This document shows, in pieces, positions 1 through 64,000 of a DNA stretch of 64,000 nt (position 1 is the stretch's first letter; the number at the start of each line of letters is the position of its first letter). Both the position numbers and the translations under genes were made by a program. The DNA is from Acidimicrobiaceae bacterium (GTDB taxonomy: Bacteria > Actinomycetota > Acidimicrobiia > Acidimicrobiales > RAAP-2). The stretch spans positions 50,957 to 114,956 of the forward strand of contig PMFN01000022.1 in NCBI GenBank assembly GCA_003155135.1, read 5' to 3'. Under the pieces are notes generated by a model. That model did not search any database. It was not told where the DNA came from and saw only the letters and a list, made by a program, of their open reading frames with translations.

Positions 1-1
1 C

Positions 2-531
2 CGCCTCGCCGGTGCCTTTTCGATGGCGGCCGGCGAGCTGGTCTCGGTCAAGGCGCACGACGATCTCGTCGAACATGAGATCGAAGTCGAGCGAGACGAG
101 ATCCAGTCGGAGAGCGACGCGAGCTCGCAGCCACGTACCGTGCCCGCGGCGTGCCGGCCGTCGACGCCGACACGGTGGCGCGCATCTTGATGTCGAACCC
201 CGCGGTGGCGCTCGACACCCACGCCCGCTTGGAACTCGGGGTCGATCCGGACGATGCCCGCTCCTCGCGTCAGGCGGCCGTCGTCTCCTTCTTCTCGTTC
301 TCGCTCGGCGCCGTCCTCCCACTACTCCCGTGGTTCTTCACGAGTGGGGCGACTGCGGTCGTTCTTTCGGTCGCCATCGGAGCGATCGCCGCATTCGCGC
401 TCGGCGCCGCGATCGGGTCGTTTTCCGCCCAGGGGGTCTGGCGGACAGCGTCTCGACAGCTCGCCGCCGCGGCCGTCGCTGCGTCCGTCACGTATGCGGT
501 GGGGCGTCTGATCGGAACCCGCTCCAGCTGA
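2..531 (+). pseudogene. VIT1/CCC1-family Fe/Mn transporter, 5' truncated by window edge and frameshifted
   Basis: VIT/CCC1 proteins are membrane transporters moving Fe2+ or Mn2+. The first ~110 bases, read in frame 2, give the family signature SMAAGELVSV followed by an acidic helix (VEHEIEVERDEIQ). From about base 112 the similarity continues in frame 1 (RRELAATYRARGV), through ILMSNPAVALDTHARLELG and two hydrophobic C-terminal segments, to a TGA at 531. Neither frame is open through both parts: frame 1 has a stop at 76-78 and frame 2 has one near 188. So there is one apparent indel between about 100 and 121. It may be a true mutation or an assembly error. The 5' end lies outside the window. 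Confidence 0.6.
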
Positions 532-570
532 CCCGAACCCTTGGGGCCGGGGCGCGATCGAAAGGGGGCG

Positions 571-1041
571 CTACGAGGCGTGCGCGCCGCGGGGATGGCT
601 GATCTGCTCCGTGCCCTCGGGCCGCACGATGACGAGAGGGCAGGGCGAGCGGTGTGAGCACTCGTGGCTGACCGAGCCGAGGGCGAACTCTTCGAAGCTG
701 CCGAGGCCACGTGAGCCGACGACGAGCAGGTCGGCGCCCTCACTGGCGTCAATGAGTGCCCGGGTGGCCGGAGGGTCGGCGGCGATCCCGACGACGGCGA
801 GTGACGGCTCGAGGGACCGCGCCCGCGCCACCTCGGCGTCAAGGACGGCCTGCTCGTGGGTGGAGGCGTCGTCGAAGACATCGAGGAGCTCGCGGCGGAA
901 GTACATGGCGTAGACGACCTCGAGCCTTGCCCCTCGGAGGCTTGCCTCATGTGCGGCCCACTCGAGCGCGAGCCGCGAGGGCGCCTCACCGTCGACGCCG
1001 ACCACCACCCGGGGGCCGTGGGCACTTGCTTGCTCTGACAT
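571..1041 (-). CDS. Universal stress protein, single UspA domain
   Basis: A 156-residue cytoplasmic UspA-type protein. It begins with the usual beta strand and Asp (VVVGVDGE) and ends with the ATP-binding signature G-x2-G-x9-G-S (VGSRGLGSFEEFALGSVSH) and the closing strand CPLVIVRP. This pattern is that of the ATP-binding Usp class. The start is supported by an AAGGAG Shine-Dalgarno sequence 6 bp before the ATG. It lies close to a tandem-domain Usp and a pyridoxamine-oxidase-like gene, a grouping seen in actinobacterial dormancy regulons. A DosR-like box lies about 120 bp upstream. The exact role of such proteins is generally unknown. Confidence 0.9.
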   Translation of the reverse strand: MSEQASAHGPRVVVGVDGEAPSRLALEWAAHEASLRGARLEVVYAMYFRRELLDVFDDASTHEQAVLDAEVARARSLEPSLAVVGIAADPPATRALIDASEGADLLVVGSRGLGSFEEFALGSVSHECSHRSPCPLVIVRPEGTEQISHPRGAHAS

Positions 1042-1160
1042 TGTGACTCCTTCAGTGAACCTCCTAGAGCCACGGTGACACAGATCAGGCCCGACGCCAA
1101 GGGCTGAAGGTCATGACCGTCCCGCTGCCTCCCGGCGGCGGCCGGACCGGGGCCGGGGCC

Positions 1161-1174
1161 GGGACCTTTGACCC
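1161..1174. promoter_or_regulatory. Candidate DosR/DevR-like box
   Basis: The sequence GGGACCTTTGACCC fits the degenerate DosR core GGRCYWWWGNCCY that I recall from mycobacterial hypoxia genes. It lies between the minus-strand usp gene (start 1041) and the small plus-strand gene at 1289, so it could serve either. No DosR-type regulator is encoded in the window. Confidence 0.35.
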
Positions 1175-1288
1175 TGTGCACCCCCGGGTCAACGGCGCGA
1201 CGCTGGCCAAATGCCCCCAGGAGCCGGACCGAGGAGCGACGCCGACCGGCCGTGTGGCGCGGCCACTCGAGCGGACATCTTGGACATC

Positions 1289-1438
1289 ATGACGTTGCTC
1301 CGCATCGTCGCCGACCGGCTCGAAGCGGCCGACTTCGGGGCCGACGCGCTCGATGGCCGCACCGAGATGTGCTTCGACCAGGCCAGCCAGGCGGTCTACG
1401 TGGCGCTCCAGGAGATGCAGGAGTGCCTCGCCGGGTGA
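1289..1438 (+). CDS. Small hypothetical protein (49 aa)
   Basis: A short reading frame in the 413-bp space between two usp genes. Nearly every third codon position is G or C, as in the real genes around it. The product is an amphipathic, acidic helix-rich peptide (LLRIVADRLEAADFG ... VYVALQEMQECLAG). The frame is open upstream, so a TTG at 1280 or an ATG at 1211 is also possible; the ATG at 1289 gives the most protein-like product. There is no clear Shine-Dalgarno sequence. I recognise no family. Its place in the stress cluster and behind the DosR-like box suggests co-regulation with the usp genes, but that is only context. The rest of this interval (1042-1288) holds only the DosR-like box. 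Confidence 0.45.
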   Translation: MTLLRIVADRLEAADFGADALDGRTEMCFDQASQAVYVALQEMQECLAG

Positions 1439-1454
1439 GCGGAGGCGGCGCAAC

Positions 1455-2357
1455 TCACTCAGCCAAACTGTGGGCCTCCGACTGCCTCGCACCCCGGACG
1501 ATGACCACCGGACAGGGCGCGTGCAGCGCACACTCCCGACCGATCGAGCCACGGAGCGCCTTTTGTACCGCGCTGCGCGTGGCACCGACCACCAGGAACT
1601 GGGCGTCGGCGCAGGCCGCGAGCAGGGCGGGTACCGTTGCGCTGATCCTGTCCTGGCACTCGAAGCGCACGCCTGGCGCTGCCTCCTGGGCGGTCGCCTC
1701 CGCAGCCTTGACGATGCGGGCGACCATGCCCTCGTAGCCCTGCCGGGGACCGGCGATGAACGAGCCGACGGGTGGATAGAACCAGGCGTAGACGGCGCGC
1801 ACCGGGACCGAGCGGCGCTCGCCCTCGGCGAGGGCCCAGCGCAGCGCTGCCGTCGCCTCCCGGGAGCCGTCGATGCCGACGACGATCGTCGACCCCGAGC
1901 GCGTTGTCGCCTCGCCACCTGGAGCGGACCGCACGATGAGCACCGGGCAGTGGGCGCTCGTCGCGCACCGGGCACCGATCGAACCGGGCACCAGGGCCGA
2001 CAGCCCGCCCTTGTCCCGAGTGCCGACCACGAGGAGGGAGGCCCCCTCGCTGGCGCAGAGCAGCGCCTGGGTCGCCGTCGCATGGATGATGTCGGTTGCC
2101 ACGTCGAGCTCCGGGTGGCATGCCGCCACGAGCGAGCGGGCCTGGTCGAGCACCTCGTCAGGGGTGGCGTCGCCCCCCATGTCGCCCTTGCGCCGCGTCT
2201 CGCTGGCCTGGGCCAGGACGACCCGCAGGCCCACACGCCGCACCGCGGCCTCGTCGGCAGCATTGCGCAGTGTGGCGAGCGAGTGCTCCGAACCGTCGAA
2301 CCCCACGACAACTGCGCCGTTCGTGGTCTTGGTGTGCTCCTCGGGTGTGGGTCGCAT
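1455..2357 (-). CDS. Universal stress protein, tandem UspA domains
   Basis: A 300-residue protein with two UspA domains in a row, each with its own nucleotide-binding signature: VGTRDKGGLSALVPGSIG in the first half and VGATRSAVQKALRGSIGRE in the second. Each half ends in a CPV(L/V)IVR strand. The second signature lacks the first usual glycine spacing, so the two sites may bind nucleotide differently. Two in-frame ATGs lie 18 bp apart. A GGAGG sits 6 bp before the second one, so I place the start at 2357 and not at 2375. It is divergent from the pyridoxamine-oxidase-like gene at 2510. A weaker DosR-like sequence is at 2460-2473. Confidence 0.88.
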   Translation of the reverse strand: MRPTPEEHTKTTNGAVVVGFDGSEHSLATLRNAADEAAVRRVGLRVVLAQASETRRKGDMGGDATPDEVLDQARSLVAACHPELDVATDIIHATATQALLCASEGASLLVVGTRDKGGLSALVPGSIGARCATSAHCPVLIVRSAPGGEATTRSGSTIVVGIDGSREATAALRWALAEGERRSVPVRAVYAWFYPPVGSFIAGPRQGYEGMVARIVKAAEATAQEAAPGVRFECQDRISATVPALLAACADAQFLVVGATRSAVQKALRGSIGRECALHAPCPVVIVRGARQSEAHSLAE

Positions 2358-2509
2358 CGGGTGCCTCCGAGGCATGACTGGTGCCTCACCACCATCGTCG
2401 GACTGCGGACCCCCTGTCGCCAGGGCACAAGGTCCCCCCAGTGGCGATTCGCCGTGAACGGGGCCGAAGGACTCTGGAAGAAGTGCTGCTCGGGTGCCAC
2501 CGTGGTTCC

Positions 2510-2959
2510 ATGTGGATCGACCAGCGTGGTTCCGAGGTGCTCGCCGTCCCGGAGTGCTTCCGGTTGCTCGCCCACGGCGTCCAGTCGATGGGGTTCGGCC
2601 GGCTAGGGGTTTCCACCGCCCAGGCGCCCGTCGTCGTGCCCGTCAATTACGCGGTGCGCGACCGTGAGGTGCTGGTGCGCATCGGCGTGGGCTTCTTGCT
2701 CCAGGCGGCAGGTGGCGAGCTCGTGGCCTTCGAGGTCGACGAGATCGACCTTGAGGGCGGTGTGGCCTGGAGCGTGCTGGTCCGGGGTCTGGCAACGGTG
2801 ATCGGGGAACCCACCGGGGCGGACATCGATGCGGCACCCACGCCGTCGGTGCCCTCACCCGGCGATCGGATCCTCTCGATCCGACCCGACGTGGTGACCG
2901 GTCGCCGCTTCCCGCTGCTGGCGGGCGCTGCTCCCGGGGACGTGGCCCGGTCGACGTGA
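2510..2959 (+). CDS. Pyridoxamine 5'-phosphate oxidase-like flavin/F420-binding protein
   Basis: A 149-residue protein of the split-barrel PPOX fold. Family features in order are LLAHGVQSMGFGRLGV, the strand APVVVPVNYAV, then LVRIGVGFLLQAAGGELVAFEVDEID and WSVLVRGLATVI. These match the Pyridox_oxase_2 group, whose members bind FMN or F420 and are often dormancy or hypoxia genes in mycobacteria. The reading frame is open to 2381, but the conserved domain begins just after the ATG at 2510. No Shine-Dalgarno sequence is evident. It is probably a small redox or cofactor-binding protein; its substrate is unknown. Confidence 0.75.
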   Translation: MWIDQRGSEVLAVPECFRLLAHGVQSMGFGRLGVSTAQAPVVVPVNYAVRDREVLVRIGVGFLLQAAGGELVAFEVDEIDLEGGVAWSVLVRGLATVIGEPTGADIDAAPTPSVPSPGDRILSIRPDVVTGRRFPLLAGAAPGDVARST

Positions 2960-2975
2960 GTGGCGGCTGTGAGGG

Positions 2976-5108
2976 GTGGGCAGGATCGAGCAGTCGCCGG
3001 TGATCGGCGTGCCAGAGCACCAGCTGTCGAACACCGTGCTCACGCACCACGAGCTGCGCGAGCTGCTCGACCAACTGTGCGACGAGGCTGACGAAGGCTC
3101 CACCTGGGTGCTCGTCGTCCCCGACGGACCAGCCGAGTCCGTGCCGGTCCACGAGAGCTGGCTCGCCCTGGCGGACGGCTCCTTCGGTACGCGGGGCTCC
3201 CTGGAAGAAGGTGGTGCAGGCTCGGCGCCTGCGGTCTATGTGGCCGGTGTCTACGACCGGGCGCCCGACGGGGGCGAGAGGCTGCTCGAGGTGCCCACTT
3301 GGACCCAGCTCGCCATGCGGGCGCCGGAGCCGGGCGACCGCGTCCTCGACCTGCGAACCGGAGTGGTGCTGCGCAGAGCGCCCGGTGCGCGTGGGCCCTT
3401 CCGCTCCGCCCGCTGGGTCTGCCTGGCCCGGCCGGGAACGGGCGTGCTCGTGGCGGAAGGCTCCGACCTCGTCCCCGTGCCCACTCCCGCGCGCGTCGCC
3501 ACCGCTGTGCGCTCGTCGCTCGACGGCGTCGTGGCCGGCCTCGTCGACACGGTCGGCGTGAGCCAGGGGCGCGGCGAGGCACCGACCTCGCTGGCTCGCA
3601 TCACCTCGATGACCGACGAGCTGGAGCGGGCACCGTGGTCCTATCTCGCATCCCGGCAGGAGGAGGCCTGGAGGATCGGCCCGGTGGCGCTGCTCGACGA
3701 GCAACGGAACGCCTGGTCGCAACGCTGGAGGGAGAGCGACGTTGAGATCACCGGCAACGACGAGCTGACCCGCGCCGCGCGCTTCGCCATGTTCCACGTC
3801 ATGGCCTCGGCGGCCGACCAGGTCGAAGCAGCCGTCGGGCCCCACGGCCTCACCGGCCCGGGCTACGGCGGGCACGTGTTCTGGGACGCCGACGTCTTCG
3901 TCCTGCCGGTACTCGCCGCCACCCATCCGACGGCCGCGCGCGCCATCGTCGAGTACCGGATCCGGCGCCTGCCTGCGGCCCGCCGTGCGGCGGCGGCGAG
4001 CGGCCACGCCGGCGTCCGCTTCCCGTGGGAGTCGGGCCTCGACGGCTCCGACGTCACGCCCAAGTCAGGCCCCGACGGGCACGGTGGGATCATGCCCATC
4101 CACACCGGGGAGCTCGAGGAGCACATCACCGCCGACGTCGCCTGGGCCGCGTGGCAGCTCTCCTCGTGGACCGGCAGCTGGCACCTCTTGGGGCGGCGGG
4201 GCCGACCGCTGCTGCTCGAGACCGCCCGCTACTGGGCGAGCAGGATTCGCCTCGACGACGCTGGCCGCGGGCATATCGACCACGTCATCGGGCCCGACGA
4301 GTACCACGAGGACGTGAACGACGACGTCTTCACCAACCGCATGGCGCAGTGGAACCTCGAGCGCGCCGCCGAGCTCGTGCTGCGCCGCGGCGATGCGGAG
4401 GACCCCGCCGAGGCCGCTCGCTGGCGTGACCTCGCCCACCAGCTCGTGTCCGGCTACGACGGGCGGGCCGGTCGCCACGTCCAGTTCGACGGCTACGACC
4501 GGCTCGAGCCCTTGCGCGTGGAGGGCCTGACCCAAACCGCGCCGATGGTGCTCGGCTCGGCTGGCGTCGCCGCGTCGCAGATCGTGAAGCAGGCCGATGT
4601 CCTGATGGCGCACCACCTGGTGCCAGAGACCATGCCCGAGGGCTCGCTCGAGGCCGACCTCGACTACTACGTGCCCCGCACCGACCACGGCAGCGCGCTG
4701 TCCCATGGGATCCACGCAGCGGTGCTGGCCCGTGCCGGTCGCCTCACTGAAGCCTGTGCCCACCTCGAGGCTGCGGCCGACATCGACCTCGGCGGTGTCG
4801 GCAGTATGGCGGCAGACGGTGTGCAACTGGGCGCCATGGCGTCGGTGTGGCACGCCCTCGTGCTCGGCTTCGCCGGTGTGCGCGCCACGTCGCCGGACCA
4901 GCGGGCTCTCGTGCTCGACCCGCATATCCCCCCTGACTGGGGGGAGCTGCGCATCCAACTCCGTTGGCATGGCCGCCCGGTGGCGTTGCGGTGCCGGAGC
5001 GACGCCGTCCACGTGGCGTGCCTGACGCCGCTGCGGGTCCAGCTGGGCGGGGGACCGCCGGTGCGCGTCGCCCCCCCGGGCCGCTGGGTCGAGCGCAAAG
5101 CGCCCTGA
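2976..5108 (+). CDS. Glycoside hydrolase family 65 protein (disaccharide phosphorylase-like)
   Basis: A 710-residue GH65-type protein. This family phosphorolyses or hydrolyses alpha-linked disaccharides such as trehalose, maltose or kojibiose. The N-terminal beta domain has the hallmark ESWLALADGSFGTRGSLEE. The (alpha/alpha)6 barrel has HVFWDADVFVLPVL, the catalytic-acid motif GPDEYHEDVNDD (Glu near residue 443), and the late IVKQADVLMAH segment, which in phosphorylases helps bind phosphate. Length is close to the 750-800 usual for the family. The GTG start at 2976 is the first in frame; GTGs at 3000 and 3009 are alternatives because no Shine-Dalgarno sequence decides. There is no sugar transporter nearby, so the substrate is likely internal. 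Substrate specificity cannot be read from sequence. Confidence 0.85.
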   Translation: MGRIEQSPVIGVPEHQLSNTVLTHHELRELLDQLCDEADEGSTWVLVVPDGPAESVPVHESWLALADGSFGTRGSLEEGGAGSAPAVYVAGVYDRAPDGGERLLEVPTWTQLAMRAPEPGDRVLDLRTGVVLRRAPGARGPFRSARWVCLARPGTGVLVAEGSDLVPVPTPARVATAVRSSLDGVVAGLVDTVGVSQGRGEAPTSLARITSMTDELERAPWSYLASRQEEAWRIGPVALLDEQRNAWSQRWRESDVEITGNDELTRAARFAMFHVMASAADQVEAAVGPHGLTGPGYGGHVFWDADVFVLPVLAATHPTAARAIVEYRIRRLPAARRAAAASGHAGVRFPWESGLDGSDVTPKSGPDGHGGIMPIHTGELEEHITADVAWAAWQLSSWTGSWHLLGRRGRPLLLETARYWASRIRLDDAGRGHIDHVIGPDEYHEDVNDDVFTNRMAQWNLERAAELVLRRGDAEDPAEAARWRDLAHQLVSGYDGRAGRHVQFDGYDRLEPLRVEGLTQTAPMVLGSAGVAASQIVKQADVLMAHHLVPETMPEGSLEADLDYYVPRTDHGSALSHGIHAAVLARAGRLTEACAHLEAAADIDLGGVGSMAADGVQLGAMASVWHALVLGFAGVRATSPDQRALVLDPHIPPDWGELRIQLRWHGRPVALRCRSDAVHVACLTPLRVQLGGGPPVRVAPPGRWVERKAP

Positions 5109-5113
5109 GCGGC

Positions 5114-5923
5114 TCAGCCGGGGTAGGGGCGCAACGGCGGGAGGAAGCGGGCGATGGTCGACATCGGCCGGTAGGGCTCCCACTGGCCCGCGGACTGGGC
5201 GAGCCGGTCGGCGATGATGAACAGCACGACCGGGTTCACCCCGAGACCGACATGGCTGCCCCAGACCTCGATGTTCTCGTGGCGCCCGTCGGGCTCCTGC
5301 AGGCAGGACTGCCAGGCCACCACCCCGTCGGTGCGGCTGTAGATCGAGGTGGCCGGCACCGGGAGCGGGCCGCGCTCGAACTCGTTGGGCATGCGCGAGC
5401 TGAGCCGCGGGCTGTGGAACCGGGCCATGGCCCGGTAGAGGCGCGTGGCGTGGGTGGCCCGGTGGTGCACCAGGTTGAAGGGCGAGCCGAGGGTGAGCAC
5501 CTGGCGCACGGAGTCCGGCGAGTGGCGCGCCATCTCCCGGGCGAAGATCCCCCCCAGGCTCCAGCCGATCAGGCTGACCGGCTCGCCGTGATTGTCCCCG
5601 AGATCGGCCAACCGCTCGGGCAGCTGCTCCAAGACCCGTTCGGTCGGGCCGAGGTTGACGCCGAGGCCCCAGCCGTAGGTGGTGTAGCCGAGCTCGGAGA
5701 GGTAGGCCCGCAGAGGCCGCGTCGTGCGGTCCCCGGCCGTAAAGCCGGGCAGTACGAGCACTGGGTGGCCGTCACCATGGGGGGCCATGCGCAGCGCCGG
5801 GTAGCTGGCGAGCATCGCCCCGTACTCGAGCCCGGCGCGCCACTCGAGGGCACGGAGCAACAGGGACGGGGCCCCGTATGCGTCCTCGACCTCCTCGCCC
5901 GGAGCGATGGCCTCCGCGGTCAT
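5114..5923 (-). CDS. Alpha/beta hydrolase coupled to wax ester synthase
   Basis: A 269-residue alpha/beta hydrolase. It has VLVLPGFTAGD as the oxyanion strand, a nucleophile elbow GWSLGG (Ser122), an acid in SRTDGVV and a late His in GSHVGLGVNP, which make a plausible Ser-Asp-His triad. It has no signal peptide, so it is probably cytoplasmic or lipid-droplet associated. Its ATG overlaps the stop of the wax ester synthase gene by 4 bp (ATGA), so the two are translationally coupled. That context suggests a lipase or esterase acting on stored or nascent neutral lipid. The upstream in-frame extension to 5986 lies inside the synthase gene and is rejected. Confidence 0.85.
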   Translation of the reverse strand: MTAEAIAPGEEVEDAYGAPSLLLRALEWRAGLEYGAMLASYPALRMAPHGDGHPVLVLPGFTAGDRTTRPLRAYLSELGYTTYGWGLGVNLGPTERVLEQLPERLADLGDNHGEPVSLIGWSLGGIFAREMARHSPDSVRQVLTLGSPFNLVHHRATHATRLYRAMARFHSPRLSSRMPNEFERGPLPVPATSIYSRTDGVVAWQSCLQEPDGRHENIEVWGSHVGLGVNPVVLFIIADRLAQSAGQWEPYRPMSTIARFLPPLRPYPG

Positions 5924-7407
5924 GGGACCGCCACCGCGCGCTGCAGCTCGCCCAGCTCCTCTTCGAAGTAGCCCATGAGGGTCCACAGGTCGGGCACCAG
6001 GTCCCGGTCGGCGATGAGCCCGACATCGAGGTTCTTCTGATAGCTCATGACGGTGATGTTCAGCCCTACACCGTCGGCGATCGTCGACACCGGGTAGGCG
6101 GCGAGCAGTCGTGCGCCGGCGAAGTAGAGCGGGAACGGTGGCCCCGGCACGTTCGAGATGACCACGTTGAAGGGCAGGAGCAGGCGATCGGCGAGTCGGA
6201 GCTGGGCGGCGAGGCGTGCCGCACGCGCCGCGATGGCCGGGGTGGCGAACTGGCTGAAGTCCTGGAGGAGTTCGGCCGGGATGGCCCGGTGCTGCTCCTT
6301 GGCGATCCGCATGGCGTCGTTGGTGCGCGCGAGCCGGGCGCCGGCGTCGGCCTCGTCGGTCGGCAGGGTGGCGATCATGGCCGAGACCTGGTTGCCGAAC
6401 GAGCCGCGCTCGGCCTCGGTGCGCACCGACACCGGCACCATGGCGAGGAGCGGCTCAGCCGGGAGCTCCTCGTGGTCGATGAGCCAGCGGCGCAGCGCAC
6501 CGGCGCAGATGGCCATGACGACGTCGTTCACCGTCACCCCGGCCGCGTTCTTCACCGCCTTCACGTCGTCGAGCGACAGCGTGGCGAACACCCAGCGGCG
6601 GTGGGCGCTGACTTTACGGTTGAACGATGTCCTCGGCGCGGCGCGCGCCGGAGCGGAGAGCACGTCGCGCCAGGGCTGGTCCGCCGCGTCGCCGAAGAGC
6701 CGGCCGACGAGGGGGAGACGGGCCGGGTCGGGGAGACCGAACACGGTCACATCCGAGCGCAGGCCCGAGAGCCCCCGGCGCTGGAGCTCTCGTGCCACGT
6801 CGGCTTCGAACTTGAGCAGCTTCATGGGCTGGAGGATGAGGGAGAGCGCACCGCGCGCGAAGCGCTCTCGTTCGCTCGGCACCCGGTCCGCCCGCCACGG
6901 CGTGGCCGGGGGCGGGGCGGGGGGCGCGTCGGCTTCGATGTCGAGCAGGAGCCCCTGGAGCTCGGCTCCCGACACACCGTCGATGGCCGCGTGGTGGATC
7001 TTGATCTGGATGGCGACGTGCCCGTCGGCCAGGCCCTCGATGAGGTAGAGCTCCCACAGGGGCCTTGCCCGGTCGAGATGGCGCGCCGCGATGCGGGTGA
7101 CCTGCTCGGCGAGCTGGTGGTCGTCGCCGGGGGCGGGCAGGGCCAAGTTGCGCACGTGGAAGTCGAGGTCGAAATCAGGGTCCTCGACCCACAGCGGGTG
7201 GTCCATCCCGAAGGGGACCTCGACCACCCGACGGCGCAGCGGCGGGAGCAGGTGCAGGCGGGACTCGACGAGGTCACGCACCCGCTCGAAGGTGAGGCCG
7301 CCCTCGACGGTGGTGGGGTCGAGCACCGACACGCTGCCGACATGGCCGTAGTTGGTCGCCGACTCCATATGGAGGAACGACGCGTCGAGGCCGCTCAGCT
7401 GGCGCAC
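5920..7407 (-). CDS. Wax ester synthase/diacylglycerol acyltransferase (WS/DGAT)
   Basis: A 495-residue bifunctional acyltransferase that joins acyl-CoA to a fatty alcohol or diacylglycerol to make wax esters or triacylglycerol, working at the inner membrane face and on lipid bodies. The catalytic HHxxxDG motif is intact (HHAAIDG, residues 138-144), preceded by the RPLWELYLIEG motif. The C-terminal half has FNVVISNVPGP and the conserved NITVMSY. Length is normal for the family. The GTG start has a GGAG sequence 8-10 bp upstream. It is first in a two-gene unit with the hydrolase at 5114. It indicates storage-lipid formation, as in many actinobacteria. Confidence 0.93.
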   Translation of the reverse strand: MRQLSGLDASFLHMESATNYGHVGSVSVLDPTTVEGGLTFERVRDLVESRLHLLPPLRRRVVEVPFGMDHPLWVEDPDFDLDFHVRNLALPAPGDDHQLAEQVTRIAARHLDRARPLWELYLIEGLADGHVAIQIKIHHAAIDGVSGAELQGLLLDIEADAPPAPPPATPWRADRVPSERERFARGALSLILQPMKLLKFEADVARELQRRGLSGLRSDVTVFGLPDPARLPLVGRLFGDAADQPWRDVLSAPARAAPRTSFNRKVSAHRRWVFATLSLDDVKAVKNAAGVTVNDVVMAICAGALRRWLIDHEELPAEPLLAMVPVSVRTEAERGSFGNQVSAMIATLPTDEADAGARLARTNDAMRIAKEQHRAIPAELLQDFSQFATPAIAARAARLAAQLRLADRLLLPFNVVISNVPGPPFPLYFAGARLLAAYPVSTIADGVGLNITVMSYQKNLDVGLIADRDLVPDLWTLMGYFEEELGELQRAVAVP

Positions 7408-7447
7408 GGATCGCTCTCCGGGAGCCGGCGGGGGTGCCCGCCGGCGG

Positions 7448-8227
7448 TCATCCGAGCCCTTCGAGGAAGGCGCGTAGGGGGCCGTTCACCTGCTCGGGGT
7501 GGCTCAGGTTCGACGCGTGGCCCGCGCCCTCGACCACGACGATGTCGCCGGCGGCGGCGAGCCCGTCGCGCAGCGCTTCGGCGCGCGCCATCGGGATGGC
7601 GGCGTCGGCGCCACCGTGGAAGAGGATGGCGGGTGCGCCGATCTCCCCGAGCCGACCGGTCAGGTCGTCGCGCCCTACCAGGCAGCGGAACGGCTCGAGC
7701 AGGTACTCCTTCGGGATCGCCGCCCACTTCTCGTACCAGGGGGAGGGGTCCACGTTCTCGCCCAGGATGATCGAGGCCACGATCTCTTGGACGGCGCCGG
7801 GGCCGTTGGCGATCCACTCGTCGGTCATCGCCGTGTACGCCGGAACCGCCTCGGCGTCCTCGAGCCCGGCCTGGGTGTCGATGAGCACCAGCCCCCGCAC
7901 CCGCTCGGGGGACAAGAGCGCGGCGCGCAGCGACAAGAAGCCGCCCTGGGACATCCCGGCCAGTACGGCCTCCTCCACGCCGAGGTGGGTCAGGAGGGCG
8001 AGGGCGTCGCGCGCCGAGTCCCAGTAGTCGAAGGGCCCGTCGACCGGTGTCTGGCCGTGGCCGCGCTCGTCCCACGTGATGACGCGGTAGTCGTCGCGCA
8101 GTGCGTCCACCTGGGGGGCGAACATGTCGTGGTCCATCAAGTAGCCGTGGCTGAAGAGGATGGCGGGGCCAGTGCCCGCCGTGTCCTCGTAGTAGAGGTG
8201 CTGTCCGTTCGTGTCGGCGAAGCTCAT
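7448..8227 (-). CDS. Alpha/beta hydrolase (esterase-like)
   Basis: A 259-residue single-domain alpha/beta hydrolase. The order is SHGYLMDHDMF (oxyanion strand), WDERGHGQT, nucleophile elbow GMSQGG (Ser93), an acid after HGGAD, and the catalytic His in GAGHASNLSHPE. It resembles 3-oxoadipate enol-lactonase and related esterases, but the substrate is not evident. No signal peptide is present. There is no Shine-Dalgarno sequence. A TAACCT hexamer ends 6 bp before the ATG, which suggests a leaderless mRNA. It is a single gene, 40 bp after (upstream of) the wax ester synthase on the same strand. Confidence 0.85.
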   Translation of the reverse strand: MSFADTNGQHLYYEDTAGTGPAILFSHGYLMDHDMFAPQVDALRDDYRVITWDERGHGQTPVDGPFDYWDSARDALALLTHLGVEEAVLAGMSQGGFLSLRAALLSPERVRGLVLIDTQAGLEDAEAVPAYTAMTDEWIANGPGAVQEIVASIILGENVDPSPWYEKWAAIPKEYLLEPFRCLVGRDDLTGRLGEIGAPAILFHGGADAAIPMARAEALRDGLAAAGDIVVVEGAGHASNLSHPEQVNGPLRAFLEGLG

Positions 8228-8233
8228 AGCCCG

Positions 8234-8239
8234 AGGTTA
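8234..8239 (-). promoter_or_regulatory. Candidate -10 element, leaderless start of hydrolase gene
   Basis: TAACCT on the minus strand, 6 bp before the ATG at 8227, fits the actinobacterial -10 pattern TANNNT. Transcription would begin at or next to the start codon. Confidence 0.4.
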
Positions 8240-8364
8240 GGCCGCAGCGCCCCTCGACGCTCGGGGTCGTGCCTGCACAGGAGGGGTGCGGACCGAGCAG
8301 CGGTGTTTGGGAGCCACCCCCGAGATGGTAGGAAGGCGGCGGATCACGACGCGAGGAGACAGAC

Positions 8365-9342
8365 ATGGAGCATCGGACGATTGGTGCGCTCGAGGTGTCG
8401 GCCGAGGGCCTCGGCTGCATGGGGATGAGCGAGTTCTACGGCACGAGCAACGAGGCCGAGGCCGTCGCCACGATCCACCGGGCCTTGGAGCTCGGCATCG
8501 ACTTCCTCGACACCGCCGACATGTACGGGCCCTTCACCAATGAAGAGCTCGTGGGCCGGGCCATCGCCGGGCGCCGGGACGAGGTGGTGCTCGCCACCAA
8601 GTTCGGCAACGAGCGCAGCCCCGACGGCGGCTTCTTGGGCGTCAACGGCCGCCCCGACTACGTGCGCTCCGCCTGCGATGCGTCACTGGCGCGCCTCGGT
8701 GTCGACACCATCGACCTCTACTACCAGCACCGCGTCGACCCGAACACGCCCATCGAGGAGACCTGGGGGGCGATGGCCGAGCTGGTGGCGGAGGGCAAGG
8801 TCCGCTACTGCGGGATCTCCGAGGCGGCGCCCGAGACGATCCGCCGGGCCCACGCCACCCACCCGGTGACCGCGGTGCAGACCGAGTACTCGCTGTGGAC
8901 CCGCGATCCCGAGGACAACGGCGTGCTCGAGGTCGCCCGCGAGCTCGGTATCGGCTTCGTTGCCTACTCGCCGATCGGGCGGGGGTTCCTCTCCGGGCAG
9001 ATCCGCAGCCTCGACGACCTCGACGAGAACGACTTCCGGCGCCGCAACCCGCGCTTTCTCGGTGAGAACTTCACCGCCAACCTGGCCCTTGTCGACCGTG
9101 TGCGCGAGATCGCCGACGAAAAAGGCGTGACCGCCTCCCAGCTCGCCCTCGCCTGGGTGCTGCACCAGGACCGCCACTTCGTCCCGATCCCGGGCACCAA
9201 GCGCGTCGCCTTCCTCGAGGAGAACGCGGCGGCCGTCGACATCGAGCTCAGCCGGGAGGACATGGCTCGCCTCGACGAGGCGGCGCCTGCCGGGGTGACC
9301 GCCGGGGACCGCTACCCCGACATGTCGACGGTGCACCGCTAG
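8365..9342 (+). CDS. Aldo/keto reductase
   Basis: A 325-residue NADPH-dependent aldo/keto reductase of the YhdN/AKR13-like group, a cytoplasmic TIM barrel reducing aldehydes or ketones. The catalytic tetrad can be read: Asp49 and Tyr54 in DTADMYG, Lys79 in ATKFG, and His122 in YYQHRVD. The cofactor-binding C-terminal part has IPIPGTKR-type sequence ([15 protein letters not shown]). A GAGGAG Shine-Dalgarno sequence lies 6-8 bp before the ATG. It is transcribed alone and its stop overlaps by 4 bp the stop region of the convergent DUF4031 gene. The natural substrate is unknown. Confidence 0.92.
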
Positions 9343-9650
9343 GCCGACTTTTGCGTCCCCGCACCGGGCTCGGCGTCGAGGCGGCGCCGGGCCCCGATGA
9401 GCTTGCCCATCTGCCGCCAGGTCACCGGGACCGCACCGAGCGCGATGGCCTCCTCGCGCAACGGCTCGGTCACGTCGTAGTGGTCGAGGGCGCGGTGGCG
9501 CCGGTGGCGCTGATACCAGGCCCGGCGCAGCCCGAGGCGCTCGGCCAGCGCATGGAGCTCCTCCTCGTCGTCGCCCACCATGTGCGACCAGACGCCGTCG
9601 ACCGGGCCGACCGTGGCGCGCTGGCGCCAGTCGTCCACGTAGACGGTCAC
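9339..9650 (-). CDS. DUF4031 family small protein
   Basis: A 103-residue protein that begins MTVYVDDWR and contains [21 protein letters not shown] and [17 protein letters not shown], which match the DUF4031 family as I remember it. The function is not known. The charged, His- and Arg-rich composition ([15 protein letters not shown]) suggests nucleic-acid or nucleotide contact, but that is a guess. Its GTG overlaps the stop of the long gene at 9647 by 4 bp (GTGA), so it is translationally coupled to it. Confidence 0.7.
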
Positions 9651-12600
9651 TGGTCGGGCGGGTCCGGCTCGGATGCCGGGCGCCCTGTGTCGCCGCCGTC
9701 GCCCGGATGCGCCAAGAACTGCTCGGGGATGCCCGGACCCGAGCGCTTGGCCACGCCGGTGGTGAGGAGGCGCCCCACCACGGGCACCTCGGTGAGGGAC
9801 TCGGCGCGCAAGATGGCGACGGTGGCCGGGGCGAACTGCTCGGGCGAGTCGTAGACGATGTAGCGCGGCAGCCAGTCGGGGTCGTACTTCGCGTTGAACT
9901 TCCAGAGCGTCTCGATCTGGAGCACGCCCGACATCCGGCGCAGGGCCCAGCGCTCGACGCGCTGGGCGATCCCGTCGCCGGTCTCACCGTCGAGGGTGGA
10001 GCGCAGGGCGGCGAAGTTGAGCGAGAGGCCCTTTTGGCCCAGCTCCTTCAGATGCTGGATCGTCGAGCACAGGGCGAAGTCCAACAGGCCGTTCGGGTGC
10101 TCGGCGGGGTCCCGGCGCATCAGGTCGAGCGAGAAGCCGTCGATGGCCTGGCTGGGCACGAACTGGCACATGGCCGCCGGGCGCCCGTCGGGTCCGTAGA
10201 CGACGGTGAGCAGGAGTCCCGTGTCGCGTGGATCGAAGATCCGCCCGAGCATCATGGAAAAGCCGCGCTCGTTCTCGCCGCGCCGGTTGAGGCCCATGAG
10301 CTCGACGAGGGGGGGCACGAGGGCCGGGTCGAGCCGGGACGGGTCGAAGAAGCGCGCCTTGTAGCCGTTGCGCTCGATGCGGCTGCACGCCTGGCGCAGC
10401 CCCTTCATCTTCCCGCCCGCCAAGGTGAAGCGTGTGACGTCGACCACCGCCTCGTCACCGATGTAGAGGTGGCGCATGCCCGAGTCCCGGTAGATCGGCA
10501 GCCACTCCTCGGCCGCCGCCATGACCGCCACCCCCCAGCCGTGGCGGTCGGCGAAGTGGCGGAAGGCGTCCCAGACCTGGCTGCGCTCGGAGACCGGGCC
10601 GATCGGGTCGGGGGAGACCAGGCAGACGCCGCCGTGCACCGCGTAGGCGACGACCGTGTCTCGGAAGAAGAACCACTGCTTGTCGTCGCGCAGGGCGAAG
10701 TAGTCGAGGGTCCCGGTGCCGTGGCGCCGCACGATGTCGCGGGCGCGCCCTTCGGCCGCACGGCGCGACTGGGGGGGCCAGCCCGACGAGAGCTGGCGGT
10801 CGACCACCGGCCGGGTGACGAGGTACAGCACGATGACCACGAGCGCCACTCCGACGGCCAGCAGCGAGGGTGAGACGAAGTCGTTCAGGGTGTCGGGCAG
10901 CGAGATGCTGGTGAAGCCGGCCATGCGCTCGAGCATCGCCCCGAGCACCTCGGGCCAGGCGGGGAGCGGGTGGTGCCGCACCCGGCCGGAGATCTCGGCT
11001 GCCACGAAGGCGGTGCCGACCGCCACGACCACGCCCACGAAGAGGGCGAGGGCGGCGGAGCGGACCGAGCCGCGGTCGGTGGCCGCCCCGAAGCGTGACC
11101 GCTCGACGAGGAGCAGCGCCAGGGTGACGCCGGTGACCAAGAGCCCGGCGAAGGAGGCGGCATGGACGATGTGCAGCACCAGGGTGACCGCCAGGAGGAC
11201 GACCGCGGCGATCCACGAACGGCGCTGCCCCCGCAGGATCCCGCGCGAGAGCATCATGAGCGCGACCCCGGCCAGTGCCACCAGGGCGCCGGCGGCCTGG
11301 GCCACGCCGAGTGGGAGGTAGGTCTCGATGAGGTGCAGCCGGCTCCGCAGCGGCGGGGACACGGCCAAGAGCACGTCGACCAGGCCGGCCACGAAGATCG
11401 CGAACGCCGCCCAGCGTCGGACGCGCCGCATGCGGATCCGATCGGCAGCGACGTCAGGGGCGGCCGGCCACGACGCGCCGCGCGGCCAGGAGGCCACCAT
11501 CGCCGGGTGCAGGTCTGCCGCCGCCTTGTAGCCCTTGACCGCGGGATAGCCGGTGACGACGCGCTCGAACTTGGTCGACAGCGGCAGGTCGACGTCGGCG
11601 AGCAGCAGGCGGACGTGGAGCTCGGCCCCCGTCTCGAGCTCGAGCCAGCTGGCCTGGCGGTGGTGGAGGAACACGGGCGGCAGGCCGGCTCGGCCGGCGT
11701 GCTCGCGCACGAGCTCGGTCGTCCCCCCGGGGCTGGCGAAGAAGCCCGGGTCGAGGTGCGTGAGCTCAGCCCGCAGGCCGCCTCCCACGATGAGCCCGGT
11801 GGCGTCCAGGGCGACCGCCGCACGGGCCTCGTCGAGGGCGGCGTTCGGCCCCACGAGAAGGCCGCTCGAGGGCGTCGTCGGCGCGAGGGCGGTGCGGGAC
11901 GGGTCGCTGCGCTGGGATCCGGCGAGGGATCCCATCTCGGCGCGCCAGATGCGCCGCGAGATGATGGCGACAACGACTGCGAGGAGCAGCTCCAAGGCGA
12001 CGATGACCGCCAATGTGAACAGCAGCCGGTGGGCCCACGACGCGTGGTAGGCGTGGCCGATCACGCTGCGCTGGCCGCGCCGGGCGATGCGGCGCAGGCC
12101 GTGGTACACCGGCTGGAGCCGCAGCACCAGCGCGGCGACGACCGCCAGCAGCGGTGGCACCCACACGTAGCGTCCGAGCCGCCGGTACAGCAGCCTCGAC
12201 GTCACGAAGCGACCCGAAGCGGTGGGGTCCTCCAAGCGGTTCACCCCCGCCAGCCATGGGCGGGCGTCGGCCGGGCCCCCGTCGAGGACGGCGCGGAAGT
12301 CGTCGGGCGGGCAGCCGGCGCGGATACCCACGATGCGCTCGCCCGCTGCGGTGGTGAGCCGCAGGTCGACCGAGCCCGCCACTTCGGCCCCGATGGCCCC
12401 GAGCAGCTCGCTCACCTCGGCGCTCGCCACCTCGGGGTCCCGCCATCCGGGCAGCACCAGCAGCCGACAGTCGTCGCGTGCGGTGAAAGCGGCGATGGCC
12501 CCGCGGATGGCGTCGTGCTGGTCGAGCGAGCGCGCCACCTCCCCGGATTCGAGAGGGCGCTCCTCGGCGCCGAGGTTGAAGAGGTTGCCGCAGACGATCA

Positions 12601-12892
12601 CGAGGCCCGGCCCCTGCCACTGGTCGAGGGTGAGGGCCACGTCAGCGGCGAGGGCGAGCGACGAGGGCGTGGCGTCCGCCTCCAAGAGCAGGTCGCCGAC
12701 GACCATCACCCGGCGCCCGAGGGGCACGTCGAGCGTGAGCCCGGGTGCGCCGCGGACGTCTGCGCCCGGCTCCGGGGTGGACCCGGGCCAGGTGGCCGGA
12801 CCAGGGAGTTCGAGGCCCGGCACCACCAGGGCCTCCGGCGACAGCTCCCCGACCGACGCGATGCTTCCCCGCGGTGGGGTGCGAGACGCCAT
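9647..12892 (-). CDS. Degenerate calcineurin-like phosphoesterase fused to MprF-like (DUF2156) synthetase domain
   Basis: A 1081-residue membrane protein. Residues ~55-240 look like a calcineurin-type phosphoesterase, but the metal-binding motifs are altered: VVGDLLLE for DxH, CGNLFN for GDxxD, PGWRD for GNHD, and later VGGGLRAE for GHTH. Two membrane segments follow (~244-310), then a soluble stretch, then five or more membrane helices (~494-700). The C-terminal ~330 residues are a DUF2156 domain like the catalytic part of lysyl-phosphatidylglycerol synthase MprF, which transfers an amino acid from tRNA to lipid (WFFFRDTVVAYAVHGG, SPDPIGP, MLGRIFDPRDTG). The start at 12892 follows a GGAG. 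It is coupled to DUF4031. The substrate is not evident. Confidence 0.75.
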   Translation of the reverse strand: MASRTPPRGSIASVGELSPEALVVPGLELPGPATWPGSTPEPGADVRGAPGLTLDVPLGRRVMVVGDLLLEADATPSSLALAADVALTLDQWQGPGLVIVCGNLFNLGAEERPLESGEVARSLDQHDAIRGAIAAFTARDDCRLLVLPGWRDPEVASAEVSELLGAIGAEVAGSVDLRLTTAAGERIVGIRAGCPPDDFRAVLDGGPADARPWLAGVNRLEDPTASGRFVTSRLLYRRLGRYVWVPPLLAVVAALVLRLQPVYHGLRRIARRGQRSVIGHAYHASWAHRLLFTLAVIVALELLLAVVVAIISRRIWRAEMGSLAGSQRSDPSRTALAPTTPSSGLLVGPNAALDEARAAVALDATGLIVGGGLRAELTHLDPGFFASPGGTTELVREHAGRAGLPPVFLHHRQASWLELETGAELHVRLLLADVDLPLSTKFERVVTGYPAVKGYKAAADLHPAMVASWPRGASWPAAPDVAADRIRMRRVRRWAAFAIFVAGLVDVLLAVSPPLRSRLHLIETYLPLGVAQAAGALVALAGVALMMLSRGILRGQRRSWIAAVVLLAVTLVLHIVHAASFAGLLVTGVTLALLLVERSRFGAATDRGSVRSAALALFVGVVVAVGTAFVAAEISGRVRHHPLPAWPEVLGAMLERMAGFTSISLPDTLNDFVSPSLLAVGVALVVIVLYLVTRPVVDRQLSSGWPPQSRRAAEGRARDIVRRHGTGTLDYFALRDDKQWFFFRDTVVAYAVHGGVCLVSPDPIGPVSERSQVWDAFRHFADRHGWGVAVMAAAEEWLPIYRDSGMRHLYIGDEAVVDVTRFTLAGGKMKGLRQACSRIERNGYKARFFDPSRLDPALVPPLVELMGLNRRGENERGFSMMLGRIFDPRDTGLLLTVVYGPDGRPAAMCQFVPSQAIDGFSLDLMRRDPAEHPNGLLDFALCSTIQHLKELGQKGLSLNFAALRSTLDGETGDGIAQRVERWALRRMSGVLQIETLWKFNAKYDPDWLPRYIVYDSPEQFAPATVAILRAESLTEVPVVGRLLTTGVAKRSGPGIPEQFLAHPGDGGDTGRPASEPDPPDQ

Positions 12893-13025
12893 GGCTCCAT
12901 GCTGCCACGCAGCGGCCCGGGTCGAGCGTCCGGTGGCAACGGTGCCCCGGTGCACCGCCGGTAGGCTCACCGGTGGTGAGGCTCCGTTTCGACGGCCGCC
13001 GCCCGTCGAGCACAGGAACGCACCC

Positions 13026-13538
13026 ATGACCCCCACGACCCCCGAACGAACCAACGTGGAACGAGCCAACTGGCAGTGGCGCAAGGGCCCCGTCGAGCCC
13101 GGGCCCGCCGTCGTCTTCGACATCGACGGCGTCCTCTCTGATGCCGCCGGCCGCCAGCACTTCCTCGACGCCGGCCGACGGGACTGGACGGCGTTCTTCG
13201 AGGCCTGCGGCGACGACCCGGTGATCGAGGAGGTGGCCAGGCTGCTCGAGCTGCTCGACAGCTCCCTGGCGGTCATCCTGCTCACCGGCAGACCGGGCCG
13301 CGTGCGCCCCCAGACGCTCGCCTGGCTCGAGCGTTACGGGCTGCGGTGGGACCTGTTGGTCATGCGCGACCGCGGCGACTACGCCTTCGTGACCGACTTC
13401 AAGCAGGGGGTGGTGGAGGACCTGCGCCGTCACGGCTTCGACCTACGCCTGGCCCTCGAGGACGATCCCTCCAACCACGCCATGTACGTGGCCGAGGGTG
13501 TGCCCTGCGTCTACATCCACTCCGGCTATTACGAGTGA
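13026..13538 (+). CDS. HAD-superfamily phosphatase, polynucleotide 3'-phosphatase-like
   Basis: A 170-residue HAD-fold protein. Motif I is FDIDGVLSD (nucleophile Asp32, acid Asp34), motif II is ILLTGRPGRVRPQTLAWLERYG, and the late acidic motif is LEDDPSNHAMY. The order and the TGRP motif resemble the phosphatase domain of phage T4-type polynucleotide kinase and its stand-alone relatives, so a nucleotide or nucleic-acid 3'-phosphate is a possible substrate. An AGGAAC sequence lies ~8 bp before the ATG. A long in-frame extension reaches 12222 but overlaps the opposite-strand gene and is not coding. Its 3' end overlaps the lnt gene by 10 bp, convergently. Confidence 0.78.
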   Translation: MTPTTPERTNVERANWQWRKGPVEPGPAVVFDIDGVLSDAAGRQHFLDAGRRDWTAFFEACGDDPVIEEVARLLELLDSSLAVILLTGRPGRVRPQTLAWLERYGLRWDLLVMRDRGDYAFVTDFKQGVVEDLRRHGFDLRLALEDDPSNHAMYVAEGVPCVYIHSGYYE

Positions 13539-15223
13539 GGCCCGGGCTCGACTGATCGAGGCGGCGAGGCACCGCTGAGCTTGCCGCGCCTTTCCGTTGC
13601 ACCGATGACCGCCGCGTCGGGCGGGGGCGGGCGCCCCACGACACGCGGCGGTGAGGCACCGGTGATCGTGCCGCCGTCGATCCGGGGGCGCCTCGGGCGC
13701 CGACGCCGGGACATCGCCCAGCCGGCCACGAGCGCCAGCGCGGCGAGCACGAGCACCGGAACGTCGCCGATGCGGTCGTAAAGCGTCGATCCGAGGCGCA
13801 GGCCGACGGTCGCGTAGAGCACCGACCGCTCGCCGAGGGCGCTGCGTTCGACGATCGTGCCGTCGTGGTCGATGACCGCCGAGAAGCCTGTCGGGGCGGC
13901 CTGGACGAGGTCGCGGCCGGTCTCGACCGCCTGGACACGTGCGGCGGCGATCTCCTGGGTCGGGACCTGGCTGCTCGCGTACGACGAGGTGTTGGTGGGC
14001 ACGACGAGGAGGTCCGCGCCGGCTCGGACCGACGGCCGGCTCCGGTTCGAATAGAAGACCTCATAGGACACGAGCACGCCGAGGCGGGCGGCGGGCGTCG
14101 GGAGAAGGCCCGTGCCCGTTCCGGGCACCGCGTCGAGGGGCACCGCCGAGAGGTTCGCCAGGTGCGAGAAGAAGCCTCGCCAGGGCACATACTCGCCGAA
14201 GGGCACGCGGTGGACCTTCTCGAAGGTGCCGACGATGCGGCCGTCGGGCCCCCAGGCAACGATCTCGTTGCGGAAGGCGCTCGACGAGATGGTGACCGTC
14301 ACCCCGGCCACCACCGTGGCGTCGAGCCGACGGGCCAGTGCCGCGACCTCTGCGGCCTCCGGTGAGCCGACGAGCGGGCGGTCGAGGGCGATCACGTCCT
14401 CGGGCCAGAGCACGAGGGACGGTCGGGCGCCGGGGTGGCCGGGGATCTCTGAGGTGGCCGCCACCTGGGCGCTGAACACCGCCGACGGATCGACCTGTGC
14501 CTTCGAGAGGCCCCGCTGGCCGCCCCCTTGGACCGCCGCCACGTCGAGGCGAGCAGTGGCCCGTCCCCCGTCGGGTGCGGCAGCAGCGATCGGGATGAGC
14601 GCGAGCACCACGAGCAGCGTCGCCAGTGCCGAGCCGGCCCGGGCGGGGGAGCGCGTCGGCCGTCTTCCACCGTCGAGTCGCGTCTCGTCGCGCGCGTCGT
14701 CGCTCAGGGCGGCATCGAGTGCGCCGGCGAGTGCGGCGAGCGTCCCACCCCCCGCCCAGACGACCGCGGTGAGCAGGAGCGGGCCGCCGAGCCGGCTGAG
14801 ACCGAGAAAGGGGCCGCCCGCCTGGCCCAGGAACACCCCCCCGATGGGCAGGCCGCCGAACGGCCATGCCATGCGCAGCGCCTCGGCCAGGACGAACGCG
14901 CCGATGAACGGAGCGAGGCGGGCGCCACGTGCCGGCACCAGGGCGGCGGCCAGTGCCATGGAGAGCGCCTCGACGGCCATCAGGATGACGGCGCCGTACC
15001 AGTTGAACGACTGCGCCCAGAGGAGCCCCGGGACGAAGCAGCCGAGGCCGCAGAGCCAGCCGCTCCAGATCCTCGTCCCCGCCGACAGGCCGCCCAGTCG
15101 CCAGAAGAGGAGGGCGGCGCCGACGAAGGCGAGCGGCCAGATGCCGAACGGCGGCAGGGAGAGCGCGAGGAGCACCCCGGCGGCCAGAGAGGGGAGCGCC
15201 ACCCCGCCCCGGCGGACGTTCAC
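13529..15223 (-). CDS. lnt: Apolipoprotein N-acyltransferase-like protein with Ser at the catalytic Cys position
   Basis: A 564-residue Lnt-type membrane enzyme, which would add the third acyl chain to lipoproteins at the outer face of the membrane. The N-terminal half has several membrane helices (LPPFGIWPLAFVGAALLFW and others). The C-terminal half is a nitrilase fold: the Glu is in LVLWPEDVIA and the Lys in GTFEKVHRVPFGEYVPWR. At the place of the nucleophilic Cys (usual motif ICYE) this protein reads LVSYEVF, codon TCC, residue 386. It may be inactive or use Ser. The GTG start overlaps the hemY stop by 4 bp. Confidence 0.8.
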   Translation of the reverse strand: MNVRRGGVALPSLAAGVLLALSLPPFGIWPLAFVGAALLFWRLGGLSAGTRIWSGWLCGLGCFVPGLLWAQSFNWYGAVILMAVEALSMALAAALVPARGARLAPFIGAFVLAEALRMAWPFGGLPIGGVFLGQAGGPFLGLSRLGGPLLLTAVVWAGGGTLAALAGALDAALSDDARDETRLDGGRRPTRSPARAGSALATLLVVLALIPIAAAAPDGGRATARLDVAAVQGGGQRGLSKAQVDPSAVFSAQVAATSEIPGHPGARPSLVLWPEDVIALDRPLVGSPEAAEVAALARRLDATVVAGVTVTISSSAFRNEIVAWGPDGRIVGTFEKVHRVPFGEYVPWRGFFSHLANLSAVPLDAVPGTGTGLLPTPAARLGVLVSYEVFYSNRSRPSVRAGADLLVVPTNTSSYASSQVPTQEIAAARVQAVETGRDLVQAAPTGFSAVIDHDGTIVERSALGERSVLYATVGLRLGSTLYDRIGDVPVLVLAALALVAGWAMSRRRRPRRPRIDGGTITGASPPRVVGRPPPPDAAVIGATERRGKLSGASPPRSVEPGPHS

Positions 15224-16794
15224 CTGCCCGAACCCGCCTCGCCGCCGTCCGGGGCGAGCACACCGAGCAGCTCGCGTGCCGCCTCCCGGCCGCTGCCGAT
15301 GCAGGCCGGTATGCCCACCCCCCGGTAGGCCGAGCCGGCGATGGTCATCGCCGGCAGCCTGCGCACGCCCGCCTCGATGCCCGCCACGCGCAGGAGATGG
15401 TTCACGCGGTACTGCGGGAAGGCACCTGGCCAGCGGGTGACGCGCACTGCGCGCGGCTCGGCCTCGATGCCGAGCAGGAGGCCGAGCTCTTCGACCATGC
15501 GCGCCTGGAGGGCCATGTCGTCGAGCTCGGCGATCCGCTCGTCGCCCATGCGCCCGGCCGAGGCCCGCACCAGGCTCTCCCCCGGAAGGGCGAGGTGGGG
15601 CCACTTGGCCGAGAGGAGTGTGCACGCGGTGATGAGGAACTCGGTGTCACCGTCGTCTGCCGGCGGGCGCTTCGAGCCAGGGGGCACGAGCAGGCCGGTG
15701 CCGAAGAGGTCCTCGGGCACGGCGTCCGCGTCGAAGGCGAAGGTCACGAGGACCACCGAGGCCTGGTCGATGCTGCGCAGGAGCCCCGCCGCCTCCTCGT
15801 CGTGGTCGTCGAGCAGCTCGGCCGCCGGCTGCGGTGGGACGGCGAGGACGATGCCGTCCGCCTCGAGTGACCCCTCCTCGAGGGACAGCTCCCAGCGCCT
15901 CGGTCCGTGCCCTGCTCGTTGCAGCACCTGCACCGCACTCGAACAGCGCAGCTCGACGTCCCGGTCACCGAGCACCTTTTCGAGTTGTTCGACCAATGTG
16001 GCGAAGCCACCCTCGACGGCATAGAACGCGGGCGCCGGCTCCGTGGCCGCAGTGTCCGGCTCGGGCTCTGCGGGGCCGGCCGACTCGTCGGGGTCCTCGG
16101 GTGGGGCGGTGGCGACGGGGGGCGGTGCGGCCATGGCCCGGCGGAGGGACCGCATGAAGCTCCCCTGCTTCGACGCGGCGAGCAGCACCGGGAACACGGC
16201 GGCCGCGCTCATGTCGGCGACGCTCCCGGCGTGGATCCCCCCGATCATCGGGTCCACCATGGTGTCGACGACCCTGCGCCCGAGCTTGCGGGCGACGAGT
16301 GGCCCGATGGCGCGGTCACCAAGAGGCCCGCGACTGTCGGGCCGCGGCGCGATCACGTCGAGCAGGACGCGCACGTTGCCACCGAAGCCGAGGATCCCCG
16401 ATCGCACGAGCGGCCAGAACTTTGTGGGGATGCCCAGGGCGAGGCCGTCGGGCAGCGGACGCCGACGCCCGCGCGCCCACACCGCCGCACCCGATGCGCC
16501 GATGGGCCGCAGCGACTCGTCGAGCCCGATCTCCCGGCACAGTGCGACCGCCTCGGGGCGACGTCCCAAGAAGCCGTCGGGCCCGGAGTCGAGCCGGCGT
16601 CCCTCGAACGACTCGCTGCGCAACTTCCCGCCGAGACGGTCCCCGGCCTCGAGCACGACCACTGCGGGCGTCCCCGGTCCGGGGCCCGCGGCGCCGCCGC
16701 TCAGTTCCCACGCCGCCGCCAGCCCGGCGATGCCCCCGCCGATCACCGCCACGGTCGCACGGTGCGCCGAGCCCGGCCCCGCAGCGTCGCTCAC
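15220..16794 (-). CDS. hemY: Protoporphyrinogen/coproporphyrinogen oxidase (HemY/CgoX)
   Basis: A 524-residue FAD enzyme oxidising a porphyrinogen to its porphyrin. In actinobacteria this is usually coproporphyrinogen III in the coproporphyrin-dependent haem route (CgoX). The N-terminal dinucleotide-binding motif is VAVIGGGIAGLAAAWELSG, followed by LEAGDRLGGKLRSE and DSGPDGFLGRRPEA. A C-terminal FAD motif is AYRGVGIPACIGSGREAA. A low-complexity acidic insert near residues 235-255 (PPEDPDESAGPAEPEPD) is longer than usual. The GTG start overlaps the hemH stop by 4 bp and its own stop overlaps the lnt start by 4 bp. It works between hemE and hemH in the pathway. Confidence 0.9.
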   Translation of the reverse strand: MSDAAGPGSAHRATVAVIGGGIAGLAAAWELSGGAAGPGPGTPAVVVLEAGDRLGGKLRSESFEGRRLDSGPDGFLGRRPEAVALCREIGLDESLRPIGASGAAVWARGRRRPLPDGLALGIPTKFWPLVRSGILGFGGNVRVLLDVIAPRPDSRGPLGDRAIGPLVARKLGRRVVDTMVDPMIGGIHAGSVADMSAAAVFPVLLAASKQGSFMRSLRRAMAAPPPVATAPPEDPDESAGPAEPEPDTAATEPAPAFYAVEGGFATLVEQLEKVLGDRDVELRCSSAVQVLQRAGHGPRRWELSLEEGSLEADGIVLAVPPQPAAELLDDHDEEAAGLLRSIDQASVVLVTFAFDADAVPEDLFGTGLLVPPGSKRPPADDGDTEFLITACTLLSAKWPHLALPGESLVRASAGRMGDERIAELDDMALQARMVEELGLLLGIEAEPRAVRVTRWPGAFPQYRVNHLLRVAGIEAGVRRLPAMTIAGSAYRGVGIPACIGSGREAARELLGVLAPDGGEAGSGR

Positions 16795-17741
16795 GAGGTT
16801 GCACCCGCCCCGGCGGTCGCCACCACCACCTTGGCGAGGATGTCGAGGAACTCGGGGTCGGCGTTGAGCGAGGGCGTGCGCACCAGCGTGACACCAGCCG
16901 TGTCCGCCACGGCCTTCGCCTCGATGTCCACGTCGAAGAGCACTTCGAGGTGGTCCGAGACGAAGCCGACCGGGCAGACCACGACGGCGCCGATCCCCTC
17001 GTCGGGGAGCGCCTTGATGACCTCCAAGATGTCCGGTCCGATCCAGGGCTCGGGGGTGCGCCCGGCGCTCTGCCACGCCACCCGCCAGTTGTCGATGCCC
17101 GCCTCGGCGGCGATGAGCTCGGCCGAGTGGACCATCTGGTCGGGGTACGGGTCGCCGTTGGTGCGGACGCGCTCGGGCAGGGAGTGGGCGGTGAACAGCA
17201 CGAGGCGTGCGCCCTCGGTCGAAGGGGGGAGGCGGTCGAGGGCGGCGTGGACCCGCCCCGCCAGGAGTGCGGCGAAGCCGGGGGCGTCGTACCACTGCTC
17301 GACGGGGAGGAACTCGACGTCGTCGCCGAGGGCCTCAGTGGCGCGCCGCAGATACTCGCCCGACCCCATGGTCGAGCGGTGTGGGGTGAGGACCACGCCG
17401 ACCACCGTGCGCACGCCGTCGGCGATGAGGGCCGCCGCACTCTGCTCGATGGTGGGCTCGGTGTACTTCGCGCCATAGCGCACGATGAAGCGGCCGGGGT
17501 CCGCGGCCTCGAGGGCGGCCGCCAGGCCGTCGACCTGTCCGGCGGTGCGCTCGGCCAGCGGCGAGATCCCCCCGATCGCCTCGTAGCGGCCGGTGAGCTC
17601 GGCGAGCTGTTCGGGGGACGGCGGGCTGCCCCGGCGGATGCGCGTGTAGAAGGCCTCGACGTCGTCGGGACGAGAGGGCGTGCCGTGGGCCATGACGAGC
17701 ACCCCGATCGGTTTGGTGCCGGGCTGGCGGTCGGTGCTCAT
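16791..17741 (-). CDS. hemH: Ferrochelatase (coproporphyrin ferrochelatase type)
   Basis: A 316-residue ferrochelatase that inserts Fe2+ into the porphyrin, in actinobacteria most often coproporphyrin III (CpfC). Family marks are GVLVMAHGTPSRPDDVEAFY at the N-terminus, YGAKYTEPTIEQ, the metal-site His in FTAHSLPERV, and the Glu in CPVGFVSDHLEVLFD. No fused domain is present and length is normal. The ATG overlaps the hemE stop by 4 bp. An upstream in-frame extension to 17942 lies within hemE and is rejected. The companion haem synthase ChdC/HemQ is not in the window. Confidence 0.93.
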   Translation of the reverse strand: MSTDRQPGTKPIGVLVMAHGTPSRPDDVEAFYTRIRRGSPPSPEQLAELTGRYEAIGGISPLAERTAGQVDGLAAALEAADPGRFIVRYGAKYTEPTIEQSAAALIADGVRTVVGVVLTPHRSTMGSGEYLRRATEALGDDVEFLPVEQWYDAPGFAALLAGRVHAALDRLPPSTEGARLVLFTAHSLPERVRTNGDPYPDQMVHSAELIAAEAGIDNWRVAWQSAGRTPEPWIGPDILEVIKALPDEGIGAVVVCPVGFVSDHLEVLFDVDIEAKAVADTAGVTLVRTPSLNADPEFLDILAKVVVATAGAGATS

Positions 17742-18868
17742 CGATCCCTCCCGGGCCCCGGCGCCCCCACCACACCCGCTCGACCCTCCTCGTGGACGAG
17801 GGCGACCAGCTCGGTGAGGATCCCCGGGTCGGTCTCGGGGAGGACGCCGTGCCCAAGGTTGAAGATATGCCCCGGGGCCGTGCCGGCCTGCGCCAGGACC
17901 GCCCGGGCCTCGGTGGCCACCACGTCGAAGGGTGCGAGGCACACCGCGGGGTCGAGATTGCCCTGCACGGCGAGGCCGCCGACGCGCCGGCGGGCCTCGT
18001 CGAGGGGGACACGCCAGTCGATGCCGACCACGTCGGCACCCGAGGTGGCCATGAGGGCGAGCAGCTCGCCGGTCCCGACCCCGAAGACGATGGTCGCCAC
18101 GCCGAGGTCGGCCACGCCGGCGAGCACCTTGGCGGTGGCGGGCAGCACCGCCGTGGCGTACTCGGCGGGCGAGAGCGCCCCGGCCCAGCTGTCGAAGAGC
18201 TGGATGGCATTGGCGCCCGCCTCGATCTGGGCGCGCAACGAGGCGATCGCCATGTCGGCCAGTCGATCCATCAGCTGCGCGAAGAGCACCGGGTCGGTGT
18301 GGAGCATCCGCTTCACCTTGGTGAAATTGCGCGACGGGCCGCCCTCGATGAGGTAGCTGGCGACGGTGAAGGGCGCCCCGGCGAAGCCGATCAGGGCGAC
18401 CCCCGGGGGGAGCTCGGCGGCGACCAGGGCCACCGCGGCCGCCACATAGGGGACGTCGGACTCGGGCTCGAGGGGGCGGAGCCGGGCGAGGTCCGCCTCG
18501 CCGGCGAAGGGCTCGGCGATCACCGGGCCGCGTCCGGGGACCACGTCGACCCCGAACCCGATGGCGTGGACCGGCACCACGATGTCGGAGAACACGATGG
18601 CGGCGTCGACCCCGTAGCGGCGCACCGGTTGGAGGGTGACCTCGGCGGCGAGGGCCGGGTCGGCGATGGCCGAGAGGATGCTGCCCTCACCGCGCAGGGA
18701 CCGGTACTCGGGGAGTGAGCGGCCCGCCTGGCGCATGAACCACACCGGGGTGTGCGGCACCGGCTGGCTGCGGGCGGCGAGGACGAGGGGGAGCGGTGCG
18801 CTCGACGCGGCCCCGTCGACCAGCTCGTCGCCGTCGAGACCCTCGTGGGTGGTCGAAGGCCCACTCAC
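17738..18868 (-). CDS. hemE: Uroporphyrinogen decarboxylase
   Basis: A 376-residue cytoplasmic enzyme that removes four carboxyl groups from uroporphyrinogen III to give coproporphyrinogen III. The family signature PVWFMRQAGRSLPEYR is near residue 45, with the catalytic Asp in VFSDIVVP and the second signature GFAGAPFTVASYLIEGG. The ~30 residues before the core are not conserved (GDELVDGAASSAPLPL). The GTG start overlaps the stop of the ybjQ-like gene by 4 bp. It is second in the run ybjQ-like, hemE, hemH, hemY, lnt. Confidence 0.95.
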   Translation of the reverse strand: MSGPSTTHEGLDGDELVDGAASSAPLPLVLAARSQPVPHTPVWFMRQAGRSLPEYRSLRGEGSILSAIADPALAAEVTLQPVRRYGVDAAIVFSDIVVPVHAIGFGVDVVPGRGPVIAEPFAGEADLARLRPLEPESDVPYVAAAVALVAAELPPGVALIGFAGAPFTVASYLIEGGPSRNFTKVKRMLHTDPVLFAQLMDRLADMAIASLRAQIEAGANAIQLFDSWAGALSPAEYATAVLPATAKVLAGVADLGVATIVFGVGTGELLALMATSGADVVGIDWRVPLDEARRRVGGLAVQGNLDPAVCLAPFDVVATEARAVLAQAGTAPGHIFNLGHGVLPETDPGILTELVALVHEEGRAGVVGAPGPGRDR

Positions 18869-19209
18869 TTGACAGGTTCGATGACGCACGCCGTGCCGTA
18901 GGCGCAGATTTCGCTCCACGCCGAGCCGAGCTCGGAGGTGTCGAAGCGCATGGCGATCACCGCGTTGGCCCCCCGGCCCTCGGCCTCGGTCACCATCCGC
19001 TGTATCACCTCTTCGCGCGAGGTCTGGAGGTTTTTCGTCATTCCCTTGAGCTCGCCCCCGAACATGGACTTGAAGCCGGCCCCCGTCTGGGAGAAGGCGT
19101 TGCGGGACCGAACGGTCAGGCCGAACACCTCACCGAGCACCGTGGTCACCCGGTAGCCCGGAACGTCGTTCATGGTCGAGATCAACACGGCTCTCCCGTC
19201 GCGCACCAT
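18865..19209 (-). CDS. YbjQ/UPF0145 family heavy-metal-binding-domain protein
   Basis: A 114-residue member of the YbjQ/UPF0145 family, small oligomeric proteins of unknown job. Typical features are VLISTMNDVPGYRVTTVLG at the N-terminus, VRSRNAF, MVTEAEGRGANAVIAMRFDTSE in the middle and the end ICAYGTACVIEP. It has two Cys near the C-terminus. It is the first gene of the haem operon and is coupled to hemE by a GTGA overlap, so it may take part in metal or porphyrin handling, but that is only context. The start at 19209 is the first in-frame ATG; a later ATG at 19173 is possible. Confidence 0.8.
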   Translation of the reverse strand: MVRDGRAVLISTMNDVPGYRVTTVLGEVFGLTVRSRNAFSQTGAGFKSMFGGELKGMTKNLQTSREEVIQRMVTEAEGRGANAVIAMRFDTSELGSAWSEICAYGTACVIEPVK

Positions 19210-19313
19210 CGCTCGATGCAGGACACGATCATCGCAGGCAGGTCGTGGTGGGACCAGCGCACGGGCTGGAGGTACCTCCGGGGCCCGGCCGCGTCACACC
19301 GGGCGATGTCCCG

Positions 19314-19319
19314 TAGACT
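19314..19319 (+). promoter_or_regulatory. Candidate -10 element for helicase gene
   Basis: TAGACT matches TANNNT. Transcription from here would begin near 19326, downstream of the in-frame ATG at 19322, which supports the later GTG start at 19379. No convincing -35 is seen. Confidence 0.3.
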
Positions 19320-19378
19320 TGATGGTTCTGCAGTTCAGGCGTCGGAGGGACCTCGGTCCACCGGATGGAAGGGACGAC

Positions 19379-21778
19379 GTGGCCGTAGATCCCGAGCTTG
19401 AGGAAGAACAGCAGTTCCTCGACCGAGCCCATGACGGCCTCGACGCCATGCGCTCCGAGGCCAACCGCATGCTCGAATCGGTGCTCGACCTCGGCCGGGG
19501 GGGCACCTTCCAGTCGAGGACCGAGCGCGACATCGTCGTGCGCACCAGCCTGGCCAGGCTGAACCAGCTCGACATTGGTGACCAGGCGCTCTGCTTCGGG
19601 CGCATCGACCGCCTCCCCGAGGACGGCGGCGCCTGGGAGGCCTTCCACATCGGGCGCGTGGCGGTCTCGGGCCAAGACCACGAGCCCCTCGTCGTGGACT
19701 GGCGGGCCCCGGTGGCTGAGCCCTTCTACCGGGCCACCGGCCTCGACCCCCAGGGCCTCGCCCGGCGCCGCCACCTTGCCGTGCGCGGCCGCAAGGTCAC
19801 GGGCTTGGAGGACGAGTACTTCGCCGTGCCCGATGCCGAGCGCTACCGCAACGAGGTCGCCGAGGGCGAGGGCACGACCCACCAGGACCGCCTCATCGAA
19901 GACGGCATGGCGCTCGGCGGCCCGGGCGCGCTGCTCGCCGCCCTCGGCCAGGCCCGCACCGGGCGCATGGGCGACATCGTCGCCACCATCCAGCGCGAGC
20001 AGGACGAGATCATCCGCTCACCGCTGCCCGGCGTCCTCCTCGTCCAAGGTGGCCCCGGGACGGGCAAGACGGCCGTCGCCCTCCACCGTGCCGCCTATCT
20101 GCTCTACACGCACCGTTTCCCGCTCGAGCGCCAAGGTGTGCTGGTCGTCGGGCCCAACCCGCTCTTCCTGCGCTACATCGAACAGGTGCTGCCGTCCCTC
20201 GGGGAGACCGGGGTCACGCTCTCGACCGTCTCGGGCCTCGTCTCGGAGGTCAAGGTCCGCGGTACCGACGCACCCGACGCGGCGCGCCTGAAGGGCGACG
20301 AACGGATGGCGAGCGTCCTCGCCCGGGCGGTGCGGACCAGGCAGCGGCCGCTGCGTGAGGACGTGGCGATCCCGTTCGGGGCAGGGGTCCTGCGCCTGCG
20401 CGCCGGGGACACCGAGACCATCGTCGAGCGTGCCCGCCGTCGGCCCGGCCCCCACAACACCCGCCGTCGCTTCGTCGACCAGCAGGTCGTCCGGGTGCTC
20501 GCCACCCAGTACGAACGGATCCAGCGGAGCGCGGGCGAGCCGGCGCGCCCGTCCGCCGAGTTGCTCGCCGGACTCGACGTCGAGGGCACACTCGACGGCG
20601 ACCTCGGCGTCGACGCGGGCAATGAGTTCGACGTGGAGGAGTTCGGGCGCCAGGTCCGCCGTTCGCCCGAGCTCGCAGCCGCGTTGGAGCGCATGTGGCC
20701 GCGTCTCGCGCCCCATGAGCTGCTCCACGACCTGTTCGGGGCACCGGCCCTCTTGAACGCAGCGGGCAAGGGCGTGGTCTCGAGCGCGGAGATCGCGCTC
20801 CTCCACCGGCAGCGGAGCGCCTCGTTCGACGACGTCGAGTGGACCGCCGCCGATGCGGCACTCGTCGACGAGGCCCGCACGCTGCTCGGCCCGCGTCGGG
20901 CCGGCACCGCCCGGAACCGGCCCGACCCTCGGCACCTCGAGCGCGCCAGGGAGGAGACCGGCTTTTGGCCGAGCGGCCTCGACACGTCGCCGATGCCCTC
21001 GGGCCCGCTCACCGCCGACCCCGACGACCCGGCGCGCGCCTACGGCCACATCGTCGTCGACGAGGTCCAGGACCTCTCTCCCATGCAGCTGCGCATGCTG
21101 GCGCGCCGCTCGCTGTCGGGTTCGATGACCGTGGTGGGCGACATCGCCCAGGCCACGGGCCCCTGGGCGCCCTCGAGCTGGGACGACGTGACGGCCCACC
21201 TGAGCCCCCGACGCGAGCCCCGCAAGGTGGAGCTGACGGTCAGCTATCGCACACCGGCCGAGGTGGTGGAGATCGCCGCCCGGGTGCTGCGCGTCGCCGC
21301 CCCCGACATCACGCCGCCACGCCCGGTGCGCGAGTCGGGCGAGCGCCCGCGCTTCGTCGCCGCCGCGCCTGGGACGCTCGCCGAGCGCGTGGCCGAGGCG
21401 GCCGCCGAGGAGCTCGCCGCGCTCACGCCCGGTCGGGTGGCGGTGCTCGCACCCGCCCCCTTGCTGCCCGCCCTCGGTGCTGCGCTGGCCGAGAGGGGCC
21501 TCGACCCGGTGGACCCGCGCGACCCGCGGAGCGAGGGCCTCGCCGCGGCGCTCGTGCTCCTGCCCTCCGACGAGGCGAACGGCCTCGAGTTCGACGGGGT
21601 GGTGGTGGCCGAACCCGCCCTCATCGCCGCCGGCGACGGGGGCGAGGGGGAGCCGACCACCCGCGGGCTGCGCACGCTGTATGTGGCGCTGACACGCCCC
21701 ACGCGCCGTCTGGCGGTCGTCCATTCGCTCCCCTTGCCGATCGGCTTGGCGCAGGAGCGCTCGCCCGCCCACTTCTAA
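19379..21778 (+). CDS. UvrD/HelD-like superfamily 1 helicase-type ATPase
   Basis: A 799-residue protein similar to HelD, the RNA-polymerase recycling ATPase of Gram-positive bacteria. The N-terminal coiled arm begins ELEEEQQFLDRAHDGLDAM. The Walker A motif is GGPGTGKTAVALHRAAYLLYTHR-like (GPGTGKTA near residue 225), the Walker B motif is VVDEVQDLSPMQ (near 559), followed by GDIAQATGPWAPSSWDD and SYRTPAEVVEIAARVL. The end carries LRTLYVALTRPTRRLAVVH (motif VI). The GTG at 19379 has GGAAGGGA 4-6 bp upstream; the frame is open upstream, but the ATG at 19322 lacks a ribosome site. It would act on stalled transcription complexes. Confidence 0.85.
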   Translation: MAVDPELEEEQQFLDRAHDGLDAMRSEANRMLESVLDLGRGGTFQSRTERDIVVRTSLARLNQLDIGDQALCFGRIDRLPEDGGAWEAFHIGRVAVSGQDHEPLVVDWRAPVAEPFYRATGLDPQGLARRRHLAVRGRKVTGLEDEYFAVPDAERYRNEVAEGEGTTHQDRLIEDGMALGGPGALLAALGQARTGRMGDIVATIQREQDEIIRSPLPGVLLVQGGPGTGKTAVALHRAAYLLYTHRFPLERQGVLVVGPNPLFLRYIEQVLPSLGETGVTLSTVSGLVSEVKVRGTDAPDAARLKGDERMASVLARAVRTRQRPLREDVAIPFGAGVLRLRAGDTETIVERARRRPGPHNTRRRFVDQQVVRVLATQYERIQRSAGEPARPSAELLAGLDVEGTLDGDLGVDAGNEFDVEEFGRQVRRSPELAAALERMWPRLAPHELLHDLFGAPALLNAAGKGVVSSAEIALLHRQRSASFDDVEWTAADAALVDEARTLLGPRRAGTARNRPDPRHLERAREETGFWPSGLDTSPMPSGPLTADPDDPARAYGHIVVDEVQDLSPMQLRMLARRSLSGSMTVVGDIAQATGPWAPSSWDDVTAHLSPRREPRKVELTVSYRTPAEVVEIAARVLRVAAPDITPPRPVRESGERPRFVAAAPGTLAERVAEAAAEELAALTPGRVAVLAPAPLLPALGAALAERGLDPVDPRDPRSEGLAAALVLLPSDEANGLEFDGVVVAEPALIAAGDGGEGEPTTRGLRTLYVALTRPTRRLAVVHSLPLPIGLAQERSPAHF

Positions 21779-21791
21779 AGGGAGGCGAATT

Positions 21792-21805
21792 GGGCCAAAC
21801 GGCCC
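21792..21805 (+). terminator. Short hairpin after helicase gene
   Basis: GGGCC, loop AAAC, GGCCC lies 14 bp after the stop of the helicase gene and is followed by TTGTGG. The perfect 5-bp GC stem could terminate or stabilise the transcript, but there is no real U tract. Confidence 0.35.
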
Positions 21806-21890
21806 TTGTGGCGGCCTACCGCAAGGGTGCCGAAAACGCTCCGACCTGCTTGTTGGCGCAAATTGCCCGGGTTCAACTAGAAAATAGGGC

Positions 21891-22487
21891 GTGACCCAGG
21901 CCATTTCGGTGGAGCAACCGGGCAAGCGCACCAAGATCGTCCACGACCGGCCGCCGATGTTGGCAATCGGGATCATGATCTGGCTCGGCTCGGAGTTCAT
22001 GTTCTTCAGTGGCCTCTTCGCGGCCTTCTTCACGATCCGCGCCCACGCAGTTGTCTGGCCGCCGGTCGGTACCAAGCTCGACACCCTCCAGGCAGGGATT
22101 TTCACCCTGATCCTCGTCTCGTCGAGTGGGACCATGTGGATGGCCGTGCACCACGAGGAGTACCGCGAGCGTGCGAAGGCCCGGGTGTGGATCGCCCTCA
22201 CCTTGGTCCTCGGCGCCCTGTTCCTCGCCAACCAGATCTACGAATGGACGCACCAGACGACGCGCCCGGGCACCAACGCCTACGGCTCGCTGTTCTTCAT
22301 CATGACGGGCCTCCACGGGATCCACGTCTTCATCGGCCTCGTGGCCATGGTGTTCCTCCTCGGCCGGCTGAAGGGCCAGGCTGACGACCCGGGCGAGCTG
22401 TCCGTCGTCCAGGGCATCAGCTACTACTGGCACTTCGTCGACATTGTCTGGATCGGCCTGTACAGCTGTCTGTTCCTGCTCAAGTAG
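21891..22487 (+). CDS. ctaE: Cytochrome c oxidase subunit III
   Basis: A 198-residue membrane protein with five predicted helices, the short form of subunit III usual in actinobacteria. Recognisable parts are GIMIWLGSEFMFFSGLFAAFF, the Glu-bearing helix, HEEYRERAKARVW, FFIMTGLHGIHVFIGLVAM and YYWHFVDIVWIGLYSCLFLLK. It belongs to the aa3 terminal oxidase. The start is a GTG without a Shine-Dalgarno sequence; an AT-rich TAGAAAAT lies just upstream. It is first in ctaE-qcrC-qcrA-qcrB, the usual actinobacterial arrangement linking the oxidase and the bc1 complex, which form one supercomplex. Confidence 0.95.
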   Translation: MTQAISVEQPGKRTKIVHDRPPMLAIGIMIWLGSEFMFFSGLFAAFFTIRAHAVVWPPVGTKLDTLQAGIFTLILVSSSGTMWMAVHHEEYRERAKARVWIALTLVLGALFLANQIYEWTHQTTRPGTNAYGSLFFIMTGLHGIHVFIGLVAMVFLLGRLKGQADDPGELSVVQGISYYWHFVDIVWIGLYSCLFLLK

Positions 22488-22494
22488 GGGTTGC

Positions 22495-23541
22495 ATGCGT
22501 CATCTGACAAGGAATCGCTACCTGCTGCCCGCAGCCGTGATCAGCGCGGTCGGGCTCGCGGGCATTGCGGTGTTCAGCGGTGGCGCCCAGGCCTCGGACA
22601 CGACGACCACGGTGCCGGCGGCGACCACGCCCACCACCACCCCGGTCCCGACGACCGCCTCGTCGGCTGCCGCTGCTGCCGCCGCCGCCGAGGGTGCCGC
22701 CGCCGAAGGTGCCGCCGCCAGTTCACTCGCGTCGCCGGTGGCGGCCACCATCTCGCCCAAGTTCCCGAGCTCGCCGGGCAACACCACCGTCTTCAACGCC
22801 GGGAACCCCCGCTACTCCTCCAGGGTCTTCGTCTCGGGCGGCAAGGTCACCGCCTACGGCAACCGGGCCATCCTCTACACCGCCCCGCCGTCGAGCTACA
22901 TCCCCGCCGGCGAGGCGCTCTTCGCCCAGAACTGCGCCAGCTGCCACGGCAACGAGGCGGAGGGCACCACCGCGGCCCCCAACCTGGTCGGCGTCGGGCC
23001 GGCGACCGTCGACTTCTGGGTGGTCACCGGCCGCATGCCCGCCGACAACACCCCGAGCATCGAGGCACCCCGCAAGCCGCCGCGCCTCAATCCCACCCAG
23101 GCGCTCAAGATCGCCGCGTGGGTCAACTCGCTCGACCCGGCCACGCCCTACATCCCCCACGTCAACCTCTCCACCGCGAATCTCTCGACGGGCGCGAGCC
23201 TCTTCGCCCTCAATTGCGCGGCATGCCACACCATCACCGGCGGTGGTGACGCCCTCGCCTTTGGAACCTCAGCGCCCTCGCTGCACGTGGCCACCCCGAC
23301 CGAGGTGGCCGAGGCCATCCGCACCGGGCCCGCCAACATGCCCCGCTTCACCGGGAACCTGACCGACGCCCAGGTGCGCGACATCGTGGGCTACGTCACC
23401 TCGACCATCCAGCACCCGAACAACGCAGGGGGCATCGGCCTCGGCGGGCTCGGGCCGGTCGGTGAGGGCTTCGTCGGGCTCCTCTTCGGTGTGGGCATCC
23501 TCGCCCTCATCTGCTTCTGGATCGGAGACCGGGCCAAGTGA
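22495..23541 (+). CDS. qcrC: Cytochrome bc1 complex di-haem cytochrome c subunit
   Basis: A 348-residue membrane-anchored cytochrome c with two CxxCH haem sites, CASCHGNEAEG and CAACHTITGGG. The first membrane segment (LLPAAVISAVGLAGIAVF) acts as signal anchor. A Thr- and Ala-rich linker follows, then the two haem domains outside the membrane, and a C-terminal anchor VGLLFGVGILALICFWIGDR. The two haems carry electrons from QcrA to the CuA site of CtaC without a soluble cytochrome c, as is known for actinobacterial bc1-aa3 supercomplexes. The ATG lies 7 bp after ctaE; in-frame codons upstream overlap ctaE and are rejected. Confidence 0.95.
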   Translation: MRHLTRNRYLLPAAVISAVGLAGIAVFSGGAQASDTTTTVPAATTPTTTPVPTTASSAAAAAAAAEGAAAEGAAASSLASPVAATISPKFPSSPGNTTVFNAGNPRYSSRVFVSGGKVTAYGNRAILYTAPPSSYIPAGEALFAQNCASCHGNEAEGTTAAPNLVGVGPATVDFWVVTGRMPADNTPSIEAPRKPPRLNPTQALKIAAWVNSLDPATPYIPHVNLSTANLSTGASLFALNCAACHTITGGGDALAFGTSAPSLHVATPTEVAEAIRTGPANMPRFTGNLTDAQVRDIVGYVTSTIQHPNNAGGIGLGGLGPVGEGFVGLLFGVGILALICFWIGDRAK

Positions 23542-23578
23542 GCCGGAACGAGCGACACTCGAGAGGCGGGGACCGACG

Positions 23579-24571
23579 GTGAGCGAGACCGAGCAGACGA
23601 CGGTCGACGTCGCTGCCCCGACCAACGGCGACGGCGAAGAAGCGCACCGCACGTCGGTGCCCATCCCCATCGCCCGCCTCTCCGACCCGCACCTCCAAGA
23701 TGCGGCGCGCTACCCCGAACGGGTGGAGCGCATCGCGGCGGTCGCCATGGTGCTCGGCACCATCGCGGTCGCCGGGTTCGGCGTCGCCTACTGGCAGAAC
23801 GCCAACCCATGGATCCTCGGTGCCACCTTCGGCGCCGGTCTCCTCCTGCTGGGCTTCGGGCTCACCACCTGGGGCAAGTACCTGATGCCCCAGGGCCCCT
23901 TCGTGGAGGAGCGCCACCCCCTGGCCTCGACACCGGCCGAACGCGACGCCATGTCGGCGGCCCTCGTCCAGCGCTCGGGCATCGTGGTCAAGCGCCGCCG
24001 CATGCTCGGCGGCCTGCTCGCCACCGGCCTCGGGGTCTTCGGCATCGTCGCCCTCTTCCCGCTGCTCCGCTCGCTCGGGCCGGTCCCAGGCGACACACTG
24101 ACAAAGACCAACTGGAAGAAGGGCTCACGGCTCGTCGACTCGAACGGCCGGCCCATCAAGGTCAACGAGCTCGAAGTCGGCGGCATCCAGACCGTGTTCC
24201 CCGAGGGGAACGCCTACACCGAGGAGGGCCAGGCCGTCGACCAGACCGTCCTCATCAGGGTCGGCACCTCGGCCATCGTGACGATGCCCGGCCGCGAGAC
24301 CTGGGCCCCGGCCGGCTACGTGGCCTACTCCAAGGTGTGCACGCACGCCGGCTGCCCGGTCGGCCTCTACGAGCAGCAGCTGCAGCTCCTCGTGTGCCCC
24401 TGTCACCAGTCGATGTTCGACGTCACCAACGGCGCGGTGCCGAAGTTCGGGCCCGCCCCGAGGCCGCTCCCGCAGCTGCCGCTCCAGATCACCTCTGATG
24501 GCTACCTCGTTGCCCAGGCTGGCTACGATCAGCCCGTGGGCCCTGGCTACTGGGAGCGCAACTCGGGATGA
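23579..24571 (+). CDS. qcrA: Cytochrome bc1 complex Rieske iron-sulfur subunit
   Basis: A 330-residue Rieske protein with the three-helix N-terminus usual in actinobacteria. Two helices lie near residues 55-105. The third follows an internal twin-arginine-like motif KRRRMLGG (residues 138-145), which in Streptomyces QcrA directs Tat export of the C-terminal domain. The [2Fe-2S] ligands are in CTHAGC and CPCHQS. It passes electrons from quinol to QcrC. The GTG start has GAGGCGGGG upstream; the in-frame extension to 23462 overlaps qcrC. Its stop overlaps the qcrB start by 4 bp (ATGA). Confidence 0.95.
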   Translation: MSETEQTTVDVAAPTNGDGEEAHRTSVPIPIARLSDPHLQDAARYPERVERIAAVAMVLGTIAVAGFGVAYWQNANPWILGATFGAGLLLLGFGLTTWGKYLMPQGPFVEERHPLASTPAERDAMSAALVQRSGIVVKRRRMLGGLLATGLGVFGIVALFPLLRSLGPVPGDTLTKTNWKKGSRLVDSNGRPIKVNELEVGGIQTVFPEGNAYTEEGQAVDQTVLIRVGTSAIVTMPGRETWAPAGYVAYSKVCTHAGCPVGLYEQQLQLLVCPCHQSMFDVTNGAVPKFGPAPRPLPQLPLQITSDGYLVAQAGYDQPVGPGYWERNSG

Positions 24572-26208
24572 GCACATCTGAGACCACCAGCGGCCACTCC
24601 CAGACGGCGGTGACCGACGGGCACGCCGCCAGCGGATCCAACGGCAAGGCCCGCACCAAGCGAGAGCAGAAGGCTGCCCTCGGCCCCTACGGCCGCACCG
24701 GCAAGATCGTCGGCGAGCTCGACGACCGCCTCGGCATCGCCAAGGGCGGCCGCACCTTCTTGGACAAGGTCTTCCCCGACCACTGGTCCTTCATGCTGGG
24801 CGAGATCGCCCTGTACTCCTTCGTCATCCTGCTCGCCACGGGCGTCTTCCTCACGCTCTACTACGTGCCCTCCCAGACAATGGTCATCTACCACGGCAGC
24901 TACGCCCCGCTGCGTGGGCAGCGGATGTCGGAGGCCTACCTCTCGTCGGTCAACCTGTCCTTCGCTGTCCGTGCCGGGCTGCTCATGCGCCAGATGCACC
25001 ACTGGGCGGCCGACATCTTCATCGGCGCCATGGTGGTCCACATGGCCCGCATCTTCTTCACCGGGGCCTTCCGCAAGCCACGCGAGCTCAACTGGACCAT
25101 CGGGGTCACGTTGCTCACCCTCGGCATCATCGAGGGCTTCTTGGGCTACTCGCTCCCCGACGACCTGGTCTCGGGCACCGGCATCCGCATCGCGGACTCG
25201 ATCATCCTGTCGATCCCGATCGTCGGGTCGTACCTCTCGTTCTTCCTGTTCGGTGGGCCGTTCCCGGGCCACATCATCATCGAGCGCTTCTACATCATCC
25301 ACGTGCTCATCATCCCGGCCATCATCGCCGGGATGGTGGGGGCCCACCTTGGGCTGCTCGTGCGCCAGAAGCACACGCAATTCCGCGGCCACGGCCGCAG
25401 CGAGACCAACGTGGTCGGCTCGCCCATGTTCCCGACGTTCATGGCCAAGACCACGGGCTTTCTCTTCATGACCGCCGGTGTCACCGGGATACTCGGCGGC
25501 CTCGTCCAGATCAACCCCATCTGGCAGTTCGGACCCTACGAGCCCGACAAGATCTCCTACGCCGTCCAGCCGGACTGGTACATGGGCTGGCTCGACGGCG
25601 CCCTGCGCATCATGCCGTCGTGGGAGACGGCGATCTGGGGCCACACGATCCCCTGGGAGATCTTCCTGCCCGCGATCGTGTTCCCGGGCCTCATCTTCGG
25701 CGTCTGCTACATGTGGCCCGGCCTCGAGCGCAAGTTCACCGGGGACAACGAGCTGCACAACCTCTTGGACCGGCCGCGTGACCGGCCCAAGCGCACCGCC
25801 GCTGGGGCGGCCATGCTCGCCTTCTTGTTCACGCTGTTCGCCGCCAGTTCGACCGACGTGCTCGCCAACTTCTTCCACATCTCGCTCAACGAGGTGCTGT
25901 GGTTCTTCCGGATCGCCATCTTCGTCGTGCCGGTCATCGCCGGCCTCGTCACGTGGCGTATCTGCATCGAGATGCAGCATGCGTCGGGCATCGGCAAACG
26001 CAAGCGGGCGGTGATCGTGAGCCGCAGCGAGACCGGCGAGTACACGACGACCCCGGCCCCCGGCCGGGTGGACGCCGACGTCGTCGAGCTCGACGCCGCG
26101 CCGGTCCCCGTGCTCATCGACATGGACTCGGCTCCCGAGCCCGAGCCGGTGGGAGCGGGTGCGGACGGCGAGGGCGCCGGTGCCGGCGTGCGGCGCGTCA
26201 CCCGCTGA
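24568..26208 (+). CDS. qcrB: Cytochrome bc1 complex cytochrome b subunit
   Basis: A 546-residue cytochrome b. The quinol-site motif is PDWY (QPDWYMGWLDGALR), the actinobacterial form of PEWY. Haem-ligand His pairs are seen in MHHWAADIFIGAMVVHM and in YIIHVLIIPAI ... GAHL. The N-terminal ~55 residues are soluble (RTKREQKAALGPYGRT). The C-terminal ~110 residues form a long hydrophilic tail after the last helices, ending in an acidic Pro- and Ala-rich stretch. This subunit is the known target of bc1-directed anti-mycobacterial drugs. It closes the ctaE-qcrCAB operon and is translationally coupled to qcrA. Confidence 0.95.
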   Translation: MSTSETTSGHSQTAVTDGHAASGSNGKARTKREQKAALGPYGRTGKIVGELDDRLGIAKGGRTFLDKVFPDHWSFMLGEIALYSFVILLATGVFLTLYYVPSQTMVIYHGSYAPLRGQRMSEAYLSSVNLSFAVRAGLLMRQMHHWAADIFIGAMVVHMARIFFTGAFRKPRELNWTIGVTLLTLGIIEGFLGYSLPDDLVSGTGIRIADSIILSIPIVGSYLSFFLFGGPFPGHIIIERFYIIHVLIIPAIIAGMVGAHLGLLVRQKHTQFRGHGRSETNVVGSPMFPTFMAKTTGFLFMTAGVTGILGGLVQINPIWQFGPYEPDKISYAVQPDWYMGWLDGALRIMPSWETAIWGHTIPWEIFLPAIVFPGLIFGVCYMWPGLERKFTGDNELHNLLDRPRDRPKRTAAGAAMLAFLFTLFAASSTDVLANFFHISLNEVLWFFRIAIFVVPVIAGLVTWRICIEMQHASGIGKRKRAVIVSRSETGEYTTTPAPGRVDADVVELDAAPVPVLIDMDSAPEPEPVGAGADGEGAGAGVRRVTR

Positions 26209-26260
26209 GGACCCTCTGAGGATCGTCGTGGGGCGCTGCCTCACACTGAGGGGCAACCGG

Positions 26261-26266
26261 TAGTCT
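26261..26266 (+). promoter_or_regulatory. Candidate -10 element, leaderless start of lipoprotein gene
   Basis: TAGTCT ends 7 bp before the GTG at 26274. No Shine-Dalgarno sequence fits that start, which points to a leaderless transcript separate from the qcr operon. Confidence 0.4.
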
Positions 26267-26273
26267 CCGCAAG

Positions 26274-27221
26274 GTGACGCGACGCCTCGTGCGACTGGGC
26301 GGCGCGGCGCTGGCGGTCAGCTTGTTGGCCGCCTGCGGTACCACGACCGGCACGGCATCTCGTCCGCCGACCGGGTCGACGACGAGTGCGGCGCCGACCA
26401 CCACGACGACCACCGTCCCGCCGACGACGACCACCACGACCGCGCCCGAGCAGCCCGGCTGGACCACCGCCGACCGCAGCGCCCTGGGCATCAACGCCGA
26501 CCAGCGCACCATCGCCGAGCCTGACGGCACCCAGATCGCCATCACCCGGTTTCTCGCCGCACGGGTCCACTACGCGCTGCACGTGGGCAGCGAGGACCCA
26601 CCAACGGGCAGCGCCAGCATCACCGCCCTCGACGGCTCGATCGTTGCGCCGCAAGAGGCGCCCATCCTGGTCGGCGCCTTCAATGGCGGGTTCAAGGTGG
26701 CCGCGGCGGCGGGGGGCATGGAGGTCCTCGGTCAGGTGCTGACACCACTCGAGAACGGGCTGGCCAGCCTCGTCATCGACCAGGACGGCTCGGCGCACAT
26801 CGGCATCTGGGGCCAGACCATCCCGGTCCCGGGCGAGGCGGTTGCCAGCGTCCGCCAGAACCTCGCCCCCCTGGTCGTGAACGGGGCGCCCAGCCCGTCG
26901 ATCAACGACATCGCGGCCTGGGGGGCGACACTGGGCGGCGGCTCGGCCGTCGCTCGCAGCGCCCTCGGTATCGACGCCCAGGGCAACCTGCTCTACGCCG
27001 GCTCCATGTCGGCGGTCCCCGCCGACCTGGCGAATGCCCTCATCGCCGCGGGTGCGGTCACCGCCCTGGAGCTCGACATCAATCCCTACTGGGTCCAGGT
27101 GGACACCTCGCCCACTCCCGGCGCGCCCCTCGTGGCCGGCGTACCCGGCCAGCAGCGGCCCGCCAACCAGTTCTCGGTCGGCTGGACCCGGGACTTCGTG
27201 ACCGTGCTTTCAAACGGCTAG
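26274..27221 (+). CDS. Phosphodiester glycosidase-like (NAGPA/DUF2233) lipoprotein
   Basis: A 315-residue exported protein. The N-terminus has a basic start, a hydrophobic stretch and a lipobox LLAAC (Cys near residue 22), so it should be lipid-anchored outside the cell. A Thr-rich linker follows (residues ~25-58). The remaining domain has GAFNGGFKV, LVVNGAPSPS and the end motif VTALELDINPYWVQ, which match the NAGPA/DUF2233 phosphodiester glycosidase family of cell-surface proteins. Specific substrate unknown. It lies 65 bp after qcrB and probably has its own leaderless promoter. A role near the respiratory complex is not implied. Confidence 0.75.
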   Translation: MTRRLVRLGGAALAVSLLAACGTTTGTASRPPTGSTTSAAPTTTTTTVPPTTTTTTAPEQPGWTTADRSALGINADQRTIAEPDGTQIAITRFLAARVHYALHVGSEDPPTGSASITALDGSIVAPQEAPILVGAFNGGFKVAAAAGGMEVLGQVLTPLENGLASLVIDQDGSAHIGIWGQTIPVPGEAVASVRQNLAPLVVNGAPSPSINDIAAWGATLGGGSAVARSALGIDAQGNLLYAGSMSAVPADLANALIAAGAVTALELDINPYWVQVDTSPTPGAPLVAGVPGQQRPANQFSVGWTRDFVTVLSNG

Positions 27222-27326
27222 AAATACGGCCGCACCTGCTCGCTTGGGGCGGGAGTGTGTCGCACGGGCCGGGCGATGGGCCAGCGGCCCGATCGGGCTG
27301 TGCTGGCATCGTGGTCGCATGACACC

Positions 27327-27536
27327 ATGACGAAGAACCTGACGGTGCGCCTGCCCGACGACGTGGCAGCCGACGCCGAGGCCCTGGCCCGGGTGAACGG
27401 AGTCAGCCTGAACGAGACCGTCAAGCGGTCGCTCATCGAAGAGATCGAGCGCACGCGAACGGACCCCGAGTTCAAGGCCCGACTGACCAGGATCATCGAA
27501 GAGGACCGGGAGCTGCTTGAGCGCCTGGCGCGGTGA
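27327..27536 (+). CDS. Ribbon-helix-helix antitoxin-like protein
   Basis: A 69-residue protein starting KNLTVRLPDDVAADAEALARVNGVSLNETVKR-like sequence, the N-terminal strand and two helices of a ribbon-helix-helix DNA-binding fold. The C-terminal acidic-basic helix (EEIERTRTDPEFKARLTR, then EEDRELLERLAR) would wrap a toxin. The stop overlaps by 4 bp (GTGA) the start of a Doc-like toxin reading frame, the usual layout of a toxin-antitoxin pair. The antitoxin frame is intact although the toxin is broken. It likely bound its own promoter. No Shine-Dalgarno sequence is evident. Confidence 0.75.
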   Translation: MTKNLTVRLPDDVAADAEALARVNGVSLNETVKRSLIEEIERTRTDPEFKARLTRIIEEDRELLERLAR

Positions 27537-27920
27537 GCCCCAACTATCTGAATCTCTCCGACTATCTGGCGATCGCCGCAGCTGTCACCGACCTCGACCT
27601 CCAAACGCTCACCGATTCGAGCCGTCTCGACCTCGCGGACTCGGCCCTCCACGCGCCGGAGGCATCCTTCGGCGGCGAGGAGTTCTACCCGGACTTCGTC
27701 GACAAGCCGTCCTCCTCGTCAGACTGGTCAAAAACCACCCTCTGATCGACGGAAACAAGCGCGCCGGGCGGATCGCTCCGGATCTTCATCGAGGTCAACG
27801 GCTGGACCTGGGCGAGCTATCCAGGCGTGGACGAGTCTGAAGCGGCCGTGCTGGCCGTCACGAACGGCGAGCGGGACGAGCAGCGTACGGCGCTTGGCTG
27901 CGAGAATTCCTGAAGCACAT
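27533..27920 (+). pseudogene. Doc-like (Fic-fold) toxin, broken by three frameshifts
   Basis: The Doc/Fic toxin sequence can be followed through three reading frames. The GTG at 27533 begins LNLSDYLAIAAAVTDLDLQ and runs to GGEEFYPDFVDK (27706). It continues in another frame as AVLLVRLVKNHPLIDGNKRA, which carries the Doc motif HPLIDGNKR. Near 27763-27772 it shifts to LRIFIEVNGWTWASYPGVDE and onward. Near 27890 it shifts again to WLREFL. No single frame gives a full toxin of ~125 residues, so this is a decayed gene whose antitoxin survives. The ~190 bp that follow, to 28109, hold nothing I can support. Confidence 0.75.
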
Positions 27921-28109
27921 AGGCCGGATTGACCGCCAACGGGCGGTGGGAACCCTGGTCGCCAGCACGGCCGGCACAAGGCAGCTCGGTACGGATGGGT
28001 GGTCGAACGGACCGCAGCATGGCTATCCAGCTTCAGGTAGTCCGGCGCAAGCCGAGCGACCGCTCACCGTCTCGCCCTTGCGGTCACCTACCCCTCCTTG
28101 CGGAGCTGC

Positions 28110-28502
28110 CTAAACGTGGCCGCCCCGGCGGCTCTCGACGGTGGCGCCGATCAGGGCCGAGACGACGAGGGCGAGCGCAACCGGTGCGAACCAGATGCCG
28201 AACACGAAGGTGAGGCCGATGAAGAAGGCCCCCGAGGCGAGAACGAACGGCCAGATGCTCGATCCGGGGAAGCTGCTGATCACGCCCGCACCGCTCGCGA
28301 TGGTGGCGTCGGGGTTGTCCTCGGGCCGTTGGCCCATCTTGCGATACCAGTAGTAGTAGTACCCGCCCGGCAACAGGCCCAGCAGGGCCGAGCCGATCAG
28401 CATCAAGGTGCCGGCCTGCTCGTAGGACGTGAACCAGTAGATGGCACCGATGATGGCGAAGAAGATGCCGATGACGAGCAGGATGAACGACTCGGTCTTC
28501 AT
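28110..28502 (-). CDS. ctaF: Cytochrome c oxidase subunit IV (actinobacterial CtaF)
   Basis: A 130-residue protein with four membrane helices: [65 protein letters not shown] and [15 protein letters not shown]. The middle loop [20 protein letters not shown] is typical of the actinobacterial CtaF family. It is a small structural subunit of the aa3 oxidase. The ATG overlaps the ctaD stop by 4 bp, and it ends the ctaC-ctaD-ctaF operon. Confidence 0.9.
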
Positions 28503-30265
28503 ACCTCCACCGTCTCCCTCGTGCCGCCCGAGCCGTCACCACCGTGGCCGCTCGACGGGCCGGTGGGTTTGCCGTGGTGCAGGGCCGGGGAGTCAGGGTG
28601 GTTGTAGTCCCACGTGGGCCGCTCGGAGCGGATCGGCGGGAGGTGGGTGAAGTTGTGGTGCGGCGGGGGTGAGGTGGTGAACCACTCGAGGCCGCCGGCG
28701 TCCCAGGGGTTGTCACCAGCCGGCACCGGGTTGCGCCAGGAGATCCAAAGATTCACGAGCAGGATGGCGAAGCTGATGCCGATGACGAAGGCGCCGATCG
28801 TCGAGATCTGGTTGTAGACCTGCCAGCCGAGGTTCGACGGGTAGACCGCCACGCGCCGTGGCATGCCCTTCAGGCCCACCTCGTACTGCGGGATGAAGGT
28901 CAGCCAGAACCCGATGAACAGCAGCCAGAAGTGCCACTTGCCGAGCTTGTCCGAGAGCATCCGGCCGAACATCTTCGGGTACCAGAAGTACAGCCCGGCG
29001 AAGCCGGCGAACACGGCGGTGCCGAAGAGGACCTGGTGGAAGTGGGCGACCACGAAGTACGTGTCGTGGGTGAAGAAGTCGAGGGCGGGTGCCGCCAGCA
29101 TGACGCCGGTGACGCCACCCATGAGGAAGGCGAAGAGGAACCCGATGCAGAACAGCATGGGCGTCTTGAACGACAGCTGTCCCCGCCACATGGTGCCGAT
29201 CCAGTTGAAGAACTTGATGCCGGTCGGCACGGCGATCAAGAGGCTCAACAGGCTGAAGAAGGGCAGCAGCACCACGCCGGTCGTGTACATGTGGTGCGCC
29301 CAGACCCCCGTCGAGAGGGCGGCGATCGACAACGTGGCGAAGACCATGCCCTTGTAGCCGAACACCGGCTTTCTCGAGAACGTCGGGATCACCTCGGTGG
29401 CGATGCCGAAGAAGGGCAGGGCGAGGATGTAGACCTCCGGATGGCCGAAGAACCAGAAGAGGTGCTGCCAGAGCACGGGCACACCACCGCCCGAGACCGT
29501 GAAGATGTGCGTCCCGAAGTGCCGGTCGCAGTAGAGCATGATCAGCGCGGCGGTGAGCACCGGGAAGGCGATCAGGATCAAGATGCCGGTCACCAACATG
29601 TTCCAGGTGAAGATCGGCATCCGGAACATGGTCATACCCGGGGCGCGCAGGTAGAAGATGGTGGCGACCAGGTTCACCCCGGTGAAGATGGCCGAGAAGC
29701 CCGTCAGGGCCAGCGCCATGATCCACATGTCCGAGCCCGCCCCCGGTGAGTTCGTGGCGTTCGACAGCGGGGCGTAGGCCACCCAGCCGAAGCTCGAGGC
29801 GCCGCCGGCCACGAAGAAGCTGAGCAGCATGGTGATCGAGCCGCCGGCGTAGAGCCAGTAGGAGAGCGCGTTCAGGCGGGGGAAGGCCATGTCGGGCGCG
29901 CCCACCTGCAACGGCACGATGTAGTTGGCGAGGCCACCGAAGGCGAAGGGCCCGGCGAACAGGTACAGCATCAGGCTGCCGTGCATGGTGAACAGCTCGT
30001 TGTACTGGGAGAAGCTGAGCAACGAGCTCGACGGGCTCGCCAGCTGGAGGCGGATGACGAGGGCCATGATGCCCGCCAGGTAGAACATCACGAGCGACGT
30101 GATCATGTAACTGAGGCCGATGACCTTGTGGTCGGTGGTGGTCAGCCACTTGAGCACGCCGGTCGGGCCGTGCTCCTCAGCGTGGCCGTGCTCGACCACG
30201 TGCTCGTCGACCGCCGTTACGTCGCCCCCACCACCGATGACCGGCGGGTTGATGACGTCGGTCAT
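28499..30265 (-). CDS. ctaD: Cytochrome c oxidase subunit I
   Basis: A 588-residue haem-copper oxidase subunit I with twelve predicted helices. It holds haem a, haem a3 and CuB. Key motifs are [30 protein letters not shown] (CuB His and the Tyr cross-link helix), HHMYTTGV, and [17 protein letters not shown]. It reduces O2 to water and pumps protons; the HPEVY motif and the standard helices suggest an A-type enzyme. A 30-residue His- and Glu-rich N-terminal extension ([11 protein letters not shown]) precedes the core. Its ATG overlaps the ctaC stop (ATGA). In-frame sequence upstream to 30421 lies in ctaC and is not used. Confidence 0.95.
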
Positions 30266-31089
30266 GAGGAGCCTCCTTGCACGGTGCTCGAGTTTGCGTG
30301 GTACGCCGTGGTCGACGCCGACGTGGAGTTCTGTGCGAGCCACGCCTCGTAGGCCGAGGGCGACACCGCCTTGACCTGGAAGATCATCAGCGAGTGGTAG
30401 AGCCCGCAGAGCTGCGTGCACTGTCCGCGGAAGGTGCCGGCGTGGTTCACGTTGAAGCTGAACTGGTTCGTCACGCCCGGCAGGGCGTAGCGGCTGAAGT
30501 TGAACTCGGGCACGTAGAAGCCGTGGATCACGTCGCTCGAGCGGAGCACGATGTGGACGTTCTCACCGACCGGCACGACCATCGTCGGGTTCTGCAGCTC
30601 CTGGCCGATCACGGTGACATTGTGGCCTGGGTAGCTGAACCGCCATCCCCACTGGAAGGCGGTGACGTTCACCTGGACGTTGGAGGCCGGGACCGCGTCC
30701 ACCGAGTTCTCCGTGACCACCGAGAAGTAGAACAACACCAGCACCATGACGATCGGCACCACGGTGTAGATGATCTCGAAGAGCGTGTGGTACTGCGTCT
30801 GGGCCGGGATCTTGTCCGAGCGGCGGCGGTAGCGCAGCACCGCCCAGAGAATCAGGAACGCCACGAGGATGAACACGCACAGCCCCGTGATGAAGAACCC
30901 CTGCCAGAGCTTGTTGGCGTCGACGGCCTGCTTGGTGGCACCCCGGTAACCGCCGAAGGTGGGCAGTTGGCAGCTGGCCAGAACGAGGGGGCTGAGGACG
31001 ACTGCCCCGAGCGCCAGGCGGCGCGTCGTCAGCTTTGGCAGCCTCCGACGGGGTCGCGCTAGGGGTGAGCCGGCCGAGGGCGAATCCAC
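30262..31089 (-). CDS. ctaC: Cytochrome c oxidase subunit II
   Basis: A ~275-residue membrane protein with the CuA electron-entry site. It begins with a signal sequence and lipobox (LVLASC), has two membrane helices ([20 protein letters not shown] and [18 protein letters not shown]), and then the cupredoxin domain with the copper-binding motif [14 protein letters not shown]. It receives electrons from QcrC. The start is uncertain. A TTG at 31098 and a GTG at 31089 are in frame, and neither has a Shine-Dalgarno sequence. A TAGATT hexamer sits 7 bp before the GTG, so I prefer the GTG as a leaderless start. It is first in ctaC-ctaD-ctaF. Confidence 0.92.
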
Positions 31090-31096
31090 AGCGCTC

Positions 31097-31102
31097 AATC
31101 TA
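31097..31102 (-). promoter_or_regulatory. Candidate -10 element, leaderless start of ctaC operon
   Basis: TAGATT on the minus strand, 7 bp before the GTG at 31089. This would make the TTG at 31098 part of the promoter and not a start codon. Confidence 0.4.
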
Positions 31103-31184
31103 GCGAAGGGCGCCTAAAAACACGAAATCGCAGTTGGGGGCGTCGCGCCAGGGCCAAAAGTCCCACCGTGCCCGATTTCGTGGC

Positions 31185-32477
31185 TCAATCCTCGGGCGAC
31201 GAGGTGCGCGCCGCCCAGTTGAACACCCCTTTGGCCATGGTCGAGGTCGCGTGCTCGGCGCGCGTGGTGAACACCCGCTGGCGGGCGTCCGCGATGGCCG
31301 GGTCGCTCGGATCCGCCAGCCACGCCATCTCCGCCAGGTGCCCCGCCAGGCGGAGTGCCCCTTCGGTGTCGGGTCCCGCAGCGGTCGGCGCCGGCTGGTT
31401 GAGCAGCTCGAGGGCTCGTGCCGCCAAGGCGCCAGGCCCGCCGGCGAGGGCCGCCACCTCGCTGGCCAGGGCCACCTCGGGAGCCGGCTTCAAGGTGGCG
31501 GGGTTGCCGTCCCACCAGCCGCCGTAGAGGCGCCAGATGTTGTGCACGATGAACTCGGGCTCGTCGTAGATCGGCCGCAGATACGACAGCCCGGCGAGGT
31601 GGGAAGGGACCTCGACACTGTGGATGGCTTCGTCGAGGCGCCCACCGTTGTTCATGATCTCGAGCGTCTGCTCGACGAGGGACTCGAGCAGCTCGGCGGT
31701 CCCGCCGAGCGCCTGGGCGACCCGGTCCGAACCCATGACCGGCAGGCCGTGGCCGGGGAGAAGGTACTCCGCATCCAGGGTCAGCATGCGCCGCAGGGCC
31801 TGGGCCCACTCACGCGGATAGCGCTGCACCTTCTGGGGGTTGCCGGCGTTGGGCGAGGCGAAAATGAACAGGTCGCCGCAGCACAGCACACGCTTGTCGG
31901 CGAACCAGCTCACCGTGTGGTCGTCGGTCTCGCCCTTCTCGTGGACGAGGTCGAGGTGCACGCCGCCGACATCGAGGGGGCGCCCAGCCCGGTAGGTCTC
32001 GTCGGGGTAACGGTATGCCGTCGGCCAGATGAGGTTCTTGAAGCCGAACTGGCGCCGGTTAATGACCTGGTTGTAGCCGGCGGTCGCGATGTAGCGGTCG
32101 AAGCGGTCCCGAATCGCCTCATGGGCGATGACGACCGGTGGAGCCCACCCCTTCTCCGCCGACTCCGCCTCCCAGACGCCGACCCCGAAGACGTGGTCGA
32201 TGTGCCCGTGCGAGAAGACCGCGGTGTTGAGGCGCTGGTCGCTCCAGCGCCGCAGTTCGGTGTGGATCAGCGGTGCGACGGGCTCTGAGCCGGTATCGAT
32301 GAGCACGAGGCCGTCGTCGGTCGTGATCGCCGTGACGTTGGCCAGGGTGGGGACGAAGGCCACGCCCTGGCAGATCTCGGCCATGCCGCCGAGGTGGCCG
32401 ACGGGGTGGTACTCGCTCCAGGGATCGACCTCGCCGCGCCAGAGGCGGTCGGCCATCTCGACGACGTCAACTGCCAC
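31185..32477 (-). CDS. Metallo-beta-lactamase-fold hydrolase, alkyl sulfatase-like
   Basis: A 430-residue cytoplasmic MBL-fold protein. The metal-binding motif is SHGHIDH in VFSHGHIDHVFG, with later ligands in GETDDHT, CGDLFIFA and LLPGHGLPV. The second half (LRPIYDEPEFIVHNIWRLYGGWWDGNP) has the dimerisation-like segment of SdsA/alkyl and aryl sulfatase relatives. It therefore likely hydrolyses an ester or sulfate ester; the exact substrate is unknown. It is shorter than SdsA (~650) because it lacks the C-terminal SCP2 part. The GTG start has AAGGGCGG upstream. It is a single gene on the minus strand between ctaC and tatA. Confidence 0.8.
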   Translation of the reverse strand: MAVDVVEMADRLWRGEVDPWSEYHPVGHLGGMAEICQGVAFVPTLANVTAITTDDGLVLIDTGSEPVAPLIHTELRRWSDQRLNTAVFSHGHIDHVFGVGVWEAESAEKGWAPPVVIAHEAIRDRFDRYIATAGYNQVINRRQFGFKNLIWPTAYRYPDETYRAGRPLDVGGVHLDLVHEKGETDDHTVSWFADKRVLCCGDLFIFASPNAGNPQKVQRYPREWAQALRRMLTLDAEYLLPGHGLPVMGSDRVAQALGGTAELLESLVEQTLEIMNNGGRLDEAIHSVEVPSHLAGLSYLRPIYDEPEFIVHNIWRLYGGWWDGNPATLKPAPEVALASEVAALAGGPGALAARALELLNQPAPTAAGPDTEGALRLAGHLAEMAWLADPSDPAIADARQRVFTTRAEHATSTMAKGVFNWAARTSSPED

Positions 32478-32540
32478 CGTGACCGCCCTTCACCCACCGG
32501 GCGGGTATCCGGTGCCCGCGCCGACCCGCTGGCGGCATGC

Positions 32541-32777
32541 TCAGGAGGGCTTGGTGGAGCCCGGGTTCTCGCTCTTGGCCTCCGTCGAGTCCGGGGCCGG
32601 GGTGTCGGTCGCGGTGGCGTCGTCCTCGTGGCCCTCGGTCATGCCCTTTTTGAATTCCTTCTGGGCCGAGCCGAGGTTGCGGGCCAGCTTCGGGATGGCA
32701 GCGCCACCGAAGAGCACCACGACGATCACCAGCACGACGATGAGGAGGTCCGGGCCGAAGATTTCTGCCAGTTGCAT
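32541..32777 (-). CDS. tatA: Sec-independent protein translocase TatA
   Basis: A 78-residue Tat component. The single helix FGPDLLIVVLVIVVVLFGGAAIPKLARNLG has the TatA hinge (FG) and amphipathic helix, followed by SAQKEFKKGMTEG and an acidic, disordered tail (DATATDTPAPDSTE). It forms the pore part of the twin-arginine exporter, which moves folded proteins such as Rieske domains. AAGGAG lies 6-8 bp before the ATG. TatB and TatC are not in the window. Both Rieske proteins here carry internal twin-arginine motifs. Confidence 0.9.
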   Translation of the reverse strand: MQLAEIFGPDLLIVVLVIVVVLFGGAAIPKLARNLGSAQKEFKKGMTEGHEDDATATDTPAPDSTEAKSENPGSTKPS

Positions 32778-32871
32778 GGGGAGGCTCCTTGCACGGTGGC
32801 CACCCGACGGCGACCCACCTTCCGACAGGTTAGACCCTGGCCCCGGCACGTGGGGCCCGGGGTCGGCAGGC

Positions 32872-33297
32872 CTACCCGGCGATCAATATCCCGAGGAAGA
32901 GGGCGACGACGGCGGCCAGCCCGGCCACCGAGCCCCAGATGGCGAGCCCCGCCTTCGTAGTCGCCCGCTGGTGGAGGAACGTCCCGACGCCGGTCAGGAT
33001 GACCATGACCATCTTGACGCCGAAGACGGCCTGCCAGGTGTTGGACTGGTCCGACAGGTTGACCGCGGCGAGGTTCCAGAAGCCGGTGATGATGAGGAGC
33101 GCGAACGCCGGCCACGCCAGGCGGCTGAAGGCCCGGGCGAGGGACTTGGGGGCTTCGGGCCCGAGGGTGCGGGCGGTCGGCTGGAGCCCCATCATCACGA
33201 ACATGCCGCCGACCCAGACGGTGGCGCCCGCCACGTGGAGGAACAGCCGGATGGCGTCGAGGGTGGGGGCGAGCGGCTGGGCCGCCGCTTCGATCAC
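32872..33297 (-). CDS. CopD-like/DUF membrane protein
   Basis: A 141-residue integral membrane protein with four helices, including IRLFLHVAGATVWVGGMFVMMGL, LAWPAFALLIITGFWNLAAV, VKMVMVILTGVGTFLHQR and WGSVAGLAAVVALFLGIL. The spaced His in LFLHVAGATVWVGG and the later WNLAAVN match the CopD family, which includes copper-uptake and cytochrome-like membrane proteins. Substrate unknown. The GTG overlaps the crotonase stop by 4 bp (GTGA), so the two are coupled. Confidence 0.7.
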   Translation of the reverse strand: MIEAAAQPLAPTLDAIRLFLHVAGATVWVGGMFVMMGLQPTARTLGPEAPKSLARAFSRLAWPAFALLIITGFWNLAAVNLSDQSNTWQAVFGVKMVMVILTGVGTFLHQRATTKAGLAIWGSVAGLAAVVALFLGILIAG

Positions 33298-34064
33298 CGA
33301 CCCGTCCAGTTGGGCGGGCGCTTCTCGGCGAAGGCGATCGGGCCCTCCATGGCGTCCGCACTCGAGAAGATCACGCGCATCGCCTCGTCGTTGATCCGCC
33401 AGCCCTCCTCCTCGGAGACCTCGGCGGCGTCATGGATGAGCTGCTTCGAGTAGCGCACCGACAGCGGGGCATTCGCCGCGATGCGCTCGGCCAGCTCCAT
33501 GGCGGCGGGGAGGAGCTCATCGGCGGGGACGACCCGGTTCACGAGCCCGAGCTCGAGGGCACGGTTGGCGTCGACCGGGTCGCCGGTGAGGGCCAGCTCG
33601 TAGGCGAAGGCGAGCGGGATGCGCTTGGGAAGGCGGATGAGCCCGCCGCCGGCCGCGAACAGGCCGCGCTTGACCTCGGGGATGCCGAAGGTGGCGTGGT
33701 CGGCGGCGACGACCATGTCGCACGAGAGCACGATCTCGAAGCCACCGGCGAGGGCCGAGCCGTTGACCGCCGCGATGAGGGGTTTGGGGAACGACCGCTT
33801 GGCGATGCCCGCGAAGCCGCCGTTCGCGGTGGCGATGTTGGCGTCGCCACTGGCGAAGGCCTTCAGGTCCATACCTGCCGAGAAAGCCTTCTCGCCTGCA
33901 CCGGTGAGGACGACCACCCAGGCGCCGTCGTCGTTCGTCAGCTCGTCGAGGGCGTCGGAGAGTGCGTGGGCCACGGCGCCGTTGATGGCGTTTCTCGCCT
34001 CGGGACGGTTGATGGTGAGCAGTTCGACGTGCCCTTGTCGCTCCCGCAGTAGCTCGTCGGCCAT
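33294..34064 (-). CDS. Enoyl-CoA hydratase/isomerase (crotonase) family protein
   Basis: A 256-residue crotonase-fold enzyme that would hydrate or isomerise an enoyl-CoA thioester. The oxyanion hole is seen in GEKAFSAGMDLKAF and in NGSALAGGFEIVLSCDMVVAA, and the region holding the second acid in FGIPEVKRGLFAAGGGLIRL. Length is usual. AGGAGGAG lies upstream of the ATG at 34064, so the in-frame extension to 34229 is rejected. It is first in a two-gene unit with the CopD-like protein. The pathway is not determined; fatty-acid beta-oxidation is likely but not shown. Confidence 0.85.
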   Translation of the reverse strand: MADELLRERQGHVELLTINRPEARNAINGAVAHALSDALDELTNDDGAWVVVLTGAGEKAFSAGMDLKAFASGDANIATANGGFAGIAKRSFPKPLIAAVNGSALAGGFEIVLSCDMVVAADHATFGIPEVKRGLFAAGGGLIRLPKRIPLAFAYELALTGDPVDANRALELGLVNRVVPADELLPAAMELAERIAANAPLSVRYSKQLIHDAAEVSEEEGWRINDEAMRVIFSSADAMEGPIAFAEKRPPNWTGR

Positions 34065-34179
34065 GCCTCTCCTCCTGGTCACGTTGGCGACGCCAACGGT
34101 GCTCGCTCTGTCAGGGCGAGACGCTACTCCGCCCGACGCGAGTGGGAACGTCCCGCACGGACTCTGCCATGCTGTCCCG

Positions 34180-35571
34180 GTGCCCATCGCGGACAACGAC
34201 TCGGGCTTGCACTTCGGCGTGAGCAGCACCTCCTACGGCAGCGAGGGGGGGCTCAACGGCCCCGGTGAGCCGGCCAACAACTGGGTGCTCTGGGAGCACA
34301 GCGGTCACGTCGAGCCTTCGGGGCTCGCGTGTGACGGGTGGGCCGACCCGTCCTCGTGGATCGAGCGGGCACAGGCCCTCGGCGTCGATTCGGTCACCCT
34401 CGGTGTCGAGTGGGCCCGCACCGAGCCAGCCGACGGCGCAGTCGACGCCGCCGCCATCGACCGCTACGCGAGCACCCTCGCCGAGCTCCGACGTGCAGGC
34501 ATCGAGCCCACCGTCGAGCTGTCCCACTTCACGCACCCGTGGTGGCTGGGCCAGGAGTTCTGGCTCATGCCGGGCTCGCCGGAGCGCTTCGCACGTCACG
34601 TCGCCGAGATGACCCGTGCGCTCGGCGAGCACTGTTCCAACTGGATCACCATCGCCGAGCCCGCGGCGGTGTCGATCAACGGGTGGGTCACCGGTCGGTT
34701 CCCCCCCGGCCGGCGCCTGGCGGTCGCCGACCGCTACGCCGTGCTCGACAACCTGCTGTGCGCGCACGTGCTGGCCGCACGCGCCATCGGCGAGCTCCAA
34801 CCGTCAGCGGCGGTGGGCATGAGCACGGGGTGCTCGAGGGTCTATGACTTCGACCGGATCTGCCTCGACCTCCTGGCCGCACCGAGCCTCGAGGTCGCGA
34901 CGGCCGACCTCGACGAGTGGATCGCCCTGCGCCGGCGGGAGTTCGCGGCCGCACTCGCGCGGCCGTCTCGCTCCGGTGCGCCCCGCCGCGTCTCGCCGCT
35001 GTACCTGGCGTCGGCACTCTCGCCCTACGGGCCCACCGGGGGGCGGGCGCAGCGGCGGCTCCGGCGGCCCTCACCGCGGCGGCTCCAGCGCGTCCTCGCC
35101 GAGTCGGGCGCCGCGCCGCCCTTCAATTTCGTGGCCGTCGAGCATCCCGGCGCGCTCGCTGCGGGCGACCCGGCCGCCGCCCTCGGCGTCGCCGCGTGGT
35201 GCGGGGATCTCGCCGACACGTTCCCCACGGTGGCCATCCGCGTGAGCGGGGCGGCGGTGGCGGGCCGGGTGCACAACGGGGCGGCCGTCGGGGAGCCGCT
35301 CCCGAGCCGGCGCGAGGCCATCGCCGCCGACCTCGAGGGGCTCGGGCGGGCGAGGCGCGCCGGCGTGCCCATCGAGTCCTACTCCTACCGCTCGCTGGTC
35401 GACGAGTACGGCTTCGGCAGCTACGAGCTGCGCACCGGCCTCTACGGCATGGACCGCGCCCGTGGGCCCCGAGGCATCCGTTGGCTCGAGACCGACAGCG
35501 CCGGCGACGACGCCGTCGGCGCCTACGCCAAGCTCATCGAGTCCGCCCGGGCGCAGGGCGGGGCCGGCTAG
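34180..35571 (+). CDS. Glycoside hydrolase family 1-like protein with altered catalytic residues
   Basis: A 463-residue protein that follows the GH1 beta-glucosidase pattern: HFGVSSTSYGSEGGL at the N-terminus, GVDSVTLGVEWARTEP, RAGIEPTVELSHFTHPWWL, and near the end GVPIESYSYRSLVDEYGFGSYELRTGL. The acid/base motif TxNEP reads TIAEP (Glu160 kept, Asn replaced). The nucleophile motif ITENG reads AIRVSG, with Val355 at the nucleophilic Glu position. Such a protein cannot act by the standard retaining mechanism. It may be inactive, a binding protein, or use other chemistry. The GTG start lacks a Shine-Dalgarno sequence. There are no sugar transporter genes next to it. Confidence 0.75.
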   Translation: MPIADNDSGLHFGVSSTSYGSEGGLNGPGEPANNWVLWEHSGHVEPSGLACDGWADPSSWIERAQALGVDSVTLGVEWARTEPADGAVDAAAIDRYASTLAELRRAGIEPTVELSHFTHPWWLGQEFWLMPGSPERFARHVAEMTRALGEHCSNWITIAEPAAVSINGWVTGRFPPGRRLAVADRYAVLDNLLCAHVLAARAIGELQPSAAVGMSTGCSRVYDFDRICLDLLAAPSLEVATADLDEWIALRRREFAAALARPSRSGAPRRVSPLYLASALSPYGPTGGRAQRRLRRPSPRRLQRVLAESGAAPPFNFVAVEHPGALAAGDPAAALGVAAWCGDLADTFPTVAIRVSGAAVAGRVHNGAAVGEPLPSRREAIAADLEGLGRARRAGVPIESYSYRSLVDEYGFGSYELRTGLYGMDRARGPRGIRWLETDSAGDDAVGAYAKLIESARAQGGAG

Positions 35572-35580
35572 GCCGACCCC

Positions 35581-36273
35581 TCAGCGGTCGCCCTCATTTT
35601 CGGCGGCCGGTGCGGCCACCAGCTTGTCCTCGGTCTCGGGATGGGTGGCCTCGTAGCCCTCCTCGAAGGTGCGCTCCTTGCGGCGTGAGCGCAGGAGCAA
35701 GGTGACCGCGGCGACCACCACCAGGGCCAGGACGGCGTAGGAGGCCCAGTTGGCGTATTTCTCGGCGCGTTGGTAGGCGTTGCCGACCAGGTAGCCCAGC
35801 ATGACGTAGCCGGTGCCCCAGATGACCCCCCCGGCGGCGTTGGCCATCAGGAAGGTGCGGTACCGCATGCCCGAGAGCCCGGCCAGGCCGGGAATGACCG
35901 CCCGCAGGAAGGCGGTGAAGCGGCCGATGAACACGGCCCACGCGCCGCGCGTCTTGAGCAGGCCCATCGCCCGGTCGATGCCGCCGCGGCGGTGCCGAAG
36001 GAGCTTGAAGTTGAGGACCCGCTCGCCGTAGCGCTTGCCAACCTCGAAGCCCACGCTGTCGCCGGTAATGGCGGCGACGATCACGAGCGGGATGAGGATG
36101 GCGAGCTGGACGCGGCCCTGGCTGGCGATGACCCCACCCAGGATGACTGCGGTCTCGCCGGGGAAGATGAAGCCGACGAAGATCGCCGCCTCGGAGAAGA
36201 CGAGGGCGAAGACAATGAGGTAGACGGCGAGCGGGCTCATGTGCAAGATGGGATCGAGGATCTGGGTCAGCAC
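35581..36273 (-). CDS. DedA family membrane protein
   Basis: A 230-residue DedA-type integral membrane protein, likely involved in lipid or undecaprenyl-phosphate translocation across the membrane. Hallmarks are VGFIFPGETAVILGGVIAS, GDSVGFEVGKRYGERVL, the charged GRFTAFLRAVIPGLAGLSGMRYRTF and a C-terminal helix followed by RRKERTFEEGYEA. The start is taken as the GTG at 36273, with GGGGGATGA ~9 bp upstream. The C-terminal tail is long and charged. It is a single gene, convergent with the GH1-like gene. Confidence 0.85.
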   Translation of the reverse strand: MLTQILDPILHMSPLAVYLIVFALVFSEAAIFVGFIFPGETAVILGGVIASQGRVQLAILIPLVIVAAITGDSVGFEVGKRYGERVLNFKLLRHRRGGIDRAMGLLKTRGAWAVFIGRFTAFLRAVIPGLAGLSGMRYRTFLMANAAGGVIWGTGYVMLGYLVGNAYQRAEKYANWASYAVLALVVVAAVTLLLRSRRKERTFEEGYEATHPETEDKLVAAPAAENEGDR

Positions 36274-36416
36274 ATCTTCATCATCCCCCGCAGGTCGGGT
36301 CGGGCCAACCCCGAGGCCGCGCGGCACGGCCCGCTCCCTATCCTGTGGTTGATGAGCTGGCGCGATGCACCCTGTGCTTCAGCGGTCTCTCAGCGCCAGT
36401 GCGCCAGACTGGGCTT

Positions 36417-37730
36417 ATGTCGCAGCGCAGCCGCCCGGTGCGCACGGTGAGCTCGAAGCCGGTGAGCACCCGGCCGGGGAGCCCGAAGACCAAGACGGTC
36501 ATGAAGCGCCCGGCGCGCTGGGTGTTCTGGTCCCCTCCGCCCCACGCCAACGCGATGGCCTCGTGGGCGCTGCTCCCGCTGCGGGCATTCCTCGGTTTCA
36601 CCTTCTGCTTCGCGGGGCTCCAGAAGCTCACCAATCCGAACTTCTTCAACGCGCAGAGCCCCTCGAGCATCCAGGCCCAGCTGATCGCCGCCAACCGCAT
36701 CAGCCCGCTGCACGTGCTGCTCGGCCACCTGCTGCAGTTCGCCACGCCACTCGGCATCGTCATCGCACTCGGCGAGCTGGCAGTCGGCATCGGTGCGCTC
36801 CTCGGCCTGTGGACCCGCATCGCCGCTCTGGGTGGCATGGCGCTGTCGGCCATGCTGTTCCTCACCGTCAGCTTCCACTCCTCCCCCTATTACACGGGCG
36901 CGGACATCGTGTTCTTCTTCGCCTGGACCCCGTTGCTCATCGCCGGTGCCGGGGTGCTCTCGCTCGACAGCCTCATCAGCTCGTTTGCCCGCAACGAGGT
37001 GGGGCAGGGCTCGCCGGTCTTCGTGCCCGTCACCTTCGAGCTCGTGCAGAAGGTGTGCGGCAACTTCGACGATGGCCACTGTGCCGCACAAAAGGGCGCG
37101 CCGTGCGACACCAAGGGCTGCCCCTACCTCGCCGCCCAGCACACTCCGAGCGTCCGGGCCAACCCCGACGCCGTCGACCGCAGGATGCTCGTGCTCGGCG
37201 GCGCGGCCGTGGCCACCGCGGGCATTGTCGGACTCACCACCGCGGGCATCTCGGCGGCGATCGGCCGGATGGTGGGCGGCGCCAAGGCGCCGAACTCGGG
37301 CTCGGGCACGTTGCCCGGGCCCTCCGCTTCGGGATCGACCTCGACGACCGCTCCCACGGGCGCCACGACCACCGCGCCGGCGGGTGTCACGACCACCACC
37401 ACGCCGGTGGCCGTCCCGGCCGGCACCCGAGTCGGGCCGGCCAAGGACGTGCCCGTCGGGGGTTCGGCCTCCTTCCAGCTGCCCTCGAGCGGCGACCCGG
37501 GATTGATGCTCCAACTCAGCTCGGGCAGCTTCCTCGCCTACGACGCCATCTGCCCGCACGCCGGCTGCACCGTGGGGTACTCGAGCGCGGCCAAGCTCAT
37601 CGTCTGCCCGTGCCACGGGTCCGAGTTCAACCCGTCCAACGGTGACGTCATCCAGGGGCCTGCCCCCCGAGGCCTCACGTCGTACCCGGTGGCCGAAGGC
37701 CCCGACGGCGAGCTGTACGTCAAAGACTGA
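36417..37730 (+). CDS. DoxX-like membrane domain fused to Rieske [2Fe-2S] domain
   Basis: A 437-residue fusion. The first part (~40-200) is DoxX/TQO-like with four helices (LPLRAFLGFTFCFAGLQKL, GIVIALGELAVGIGALLGL, ADIVFFFAWTPLLIAGAGVLS). A Cys-rich linker follows (CGNFDDGHC ... CDTKGC). Then there is an internal twin-arginine-like DRRMLVLGG (254-262) and one more helix, a Thr-rich linker, and a Rieske domain with ligands CPHAGC and CPCHGS. It probably passes electrons between the quinone pool and an extracellular partner. The ATG at 36417 is the start choice; later Met codons are possible. The neighbouring two-component pair may regulate it. Confidence 0.75.
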   Translation: MSQRSRPVRTVSSKPVSTRPGSPKTKTVMKRPARWVFWSPPPHANAMASWALLPLRAFLGFTFCFAGLQKLTNPNFFNAQSPSSIQAQLIAANRISPLHVLLGHLLQFATPLGIVIALGELAVGIGALLGLWTRIAALGGMALSAMLFLTVSFHSSPYYTGADIVFFFAWTPLLIAGAGVLSLDSLISSFARNEVGQGSPVFVPVTFELVQKVCGNFDDGHCAAQKGAPCDTKGCPYLAAQHTPSVRANPDAVDRRMLVLGGAAVATAGIVGLTTAGISAAIGRMVGGAKAPNSGSGTLPGPSASGSTSTTAPTGATTTAPAGVTTTTTPVAVPAGTRVGPAKDVPVGGSASFQLPSSGDPGLMLQLSSGSFLAYDAICPHAGCTVGYSSAAKLIVCPCHGSEFNPSNGDVIQGPAPRGLTSYPVAEGPDGELYVKD

Positions 37731-37759
37731 TCGACGTGCCTCGCCATGACCTGTCGATG

Positions 37760-37775
37760 ACCGGGCCTCCCCGGT
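37760..37775. repeat. Inverted repeat between DoxX-Rieske gene and response regulator
   Basis: ACCGGG, loop CCTC, CCCGGT forms a perfect 6-bp stem. It ends 16 bp before the response-regulator start, so it could be a weak terminator of the upstream gene or a protein-binding site. No U tract follows. Confidence 0.35.
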
Positions 37776-37779
37776 GCAG

Positions 37780-37785
37780 TAGAAC
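37780..37785 (+). promoter_or_regulatory. Candidate -10 element before response regulator
   Basis: TAGAAC ends 6 bp before the GTG at 37792. It misses the final T of TANNNT, so it is weaker than the others of this kind in the window. Confidence 0.25.
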
Positions 37786-37791
37786 CGTGCC

Positions 37792-38469
37792 GTGCGGATC
37801 CTGATCATCGAAGACGAGGAGTCCCTCGCGGCAGCCGTCAAGGTCGGCCTTGAGGCGGAAGGCTTCACGGTCGATGTCGCCCACAACGGGCTGGACGGCC
37901 TCGAGATGGCGCGCGAGGACCTCTACGACCTCGTGGTGCTCGACATCCTGCTCCCGGGCATGAACGGGTTCCAGCTCTGCGCGACGTTGCGCTCGGACGC
38001 CAACTGGGTCCCGATCCTGATGCTGACCGCCAAGGTGGGCGAGCTCGACGAGACCGAGGCGCTCGACACCGGGGCGGACGACTTCTTGACCAAGCCGTTC
38101 TCGTTCGTGGTGCTCGTGGCACGCATCCGCGCCCTGCTGCGGCGTGGCCGGCCCGAGCGCCCGGCGGTCCTCGCGGCGGGGGATCTCACGTTGGATCCCA
38201 CCGAGCACCGGTGCCGGCGCGGGGAGGTCGAGATCGACCTCACGCCCCGCGAGTTCGCCCTCCTCGAGTTCTTCCTGCGCGTGGCGGGTGAGGCCGTGAC
38301 CAAGCGTGACATCCTCGACCACGTCTGGGGCGACGACTTCGCAGGTGACCCCAACATCGTCGAGGTCTACGTCGGCTACCTCCGGCGCAAGATCGACGCG
38401 CCGTTCGACCGCGCCGCCTTGGAGACGGTTCGCGGCATCGGCTACCGCCTCAATGCCGACGGCGGCTGA
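37792..38469 (+). CDS. OmpR-type two-component response regulator
   Basis: A 225-residue DNA-binding response regulator. The receiver domain has the acidic pair in IIEDEE, the phosphoryl-acceptor Asp51 in VVLDILLPG and Lys101 in LTKPFSF. The C-terminal winged helix has LTPREFALLEFFLRVAGE, the recognition helix region VWGDDFAGDPNIVEVYVGYLRRKID and a final ETVRGIGYRL. The histidine-kinase gene overlaps its 3' end by 17 bp, so the two are co-expressed. Its targets are unknown; the DoxX-Rieske gene 61 bp upstream is one candidate. Confidence 0.93.
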   Translation: MRILIIEDEESLAAAVKVGLEAEGFTVDVAHNGLDGLEMAREDLYDLVVLDILLPGMNGFQLCATLRSDANWVPILMLTAKVGELDETEALDTGADDFLTKPFSFVVLVARIRALLRRGRPERPAVLAAGDLTLDPTEHRCRRGEVEIDLTPREFALLEFFLRVAGEAVTKRDILDHVWGDDFAGDPNIVEVYVGYLRRKIDAPFDRAALETVRGIGYRLNADGG

Positions 38470-39877
38470 CCCCGCGGGCGCCCGCGTCGAGCCCCCCGCG
38501 CACGAGCGCCGCGTGGAGGGCGCGGCGCGCTCCGTGTTCAGCTCCGTGCGGGTGCGCATCACCATCGCCGCCCTGCTCGTGGTGGCCGTGACGCTGGCCG
38601 TCGGCGGCGCAGGCCTCGTGTTCCTGGTGCACCGCTCGCTCGTGAACAACGCCCGCAGCGCGGTGATCAGCGAAGCGGACAACGTCGGCTCCGTCGTCGC
38701 CCAGGGCGTGGTGCCCACACACCTGGTGGTGCGCGTCGGCACCGCCGTCCAGGTCGTCAATGCAAAGGGGCAGGTCCTCACCTCGTCGGGCGACCTCGAC
38801 CGGCGCGGCCCGGTCACGACCATCCGGCCGCCGGTCGGCGGCCGGATGATCCTGGCCACCACCGGGGAGCTCCCCGGTGACGACGACGCCGACACCACGG
38901 TGGCCGTGACCGTCTCCTCGCCGAAGGGGCCGCTCACCGTCTATGCCGTGAGCAGCGGCGAGGCGACCGAGAACTCCACGCACCTGCTCGGCTTCTTCCT
39001 CGCCCTCGGGCTCCCGTTCGTGCTGCTCATCTCGGGCCTGGCCGCCTGGATCCTGGCCGGCAGGGCGCTGCGTCCCGTCGAGTCGATCCGTGCCGAGGTG
39101 GCCGACATCTCGGGCCGCGACCTCAACCGCCGGGTCCCCGAGCCGCCCATCGACGACGAGATCGGTCGGCTGGCGCGCACCATGAACGCCATGCTGGCGC
39201 GCCTCGAGGCGAGCACCGACCGGCAGCGCCAGTTCGTCTCGGACGCCTCCCACGAGCTGCGCAGCCCGCTCGCCGCACTGCTGGCCCAGGTGGAGGTGGC
39301 GCGAGCCCACCCCGAGCGCGCCGACTGGGAGGCGGTCAGCGACGTCGTCGCCGCCGAGGGGTCGAGGCTCGAGCGGATCATCGACGAGCTGCTGCTCCTG
39401 GCGAGGAGCGACGAGGGCCAACTCGAGGCCGGCACCGAGCCGGTCGACCTGGACGAGCTGGTCTTTGGTGAGGCGCAGCGCCTCTCGGCGGTCACCGACA
39501 TCGCCGTCGACCTGCACGGGGTCACCGCCGGCCGGGTGACCGGGGATACCGAGCAGCTCCGCCGGGTGGTGCGCAACCTGGCCGACAATGCCGCACGCCA
39601 CGCCCGCTCGACCGTTGCGTTCGAGGTCGGCCACCATGACGGTGTGGTGGAGCTGGCGGTGAGCGACGACGGTCCCGGGATCCCGCCCGACCAGCGGCTG
39701 CGGGTCTTCGAGCGCTTCGCCCGCCTCGACGAGGCCCGTGACCGCCCCGGGGGTGGCACCGGCCTCGGACTCGCCATCGTGGGCGAGATCGTCCAGGCGC
39801 ACGGCGGCAGCGTCATGGTCACCGACGCGGCGCCCGGCGCGCGCTTCGAGGTGGAACTCCCCGCCTACCCGGACTGA
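38453..39877 (+). CDS. Sensor histidine kinase
   Basis: A 474-residue membrane histidine kinase. A cytoplasmic N-terminus of ~30 residues leads to helix 1 (TIAALLVVAVTLAVGGAGLVFLV), an extracellular sensor region of ~100 residues and helix 2 (LALGLPFVLLISGLAAWILAG). A HAMP domain follows, then HisKA with His267 in SDASHELRSPL. The ATPase domain has NLADNAARHA, SDDGPGIPPDQRLRVFERF and GGGTGLGLAIVGEIV. The signal is unknown. The start at 38453 overlaps the response regulator by 17 bp, which is normal for coupled pairs. Confidence 0.92.
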   Translation: MPTAADPAGARVEPPAHERRVEGAARSVFSSVRVRITIAALLVVAVTLAVGGAGLVFLVHRSLVNNARSAVISEADNVGSVVAQGVVPTHLVVRVGTAVQVVNAKGQVLTSSGDLDRRGPVTTIRPPVGGRMILATTGELPGDDDADTTVAVTVSSPKGPLTVYAVSSGEATENSTHLLGFFLALGLPFVLLISGLAAWILAGRALRPVESIRAEVADISGRDLNRRVPEPPIDDEIGRLARTMNAMLARLEASTDRQRQFVSDASHELRSPLAALLAQVEVARAHPERADWEAVSDVVAAEGSRLERIIDELLLLARSDEGQLEAGTEPVDLDELVFGEAQRLSAVTDIAVDLHGVTAGRVTGDTEQLRRVVRNLADNAARHARSTVAFEVGHHDGVVELAVSDDGPGIPPDQRLRVFERFARLDEARDRPGGGTGLGLAIVGEIVQAHGGSVMVTDAAPGARFEVELPAYPD

Positions 39878-39890
39878 CCCAGCGAGGGGA

Positions 39891-40976
39891 TCAGTTGACG
39901 GCGCGTAGGGCCCGTTGGCCGGCCGAGAGCTTCGACCAGCGGGCCTCGACCTCGCCCATGAAGCGCTGGCCGCTCGCCACGTGGCGGAGCAGGTCGGCCT
40001 GGCCCTGGGGACGGGCCAGCATCCAGGAGTGACCGCCGGGGACCCACTGGACGGGGGTGCGGGCGATCTCGGAGAACTCGGCCGCGCACACCGAGTCCGA
40101 GATCCGGTCGAAGCAGCCCCACTCGGCGAGCAGCGGCATCCCCTGGGCGCTCAGCTGGCGCACCTCGGGGCGCAGGTCCACGCTCATGAGCATGGCGCCG
40201 ACCGGGAGGCTCTGGCCCATGGTGCGGACATTGCGGCGGAAGTCCGGGATCATCGAGCGCGCCGTCGAGTACATGCGACCGAGCAGGAGGTCCGGGACGT
40301 CGATCAGGACCGACGCCCCCATGTCGGCGAACGGGGCGACGTCGGGGAGGAACGGGCTCACCAGGGCCGGGACGATGCCGCGGCGCTGCTTCCACGCCGG
40401 CGTGGCCACGCCGTCGCGGTAGATGATCCCGATGGTGCGGTTGAAGTGGTCGTGCGCGTACTGCACGGCGACGGCCCCACCCATCGAGTGACCCAAGATG
40501 ACGGCGGGCCCGGCATCGAGGTGGTGCAGGATCAGCGAGACCTGGTGCGCCATCGCCTCGAGCGAGGTACTGGCCCACGGCATGGCGTCGCTGCCGCCGA
40601 ATCCCGGAAGGCTCGGGTTCACGACCCGCCAACCGAAGCGCTCCGCCAGGCGGGCGCTCTCACGCCAGTACATGGAGCCCCCGGCCAGGTAGCCGTGGAT
40701 GTTGACGGCCCACACCGGTGGCGACCCCGGGCCCTCGGGCCCGCACGTCGTGTCGTTGTCGGACACAGCGAAGCGCAGTCTGCGGCCCTCGACCCGCAGT
40801 TCTTCTTCGACCATGCGGATCTCGGGGGTGTGGCTCACCCTGCGGCGGTAGTGGTGCCGCGCGAGGCCGAGCGGGTCACGCAGACCGGGGTGCTGGGCGG
40901 CCGATGGGCCAGCGGTGCCTTCCGACGGGGCAACGGTCGCATCGAGCGCTCGCGATGGTGTCGCTGACGCTTGCAT
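39891..40976 (-). CDS. Alpha/beta hydrolase
   Basis: A 361-residue alpha/beta hydrolase. The core has NIHGYLAGGSMYWRES, LPGFGGSDAMPW, a nucleophile elbow GHSMGG (Ser164), and a late catalytic His in VPGGHSWMLARPQG. The N-terminal ~50 residues are low-complexity and Ala-rich, and no signal peptide is evident. It resembles the epoxide hydrolase/haloalkane dehalogenase-like and esterase groups; the substrate is not evident. A TTG at 40982 and an ATG at 40976 are both in frame. I prefer the ATG because a TAGGGT -10-like sequence lies 9 bp upstream. It is divergent from the GH31 gene with only ~65 bp between. Confidence 0.8.
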   Translation of the reverse strand: MQASATPSRALDATVAPSEGTAGPSAAQHPGLRDPLGLARHHYRRRVSHTPEIRMVEEELRVEGRRLRFAVSDNDTTCGPEGPGSPPVWAVNIHGYLAGGSMYWRESARLAERFGWRVVNPSLPGFGGSDAMPWASTSLEAMAHQVSLILHHLDAGPAVILGHSMGGAVAVQYAHDHFNRTIGIIYRDGVATPAWKQRRGIVPALVSPFLPDVAPFADMGASVLIDVPDLLLGRMYSTARSMIPDFRRNVRTMGQSLPVGAMLMSVDLRPEVRQLSAQGMPLLAEWGCFDRISDSVCAAEFSEIARTPVQWVPGGHSWMLARPQGQADLLRHVASGQRFMGEVEARWSKLSAGQRALRAVN

Positions 40977-40985
40977 ATGCAAACG

Positions 40986-40991
40986 ACCCTA
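40986..40991 (-). promoter_or_regulatory. Candidate -10 element for hydrolase gene (divergent promoter)
   Basis: TAGGGT on the minus strand, 9 bp before the ATG at 40976. It faces away from the plus-strand TAACCT at 41028, so the 65-bp space seems to hold two back-to-back leaderless promoters. Confidence 0.3.
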
Positions 40992-41027
40992 CCCCAGGTA
41001 CCGCCGATCCACCCGACGCGGCGCCGC

Positions 41028-41033
41028 TAACCT
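41028..41033 (+). promoter_or_regulatory. Candidate -10 element, leaderless start of GH31 gene
   Basis: TAACCT ends 8 bp before the ATG at 41042, which has no Shine-Dalgarno sequence. Confidence 0.35.
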
Positions 41034-41041
41034 CGCCGACC

Positions 41042-43654
41042 ATGGCTGCCGCGGGGGGACCCGTCCGTCGAGCGTCGCTCAAGCTCGAACTGCTGCTGCG
41101 CGAGATCGTGGACCTCGGACCGAAGACGATGAGTGCGATCGCGCGCAACAGCGTGGCCTGTGAAATGGACCGACGTCGCCAGAGCCGCCTTGCCCGGGCC
41201 CCCGCCACCACCCGCCTGCCCGGCCGGCTGCGCAGCATCGAGGCGCTGCGTCACGCGGGTTCGGTCGTCGGCGCGGTGGCCGTCTTCGCCGAGGCCGAGC
41301 TCGAGGTCCGCTTCCTCACCGACGAGATGGTGCGGGTCAGCTGGGGCCCGGCCACAGAGCCCCTCGGGTGGGCCAGAAACGGGGCCGACCCCGCCGGCGC
41401 GTCGGCGGTCGAGGTGCTGTCCAGAGCCGACCCCGCCGACGGTTGGGAGGTCCGCTCCAAGTCCCTGTGCGTGCGCATCGCGGTCGACGGGGGGCTCACC
41501 TACCTCGACGCCACGGGCCAGGTCGTGCGCACGGAGCTGGCGCCGCTGCGCCGCGGGCCGGTGCGCACGCACCGCGCCGTGCTGCGGGACGGCGAGCGGA
41601 TCTCGGGTCTCGGCGAGCAGGCGTCGCCCGTCGACCTGCGTGGCACCACCCACCGCCTGTGGAACCGGGACCCAGGCGGGGCCTGGGGCCCGGGCACCGA
41701 CCCCCTCTACTGCGCCATCCCGGTGCTCGTGGGTCTGAAGGCGGGGGCCGACGTCCTCGTGTTCTTCGAGAACACCCACGACGCGACCGTGACCATCGAC
41801 GACCCGTCGGTGACCGTGGCCGGCACGGCCTACGCCGAGCTGGCGTTCAGCGGCGGCATGCTCCGCCACTACGTGAGCACCGGGCCGCTGCCCGAGCTGC
41901 TCCGCCGCTACAGCGCGCTCACCGGGCGCCCCCCGCTGCCCCCGCGCTGGGCGCTCGGCTACCACCAGTGCCGGTGGGGCTACAAGAGCGAGTCGGACAT
42001 CCGCGAGGTGGCTGGGGGCTTCGCCGCCGAGGGGCTCCCGCTCAGCGCGGTGCACCTCGACATCGACTACATGCGCGGGTACCGCGTCTTTTCCATCGAC
42101 GAGGAGCGCTACCCCGATCTCGGCGCCCTCTCGCGCGAGCTCGCCGCACGCGGGACCCGGGTGGTCACCATCGTCGACCCGGCCATCCGCGAGGACCCCG
42201 ACTACGACGTCTACGCCGAGGGGAGCGCCGGCGGCTTCTTCGTGCGCAACGAGGACGGGACCCAGGCCCGGGGCACCGTCTGGCCCGGCTGGGCGGCCTT
42301 CCCCGACTTCACCGACCCCGACGCACGGGCATGGTGGGGCTCGCTCTACGAGCGCCTGACGGCACAGGGCGTGGCCGGCATCTGGCACGACATGAACGAG
42401 CCGACGTCGATCACGCTGTGGGGGGACCGCTCCCTCGCCAAGAGCACCCGTTTCGACGCCGAGGGCCGCGGCGGGGACCACGCAGAGGCCCACAACGCGT
42501 ACGGGCTCTTGATGGACCGCACCGGCTACGAGGCGCTCGAGCGGCTCCGGCCCGGGCACCGGCCCTTCGTCTTGTCGCGCGCCGGTTGGGCCGGCCTCCA
42601 GCGCTGGGCCTGGAACTGGACCGCCGACATCGAGTCGAGCTGGGAGGGGCTGCGCCAGCAGGTGGCGACCGTCATCGGCCTCGGTCTCTCGGGCGTGCCC
42701 TACAGCGGCTCGGACATCGGCGGCTTCAGCGGCGTCCCCTCCCCGGAGCTGTTCGTGCGCTGGCTCGAGCTCAGCGTGCTCCAGCCGTTCTGCCGCACCC
42801 ACTCGGTGCTCGGGGTCCCGTCGCGTGAGCCCTGGCGCTTCGAGCAGCCCTACCGTTCGGCCATCGGCGAGCTCATCTCGCTTCGCTACCGGTTGCTGCC
42901 CTACCTCTACACGCTGGCCGCCGAGGCGGCCGAGGCCGGCCATCCCCTGGTCCGACCGCTGGCGTGGCCCGCACCAGGCGACGAGGCGACGGGGAGCTCG
43001 CCGGACCCGAGGCTTGCCGCCGTCGATGATGCCTTCCTCCTCGGCGACGCGCTGCTCGTCGCCCCGGTCACCGCCGAGGGTGCGCGCCGGCGCACGGTCG
43101 AGCTGCCCTCGGGCCTGTGGTACCGATTGCGGCTCACCCCCGACGCCGAGCACCCACCGGGCGTGGCGGGCAGCGGCGAGGCCCCGCTCGGCGGGAGCAC
43201 GCACGTGACGCTCGACGCGCCCCTCGGCCAGCCGGTCGTGTTGGTGCGCGCCGGGACGGTCCTTCCGCTCGATGACGGCTGGGCCACCGGGGCCGAGGGC
43301 CGCTCAGGCCCGGTGAGCGAGGGGCACGAGCCGCGATTCCTCGCACTCCACTGCTTCCCCGACGCCGACGGCTCGGCGGTCGGCACCCTCTACGACGACG
43401 CCGGTGACGGCGACGGCGCGGCGAGACGCGACACCTTCACCTTCGGAGGATCCGGAGCGGGGCCGACGCTCGCCTGGCGGCGCGACGGCGGGTACCCCGC
43501 CCCCACGTTGGTACGCGTCGTCCTTCACGGCCGACGGGCGATGACGGCCGTGGTCGACGGCGCTCCCGTCGAGGTGGTGTCGGGCGCCGGCAGCACGAGC
43601 ATCGTCGAGTGCGGGCCGTTCGACGAGCTCACCGTCGAGTTCGCACCCCGCTGA
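41042..43654 (+). CDS. Glycoside hydrolase family 31 (alpha-glucosidase-like)
   Basis: An 870-residue GH31 enzyme, probably cleaving alpha-glucosidic bonds with retention. The N-terminal beta domain covers ~80-300. The TIM barrel has PPRWALGYHQCRWGYKSESDI, HLDIDYMRGYRVFSID, the nucleophile in WHDMNEP (Asp450) and the acid/base in GSDIGGF (Asp558), with the LSRAGWAGLQRWAWNWTADIES stretch between. No signal peptide is seen, so an internal substrate is likely. The first ~75 residues match no usual family feature. The frame is open upstream to 40718 but this region lies on the divergent gene and is not used. Confidence 0.9.
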   Translation: MAAAGGPVRRASLKLELLLREIVDLGPKTMSAIARNSVACEMDRRRQSRLARAPATTRLPGRLRSIEALRHAGSVVGAVAVFAEAELEVRFLTDEMVRVSWGPATEPLGWARNGADPAGASAVEVLSRADPADGWEVRSKSLCVRIAVDGGLTYLDATGQVVRTELAPLRRGPVRTHRAVLRDGERISGLGEQASPVDLRGTTHRLWNRDPGGAWGPGTDPLYCAIPVLVGLKAGADVLVFFENTHDATVTIDDPSVTVAGTAYAELAFSGGMLRHYVSTGPLPELLRRYSALTGRPPLPPRWALGYHQCRWGYKSESDIREVAGGFAAEGLPLSAVHLDIDYMRGYRVFSIDEERYPDLGALSRELAARGTRVVTIVDPAIREDPDYDVYAEGSAGGFFVRNEDGTQARGTVWPGWAAFPDFTDPDARAWWGSLYERLTAQGVAGIWHDMNEPTSITLWGDRSLAKSTRFDAEGRGGDHAEAHNAYGLLMDRTGYEALERLRPGHRPFVLSRAGWAGLQRWAWNWTADIESSWEGLRQQVATVIGLGLSGVPYSGSDIGGFSGVPSPELFVRWLELSVLQPFCRTHSVLGVPSREPWRFEQPYRSAIGELISLRYRLLPYLYTLAAEAAEAGHPLVRPLAWPAPGDEATGSSPDPRLAAVDDAFLLGDALLVAPVTAEGARRRTVELPSGLWYRLRLTPDAEHPPGVAGSGEAPLGGSTHVTLDAPLGQPVVLVRAGTVLPLDDGWATGAEGRSGPVSEGHEPRFLALHCFPDADGSAVGTLYDDAGDGDGAARRDTFTFGGSGAGPTLAWRRDGGYPAPTLVRVVLHGRRAMTAVVDGAPVEVVSGAGSTSIVECGPFDELTVEFAPR

Positions 43655-43660
43655 CCCGGA

Positions 43661-44431
43661 CTACGTGACGTCTCGCCGGAAGGTCGTGAAGTAGCCGAGC
43701 ACGGTGGGGACGATGCCCCAGGCGGCGAGGACCAGAACGCCGAGCCACCACGACAGCAGGTAGCTCGTCTGGTTGCCGCGTGCGATCCCGCCGGCGACCG
43801 CCGAAGCGGCGTCCGACGGCAGCCAGCGGCCCACCTGGGGCAGGAGGCCGGTGATGATCGGCTCGATGAGGAACGCGATGCCGAGGATGGCGAGCACGCC
43901 GGCCACCTGGTTCTTGATGAGCGTGCCGAAACCCAGGCCGAACAGGGCAAGGAGGGCGAAGGCACCGAGGAGGCCGGGGATGACCGCCCCCGCCTGGCCG
44001 AACAGTGCGCTGACCGAGCCGCCTTGGCTGACCAGCAGCGGGATGCCCAAGGCCCCGACGAAGAGCAGGCTCACCACCCCGAGGGCGATGCCCCACACCA
44101 CCGACGCGACGGCCTTGGCCACCAGCAGCTCGGGCCGACGCGGGGTGAGCAGGAGCGACGTGGTGATCACCTTGTGGCGGTACTCGCCGGTGATGCACAG
44201 GACCCCGATGATCGCCGCCATCCACACGCCCTCGCCGGTGTAGCCCGAGCCCACCAGCCGGCGCAGGCGGTGCTCGGCGACGGGGGCGACGAAGTGGACA
44301 TGGTTGCCGAAGCTCACGAGGAAGGCGGTGATGATCCCGAGCGCGGTGAGCAGCACCGTCACACCCACGACCACCCACGGCCCCGGCGTGGTGCGCAGCT
44401 TCAGCAGCTCGGCGCGGATGACCCGGATCAC
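43661..44431 (-). CDS. ABC-2 type transporter permease
   Basis: A 256-residue permease with six predicted helices. The N-terminus (IRAELLKLRTTPGPWVVVGVTVLLTALGI) is typical of the ABC-2 family. An extracellular loop and GEYRHKVITTSLLLTPRRPELLVAKA follow, the latter a conserved cytoplasmic coupling segment, then further helices. It forms an exporter with the ATPase encoded directly upstream, coupled by an ATGA overlap. The substrate is unknown; lipids, antibiotics or polysaccharides are common for this class. Confidence 0.85.
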   Translation of the reverse strand: MIRVIRAELLKLRTTPGPWVVVGVTVLLTALGIITAFLVSFGNHVHFVAPVAEHRLRRLVGSGYTGEGVWMAAIIGVLCITGEYRHKVITTSLLLTPRRPELLVAKAVASVVWGIALGVVSLLFVGALGIPLLVSQGGSVSALFGQAGAVIPGLLGAFALLALFGLGFGTLIKNQVAGVLAILGIAFLIEPIITGLLPQVGRWLPSDAASAVAGGIARGNQTSYLLSWWLGVLVLAAWGIVPTVLGYFTTFRRDVT

Positions 44432-45468
44432 TGCGGTACCGGCCCGGGCGGGACGGGCCCCTGCGGCGGCGGCGGGGGTGCGGCGTAGCCCGGGGGCGGG
44501 CCGAGCGGCCTCTGCGGCACCGGGGTCGGCGGTGGCACCTGGCCACCGCCGGGAGCGCCGGCGACCGGGCCGGTCAAGGAGAGGAACATGGACTCGAGGT
44601 CGGTGCCCTCGTGGGCCAGCTCGTAGAGGACGATCTGGTTGGCGGCGAGCACCGGCCCGAGCGCTTCGGGGGTGGCGCCGTCAGCCATGACCGTGTCGGT
44701 GGCGCTCTGGCGGGCAGGGAAGCCCGCCGCGGCGAGCACGCCGAGGAGGCGTGGCACTTCGGGCGTGCGGATGCGCATGGAGGAGTGCGCCTGGGCGCTC
44801 AGTGTGGCCAGTGGGCCCTGGGCGCGCAGTTGGCCACCGGAGACGATGACCACGTCGTCGACCGTCTGGGCCATCTCGGCCAGGAGGTGCGAGGACACCA
44901 AAATGGTCCGGCCCTGGGCGGCGAGGTGGCGGAGGAACTCGCGCAGCCAGGCGATGCCCTGGGGGTCGAGGCCGTTGGACGGCTCGTCCAGGATGAGCAC
45001 GTCCGGATCGCCGAGAAGGGCGCCGGCGAGCTCCAGTCGCTGGCGCATGCCGAGCGAGAAGCCCCCCACCCGGCGCTGCGCCGAGTCGGCGAGACCGACC
45101 AGCCCGAGCACCTCGTCGATGCGCGACTCGGCGATCCCGCTCGCCAGCGTCATCATCTTCAGGTGCTGGCGGGCCCGGCGGGCCGGGTGGAAGCTGGTCG
45201 CCTCGAGGACGGCGCCGACATGGCGCACCGGGTCGGCCAGCTCGGCGTAGCGGCGACCGAAGATCGTGGCTGTCCCCGCCGTCGGCGTGACCAGGCCGAG
45301 CAGCATGCGCAAGGTGGTGGTCTTGCCCGCCCCGTTCGGCCCGAGGAACCCGGTGACGCGCCCGGGAACGACGCTGAAGTCGAGGCCCCGTACCGCCTCG
45401 ATGCTGCCGAAGCGCTTCGAGAGGCCTCGGACTTCGATGACAGCTCCTGTACTGGTGGGGCTGCTCAC
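44428..45468 (-). CDS. ABC transporter ATP-binding protein with Pro-rich tail
   Basis: A 346-residue ATPase. Walker A is GPNGAGKTT (residues 43-51), the signature is GFSLGMRQRLELAGALL, Walker B is DVLILDEPSNGLDPQG and the switch His is in VSSHLLAEM. It drives the permease encoded downstream (ATGA overlap). The last ~40 residues are unusually rich in Pro and Gly (VPPPTPVPQRPLGPPPGY and more). Such a tail is not part of the ABC fold and may serve protein contacts. The GTG start has a TAGGGT hexamer 6 bp upstream and no Shine-Dalgarno sequence. Confidence 0.92.
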   Translation of the reverse strand: MSSPTSTGAVIEVRGLSKRFGSIEAVRGLDFSVVPGRVTGFLGPNGAGKTTTLRMLLGLVTPTAGTATIFGRRYAELADPVRHVGAVLEATSFHPARRARQHLKMMTLASGIAESRIDEVLGLVGLADSAQRRVGGFSLGMRQRLELAGALLGDPDVLILDEPSNGLDPQGIAWLREFLRHLAAQGRTILVSSHLLAEMAQTVDDVVIVSGGQLRAQGPLATLSAQAHSSMRIRTPEVPRLLGVLAAAGFPARQSATDTVMADGATPEALGPVLAANQIVLYELAHEGTDLESMFLSLTGPVAGAPGGGQVPPPTPVPQRPLGPPPGYAAPPPPPQGPVPPGPVPQ

Positions 45469-45474
45469 CGAAAG

Positions 45475-45480
45475 ACCCTA
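45475..45480 (-). promoter_or_regulatory. Candidate -10 element, leaderless start of ABC operon
   Basis: TAGGGT on the minus strand, 6 bp before the GTG at 45468. Confidence 0.4.
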
Positions 45481-45583
45481 ACCTTGCGCCGCACCGCCAG
45501 CGCGTCAACCCGGTGGACGACGCGTGGTGCCCGGGGCACGGGCGTGGACGTGGGGGTCGCGCATGACGCCGGGCCGGCGGCGC

Positions 45584-46168
45584 TCAGTCTTCGGGGAGGA
45601 GCAGGCGCACGGCGACGGCCAGCTCGTCGTGGACACGCCCGACCGTCGACCACCCGTTGATCCAACCCACCATGGCCGAGTACCAGACGTGGCCGATCAT
45701 GCGGGAGCGCTCGCCGGCGTCGGGCGGGGCCGGCTCGCCGATGGCGCGCAGCACGATGGCCTCCATCAGTTTGGTGATCTGCTGCTGGCACACGACGGCG
45801 GCAGGGTCCGGCGACGAGAGCGAGGTGAACACCGCGGCGCCGAGCTTGGGCTGGCGGCTCATGGCCCGCAGCGCGCGGTCGAGGGCGTCGAGGACCCGGG
45901 CGGCCTGGGTGTCGCCCTTCGCCGGCTGCTCGGCCAGGCGGGCGTCGAGCTGCTCGATCCAGAACACCAAGGTGGCCGCCAGCAGATGGTCCTTCGAGGT
46001 GAAGTAGCGGTAGACGGTGCCCATGGCGACGTCGGCCTTGGCCGCCACGTCGCGCATCTGGACCGCCTCGTAGCCGCCCTCGGTCGCCAGCTCGATGGCC
46101 GCGTCGATCACCCGCTGGCGCCGGGCCTGCTGGGCTCGCGTGAGGGGTCGCTCGACGACCTGCTGCAT
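45584..46168 (-). CDS. TetR-family regulator (KstR-like)
   Basis: A 194-residue TetR regulator. The helix-turn-helix is MRDVAAKADVAMGTVYRYFTSKDHLL. The C-terminal part (LGAAVFTSLSSPDPAAVVCQQQITKLME and HVWYSAMVGWINGWSTVGRV) resembles the KstR group of lipid- and sterol-responsive repressors as I remember it. It lies 9 bp after the FUSC-type gene on the same strand. A TAGGCT overlapping the FUSC stop codon lies 6 bp before the ATG, so it may also have its own leaderless promoter. Ligand unknown. Confidence 0.88.
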   Translation of the reverse strand: MQQVVERPLTRAQQARRQRVIDAAIELATEGGYEAVQMRDVAAKADVAMGTVYRYFTSKDHLLAATLVFWIEQLDARLAEQPAKGDTQAARVLDALDRALRAMSRQPKLGAAVFTSLSSPDPAAVVCQQQITKLMEAIVLRAIGEPAPPDAGERSRMIGHVWYSAMVGWINGWSTVGRVHDELAVAVRLLLPED

Positions 46169-46174
46169 CGGAAC

Positions 46175-46180
46175 AGCCTA
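46175..46180 (-). promoter_or_regulatory. Candidate -10 element overlapping the FUSC gene stop
   Basis: TAGGCT on the minus strand ends 6 bp before the ATG of the TetR gene at 46168. Its first three bases are the TAG stop of the FUSC gene, so one sequence may serve as both stop and promoter. Confidence 0.35.
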
Positions 46181-48526
46181 CTTCGAGACGCCCTGGCCGC
46201 CCCGGGTCGCCGACGGCCGGTCCCTTCGCCAGGACAGGCGCCGCTGCGCGCCCGAGCGGGTGGCGATACCGGCCAGCTCGACCTGGAGGACCTCCAGGCG
46301 AATCAGGTTCTGCTCGGCCCACAGCAGCCGGAGCATGAACTGCACCGGTGCGACACCCCCGAGCTGGCGGGCCGCGCCGACGCCCTCGACGAGCCCGGCG
46401 TCGAGGTGGCGATGGTCGGGCTCGGGGACCGGCGGCACGTCACGGTGGCCCGCCGCCGCCTCGGCGAAGTCGTCGAACCAGCGGCGCAGCAGGTCGAAGG
46501 CCACCCGCAGCTGGGCGTCGGCCGCCATGATGGGAGCGGGAAGCTCGCCGGTCTGGGCCCAGCGCACCGGCGTCATGCCGGCGAGGGAATCGCCCGCCAG
46601 CGTCACGCGCAGCACCCCGGTGACGAGGTCGGTGGCCACGTCGAGGGGGATGCGCTTCTCACCGCGCTCGGCGAGGAACTGTCGGAACGCCTCGTCCATA
46701 CGTTGGTAGGCGTCCGACGCGTGGCTCCGGGACAGCGCGACCGCGCTGGGGTCCGGCGTGCGCAGCTGCACAGCGATGCCCACCACGTAGTCCGCCGCGG
46801 TGCGGTAGGCCTCACCGAGGCTCCGCGCCAGCTGGTTCGAGGCCCCCCTCGGCCAGAACAGCAGGCCGACCACGACGCTGACGGCGCAGCCGATGGCGAT
46901 GTCCTCGACGCGCACGAGGCCCACCTGCCACCCGGTCGGTTGGATGAGGTTGAACAAGATGACGACGGTCATGGTGAAGGCGGCCTGGCCGGCGCCGAAG
47001 CTGGCGACGACCGGCAGGTAGCCGGCCAGGAACACGGCCACGGGGAGCACGGCCCACAACAGGTCGCTGTTCTTGCCGATGCCGAGCAGGATCACCGAGC
47101 CCGCAATGAACCCGGCGACCGTGCCGCCCACCGCCACCAGGGCCGTCGTCCCGGTGGCCGTGGCGTTCGTGCGCAGCACCGACAACGTCCCGAGCACCAC
47201 CCAGAAGGCGTGGCCGACCCCGGTGAACTTGGTCACGAGCACCGCCAGCCCGAGGGCAAGGGCGCCGCGCAGGCTGTTGCGCAGCCAGACGGAGTCGAGG
47301 GTGAGATGGGCCCGCACGAGCCGCCCGGCGTTGCGCAGCTCGATGCGCGCCTGGTCGGCGCGCGCCCCGACGCCGCCGGGGAACTGTGCGTCGCTGGTCG
47401 CCGGGCTCGCCTCGAGGGCGGTACGCGCCACCATCTCGGTGGCGCCGACGAGCGAGCGGACGTGGTGCGTCGAGTCGATGAGGCCGAGCACGGGCATGGT
47501 GGATTCTTCGAGGTCCTCGGTGCTCGGCAACTCGACACCGGCCGTCAGCCGGCCGAGTATCGCTTCGGCCATCGCCGCGCGTGCCCGGTTCAACCGGTCG
47601 AGGGAGGCGAGCAGCTCGGCGGGCGCCTCGCCCGCCTGGGCCGTGTCCTCGGCGATGAGCCGCCCGCTCAGGTCCAAGACGTCGGCCACCACGCCATAGG
47701 CGCTGCGCACCTCGTCGTAGGCGAGGGCCGCGCCCGCAACGCCACCGGTGGGGAGGAGGTTGGCGCTCACCCATTCGAGGCGCCCCACCAGCTTGGCCAA
47801 CGTGAGGTCCCCGAGGGCTGCGCCCGTCGGCCGGTACGGGGTCGACTCGTAGCGCCGCCGCAGCTCTACGACGGAGCGGCGGGTCGCCTCGGCGGTCTCC
47901 TCGTCCACCTCGCCGGCCGCCGCGGCCCGGGCGGTGGCGGCCAGCGTGCGGGCGGAGGCGGCCAGCGCCACGCGGAAGTCGCTGCGCCAGGGGAGCGGCC
48001 AGATCACGAGGACCGCGGGGATGCAGACCGCCGCGGCGATGCACCAGCCGAGCATCCGCGGCCCGATGTCGCCTGCACCCCCGTCGATGGCGACGGGCAG
48101 GACGAACAGGAGCAGCGCCGCGACCGCCCCCGAGGCCGCAGGGGCGGAGAGCACCCCGGCGAAGAGCACCACGAAGGCGGCCACCGCCATGGACAGGAAG
48201 GCCAGGGCATCGTTCCTCGAGCAGAGCGTGCCGATGGGGATGAAGACGAGCCCGACTGCGAACAGCGTGAGGTACGAGCGGATCCGCCGGCGCGGCGGGC
48301 CGGAGAACTCGACCATGAACATGAGGGCGAAGGAGCCGAAGGTGGCGAAGATCACCGTCTGGGGGTTGCCGAGCACCTGGAGGGCGAAGGCGAAGACCGA
48401 AGGGACGACGAGCGCACCGCGCAGCGAGCGCTTGAGCGCCCGGCGGCGGTCGGGGCGCCCCAGCCAGGCACGCAACTCGCCCAGGGTGCTGGTGGTGGTG
48501 CTCGCCTGCTCGACGTCGACGGCCAT
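46178..48526 (-). CDS. FUSC/YccS-type membrane protein, putative aromatic-acid or lipid exporter
   Basis: A 782-residue membrane protein with two repeated halves, each a cluster of hydrophobic helices (LGNPQTVIFATFGSFALMFMVEF and FTGVGHAFWVVLGTLSVLRTNA). The halves are separated by a soluble helical region (~residues 200-390), and ~150 residues of helical tail follow. This is the FUSC/YccS/ArAE family, thought to move aromatic or hydrophobic compounds. The start at 48526 has GGGGGA 4-7 bp upstream, which is better than the in-frame codon at 48556. Genes for TetR regulators lie on both sides, one co-directional and one divergent, which suggests regulation by ligand. Confidence 0.83.
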   Translation of the reverse strand: MAVDVEQASTTTSTLGELRAWLGRPDRRRALKRSLRGALVVPSVFAFALQVLGNPQTVIFATFGSFALMFMVEFSGPPRRRIRSYLTLFAVGLVFIPIGTLCSRNDALAFLSMAVAAFVVLFAGVLSAPAASGAVAALLLFVLPVAIDGGAGDIGPRMLGWCIAAAVCIPAVLVIWPLPWRSDFRVALAASARTLAATARAAAAGEVDEETAEATRRSVVELRRRYESTPYRPTGAALGDLTLAKLVGRLEWVSANLLPTGGVAGAALAYDEVRSAYGVVADVLDLSGRLIAEDTAQAGEAPAELLASLDRLNRARAAMAEAILGRLTAGVELPSTEDLEESTMPVLGLIDSTHHVRSLVGATEMVARTALEASPATSDAQFPGGVGARADQARIELRNAGRLVRAHLTLDSVWLRNSLRGALALGLAVLVTKFTGVGHAFWVVLGTLSVLRTNATATGTTALVAVGGTVAGFIAGSVILLGIGKNSDLLWAVLPVAVFLAGYLPVVASFGAGQAAFTMTVVILFNLIQPTGWQVGLVRVEDIAIGCAVSVVVGLLFWPRGASNQLARSLGEAYRTAADYVVGIAVQLRTPDPSAVALSRSHASDAYQRMDEAFRQFLAERGEKRIPLDVATDLVTGVLRVTLAGDSLAGMTPVRWAQTGELPAPIMAADAQLRVAFDLLRRWFDDFAEAAAGHRDVPPVPEPDHRHLDAGLVEGVGAARQLGGVAPVQFMLRLLWAEQNLIRLEVLQVELAGIATRSGAQRRLSWRRDRPSATRGGQGVSK

Positions 48527-48577
48527 GAGTCCCCCAGGGGGCGAGTCGGCGCGCACGACCCGCTGTCGGCCAAACTA

Positions 48578-48589
48578 CTTTCACGAAAG
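48578..48589. promoter_or_regulatory. Inverted repeat, candidate TetR operator
   Basis: CTTTC-AC-GAAAG is a perfect 5-bp inverted repeat in the 72-bp divergent space between the FUSC gene and the TetR gene at 48599. It overlaps the Shine-Dalgarno sequence of the TetR gene, so binding there would block that gene and could also affect the divergent promoter. Confidence 0.45.
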
Positions 48590-48598
48590 GGGCGCGTC

Positions 48599-49420
48599 GT
48601 GAGTGAGACAGCACTGGGCAGCGCTGAGGCGCACGAGGACGGCGAGCCCTACGACGTCGAGACGACCGACGGTCGCGTCCCGGGCCAGCGCGGCAGGGCG
48701 ACGCGCAGCCGCCTCCTCGAGGCGACCATCGAGGTCGTCTCGCAGACGCCGTGGCGCTCGGTGCGCGTCATCGACATCGCCAAGGTGGCGGGCACGTCGC
48801 CGGCCACCTTCTACCAGTACTTCGAGAACGTGGAGGCGGCTATCCGGGTGCTCGCCGAGGAGATGGTCGCCGCCGCCGACGACCTCGCCGGCCTGGTGCA
48901 CGGGGACTGGTCCGACGACGAGAGCTGGGAGACGGCCCTCACCCTGAGCGAGGGCTTCATCGAGTTCTGGGAGGCCAACCGGGCGGTGTTCCGGGTGGTC
49001 GACCTCGCCACCGAGGAGGGCGTGGCGGAACTGAAAGGTGTGCGCGTGCGTGCCCTCAACGCCGTGACCGTGGCCCTCGCCCAGGAGATCGCGCAGCTCG
49101 GACCGCGCGGCTCGCGGCCGTCGCCGGCGAGCGCGTCGCCCGCCGGGGTCGACCCGATGGCGGTCGCCAGCACCCTGATCGCCATGTTCATCAATGTGGC
49201 CGCTTACCGCTACGGCTTCGAGTTCTGGGGCATCCGCACCCGCGACCTGATCGACAGCGAGGCCCGCTTCTTGCACTGGGCGGTGACCGGGCGCCCGGGT
49301 CCCCCCGGCTTAGTCGGCCGCGAGGCCGCCGGGGCCCGGCCGGTGCAGCGCCCGCGCACCGGCCCCACCCCGGGCGGGGCCGTCGTCGCGCACCGCTCCT
49401 CGCGTCGGCACCCCGGCTGA
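48599..49420 (+). CDS. TetR-family regulator, divergent from FUSC gene
   Basis: A 273-residue TetR protein. About 30 acidic residues precede the DNA-binding domain (RGRATRSRLLEATIEVVSQ, then VIDIAKVAGTSPATFYQYFENVEAAI). The core resembles regulators of actinobacterial lipid or envelope genes. The C-terminal ~45 residues are Pro-, Arg- and Gly-rich. The GTG start has AAAGGGG 7-8 bp upstream. The frame is open far upstream, opposite the FUSC gene, but that stretch is not coding. It likely represses the FUSC gene and itself through the palindrome at 48578. The ligand is unknown. Confidence 0.87.
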   Translation: MSETALGSAEAHEDGEPYDVETTDGRVPGQRGRATRSRLLEATIEVVSQTPWRSVRVIDIAKVAGTSPATFYQYFENVEAAIRVLAEEMVAAADDLAGLVHGDWSDDESWETALTLSEGFIEFWEANRAVFRVVDLATEEGVAELKGVRVRALNAVTVALAQEIAQLGPRGSRPSPASASPAGVDPMAVASTLIAMFINVAAYRYGFEFWGIRTRDLIDSEARFLHWAVTGRPGPPGLVGREAAGARPVQRPRTGPTPGGAVVAHRSSRRHPG

Positions 49421-49461
49421 GCCCGCTGGGTGCCGGACGAGCACGCCGGAAGCACGCGGCG

Positions 49462-49467
49462 TACGCT
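49462..49467 (+). promoter_or_regulatory. Candidate -10 element, leaderless start of SCO6745-like gene
   Basis: TACGCT ends 6 bp before the ATG at 49474. Confidence 0.4.
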
Positions 49468-49473
49468 CGGCAA

Positions 49474-50226
49474 ATGACTGCTGAAGAGCTGATCGCCAGA
49501 GCGTGTCCGACCATCGGCGAGATGGGTTGGGCCTTCTACTTCACGCCCGAGACCGCCGCGCGTGGTGAGAAGTTGGGGCTCGACGTGTTCGAGTTCTACT
49601 TCCTCGGCCGCGGGGGTGTGCTGGGCGACGTCGAGTGGCAGGTCGTCGCCAGCGCGTTCGGCTACTTCAAGCCCTCGGTCGTCGAGTTCATGTGGAACCA
49701 GGGCAAGACCCACCTCGACCCGCGCGAGGCTGCGCGCGAGTTCCTGGGCGCCTGCCACGACTTCGGCCGCCAGCACTTCTCCGCCGTCGACGCGCTGGAC
49801 GGGTTCTGCGACGCCGCCGAGCTGGTGGTCGCCGCTGCCGACGCCACCGCGTGCCCGCTCTTCGCCGGACTGGCTGCCGAGCCCCTGGCCGAGGACCTCC
49901 CCGCCCGCGCCATGCAGCTCATCACCACCTTGCGCGAGTTCCGTGGCGGCGTGCACCTGATCTCGGTCATCGCCGCCGGCCTCAGGCCCCTCTCGGCCCA
50001 CTACCTCCGGCGTCCCGAGATGATGGCCGTGTTCGGCTGGGCCGAGGAGGACACGCCGAGCGTCACCGACGAGGACCGCGCCAAGCTCGCCATCGCCGAC
50101 GAGGTCACCGACTCGCTGGTGCTGCCCGCCTACGGCGTGCTCGACCGCGCCGGGCGCGACGCCCTCGCTGCAGGGCTCGACCGTATGGACGCCGTCCTGG
50201 CCCTGGCGGCAACCCCCGGGGCGTAG
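49474..50226 (+). CDS. SCO6745-type hypothetical protein
   Basis: A 250-residue, mainly helical cytoplasmic protein. The N-terminal YFTPETAARGEKLGLDVFEFYFLGRGGVLG and the following VVASAFGYFKPSVVEFMWNQ match the SCO6745 family of actinobacterial proteins, whose biochemical role is not known. Conserved features include the acidic-aromatic pairs and an inner RGGVHLISVIAAGL stretch. It has no membrane segment. TACGCT 6 bp before the ATG suggests a leaderless mRNA. It stands between the TetR gene and the convergent PLP decarboxylase. Confidence 0.7.
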   Translation: MTAEELIARACPTIGEMGWAFYFTPETAARGEKLGLDVFEFYFLGRGGVLGDVEWQVVASAFGYFKPSVVEFMWNQGKTHLDPREAAREFLGACHDFGRQHFSAVDALDGFCDAAELVVAAADATACPLFAGLAAEPLAEDLPARAMQLITTLREFRGGVHLISVIAAGLRPLSAHYLRRPEMMAVFGWAEEDTPSVTDEDRAKLAIADEVTDSLVLPAYGVLDRAGRDALAAGLDRMDAVLALAATPGA

Positions 50227-50230
50227 CGCC

Positions 50231-51523
50231 TCAGTCGCCGGTGGCGTAGGAGGTCGAGCGGTCGGCCGCCCGACGCGATCCCACCGACTGCACCGCGAGG
50301 GCGAGGTCGGCCACCAGCTCGTCGACGGATCCCGCGTTGCCCGCCTGGACGGTGGCGTGGAGGCTGTCGGGGCCGTTCTGGCGGTCGAGATACCAGCCGT
50401 TCGTTGCGAGCACGTTCGCCACCTCGAAGATGTCGAGGCGCTCGGGATCGACCGCCCCGAAGGCCAGCACCGTCATGGACGGGTCGCCGCGCACGGCGAG
50501 GCCGTCGATCGCCTCGATGCCCCGGCGCAATGCCAGCGCGGCGTCGTGGGTGCGCACGGCCAGGTCGGTGAAGCCCTCGAGGCCGAGGTGCATCAGCGAT
50601 GCCCAGGCTGCGGCGATGGGACCGGCCGGCCGGGTGCCGGCCATGGCGGTCGAGGCGTAGAACCCGCCGAGCCAGTCGGTGGTGGCGAAGACCTGGTGCC
50701 GGGCGAGCTCCGGTGTGCGGTAGAGGACGGCCGAAACCCCTTTGGTGGCGTAGCCGTACTTGTGCAGGTCCGCCGACATCGAGGTCACGCCCTCGACCCG
50801 GAAGTCGAACAGGCGCTCGAAGCGCCCGGCGCGCGCCAAGAAGGGGAGCATGAAGCCGCCCATGCAGGCATCCACGTGGAAGAGCAGGTCGTGGCGAAGG
50901 GCGACGGCCGCGAGGTCCTCGATCGGGTCGACGACCCCTTGGGGGTAGCTCGGCGCCGAGCCCACCAGCAAAATGGTCGACTCGTCGACCGCCGCCTCCA
51001 TGGCGGCCGGGTCAGCCAGGTAGCCGCCGTCGACCGGTACGCGGACGAGGTCCACGTCGAAGTAGTCGGCGGCCTTGGTCAAGGCTGCGTGGCCGCTGGT
51101 CGCACAGATCACCGTGGGCCGGGCGATCCCGCGCTCGTGGCGGGCGACGTCCCGCCCGGTCTTGACCGCCTGGAGCAGGCTCTCGGTGCCACCCGAGGTG
51201 AGGAAACCGTCGATCTGGCCGCCCGATCGTGGATCGTCTGCGCCGAGCAGGCTGGCAGTACTGCGCACGAGGTCGTGGCTGAGCAGGCCGATGCTCGGGA
51301 ACGCCAGCACGTTCAGGCCGTTCTCGGCGGCGTACAGGCCGAGCGCGTCCACCAGGAGCTCGTGGTGCTCATCGCCGGCCGAGTACACGAGGCTGAAGAC
51401 CCGCCCACCCCGCCAGTCCTTGTCGTTCGCCTTGCGCTCGGCGAGCGTGGCGAGAATCGCGTCTTTGGTGATCCCTTTTTCAGGTATTGGGGTATGGGGG
51501 AAGCCGTTGGGCGTTGCAGGCAC
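50231..51523 (-). CDS. PLP-dependent decarboxylase/aldolase (sphingosine-1-phosphate lyase-like)
   Basis: A 430-residue type I PLP enzyme. The cofactor Lys255 lies in SADLHKYGYATKG. Other marks are LTSGGTESLLQAVKTGRD, the His stacking on PLP in TSGHAALTKAADYF and the Asp in HVDACMGGF. The order and the N-terminal GGRVFSLVYSAGDEHHEL match the sphingosine-1-phosphate lyase/aspartate- and glutamate-decarboxylase group, which removes carboxylate or cleaves C-C bonds. Substrate not fixed by sequence. In-frame starts are TTG 51550 and GTG 51523; I take the GTG because a TACGCT hexamer lies 7 bp upstream. Confidence 0.85.
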   Translation of the reverse strand: MPATPNGFPHTPIPEKGITKDAILATLAERKANDKDWRGGRVFSLVYSAGDEHHELLVDALGLYAAENGLNVLAFPSIGLLSHDLVRSTASLLGADDPRSGGQIDGFLTSGGTESLLQAVKTGRDVARHERGIARPTVICATSGHAALTKAADYFDVDLVRVPVDGGYLADPAAMEAAVDESTILLVGSAPSYPQGVVDPIEDLAAVALRHDLLFHVDACMGGFMLPFLARAGRFERLFDFRVEGVTSMSADLHKYGYATKGVSAVLYRTPELARHQVFATTDWLGGFYASTAMAGTRPAGPIAAAWASLMHLGLEGFTDLAVRTHDAALALRRGIEAIDGLAVRGDPSMTVLAFGAVDPERLDIFEVANVLATNGWYLDRQNGPDSLHATVQAGNAGSVDELVADLALAVQSVGSRRAADRSTSYATGD

Positions 51524-51530
51524 AAGGTGC

Positions 51531-51536
51531 AGCGTA
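51531..51536 (-). promoter_or_regulatory. Candidate -10 element, leaderless start of decarboxylase gene
   Basis: TACGCT on the minus strand, 7 bp before the GTG at 51523. It places the start inside the longer open frame beginning at 51550. Confidence 0.35.
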
Positions 51537-51692
51537 GAGCGATGGAACAACCGGGGGTTGTCCCGGGAGTGGGGAAGGAACGGTCGGAGCTCGATGCACG
51601 GATCCTCAGCGGACTCTCGGGTTCAACGCCCGTTGCGCCACGTCAGCGGCACTAGATTGGGTGGTGGATCCAGAGAGGGGTCGCAGTACGTA

Positions 51693-52346
51693 GTGCCGCA
51701 ACCGGAATATCCGACGAGAGCAGATCTGGTCGATGACCTCCTGACGGGGGCCATCCTCCGGGGAGAGCTGGCACCGGGAGAGCGCCTCACAACTGCCGAG
51801 CTCGCTGATCGTTTCGCTGTGAGCGCAACGCCGCTCCGTGAAGCCATCCAGCGGCTCGCCGGACGCGGGCTGGTCGATCTGGAGCCGCAGAAAGGGGCAC
51901 GAGTCGCCCCCGCGTCGGTGGTCGACGCCCAAGAAGTCTTCGAGGCACGCCTGCTCATCGAACCCCACGCCCTCGAGCAGTCCATCCGCCATACCGACGA
52001 CATCCACCGCGGGGTGATCGACCGGTCCTTCGAGTGGCTGAGCGAGGTCGTCGAGTCCGAGGGGGCGGCGCTGCCGAGCATCGCCGAGGCCTTCCACCGG
52101 TTCCACATGGCCCTGCTCCTGCGCTGCCCGTCCACCTGGCTGCGCCACACCAACGAGACGTTGGCGGTCCATGCCTACCGCTATATCTCCTACCTCGGGC
52201 CACTGGCCGAGACCAACCACGACCTGCTCGCCGGCGAGCGCGAGGTCTTGAAAGCCGCCCATGACGGCCAGGGTGCCGAGGCGGCGGCGGCATTGCGCCG
52301 TGAGCTGCGCCGCTCGATGCGCGCCCTCATCGCCGCGCTCGGCTGA
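51693..52346 (+). CDS. GntR-family regulator (FadR/FCD subgroup)
   Basis: A 217-residue regulator with an N-terminal winged helix (LLTGAILRGELAPGERLTTAELADRF and VSATPLREAIQRLAGRGLV) and a C-terminal FCD-type helical ligand domain (FEARLLIEPHALEQSIR, FHRFHMALLLRCPS). The FCD domain usually binds a small organic acid, often a pathway substrate or product. It heads the catabolic cluster, so it is the first candidate to bind the shared motif at 54705, 60696 and 61713. GAGAGGGG lies ~12 bp before the GTG. The frame is open upstream, but opposite the decarboxylase. Confidence 0.87.
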   Translation: MPQPEYPTRADLVDDLLTGAILRGELAPGERLTTAELADRFAVSATPLREAIQRLAGRGLVDLEPQKGARVAPASVVDAQEVFEARLLIEPHALEQSIRHTDDIHRGVIDRSFEWLSEVVESEGAALPSIAEAFHRFHMALLLRCPSTWLRHTNETLAVHAYRYISYLGPLAETNHDLLAGEREVLKAAHDGQGAEAAAALRRELRRSMRALIAALG

Positions 52347-52369
52347 GCCCCGCCGCGAAGCGCCCGGTC

Positions 52370-53362
52370 TCAGCTGCCCAAGAGCGGGCCCACCAGCTCG
52401 CCGAAGGCTGCGACCTGGTCGCAGAACTCCTCCAGGGATCGGGCGCGCACAGGGATCTGCAGGTGGTTGACCCCCATGGCGGCCAGCTCGCGCAGTGACT
52501 GGGCAACCTGCTCGGGCGTGCCCTGCAGCACGTAGCCCGGCTGCTCCCACCCGGGGTCCCCGCCCGAGCCGCCACCCACGAGGTAGGTGGGCTCGGCGAT
52601 GGTGCCGATGTCGAGAGGCGCTCCTCCCCGGAGCTCGTCTCGCAGGCGGCGAAGGTCGGCGATCTGGCCCGGCAGATCCTTGCGGCGCGTACCCTGCGGC
52701 AACCACCCGTCGCCGAGTGCCGCGGTTCGGCGGATCGCCGCCTTCGAGGACCCGCCGATCCAGATCGGAGGGCGCGGCTGGCGCACCGGACGCGGGGCCA
52801 CCCCCATGCCCGAAGCCGGCCAGCGAGGCCCGGGGAGCGTCGGGAACTCCTCGCTCAGGGCGGCGGCGAGGGCGTTGACGGCTTCGTCGGTGTCGCGACC
52901 TCGGGCCTCGAAGTCCCCGAACAGCGCGTACTCCTCGGGCACATGGCCCGCGCCGACGCCCACGATGAGCCGGCCGCCCGAGAGTGCGTCGAGGGTGGCG
53001 AGCTCCTTCGCGGCGCGCAGCGGATGGCGTTGGGCGAGCACCAGGACATGGGACAACAGGCGCACGTCGCTCGTCACCCCGGCCAGCCAACCGAGCGTGG
53101 CCACGGTGTCGTACCAGACGGTGCCCATGGCCTGGGCCAGCCGCTCGGGGATGGCCGTGTGGTCGCAGACCCCGACGTAGAAGAACCCGGCCGCCTCGGC
53201 GGCGAGGGCGGCCCGGGCCAGCTCGTCGGGGCCCGACTTGGTCTCCCACTCGGCGACGTAGAGCGACGACTGGCTCTGGATCGGCAGCTGCAGGCCGTAG
53301 ACGACGGTGCCCTCGGGCACCGTGCGGACCACGTCGGCCGGTACGGCGTGCGCTTCGCTCAT
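52370..53362 (-). CDS. LLM-class (F420-dependent) flavin oxidoreductase
   Basis: A 330-residue luciferase-like monooxygenase-fold enzyme. Typical features are FFYVGVCDHTAIPERLAQAM, HVLVLAQRHPLRAAKELATLD, GGRLIVGVGAGHVPEEYALFG and PPIWIGGSSKAAIRRTAALGDGW. Many actinobacterial relatives use F420 instead of FMN, and the Gly-rich nonprolyl features here are compatible with that. Substrate unknown. GGGGGGAG lies 4-8 bp before the ATG. It lies next to the amidohydrolase and just after the GntR regulator, so probably belongs to the catabolic cluster. Confidence 0.87.
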   Translation of the reverse strand: MSEAHAVPADVVRTVPEGTVVYGLQLPIQSQSSLYVAEWETKSGPDELARAALAAEAAGFFYVGVCDHTAIPERLAQAMGTVWYDTVATLGWLAGVTSDVRLLSHVLVLAQRHPLRAAKELATLDALSGGRLIVGVGAGHVPEEYALFGDFEARGRDTDEAVNALAAALSEEFPTLPGPRWPASGMGVAPRPVRQPRPPIWIGGSSKAAIRRTAALGDGWLPQGTRRKDLPGQIADLRRLRDELRGGAPLDIGTIAEPTYLVGGGSGGDPGWEQPGYVLQGTPEQVAQSLRELAAMGVNHLQIPVRARSLEEFCDQVAAFGELVGPLLGS

Positions 53363-53436
53363 GGTCTCCCCCCTTGCAGCACGGTGCGGTGGTCGGCCTC
53401 AGCCGGCGGAATCGAGGTGCCCGGATCGGGCCCCGC

Positions 53437-54636
53437 TCACGAGTCGAAGTCGAGGCTGTACAGCTTGATGGCGTTGCCGCGCAGCACCTTGTAGCGCTGC
53501 TCCTCGGTGAGCGAGGCCATCTGCTGCTCGGCCAGCTTGGCGGTGTGGGGCCAGGTCGAGTCCGAGTGCGGGTAGTCCGACTCGTAGGTGACGTTGTCGA
53601 CGCCGATCTCCTCGATGCAGCGCACGCCGTGGGCGTCGTCGAAGAAGCAGCCCCAGACGTGGTCGCGGAAGTACGACGACGGCGGGTCGGGAATCTTGTC
53701 CGCCACGCCGCCCCAGCCCCGGTTCTCCTCCCACACCGTGTCGGCCCGCTCCAAGATGTAGGGGATCCAGCCGATCTGGCCCTCCGAGTAGGCGATGCGC
53801 AGCGTCGGGAACCGGACGAAGACGCCCGAGAACAGGTAGTCGACGAGCGAGAAGGTGGCGTTCGTGTGGGTGAGCGTCGACCCCACCGCCGGCGGGGCGT
53901 CACCCGAGGTCGAGGGCATCTTGGACGAGGAGCCGATGTGCATGTTGACGACGGTCTCGGTCTCCGCGCAGGCGGCGAAGAACGGGTCCCAGTAGCCGTT
54001 CGGGTCATGGACCGAGGGGAGGCCGAGGAAGGGCGGGATCTCGCTGAAGCACACGGCGTGGACCCCGCGCGCGGCGTTGCGGCGCACCTCGTCGGCGGCG
54101 AGCCCTGCGTCCCACAGGGGGATGAGGGTGAGCGGGACGAGACGGCCGTTGCTCGGGCCGCACCACTGCTCGACCATCCAGTCGTTGTAGGCCTCGACGC
54201 AGAGCAGCGCGAGCTCGCGGTCCTTCGCCTCGAGGAACGTCTGCCCGCAGAAGCGCGGGAAGGTCGGGAAGCACAGCGACGCCTCGATGTGGTTCGTGTC
54301 CATGTCCTCGAGGCGTGCCCCGAGCTCGTAAGAGCCGGGCCGCATCTCCTCGTAGGTGATGCCGCGCATCGTGACCTCGTCGCGTGGCACGCCGACGGCG
54401 GAGTCGACGCGCAGCAGCGGGCGCTTCAGCTCCTCGTAGTACCACCAGTCGGTCGGGTTGCCCTCCGAGCCCGGCTTCACCGTCAGCTTGCCGCCGAGGA
54501 AGGTGATCTCGCCCATGGGGGCCCGCACGATGCGCGGCGCGACATCCGCGTAGCGCCCGGGGAGGCGGTCCGACCAGAGGGTGGCGGGCTCGACGACGTG
54601 GTCGTCCACGGAGATGATGCGGGGCAGCTCAGCCAT
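53437..54636 (-). CDS. Amidohydrolase-2 family hydrolase or decarboxylase
   Basis: A 399-residue TIM-barrel protein of the amidohydrolase-2 (ACMSD-like) family, whose members hydrolyse or decarboxylate aromatic or related acids. The N-terminal metal motif is SVDDHVVEP, later ligands are in NMHIGSSSKMP, and the catalytic Asp is in ESDYPHSDSTWP. It could act late in aromatic breakdown. A longer in-frame start exists at 54681, but TACTCT lies 5 bp before the ATG at 54636, so I prefer the shorter form. It is divergent from the P450 gene with the shared motif between them. Confidence 0.85.
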   Translation of the reverse strand: MAELPRIISVDDHVVEPATLWSDRLPGRYADVAPRIVRAPMGEITFLGGKLTVKPGSEGNPTDWWYYEELKRPLLRVDSAVGVPRDEVTMRGITYEEMRPGSYELGARLEDMDTNHIEASLCFPTFPRFCGQTFLEAKDRELALLCVEAYNDWMVEQWCGPSNGRLVPLTLIPLWDAGLAADEVRRNAARGVHAVCFSEIPPFLGLPSVHDPNGYWDPFFAACAETETVVNMHIGSSSKMPSTSGDAPPAVGSTLTHTNATFSLVDYLFSGVFVRFPTLRIAYSEGQIGWIPYILERADTVWEENRGWGGVADKIPDPPSSYFRDHVWGCFFDDAHGVRCIEEIGVDNVTYESDYPHSDSTWPHTAKLAEQQMASLTEEQRYKVLRGNAIKLYSLDFDS

Positions 54637-54641
54637 GTCCG

Positions 54642-54647
54642 AGAGTA
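54642..54647 (-). promoter_or_regulatory. Candidate -10 element, leaderless start of amidohydrolase gene
   Basis: TACTCT on the minus strand, 5 bp before the ATG at 54636. Confidence 0.35.
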
Positions 54648-54704
54648 GCGCGGGGTCTGACGGACCGTCAGGAACGCGCACGCAGCAGTTTCTGCCTATT
54701 GCTC

Positions 54705-54718
54705 ATCATGATTATGAT
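54705..54718. promoter_or_regulatory. Shared 14-bp motif, copy 1 (amidohydrolase/P450 divergent region)
   Basis: ATCATGATTATGAT is an inverted repeat ATCAT-N4-ATGAT, clearly AT-rich in a GC-rich chromosome. The same pattern recurs at 60696 and 61713. It may be an operator for a cluster regulator, or the TATGAT part may be a -10 element of the P450 gene 38 bp downstream. Confidence 0.5.
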
Positions 54719-54755
54719 CAAATAACAAGAAAGACCACACGTCACGGGGGTCGCG

Positions 54756-55976
54756 ATGACAGAGCACCAGAAGGGACCAGCGGTCGCGGAGATGACGCAC
54801 ATCACGTCGCCGGCGGAGGTCGACGAGATCCTGCGCTCCACCGACATCGCCGCCGACCTGCACAACCGGGACAGCTTCCCGCTCCTCGGCGGCAGCGTGC
54901 TCACGCTCACGCGCACCGAGCACCTCCAGCGCCGTCGCCTCGAAGCCCGGCTGTTCGCGCGCGATGCGCTGCACATCTCGGAGCAGTCGGTGCTGCTGCC
55001 GGCCGTGAAGCGCCGGCTGGCCGCGCGCACCGCACTGCGGACGGACCCCGTCGACCCGGTGGGCGACGACCTCTTGGTGTTCTCACGGATGGTGCTCGTC
55101 GAGATGACGGCGCGGCTCATCGGGCTCGACGGCGTCGAGGACGACGAGCAGCTCGAGCTGCTCTACTCGTGTGCCGAGCGCTTCGGGGAGGCGGCGTCAG
55201 TCGAGTGGGCACTGACCGACCATGGCGAGATCATGGCGGCCGGCCTCGCGGCGAGCGACGAGTTCGTCGAACGCTGGTTCGCCTCCAGCTACCGGCGGCG
55301 CCGGGAGCTGCTCGAGTCCGGCGCCGAGCTTCCCGTCGATCTGCTCTCGCTGCTGCTCGCCCACGCGAAGGAGCTCGACGAGGACGAGGTCCGCCGTGAA
55401 GCGATCTTCTTCCTGCTGGCCTCGTCGAGCACCACGACCCACGCCGTGCCCCATATCGCCTCAGAGCTCTTCGCCTGGCTCGAGAACCACCCCGACGATG
55501 CCGCCAAGCTCGGCGACGTGGGCTTCATCCGCCAGGTGGTCAACGAGGGCCTCCGGATGCACCCGCCGGTCCCTTCCCTCTTGCGGCGGTCGCTGCGCGA
55601 CGTGACCTTGTCGACCGGCAGGCACATCGCCGAAGGTGAGTGCCTGGCCCTCGATCTCGACGCGGCGGTGCGTGTCGTCGAGGTGAGCGGTGAGGATCCC
55701 GCCGTCTTCAACCCGTACCGGCCCATGTCGACGGGCGCGCACCCCTACGGCTTCTCGTTCGGGGGAGGGCCGCACACCTGCCTCGGGCGGCCCCTGGCCA
55801 CCAGCACGTCGAAGACCAATCCCGACGAGGCCGCATCTGGGTCGATCGTGGTCTTCATGCTGGAGCTGATGGCGGCGGGCATGCGGCTCGACCCCCGCAC
55901 ACCCCCGCCCCGGCGCCGCGCCGACACGGTGGCTGACCGCTTCGAGTCGTTCCCGGTGATCTTCACCGCACTGTGA
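54756..55976 (+). CDS. Cytochrome P450
   Basis: A 406-residue soluble bacterial P450. The haem-binding loop is FSFGGGPHTCLGRPLA with Cys342, the ExxR motif is in NEGLRMHPPVPS, and the I-helix oxygen-binding region is FFLLASSSTTTHAV. It would hydroxylate a hydrophobic substrate using a ferredoxin and reductase, which are not in the window. GGGGG lies 4-8 bp before the ATG. The stop overlaps the VOC gene start by 4 bp (GTGA). It is divergent from the amidohydrolase. Confidence 0.94.
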   Translation: MTEHQKGPAVAEMTHITSPAEVDEILRSTDIAADLHNRDSFPLLGGSVLTLTRTEHLQRRRLEARLFARDALHISEQSVLLPAVKRRLAARTALRTDPVDPVGDDLLVFSRMVLVEMTARLIGLDGVEDDEQLELLYSCAERFGEAASVEWALTDHGEIMAAGLAASDEFVERWFASSYRRRRELLESGAELPVDLLSLLLAHAKELDEDEVRREAIFFLLASSSTTTHAVPHIASELFAWLENHPDDAAKLGDVGFIRQVVNEGLRMHPPVPSLLRRSLRDVTLSTGRHIAEGECLALDLDAAVRVVEVSGEDPAVFNPYRPMSTGAHPYGFSFGGGPHTCLGRPLATSTSKTNPDEAASGSIVVFMLELMAAGMRLDPRTPPPRRRADTVADRFESFPVIFTAL

Positions 55977-56470
55977 GCGGCGGCCCGTCGGAGGCGATCG
56001 GCGCCGTCCCCTGGGGCCGGACGTTCAGCCACTTCGGCTACGTCGTGGACGACCTCGAAGCGACGGCCGGGCGCTGGAGCGATACGTTCGGCTTCGAGTG
56101 GGCGCCGGTGCAGCGTCGCGAGCGCTCCATCCGGATGGAAGGCGCCGAGCAGTCCGTCGACCTGGCGGTGACGTGGTCCCTCGAGGGGCCCGTGCGGGTC
56201 GAGCTGCTCGAGGCCGTCGAGGGCACCGTGTGGGAGCGGCGTCATGGTCATCCGATCCACCACGTCTGCTACTGGGTCCCCGATCTCGCCACCGAAGGCG
56301 CGAGGCTGCTCGCTCTCGGATGGCGGGTCGAGGTCACCGAGCCCGGCCCCGACGAGGTGAACGGCTTTGCCTACCTGGTCGACACCGACGGCTTCCGTGT
56401 CGAGCCCAAGCCCGAGGACGGCAAGGCCACCATCGAGCGGTGGCTGGCCGGCGGTTCCCTCTACGACTGA
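55973..56470 (+). CDS. VOC/glyoxalase-fold protein
   Basis: A 165-residue vicinal-oxygen-chelate protein with two beta-alpha-beta modules, FSHFGYVVDDLEATAGRW at the N-terminus and HPIHHVCYWVPDLATEG in the middle, and a late FAYLVDTDGFRVE strand with the metal-ligand Glu. It is likely a metal enzyme such as an epimerase, lyase or extradiol-type protein. The GTG overlaps the P450 stop by 4 bp, so the two are coupled and probably work on the same compound. It overlaps the convergent CoA-transferase gene by 10 bp. Confidence 0.8.
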   Translation: MSGGPSEAIGAVPWGRTFSHFGYVVDDLEATAGRWSDTFGFEWAPVQRRERSIRMEGAEQSVDLAVTWSLEGPVRVELLEAVEGTVWERRHGHPIHHVCYWVPDLATEGARLLALGWRVEVTEPGPDEVNGFAYLVDTDGFRVEPKPEDGKATIERWLAGGSLYD

Positions 56471-58794
56471 CGAGCCCCGCCGGCCGGCGGGGTGCCGATC
56501 ACGCCGGCGTCGAGCAGCGCGTCGAGAGACGAAGCGTCGATGCCGGCGGCGCTGAGCACGGCCACCGTGCTCTCGCCGAGCGTCTCGAGTCGCCCGATCT
56601 GCGCCGGTGTCGCGGACAGGTCGATGGTCGGCCCGGTGTGGCGGACGTCGCCGATGCCGGGCATGTCGAACGTCCTCACCATCGACGGTGCGAGCGAACC
56701 CGGCTCGTCGAAGAGGAAGCGCTGCCACGTGCCGTCGGCGACCACGCACGCCACGCCGGCCGCACTGAGCGCCGCCTCCCACGCGGCAGCCGGCCGGGTG
56801 GCGAAGGCCGACTCGAGGTCGGCGGCCAACTTGTCGGCGTCCCCGGCACCGAAGGGGTCCGGGTGGAGCGTCACCATGGATGGGTCGAGGGCCTCGGTCA
56901 GCCGCCGCCATTCCGCCGGGCGCAGGCAGGCAAGGAACACCCAGCCCTCGCTGGCCCGATAGAGGCGGTAGAGGGGCCCCAAGCCGTACTGGCCGGTATC
57001 GGGCTCGGGGCGCGCAGGCTTCCCCGCGTAGGAGAGGAAGTCGTCGGAGAAGAGGTAGCCCGCACTCGCCAGCATGGTGGTCTCCACGTACTGCGCCACC
57101 TCGGTCTGGTCGCGTTGTCGGATACCGAGCAGGATCGCCGCCCCCACCCCCAGCAGCGCGGTGTGGTCGGAGGTCTGGCGCTGCTGCGGCGGGTTCCCCA
57201 CCCCCGCCTGGAGCACCTCGCCACCCGCCATCGCCGAGATCACCGGGTCGAATGCGGGCCGACGGGCGTCGGGACCGCTCGAGCCGAACGCGGCGGCGTA
57301 AACGTAGACGAGCCGGTCGTTGTGCGCCCGCAGCGTCTCGAAGTCGGCGCCGAGGCGCTCGGGCACGCCCGGGCGGAAGTTGTGGACCACGACGTCGGCG
57401 GTGGCCACGAGGGCGTGCAGCGCCTCTTGGCCTTCGGGGCGCTTCAGGTCGATCGCCACCCGTCGCTTCCCGCGCGTGATGCGCGCGAACAGCTCCCCAC
57501 CGGTCCGCATGACGGGGTCGCCGCCGAGAGGCTCGACCTTGATCACCTCGGCGCCGAGATCGGCGAGGAGGCCCGGGCCGCCCGGGGCCGCCGCGTACAT
57601 GGCGAGGTCCACGATCCTGAGGCCCGACAGCGCGCCCTCGGCCGTCTGTGCCGGCTGCGTCGGCGGTGCCGCCCGATGCCCGCCGCGCCACGCCGGTGCA
57701 TCGGTCGGGACCGGTGGACCGGGCCAACGCCAATCGAGGCTCGACAGTGTGGCGAGCGGCCCGATCTGGCGCGACCGACCGACAAGGGGATCGTCGACGT
57801 CGACAACCTGCCCGTTGTGGCGGACCTGGGGGTTGTCCATGAACTCCTGGGTGGTGGCGAACAGCCCGTAGGCGGCGTCGTGCTCGTCGAGTATCGGGAC
57901 CCATTCAGCCAGTGGCCGGGTGCGGTAGGCGGCATCGACCAGGTCGATCAGCGCGCGGCGGTCGACATCGCCCAATGACCACACGCCAGCGGCGAAGCGG
58001 GGGTCGGTGAAGTACTCGTCGATGCCAAGCGCGCGCATGAGGTTCTCGAAGATGCCGGGCCCGAAGCTGCCCGATTGGATCCAGCGCCCATCTGCGCACT
58101 CGGCGATGCGGTAGCCCGGCGCGTCATTATGCGGGTCGCGGCCCTGCACCAGGCTGAGGGAGCGGTTCACATCGGGGTCGGGATGGCGCATGCCGTCATA
58201 GGAGTAGACGAAGGTCGACTGCACAAGCGACGTCTCGACGTGCTGGCCCCGGCCGCTCGTGGCCCGGGATTCGAGGGCGGCGAGCACGCCGATGAGGCCC
58301 AGCATGGCCGCACCGAAGACCCCCTTGGCGATGGCGTCGTAGACCGGGCCGTCGCTCCGGTAGCCGTTCTGGATCACGAACTGACCGCACTTGGCCGCCA
58401 CGATGCCCTCGTAGGACCTCATGTCGGCATAGCGGCCCTCGGGTCCGAACCCGGTGATCGAGAGCACTACGAGAGCCGGGTTGAGCGCCGAGAGCGTCGA
58501 CCAGTCGGCACCGAGTCCCTGAGCAGCGGAAGGGCGGAGGTTCTCGATCACCACGTCGCAGTCGCGGGCGAGCGAATGGAATGCCGCTCGTTGCTCTGCG
58601 GGGCGCAGGTCGAGTCGGTGGATCCTCTTCCCCCGGTTCCACTGGCGGTACGCGGGGACGTCATCGAGGGGTCGGCGCACCGGAGGCTCGATGCGGACGA
58701 CGTCGGCGCCGTAGTCGGCGAGCACCATGCCGACCAGCGCCGCCTGCCCGGAGGCGAGATCGAGCACGCGGACGCCGTCGCAGGGGAACGTCAC
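56461..58794 (-). CDS. Double CaiB/BaiF (family III) CoA-transferase
   Basis: A 777-residue protein made of two family III CoA-transferase domains in tandem. Repeats start VRVLDLASGQAALVGMVLADYGADVVRIEPP and LRIVDLAMYAAAPGGPGLLADLGAEVIKVEPL. Each would move CoA between acids. In the stretch where single-domain enzymes hold the catalytic Asp (G-x-GQ-x-V-D-x-S), the copies read GQHVETSLVQ and AQYVETTMLA, so the nucleophile seems absent in both, by my recalled alignment. The GTG overlaps the EthD gene stop by 4 bp. It likely activates the pathway acid. Confidence 0.85.
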   Translation of the reverse strand: MTFPCDGVRVLDLASGQAALVGMVLADYGADVVRIEPPVRRPLDDVPAYRQWNRGKRIHRLDLRPAEQRAAFHSLARDCDVVIENLRPSAAQGLGADWSTLSALNPALVVLSITGFGPEGRYADMRSYEGIVAAKCGQFVIQNGYRSDGPVYDAIAKGVFGAAMLGLIGVLAALESRATSGRGQHVETSLVQSTFVYSYDGMRHPDPDVNRSLSLVQGRDPHNDAPGYRIAECADGRWIQSGSFGPGIFENLMRALGIDEYFTDPRFAAGVWSLGDVDRRALIDLVDAAYRTRPLAEWVPILDEHDAAYGLFATTQEFMDNPQVRHNGQVVDVDDPLVGRSRQIGPLATLSSLDWRWPGPPVPTDAPAWRGGHRAAPPTQPAQTAEGALSGLRIVDLAMYAAAPGGPGLLADLGAEVIKVEPLGGDPVMRTGGELFARITRGKRRVAIDLKRPEGQEALHALVATADVVVHNFRPGVPERLGADFETLRAHNDRLVYVYAAAFGSSGPDARRPAFDPVISAMAGGEVLQAGVGNPPQQRQTSDHTALLGVGAAILLGIRQRDQTEVAQYVETTMLASAGYLFSDDFLSYAGKPARPEPDTGQYGLGPLYRLYRASEGWVFLACLRPAEWRRLTEALDPSMVTLHPDPFGAGDADKLAADLESAFATRPAAAWEAALSAAGVACVVADGTWQRFLFDEPGSLAPSMVRTFDMPGIGDVRHTGPTIDLSATPAQIGRLETLGESTVAVLSAAGIDASSLDALLDAGVIGTPPAGGARQS

Positions 58795-59180
58795 CCGGTG
58801 GCCCGAGTGGCGGGATCGATGATGGTCAAGGCCTCGCCGAAGAAGATGGGTGAATTGGCGAGATCGATGAAGCGGCCCTCGTCCTCGGCGAGCAGCAGCC
58901 ATGCGGCCCGCCCCTCGTCGGAGGAGAACCGCTCCAGGGTGGACTCGAGGTCCTCGAACCACGCCTCGGCGATGCCGTCATAGGGGTCGGGCCCGTGGCG
59001 GGCCGCCTGCAGGCCGCGGTTCGCGCCCTCATGCACGGTGTGGATCTGGAAGTAGCCCACCATCCCGAGGGCGGAGGCGTTGGCGCGCACCAGTGGAGCG
59101 TGCACGTCGCGCCAGTAGGTGACGAACTGCTCGTGGCTCATCTCCGGAAGCCGGCGGAGACAGAACGAGGCCCTCAGCAC
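58791..59180 (-). CDS. EthD-domain protein
   Basis: A 129-residue EthD/dimeric alpha-beta barrel protein. The N-terminus VLRASFCLRRLPEMSHEQFVTYWRDVHAPLV matches the EthD family, small proteins that often accompany P450 and ring-cleavage genes. The rest includes MVGYFQIHTVHEGANRG and AEAWFEDLESTLERFSSDEG. The function is unknown; some members are oxygenase accessories. It is co-transcribed with the CoA-transferase (GTGA overlap) and lies 16 bp after the aldehyde dehydrogenase. Confidence 0.8.
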   Translation of the reverse strand: MLRASFCLRRLPEMSHEQFVTYWRDVHAPLVRANASALGMVGYFQIHTVHEGANRGLQAARHGPDPYDGIAEAWFEDLESTLERFSSDEGRAAWLLLAEDEGRFIDLANSPIFFGEALTIIDPATRATG

Positions 59181-59196
59181 CGCACGGCAGCCTGGA

Positions 59197-60672
59197 TCAC
59201 GGGAGCGCCCACTGGATGTGCTGGGGCTCGAGGAATTCCTCGATCCCCCACCTTCCCTGCTCCCGGCCGATCCCGCTCTGCTTGAAGCCGCCGATCGTGG
59301 CGTCGGGCCGCAGCCCCCCACCGCCGTTCACCGAGACCGTCCCGGCCCGCAGGCGCGATGCGACGTCCAAAGCGGCGTCGGTGTGGGCCCCGTAGACGTA
59401 GGCGGCAAGACCGTAGGGGGAGTCGTTGGCGATGCGGACTGCCTCGTCGACGTCGCCGTAGGGGAGTGCGACCGCCACCGGCCCGAAGATCTCCTCGCGC
59501 GCGATGCGCGACGAGTTGTCGACGTTGACCACCAGGGTCGGGTTCGTGTACCACCCCCGCTCCATCGGGGGCCGTCCACCGCCCGCCGCGATCCGGCCGC
59601 CCTGCTCCACGGCCTCTTCGACGAAGTACTCGACGCTGGCCCGGTGCTCGGGTCGGATGAGGGGCCCGACGTCGGTGGCGCGGTCCCACGGGTCGCCGAC
59701 CACGATCTCGTCATAGGCGGCGGCGCTGCGCTCCAAGAACTCGTCCCACTGCGGGCGGTGCACCAACAGCCGCGTCGGTGACATGCAGCCCTGTCCGGCG
59801 TTGCGGCTGTAGCGCAGGTGGATCGGCAGCACGATGGGGGCGAGCTCGGTCCCGGGGAGGACGAGCAAGGGTGACTTGCCACCGAGCTCGAGCATGACGC
59901 CAGCGAGTCCGTTCGCCGCCTGGCGCATCACGTGGCGCCCGACGGCGGTCGAGCCGGTGAAGGAGACCTTGTCGACCATCGTGCTCTCGGTCAGCTGGCG
60001 GGCCACCTCTGCCTCCCCGGCGAGGACGTTGACCACGCCCGGGGGCAGTGCGGCCTCGTCGAGGAGGGAGCCGAGCAGCAGCGTGGTGAGCGGCGTCCGT
60101 CCGGACGGCAGCAGCACGACGGTGCACCCGGCGGCGAGTGCGGCACCGATCTTCGAGATGGCGAGCAGGAGCGGGTAGTTGTAGGCGGTGATGGCCGCGA
60201 CGACGCCCGCCGGGCGTTGGGCGACCACGCTCGCACTGGCCACCGGGTCGAAGTGCGAGCCGAGGTGCTCGTCGGCGATGCGGGTGGCCGCCTCGGCGTA
60301 GTGGCGCAGGTGGTTGATCGGGGCATGCACCTGGAGGCTCTCGGTGAGGGTGACCGGGGAACCGACTTCGGTGACGATCGAGCGCACCAGTTCGTCGGCG
60401 TGCGACTCGAGGACCTCGGCCAGCCGGTGGATGGCCACCGATCGCTGCGCAGGAGAAAAGCGCGACCAAGGCCCTTCGTCAAAGGCGTCGCGAGCGGCAC
60501 GGATGGCGCGCCCGGTCTGGGCCTCGTCGGCGCCGGGGACCGACACGATGAGCTCTTCGGTTGCAGGGTTGAAGACGTGCAGGGGCGCACCTGCGCCCGT
60601 CTCTCGAACACCGCCGATCGTGAGCTCGAGCTCGCCGACGAGCGGTCGTACCGCGGTCGATTCCGTCACCAT
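59197..60672 (-). CDS. Aldehyde dehydrogenase
   Basis: A 491-residue NAD(P)-dependent enzyme converting an aldehyde to an acid. The catalytic Cys296 is in NAGQGCMSPTRLL and the general-base Glu in MLELGGKSP; AITAYNYPLLLAISKIGAAL and FTGSTAVGRHVM are cofactor motifs. It has a longer in-frame GTG at 60675, but AGGAGG sits 7 bp before the ATG at 60672. It starts the minus-strand unit aldehyde dehydrogenase, EthD, CoA-transferase, and is divergent from the SnoaL-like gene. The shared motif is 24 bp upstream. Confidence 0.94.
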   Translation of the reverse strand: MVTESTAVRPLVGELELTIGGVRETGAGAPLHVFNPATEELIVSVPGADEAQTGRAIRAARDAFDEGPWSRFSPAQRSVAIHRLAEVLESHADELVRSIVTEVGSPVTLTESLQVHAPINHLRHYAEAATRIADEHLGSHFDPVASASVVAQRPAGVVAAITAYNYPLLLAISKIGAALAAGCTVVLLPSGRTPLTTLLLGSLLDEAALPPGVVNVLAGEAEVARQLTESTMVDKVSFTGSTAVGRHVMRQAANGLAGVMLELGGKSPLLVLPGTELAPIVLPIHLRYSRNAGQGCMSPTRLLVHRPQWDEFLERSAAAYDEIVVGDPWDRATDVGPLIRPEHRASVEYFVEEAVEQGGRIAAGGGRPPMERGWYTNPTLVVNVDNSSRIAREEIFGPVAVALPYGDVDEAVRIANDSPYGLAAYVYGAHTDAALDVASRLRAGTVSVNGGGGLRPDATIGGFKQSGIGREQGRWGIEEFLEPQHIQWALP

Positions 60673-60695
60673 CACGCGACCTCCTCTTTCACGAA

Positions 60696-60709
60696 TCTAT
60701 GCGTATGAT
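60696..60709. promoter_or_regulatory. Shared 14-bp motif, copy 2 (aldehyde dehydrogenase/SnoaL region)
   Basis: TCTATGCGTATGAT keeps the invariant ATG-NN-TATGAT of copies 1 and 3. It lies in the divergent space between 60672 and 60790. Confidence 0.45.
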
Positions 60710-60789
60710 AACCACGGAGACGGGCCCCGGCTCGTGGCCGCGGGTGGCCGTTGTGATGCGACGGGAGAGATGCGGGGAGGAGAGCCGTA

Positions 60790-61254
60790 GTGGACGGCGA
60801 CCGAGAGGCAATCGAGGCCCTTGTCTACGGCTACGCGGCGGCCATCGATGCCGGCGACCTCGAGACCTTCGGGTCACTGTTCGCCGACGCCACCATGGCG
60901 ATCGCCGGCTCCCCGGTCGAAGTGCGTGGCGCCGAGGCGGTTCGCGCCCTAGTCACCCGTGGACTCCACTGGTACGACGGCACGCCGCGCACGCGCCACA
61001 TCACTACCAACCTCGTTGTCGCGCTCGGTCCCGACGGCGACCGCGCCATGGCGACGAGCTCGGTGGTCGTGCACCAGGCGCTCGCCGACTTCCCCCTCCA
61101 GGTGATCCTCGTCGCGCACTACGACGACGAGTTCGAGCGGGTCGGGGGCGCATGGCGCTTCGCCCGGCGCGTGTTGACCTACGACCTCCTGGGCGACCTC
61201 TCGAGGCACTTCACCAAGCCGGTCCCCGATTCTGTTGGGTCCGCGGGCCGCTAA
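60790..61254 (+). CDS. SnoaL-like/NTF2-fold protein
   Basis: A 154-residue protein of the NTF2/SnoaL fold. The N-terminal helix pair REAIEALVYGYAAAIDAGDLETFGSLFADA is characteristic. The core has TRHITTNLVVALGPDG and the end WRFARRVLTYDLLGDL. Such folds include ketosteroid isomerase, small hydratases and dehydratases, and ring-hydroxylating dioxygenase beta subunits; no clear catalytic residue decides here. GGGGAGGAG lies ~8 bp before the GTG. It overlaps the convergent cupin gene by 4 bp and probably belongs to the catabolic cluster. Confidence 0.78.
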   Translation: MDGDREAIEALVYGYAAAIDAGDLETFGSLFADATMAIAGSPVEVRGAEAVRALVTRGLHWYDGTPRTRHITTNLVVALGPDGDRAMATSSVVVHQALADFPLQVILVAHYDDEFERVGGAWRFARRVLTYDLLGDLSRHFTKPVPDSVGSAGR

Positions 61255-61679
61255 GGCTCGAGGCCGACCAGCACGACGCTGAGGGTGCTGCCCTCGTCAC
61301 CGGCCAGCCAGCGGTGGGCGAGCCCAGGGATGAGCACCAGGTCGCCTGGCTCGAGCAGCACGCTGCCGGCCTCGAGGCCGAGTTCGACGTGTCCGCCGAG
61401 CACGGTGTCGCAGTCGATCGAGTCGGTGCGGTGCAGATCGATCGACGCTCCGGGGGCGTGGTGCACGAACCGCCAGCTGACCTCGCCGGGCCGGCAGTCG
61501 AGCGGTCGGAGGGGGGCCGAACGGGGGCGGTCCGCGAGTGCGCCACGCTCCGACGCGGAGGCCCAGACTTCGGCTGACAAGAGCCCGCGGCTCGCGCCCT
61601 CGGCGCCTTCGTCCAGCGCCTCGATCCGGTCGATGGCCGAGCGACCGTCGTCGTCAGTTCCGATGATCAGCAAGCGCAT
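61251..61679 (-). CDS. Cupin-domain protein
   Basis: A 142-residue cupin-fold protein. The conserved barrel is seen in VHHAPGASIDLHRTDSIDCDTVLGGHVELGLE and the second motif PGDLVLIPGLAHRWLAGD. A possible metal-binding His is in HHAPGAS, with further His in LGGHVE and LAHRW, so a small metal dioxygenase or a sensor is possible. GGAGG lies 5 bp before the ATG at 61679; the in-frame extension to 61871 is rejected. It is divergent from the SDR with motif copy 3 between. Confidence 0.78.
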   Translation of the reverse strand: MRLLIIGTDDDGRSAIDRIEALDEGAEGASRGLLSAEVWASASERGALADRPRSAPLRPLDCRPGEVSWRFVHHAPGASIDLHRTDSIDCDTVLGGHVELGLEAGSVLLEPGDLVLIPGLAHRWLAGDEGSTLSVVLVGLEP

Positions 61680-61712
61680 CGCAGCCTCCATTTCCAAAGT
61701 GCCGCTTGAAAA

Positions 61713-61726
61713 TCCATGACTATGAT
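61713..61726. promoter_or_regulatory. Shared 14-bp motif, copy 3 (cupin/SDR region)
   Basis: TCCATGACTATGAT keeps ATG-NN-TATGAT and nearly the inverted-repeat form of copy 1. It lies in the divergent space between 61679 and 61805. Confidence 0.5.
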
Positions 61727-61804
61727 CATTACACTCTCGGTAGGGAAAGTTTGGCGTCCAAGTAACAGGATGCAACTTCTCACGACAATCCGAAGGAGGG
61801 GAAC

Positions 61805-62569
61805 GTGAGGCTTCGCGATCGGGTGGCACTGGTAACTGCAGGTGGCTCGGGTATGGGCCGGGCCGGCTCACGGAGGTTTGCCCAAGAGGGGGCGCACGTC
61901 ATCGTGACCGACCTCGACGAGTCGGCGGCCAAGGAGACCGCGACCCTGATCGAGGCCGACGGCGGCTCGGCCGAGGCGCACCAGCTCGACGTGCGGGACC
62001 TTGGCCAGATCACGTCGCTCTTCCAAGAGGTCGAGCGCACCCACGGCGTCCTGCACGTGCTCTACAACCATGCGGGCATCCCCGGAGCAGCGGGCCTCGA
62101 CGTGACGTCCGAGGAGTTCGACTTCGCCGTCGACATCAACCTGAAGGGTGCCTTTTTCGTGGCGCAGGCCGCCGTCGACCTGTTGAAGCGCGCAGAGGGT
62201 AAGGGTTCGATCATCTTCACGGCGTCGATCTCGGGCATCGTGGGCTCTCCATTCAGCCCGCTCTACTCGATGACCAAGGGCGGGATCGTGCTGCTGATGA
62301 AGTCGTTGGCTCTCGCGCTTGCACCCGACATCCGGTGCAATGCGATCTGCCCCGGGCCGGTCGACACGCCGATGCTCCCGCAGTTCTTCGGGCGCGAGCC
62401 CGGAGCCAACGTCGCGGACCTCATGCAGGGCTTCCTGAGCGTCGTGCCGCTTGGACGACCGTCCCAGCCCGAGGAGATCGCCAATGCGGCGCTCTTCCTC
62501 GCATGTGACGAGTCGAGCTTCGTAACCGGCGTTCCGCTGCCGGTCGACGGCGGCTACATCGCCCGCTGA
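61805..62569 (+). CDS. Short-chain dehydrogenase/reductase
   Basis: A 254-residue classical SDR oxidising an alcohol or reducing a ketone with NAD(P). The cofactor motif is TAGGSGMGRAGS (TGxxxGxG type), followed by the structural NHAG, Ser in TASISGIVG and the catalytic Tyr154/Lys158 in YSMTK. The end has VTGVPLPVDGGYIAR. Length is usual. AAGGAGGGG lies 5-8 bp before the GTG. It is co-directional with the second aldehyde dehydrogenase 84 bp downstream, so the two could oxidise an alcohol to an acid in sequence. Confidence 0.93.
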   Translation: MRLRDRVALVTAGGSGMGRAGSRRFAQEGAHVIVTDLDESAAKETATLIEADGGSAEAHQLDVRDLGQITSLFQEVERTHGVLHVLYNHAGIPGAAGLDVTSEEFDFAVDINLKGAFFVAQAAVDLLKRAEGKGSIIFTASISGIVGSPFSPLYSMTKGGIVLLMKSLALALAPDIRCNAICPGPVDTPMLPQFFGREPGANVADLMQGFLSVVPLGRPSQPEEIANAALFLACDESSFVTGVPLPVDGGYIAR

Positions 62570-62653
62570 CAACACGCATGTCCACAGCTGCAAGCAACGA
62601 AGAGAACCCAGCGACATGAAGCAAGCGAATCGAGCAGTGCAGGAGGAATGCCC

Positions 62654-64000
62654 ATGATCATCGAAGAGACCGCAAAGGCTGCAGGCCTGTTCATCGACGG
62701 CAAGTGGCAGCCGGGCGAGGGCGAGATCATCAAGTCGGTGAACCCGACGACCGGAGAGTTGATGGCCGAGACGCCGGCGGCGTCAAGCCGCCAGGTCGAC
62801 GACGCGCTCGCCGCATCACTGTCGGCGTTCGACGGTGGCGAATGGAGCCGGCTCTCAGCGAAGGACCGCAGCGAGCTTCTCTTCAAGCTGGCTGACCTCA
62901 TCGACCGCGACAAGGACGACCTGGTCGAACTGGTGGTCTCCGAAGTCGGCTCTCCGATCACTTTGGCCCGCAACCTGCAGGTGGGTGCGCCGGCCATGTA
63001 CTTCCGCTGGCACGCCGAGGCTGCCCTGCGCGGCCCGAGGGACGGCCTGGAGCAGCCGCTCGGCCTCCACCACAACCCGATCACCACCTCGAGCATGTTG
63101 CTGCGCGAGCCGGTCGGCGTGGTGGCCGCCATCACCGCCTACAACTACCCGATCAACCTCATCTCCTGGAAGCTCGGGCCGGCCTTCGCGTCGGGTTGCT
63201 CTGCGGTGCTGATTCCCTCGCCGCGAGGCGTGCTCTGCACGGTCGCTCTGGTCCGGCTCATCGAAGAGGCCGGGTTCCCACCCGGTGCGGTCAACCTGGT
63301 CTTCGGTCCACCGGCGGTGACCGAGCAGGTGGTGACCGCCGACGCCGTCGACATGGTCAGCTTCACCGGCTCGGTCCCGGTCGGGGCCAAGATCATGGCG
63401 CTCGCCGCGCAGAGCATCAAGAAGGTCGTCCTCGAGCTCGGGGGCAAGTCCCCGAACATCGTGCTGCCGGGCGCGGACATCGAAGCAACGGTGACGCCCT
63501 CGGTGTTGCGCTTTTCGCGCAACGCCGGCCAGGGGTGCGGCGCCACCACGAGGACCCTCGTCCCACGGGCCGACTACGACAGCTTCGTGGAGCAGACGGC
63601 AGCCGCCATGGAAGGGCTGGTGGTCGACGACCCGCACCGTGACGACACCGAGATCGGCCCATTGATCACCGGTGAGCACCGCGAGCGCGTCGAGGGGTTC
63701 GTTTCGCGTGCGGTCGATGCCGGCGGGACCCTCGTGACCGGTGGCGGTCGGCCGAGCGGCTTGGACGGCGGCTTCTTCTACGAGCCGACGCTGGTGGCCT
63801 CGATCGGCAATGAGGCGGAGATCTCCCAGGAGGAGCTTTTCGCTCCCGTTGGCGTGGTGCTGCCCTACGACGATCTGGACGAGGCGGTTTCCATCGCCAA
63901 CCACACACGCTTCGGGCTCAACGCCAACGTCTGGGGCCCGACCGCCCAGGCGCTCGAGTTCGCCCGCAAGATCCGCTCGGGGACCGTCACCGTCAACGGC
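62654..64000 (+). CDS. Aldehyde dehydrogenase, 3' truncated by window edge
   Basis: 449 codons of an NAD(P)-dependent aldehyde dehydrogenase; the stop lies outside the window. The catalytic Cys295 is in NAGQGCGATTRTLV and the Glu in VVLELGGKSPN, with AITAYNYPINLISWKLGPAF as a cofactor region. Two ATGs lie 6 bp apart. AGGAGG at 62641-62646 is 1 bp before the first and 7 bp before the second (62654), so the second is chosen. It is related to the copy at 59197 but clearly diverged, so it is not a recent duplicate. Confidence 0.92.
   Translation, partial: MIIEETAKAAGLFIDGKWQPGEGEIIKSVNPTTGELMAETPAASSRQVDDALAASLSAFDGGEWSRLSAKDRSELLFKLADLIDRDKDDLVELVVSEVGSPITLARNLQVGAPAMYFRWHAEAALRGPRDGLEQPLGLHHNPITTSSMLLREPVGVVAAITAYNYPINLISWKLGPAFASGCSAVLIPSPRGVLCTVALVRLIEEAGFPPGAVNLVFGPPAVTEQVVTADAVDMVSFTGSVPVGAKIMALAAQSIKKVVLELGGKSPNIVLPGADIEATVTPSVLRFSRNAGQGCGATTRTLVPRADYDSFVEQTAAAMEGLVVDDPHRDDTEIGPLITGEHRERVEGFVSRAVDAGGTLVTGGGRPSGLDGGFFYEPTLVASIGNEAEISQEELFAPVGVVLPYDDLDEAVSIANHTRFGLNANVWGPTAQALEFARKIRSGTVTVNG

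Follow-up and report, generated by a model that had tools for sequence, protein, structure and literature searches.

The gene at 34180–35571 (plus strand) of the window, the whole 64,000-nucleotide stretch of Acidimicrobiaceae DNA that was analysed, encodes a GH1-like protein that has lost its catalytic nucleophile. It is probably a pseudoenzyme kept for a role other than that of a glycosidase, predicted to be most likely the binding of a ligand or a partner. Two points slightly lower confidence in this reading: the GH1 trees oppose repeated loss, and alignments disagree on the register at the nucleophile. The history proposed here starts from a GH1 beta-glycosidase gene that would have stood divergent from an enoyl-CoA hydratase gene. 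The catalytic site would have been lost in several lineages of one Acidimicrobiales family, the barrel, the start, a promoter-like element and the chromosomal place presumably being retained through the loss. The protein would then no longer cleave glycosides but would bind a ligand or a protein partner, either within the remodelled mouth of the barrel or next to it. We infer binding as the function, and likewise that the copy in the window is expressed and has a function.

The gene, its fold and its active site

The frame runs uninterrupted for 463 codons from a GTG at 34180, encoding a GH1-like pseudoenzyme of 463 amino acids. GC by codon position is 0.731/0.580/0.927, and GC3 is high in each third of the gene; with its open frame and a GC3 of 0.93, the gene is real. 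Six nucleotides upstream of the GTG lies a nine-base extended −10-like element of the leaderless type, TGCCATGCT (34165–34173, plus strand). The pattern TGNNANNCT, which was picked post hoc when the rows had already been inspected, stands 5–9 nt from an in-frame ATG or GTG (RTG) in 27 of 29 rows (21/21 altered and 6/8 intact), against 0.1 matches of pattern plus start expected from shuffles. As a pattern match, this putative promoter-like element fits a leaderless gene and supports the start at GTG 34180. For the divergent promoter, TANNNT was looked for 4–12 nt before the start of the hydratase gene and was found in 0 of 56 loci.

The copy in the window is called WIN here and its genus g1 (g-numbers denote genera, L-numbers rows or loci and G-numbers genomes). 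The GH1 pattern that had been claimed for it is borne out by sequence over part of its length and by fold over the whole. PF00232 matches with an E value of 5.8e-25, limited to residues 11–231, and against TIGR03356, the NCBIfam model for beta-glucosidases, the score is 103 bits, far under the cut-off of 478.5. The AlphaFold2 prediction (from an alignment of 54 rows) has a pLDDT of 90.3 and a pTM of 0.92, and in this model the GH1 barrel is complete. Judging by their titles and by what is known of some of them, the 50 Foldseek matches listed are GH1 enzymes. The best VIA match is 2cet_B, a beta-glucosidase from T. maritima, with an rmsd of 2.6. (A relative from g4, L068, was likewise predicted with a pLDDT of 85.7 and a pTM of 0.89.)

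The positions of the two catalytic glutamates in a bacterial GH1 enzyme are described in PMC11448918 (in excerpt). At the first of them, where TxNEP had been reported to read TIAEP, WIN indeed has T-I-A-E-P at residues 157–161: in Ala159-Glu160 (34654–34659, plus strand, from alignments) the Asn of NEP is lost and the acid/base Glu is kept. At the second, MAFFT and phmmer alignments place Val355-Ser356-Gly357 (35242–35250, plus strand), with no carboxylate. The first-pass annotation had put Val355 in place of the catalytic Glu; the phmmer alignment to 6z1h agrees, but MAFFT with near relatives, gap-free through the stretch, puts Gly357 in that column. Since there is no acidic residue between D346 and E372, the nucleophile-bearing stretch of WIN, the nucleophile Glu is absent whichever register holds. 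No ENG was found at a shifted position in WIN either, and standard retaining hydrolysis should be impossible, as had been supposed.

What has become of the rest of the pocket? The set of sugar-holding residues and their numbering are those of P. polymyxa BglB: Q20, H121, N165, N353, W398, E405 and W406. In WIN these read Q20 to Gly20 (34237–34239, plus strand), N165 to Ala159, N353 to Ala358, and W398, E405 and W406 to Arg404, Gly411 and Phe412 (35389–35415, plus strand), as judged from alignments with relatives. H121, F122 and E166 are kept, as H116, F117 and E160. Of the six residues of the −1 subsite (Q20, H121, N165, W398, E405, W406), only the His is left. By these alignments the −1 subsite of WIN is mostly dismantled, along with the loss of the nucleophile. 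Most of the glucose-holding residues there are gone too, which makes it unlikely that the old −1 site still binds sugar.

Among 107 columns conserved at 94% or more in 35 rows with both catalytic glutamates, WIN keeps 3/10 active-site columns and 65/97 others (a weak Fisher result, p=0.035, uncorrected), and the 18 other altered rows keep 0–2/10 against 42–67/97 (p 0.00009–0.047, uncorrected). The claim that the rest of the protein is well kept thus holds for most of the other columns and for H121, F122 and E166, but not for the six replaced sugar-holding residues. Similarly, the gene looks maintained for some function, by its GC3, promoter-like element, synteny and non-catalytic columns, but sugar binding, at least at the −1 site, is not the part of that proposal that stands. 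Ten columns that the rows with both glutamates conserve are also kept in all 19 altered rows (G23, P31, W78, P120, G124, W128, P175, P176, D190 and H196), and these may be structural or the mark of a second site.

The locus and its relatives

WIN matches 52 of 61 nearby genomes, its own counted, and nine are without a match; with a strict limit (E up to 1e-55), matches were found in 54 of the family's 172 genomes. Of 84 aligned rows, WIN counted, 25 are without one or both catalytic glutamates (L051 and L114 come from the same gene of one genome, each a piece at a contig end). A contig search with alignment, in which 80 of 138 confirmed loci were listed, supplied 33 rows additional to the set. 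Both glutamates are present in all 33 of these relatives (named records, among the matches listed), many of which are titled Acidimicrobiaceae, Acidimicrobiales or Actinomycetes.

Conservation of TIAEP and of Val355 among orthologues, which the first-pass annotation had proposed as a check, was not found: same-locus genes keep both glutamates or differ in other ways. Most rows of g4 read RQP/EDG at the catalytic motifs. Among the 11 g4 rows, Asp stands at H121 in all, Gln at the acid/base position in ten and Glu at the nucleophile in nine; in most of them the nucleophile is retained and it is the acid/base that is lost. The g7 rows (L042, L043) have EEP and no ENG, having kept the acid/base Glu and lost the nucleophile. 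In g11 and g19 (L039, L040, L041, L085) the alignment, which is gappy, puts an acid (Asp or Glu) at each of the two catalytic positions, with the sugar-holding residues gone; a second alignment (A1) places these acids differently, and a shortened acid pair is possible. Two further genes may be noted on their own account. L081 (G082, g5) has ETG for ENG, its other checked active-site residues being kept. L111 (G045, family f10; 5229–5993, minus strand) is a GH1-like protein of 407 amino acids that reads Asp-Gln at NEP and has Val in the nucleophile position, and no match to the hydratase lies near it within the stretch examined; it is possibly another pseudoenzyme, outside the family.

The syntenic anchor of the locus is the divergent enoyl-CoA hydratase (ECH, crotonase) gene at 33294–34064 (minus strand). 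Upstream stands a partly conserved block (28499–33297, minus strand) that encodes cytochrome c oxidase (COX) subunits I and II, an alkyl-sulfatase-like metallohydrolase and a CopD-like protein. (The metallohydrolase, at 31185–32477 on the minus strand, joins a metallo-beta-lactamase fold to the alkyl-sulfatase dimerisation domain PF14863.) No metallohydrolase or CopD-like match was found in the g4 loci, some of which are short. Downstream follow a DedA/VTT-domain membrane protein (35581–36327, minus strand) and a DoxX-Rieske protein (36345–37730, plus strand, predicted start). In the latter a DoxX domain and a Rieske [2Fe-2S] domain share one chain, separated by a segment that contains cysteine. 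ORF28713 was rejected as a locus marker, being a shadow frame of the COX1 gene at 28499–30421, and COX1 was used in the linked-gene tree. Neighbours such as the respiratory oxidase, the crotonase and DedA give no hint of sugar use.

Altered genes adjoin ECH in 21 rows of seven genera (g1, the window's own, g4, g7, g9, g11, g18 and g19), and genes with both glutamates do so in eight rows of five genera (g2, g6, g12, g16 and g17), although in three of the latter (L055, L093 and L095) about 0.9–1.9 kb separates the gene from ECH. COX1 and COX2 lie beyond ECH in most of these 21 and 8 loci where the contig extends, so that ECH with the COX genes adjoins altered and intact genes alike. In g3, g5, g15 and g21, about 1.7 kb separates ECH from nearby genes with both glutamates; this stretch holds in L070, on our own reading, a thiolase-like frame, and in L093 (g17) the intervening stretch holds a different one. 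Next after the gene come both DedA and DoxX-Rieske in the window and in g7, g11, g18 and g19, and DedA alone in g6; DoxX-Rieske is absent after the gene in the g4 and W-type intact loci examined.

Loss of catalysis and selection

How often was catalysis lost? In the 80-row GH1 tree (from which L004, a duplicate, and the partial L051, L114, L112 and L073 were left out), WIN groups with the altered rows of g7, g11, g18 and g19 (100/96), and the g4 rows with g9 (100/97). The two altered groups adjoin, a branch of 98/93 dividing them from the other 59 rows. The 36-row GH1 tree, drawn from the 80 (L053 being left out of it, of alignment A1 and of the column test), also brings the altered rows of the locus together (93/88). 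It places WIN with g7, g11 and g19 (100/98), and speaks against a placing with the intact W-type and g4/g9 rows (AU p 0.017, for a clade named once trees had been seen). These groupings of the altered rows (98/93, 93/88) speak against repeated loss, but long branches may be pulling the altered rows together in the GH1 trees, and that of WIN is long (terminal branch 1.02 in the 80-row tree).

A tree of six linked genes, on the other hand, separates g4 and g9 from g7, g11, g18 and g19. On the linked genes a single clade of all altered rows, and with it one loss for all, is rejected (p-AU 0.038; 0.021 without WIN), and WIN with g7, g11, g18 and g19 is not (p-AU 0.29), in tests that dropped 16 of 46 rows, concerned clades named post hoc and are limited by long branches and low column filling. 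The downstream order of DedA and DoxX-Rieske fits the latter grouping of WIN, but could equally be an old arrangement. An altered gene of another kind is L079 (G071, g15; 501–1907, minus strand), at an ECH position of the type spaced by about 1.7 kb, in which the acid/base Glu is replaced by Gly and the nucleophile Glu is kept, with Gln20 and Trp398 replaced. Since L079 is nested among g15 rows with both glutamates in the 80-row tree, it would represent a further, separate loss. The losses at this locus thus probably number two or more, that of L079 coming on top; more than one loss is supported but not settled. A more far-reaching version is tentative: GH1 would have lost catalysis several times in parallel at one locus, its ancestor already having a second, non-catalytic role that selection kept, and the pocket of g4 would have been rebuilt, conserved and charged, with a new ligand or reaction.

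In eight core rows of g4, picked after the rows had been viewed, 9 of the 11 columns of the pocket do not vary (R-D-R-Q-W-E-D-D-P, in which W and E are shared with the intact W-type rows), and conservation is 0.87 in the pocket against 0.69 in the rest (P=0.02). Over all 11 g4 rows the difference is nonsignificant (0.68 against 0.61, P=0.23). Altered genes are present in all 13 g4 genomes, if G034, which has no PF00232 match by this model, is counted by its contig-end piece L052; in the other 12 the altered gene is the single PF00232 match. A role for the altered copy in regulating an active paralogue was therefore rejected as a general explanation, since the g4 genomes have no second PF00232 match, though the window's genome does carry a paralogue with both catalytic glutamates, L034.

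The dN/dS ratios of the g4 genes are 0.24–0.53 (45 pairs among 10 rows; Nei–Gojobori, own script), with 0.32, 0.30 and 0.24 for the three nearest pairs, as against 0.05–0.36 for pairs with both glutamates and 0.05–0.27 for ECH of the same g4 pairs, the GH1-like gene being the higher in 45 of 45. These comparisons leave out synonymous-saturated pairs (one in g7, two of three altered pairs in g11 and three of six pairs of the other g11 gene). There are no within-genus pairs for g9, g18 and g19, with one altered row each, or for the window's genus, with one genome. The altered g4 genes are under purifying selection, weaker than that on ECH and on most intact pairs, and its level matches what partial relaxation would give.

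This bears on the main rival, slow decay, in which selection on the enzyme ended when its substrate or the need for it was lost, and the frame is simply still unbroken. With L034 in the same genome, the window's copy could be expendable; its long terminal branch and the excess of dN/dS over ECH fit such a course, as do the nine relatives without a match, by which the gene is losable, and the four g11 and g19 rows, where conservation is lower in the pocket than outside it (0.23 against 0.41). Decay would not, however, readily account for a promoter-like element in every altered row at the locus, for altered genes throughout g4 with every dN/dS below 0.54, for non-catalytic columns better kept than catalytic ones, or for the lack of premature stops among the matches listed in the relatives' genomes. 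On balance it is an unlikely explanation, if a serious one.

Rather more improbable is a new enzyme, in which the retained acid/base, together with residues new to the pocket, would catalyse another reaction. WIN does keep E160, the g4 core pocket is largely invariant, and a Gly357 at the nucleophile would resemble engineered, nucleophile-less glycosynthases. In g4 a nucleophile Glu paired with Gln for the acid/base recalls the classical plant myrosinases, which run on Glu and Gln with ascorbate (PMC8836197, in excerpt). However, most of the sugar-holding −1 residues are lost in both WIN and g4, no more than 5 of the 19 altered rows have the equivalent of E160, the alignment around Gly357 is of uncertain register, and no new catalytic set common to the altered genera was found in the aligned rows. 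That a double frameshift or a mis-binned contig masks a normal motif is very improbable even for a draft genome of 55 contigs and 93.2% completeness, given the continuous frame with high GC3 in all thirds, the conserved synteny, the same kind of loss in other genomes, and the fact that neither of the two remaining forward frames (ORF 34917–35705 included) has anything like ENG there.

Comparison with known systems

The reading preferred here, of a pseudoenzyme kept for binding, has its counterparts elsewhere. To our knowledge, GH1 pseudoenzymes are known from animals (Klotho), and none from bacteria was found in the open-access literature, among the matches listed. In beta-Klotho, a mammalian co-receptor of GH1 fold, the catalytic Glu is replaced in each domain and the protein serves in protein binding (PMC10229096, in excerpt). 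It is a tandem, membrane-bound animal protein, whereas WIN is bacterial, consists of one domain and has a more heavily changed site. Among plants, classical myrosinases (GH1) have Gln for the acid/base, keep the nucleophile Glu and use ascorbate (PMC8836197). Most g4 rows share this pairing of Glu and Gln, a single feature present in all eight core rows, but have also changed the sugar-holding residues; WIN shows the reverse arrangement.

Inactive members of glycosidase families may also matter for their hosts, as the GH28 pseudoenzymes of beetles do (PMC6549527, in excerpt). Those belong to another family and arose by duplication in animals, whereas in 12 of 13 g4 genomes the altered GH1 gene is the only PF00232 match. 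Automatic "beta-glucosidase" labels may accordingly overstate the capacity to degrade sugars. Repeated loss of a GH1-type gene is reported for human GBA3 (PMC7360587).

Set against an active enzyme, the T. maritima beta-glucosidase 2cet, WIN is likewise a complete barrel (Z 41.8 over 380 aligned residues) with the acid/base Glu kept, but it is without the nucleophile Glu and most residues of its −1 subsite are replaced. The closest comparison is offered by the intact orthologues at the same locus (L090–L095, L055 and L056), which have ECH and COX adjoining, 41–46% identity and, in six of eight, the promoter-like element. Unlike WIN, these have NEP and ENG intact, though L095 has Arg for W398. 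With intact and altered orthologues at one locus, the question why a glycosidase barrel outlives its chemistry becomes testable.

Follow-up and report, generated by a model that had tools for sequence, protein, structure and literature searches.

The fusion gene and its surroundings

The window, by which we mean the whole 64,000-nucleotide stretch of DNA analysed here, carries a gene for a DoxX-Rieske fusion protein at 36417-37730 (+). Its frame of 437 aa runs uninterrupted from the ATG at 36417 to the TGA at 37730. No stop or frameshift was found in it, and the alternative in-frame start, a GTG at 36345, would merely extend the N-terminus. The encoded chain consists, in order, of a DoxX four-helix domain, a loop with four cysteines (Cys4), the arginine pair R255-R256, a fifth helix, a linker and a bc1-type Rieske domain. 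Pfam placed DoxX (PF07681) at aa 51-154, with 36 bits against a cut-off of 23.6, and Rieske (PF00355) at aa 339-424, with 48.8 against 20.3; DoxD also scored above its cut-off (25.8 versus 22.7). When the whole protein was scanned, no Pfam or NCBIfam model matched the Cys4 loop. A first-pass annotation of the sequence had proposed this architecture of DoxX, four cysteines, RR, helix and Rieske domain on one chain, and the single 437-aa frame and the Pfam matches bear it out; the motif DRRMLVLGG was also correctly placed, at residues 254-262. In the AlphaFold2 model (mean pLDDT 81.8, pTM 0.72) the four helices are followed by a small loop region and a long helix 5, then by a linker of low confidence and a Rieske domain modelled with confidence. 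The features of the fusion gene are:

36540..36632 (+), helix 1 of the DoxX domain, aa 42-72; helix in the model, with invariant P54, R56 and K70
36711..36803 (+), helix 2 of the DoxX domain, aa 99-129; helix in the model, with invariant E120
36813..36872 (+), helix 3 of the DoxX domain, aa 133-152; helix in the model
36897..36974 (+), helix 4 of the DoxX domain, about aa 161-186, of which the model shows 161-176 as helix; invariant D163 at its outer end
37056..37121 (+), Cys4 motif C214-x7-C222-x7-C230-x4-C235-P, in a loop that is cytoplasmic by predicted topology
37164..37274 (+), helix 5, aa 250-286; helix in the model, putatively transmembrane and Tat-dependent
37179..37184 (+), twin-arginine pair R255-R256, present as RR in 89 of 90 members
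37275..37421 (+), flexible linker rich in Ser, Thr, Ala and Gly, aa 287-335, with low pLDDT and a conservation of 0.28
37425..37721 (+), Rieske domain, aa 337-435, by PF00355 and the fold match to 8hn2 (Z 15.3)
37551..37568 (+), Rieske box 1, CPHAGC, with ligands C379 and H381 and disulfide cysteine C384, invariant in 90 members
37605..37622 (+), Rieske box 2, CPCHGS, with ligands C397 and H400, disulfide cysteine C399, and S402, invariant in 90 members

About 10 kb separate the fusion gene from qcrCAB, and 5 to 8 kb separate it from ctaF-coxA-coxB. Between it and the oxidase genes are tatA and a weakly CopD-like gene, an order that is kept in many relatives. The following list gives the neighbours together with their recurrence next to relatives that carry the Cys4 loop (the Cys4 form); only loci with room were counted, 50 for the two-component pair and 49 for the DedA-type gene.

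37792..38469 (+), OmpR-type response regulator, directly downstream of the fusion and in the same place in 35 of 50 Cys4-form loci
38453..39877 (+), histidine kinase (HAMP, HisKA, HATPase), present in 34 of 50 Cys4-form loci
35581..36273 (-), divergent gene for a DedA-type membrane protein, named by resemblance; 36 of 49 Cys4-form loci
32541..32777 (-), tatA (PF02416)
28110..31089 (-), ctaF-coxA-coxB of an aa3-type oxidase; COX1 by Pfam, the other two by position combined with resemblance; part of the conserved neighbourhood by synteny
23579..24571 (+), qcrA, a gene separate from the fusion, with an internal KRRRMLGG (23990-24013) at residue 138, before the third helix

The tatA gene (32541-32777 (-)) and the two-component pair (37792-39877 (+)) were found near the fusion as the earlier annotation had it, and so was a QcrA with a comparable internal RR, since KRRRMLGG precedes its third helix. 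The best NCBIfam matches of the pair were a heavy-metal regulator (216, cut-off 279.2) and a heavy-metal sensor (229.8, cut-off 292.55), both below cut-off. The pair probably controls the fusion or senses its redox state. Two more genes of this region were recorded: an alkyl-sulfatase/metallo-beta-lactamase-type gene between coxB and tatA (31185-32477), which is kept in a number of relatives, and a gene for a lipoprotein-like protein between qcrB and the oxidase genes (26289-27221), with a weak match to phosphodiester glycosidase (NAGPA) just below the cut-off.

A widespread family in two forms

The earlier annotation had advised searching for the same architecture, and the fused frame recurs widely, both across genomes of the window's family and in named loci. 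A protein search recovered it, at identities of roughly 45-65%, in about 20 of the 37 genomes searched in the window's family. When named genomes were searched with the DoxX domain, at least 586 relatives came back, and nearly all of the best 80 of these had a Rieske domain in the same frame. Most are Acidimicrobiia; the rest include Streptosporangiales-type genomes, a Nocardiopsis-labelled bin, the isolate Acidithrix ferrooxidans and some Acidobacteria-labelled bins, the last of which are possibly misbinned. Among 396 genomes drawn from the phylum, two other families supplied more fused forms. A plasmid search gave Rieske-only matches, and in 61 genomes of the Streptomyces-type genus the matches of a Rieske scan were too numerous to inform. 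The fusion family is real, widespread, conserved and biologically coherent, and the recurrence of the fused frame is not due to chance. Because the single fused frame is conserved, two translation units joined by a frameshift or separated by an internal start are ruled against.

We aligned 90 fusion members, mostly from Acidimicrobiia, with some from Streptosporangiales-type actinobacteria. The Cys4 loop was present in 73 of them, with the exact C-x7-C-x7-C-x4-CP spacing in 61 of these 73; the remaining 17 lack it and make up a short form. From helix 4 to RR the median distance was about 23 residues in the short form versus 72 in the Cys4 form. A tree of the members, with weak deep branches, placed about five switches between the two forms, which implies either repeated gain or loss of the loop or an uncertain tree. 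Around the short form the response regulator (0/7), the kinase (0/7) and the DedA-type gene (0/10) were all missing. This association of form with neighbourhood gives no independent functional evidence, because both largely follow the same lineages.

Several loci of the family had other neighbours. A fatty acid desaturase gene adjoins the short form in eight (L049, L050, L053, L097, L106, L109, L119, L129), and in L050 its frame, directly behind the short form, overlaps the fusion frame by 11 bases; directly behind the Cys4 form a desaturase was found in 0 of 50 loci. L033 (6031-12829) carries a second fusion copy after ApbE, ferric-reductase-like and NuoF-like genes and with a two-component pair behind it, which is another electron-transfer setting; L072, L079 and L092 have similar genes near their fusion. 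In L032, L036, L054 and L055 the fusion directly adjoins a gene for a Kelch-type beta-propeller with a hydrophobic N-terminal segment. Streptomyces-type genomes (L166-L169) encode a DoxX protein of 550-585 aa with RR before the fifth helix, a long low-complexity tail and no Rieske domain.

A split form was found in one other actinobacterial family, where four of the seven standalone Rieske genes that we fetched adjoin a standalone DoxX gene. Pfam confirmed DoxX in three of these loci and Rieske in two of those three. The standalone Rieske partners that were read have lipoprotein-like signal peptides which begin with SRxRF or SRKKF rather than a strict RR and close with a lipobox-like ACG. Since DoxX and Rieske are fused in one lineage and adjacent genes in another, the two halves probably work together.

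The twin-arginine pair, the Rieske head and the DoxX fold

All but one of the 90 aligned members (89) have RR before helix 5, and KK, KR or RK did not occur as substitutes. The sole exception has RS in its place (DRS; L079, 8995-10155). Mean conservation was 0.99 for RR versus 0.42 for the loop and 0.47 for helix 5, and even the short form keeps RR despite its shortened stretch after helix 4. A strict Tat-motif rule, reportedly that of Rose et al. 2002, was passed by 80 of the 90 members; the window protein failed it because M257 comes right after RR. Four helices lie before RR in the model and one after it, and K or R stands behind helix 5 in 88 of the 90 members. TatC was found in the window's genome. 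Dual Sec/Tat targeting of the fusion, which the earlier annotation had suggested, is well supported by comparison; its topology and Tat dependence are predictions made from sequence only.

Insertion energies were computed with a predictor whose values differed by 0.01 to 0.56 kcal/mol from four published ones (PMC5449189). Helix 5 of the window fusion was predicted at +0.21, the only positive value among its helices. Across the family the energy of helix 5 was positive in 65 of 90 members, but the means of helix 4 (+0.37) and helix 5 (+0.38) were alike, and low hydrophobicity therefore fails to single out helix 5. Nor does the insertion-energy rule fit the QcrA of the window, as its helix 3 is strongly hydrophobic (-1.72), unlike that of published actinobacterial QcrA. 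A plain sum over the biological hydrophobicity scale was dropped, since its control failed by ranking QcrA helix 3 more hydrophobic than helix 1.

A bc1-type Rieske head outside the cytoplasm is expected to have both the cluster ligands and the disulfide cysteines. The fusion has C-x-H and C-x2-H ligands and a disulfide pair, and all Rieske ligands, both disulfide cysteines, S402 and F404 were invariant in the 90 members. F404 stands where mitochondrial-type Rieske proteins have a tyrosine, which suggests that the potential of the head may be somewhat lower than in bc1. Its closest folds are those of Chlorobaculum tepidum 8hn2 (Z 15.3, 39% identity) and Synechocystis PetC3 5cxm (Z 14.3, 34%); both are standalone Rieske proteins, and neither entry names a DoxX domain.

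For the DoxX part, Foldseek alone gave no significant match. The closest solved fold was NACHO/TMEM35A (Z 11.8, 3.3 Å, 125 aligned), which, unlike the fusion, is a eukaryotic receptor assembly factor without a Rieske domain. There was a weak resemblance to the gamma-carboxylase GGCX (Z 7.3, 3.2 Å, 128 aligned) and one to VKOR (Z about 5), both of which act on quinones of the vitamin K type. We take this likeness as a lead only, because unrelated helical bundles reach such scores.

Proposed assembly and electron path, and known systems

We favour, with moderate confidence, a membrane-bound Rieske electron carrier that is built by Sec and Tat together. Helices 1-4 would be inserted by Sec, and the Rieske head would take up its [2Fe-2S] cluster while still in the cytoplasm. 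Tat would then recognise R255-R256 on the tethered chain, insert helix 5 and export the folded head. Less certainly, the DoxX bundle may bind menaquinol near the outer face, and the tethered head may hand electrons on to an external acceptor such as the cytochrome c portion of the bc1-aa3 chain encoded nearby. We infer this path, from menaquinol through DoxX and Rieske to the acceptor. The DoxX fold, the Rieske head and the oxidase neighbourhood together make a novel quinone-linked redox enzyme plausible, its quinone site being putative.

The two-machine assembly has to be weighed against other routes. Sec might insert all five helices, with RR acting as a positive-inside signal and the cluster being acquired outside or the head exported unfolded. 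Such a route is in keeping with the equal mean hydrophobicity of helices 4 and 5 and with the strict Tat motif broken by M257. RR may indeed serve topology alone, given that the five-helix DoxX proteins of Streptomyces type, which have no cofactor domain, also keep it before helix 5. The RS of L079 and the absence of a strict RR from the standalone Rieske partners likewise speak against assembly by both machines. A topology signal would tolerate lysine, however, yet KK, KR and RK were seen in 0 of 90 members, and other exported Rieske proteins receive their cluster before Tat export (PMC5449189). We regard insertion by Sec alone as unlikely, though with a share of the probability that deserves attention. 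That the head instead stays in the cytoplasm and passes electrons to an enzyme there, such as the desaturase encoded next to the short form, strikes us as improbable: the position of that gene directly behind the short form, with its overlap in L050, speaks for it, but the disulfide cysteines are invariant, the linker is rich in T, S and A, the number of helices before the head is odd and the Cys4 form has no desaturase directly behind it.

Other readings differ in what the protein would do. A role in metal or oxidant stress under a CopRS-like two-component pair would agree with the heavy-metal models that the pair matches best and with the weakly CopD-like gene nearby. Those matches stay below cut-off, however, the short form lacks the pair and no metal efflux gene was recognised adjoining the fusion; we hold this role to be quite unlikely. 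The earlier annotation had named thiosulfate and nitric oxide as substrates to try. In a DoxDA-type thiosulfate:quinone oxidoreductase the Rieske domain would stand in place of DoxA, and the DoxD match above the Pfam cut-off fits this, but the NCBIfam equivalog for the DoxD of that enzyme scored 15.6 against a cut-off of 300. Because DoxA (PF07680) was found neither in the fusion nor in the 93%-complete genome, such an activity, and with it thiosulfate as substrate, is highly improbable. Nothing that we found supports nitric oxide.

The Sec/Tat-built electron carrier that we favour allows a bolder proposal, to which we would assign a low probability. The DoxX menaquinol bundle and the extracytoplasmic Rieske head might form a minimal menaquinol:acceptor oxidoreductase outside bc1, with a cytoplasmic metal site at Cys4 linked to a dedicated two-component system, and might represent a previously undescribed family of respiratory proteins targeted by both Sec and Tat.

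Few polytopic proteins require Sec and Tat together, and the fusion family would add one. Its strictly conserved twin-arginine signal in mid-protein suggests that its assembly takes the cooperation of two export machines, and its natural variants (two loop lengths, the RS exception and the split forms) make the rules of the handover from Sec to Tat testable. The fusion also links DoxX, a domain of little-understood chemistry, with a defined electron carrier, and through the Rieske signal the function of DoxX becomes measurable.

In the titles, abstracts and term counts of the literature that we searched, no paper joins DoxX and Rieske in one protein. DoxDA thiosulfate:quinone oxidoreductase shares the DoxX/DoxD membrane domain, with DoxA where the fusion has a Rieske head. 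Actinobacterial QcrA (Sco2149-type), the Rieske protein of cytochrome bc1 with three helices, matches the fusion in its internal RR and bc1-type Rieske domain, and also in what is predicted for the helices of the fusion, an even number inserted by Sec and a last one that depends on Tat. In place of QcrA_N (PF19297), which was absent from the Pfam matches of the fusion up to E 1, the fusion has the DoxX four-helix domain and the Cys4 loop, and it scored below the QcrA model NF050121 (44.4 versus 275 bits). Among the dual Sec/Tat polytopic families that Tooke et al. described in 2017 are the Sco3746 MoCo protein, the polyferredoxin and the YkuE type (PMC5449189). Like the fusion, the five-helix families described there have four helices, RR, a fifth helix and a cofactor domain; the membrane domain of the fusion is DoxX, a word absent from that paper. 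The same paper names KSE_30950, a Rieske homologue that has five helices with RR at the fifth and may itself be a DoxX-Rieske protein. As a kind, the fusion is a variant of the known Sec/Tat polytopic Rieske proteins.
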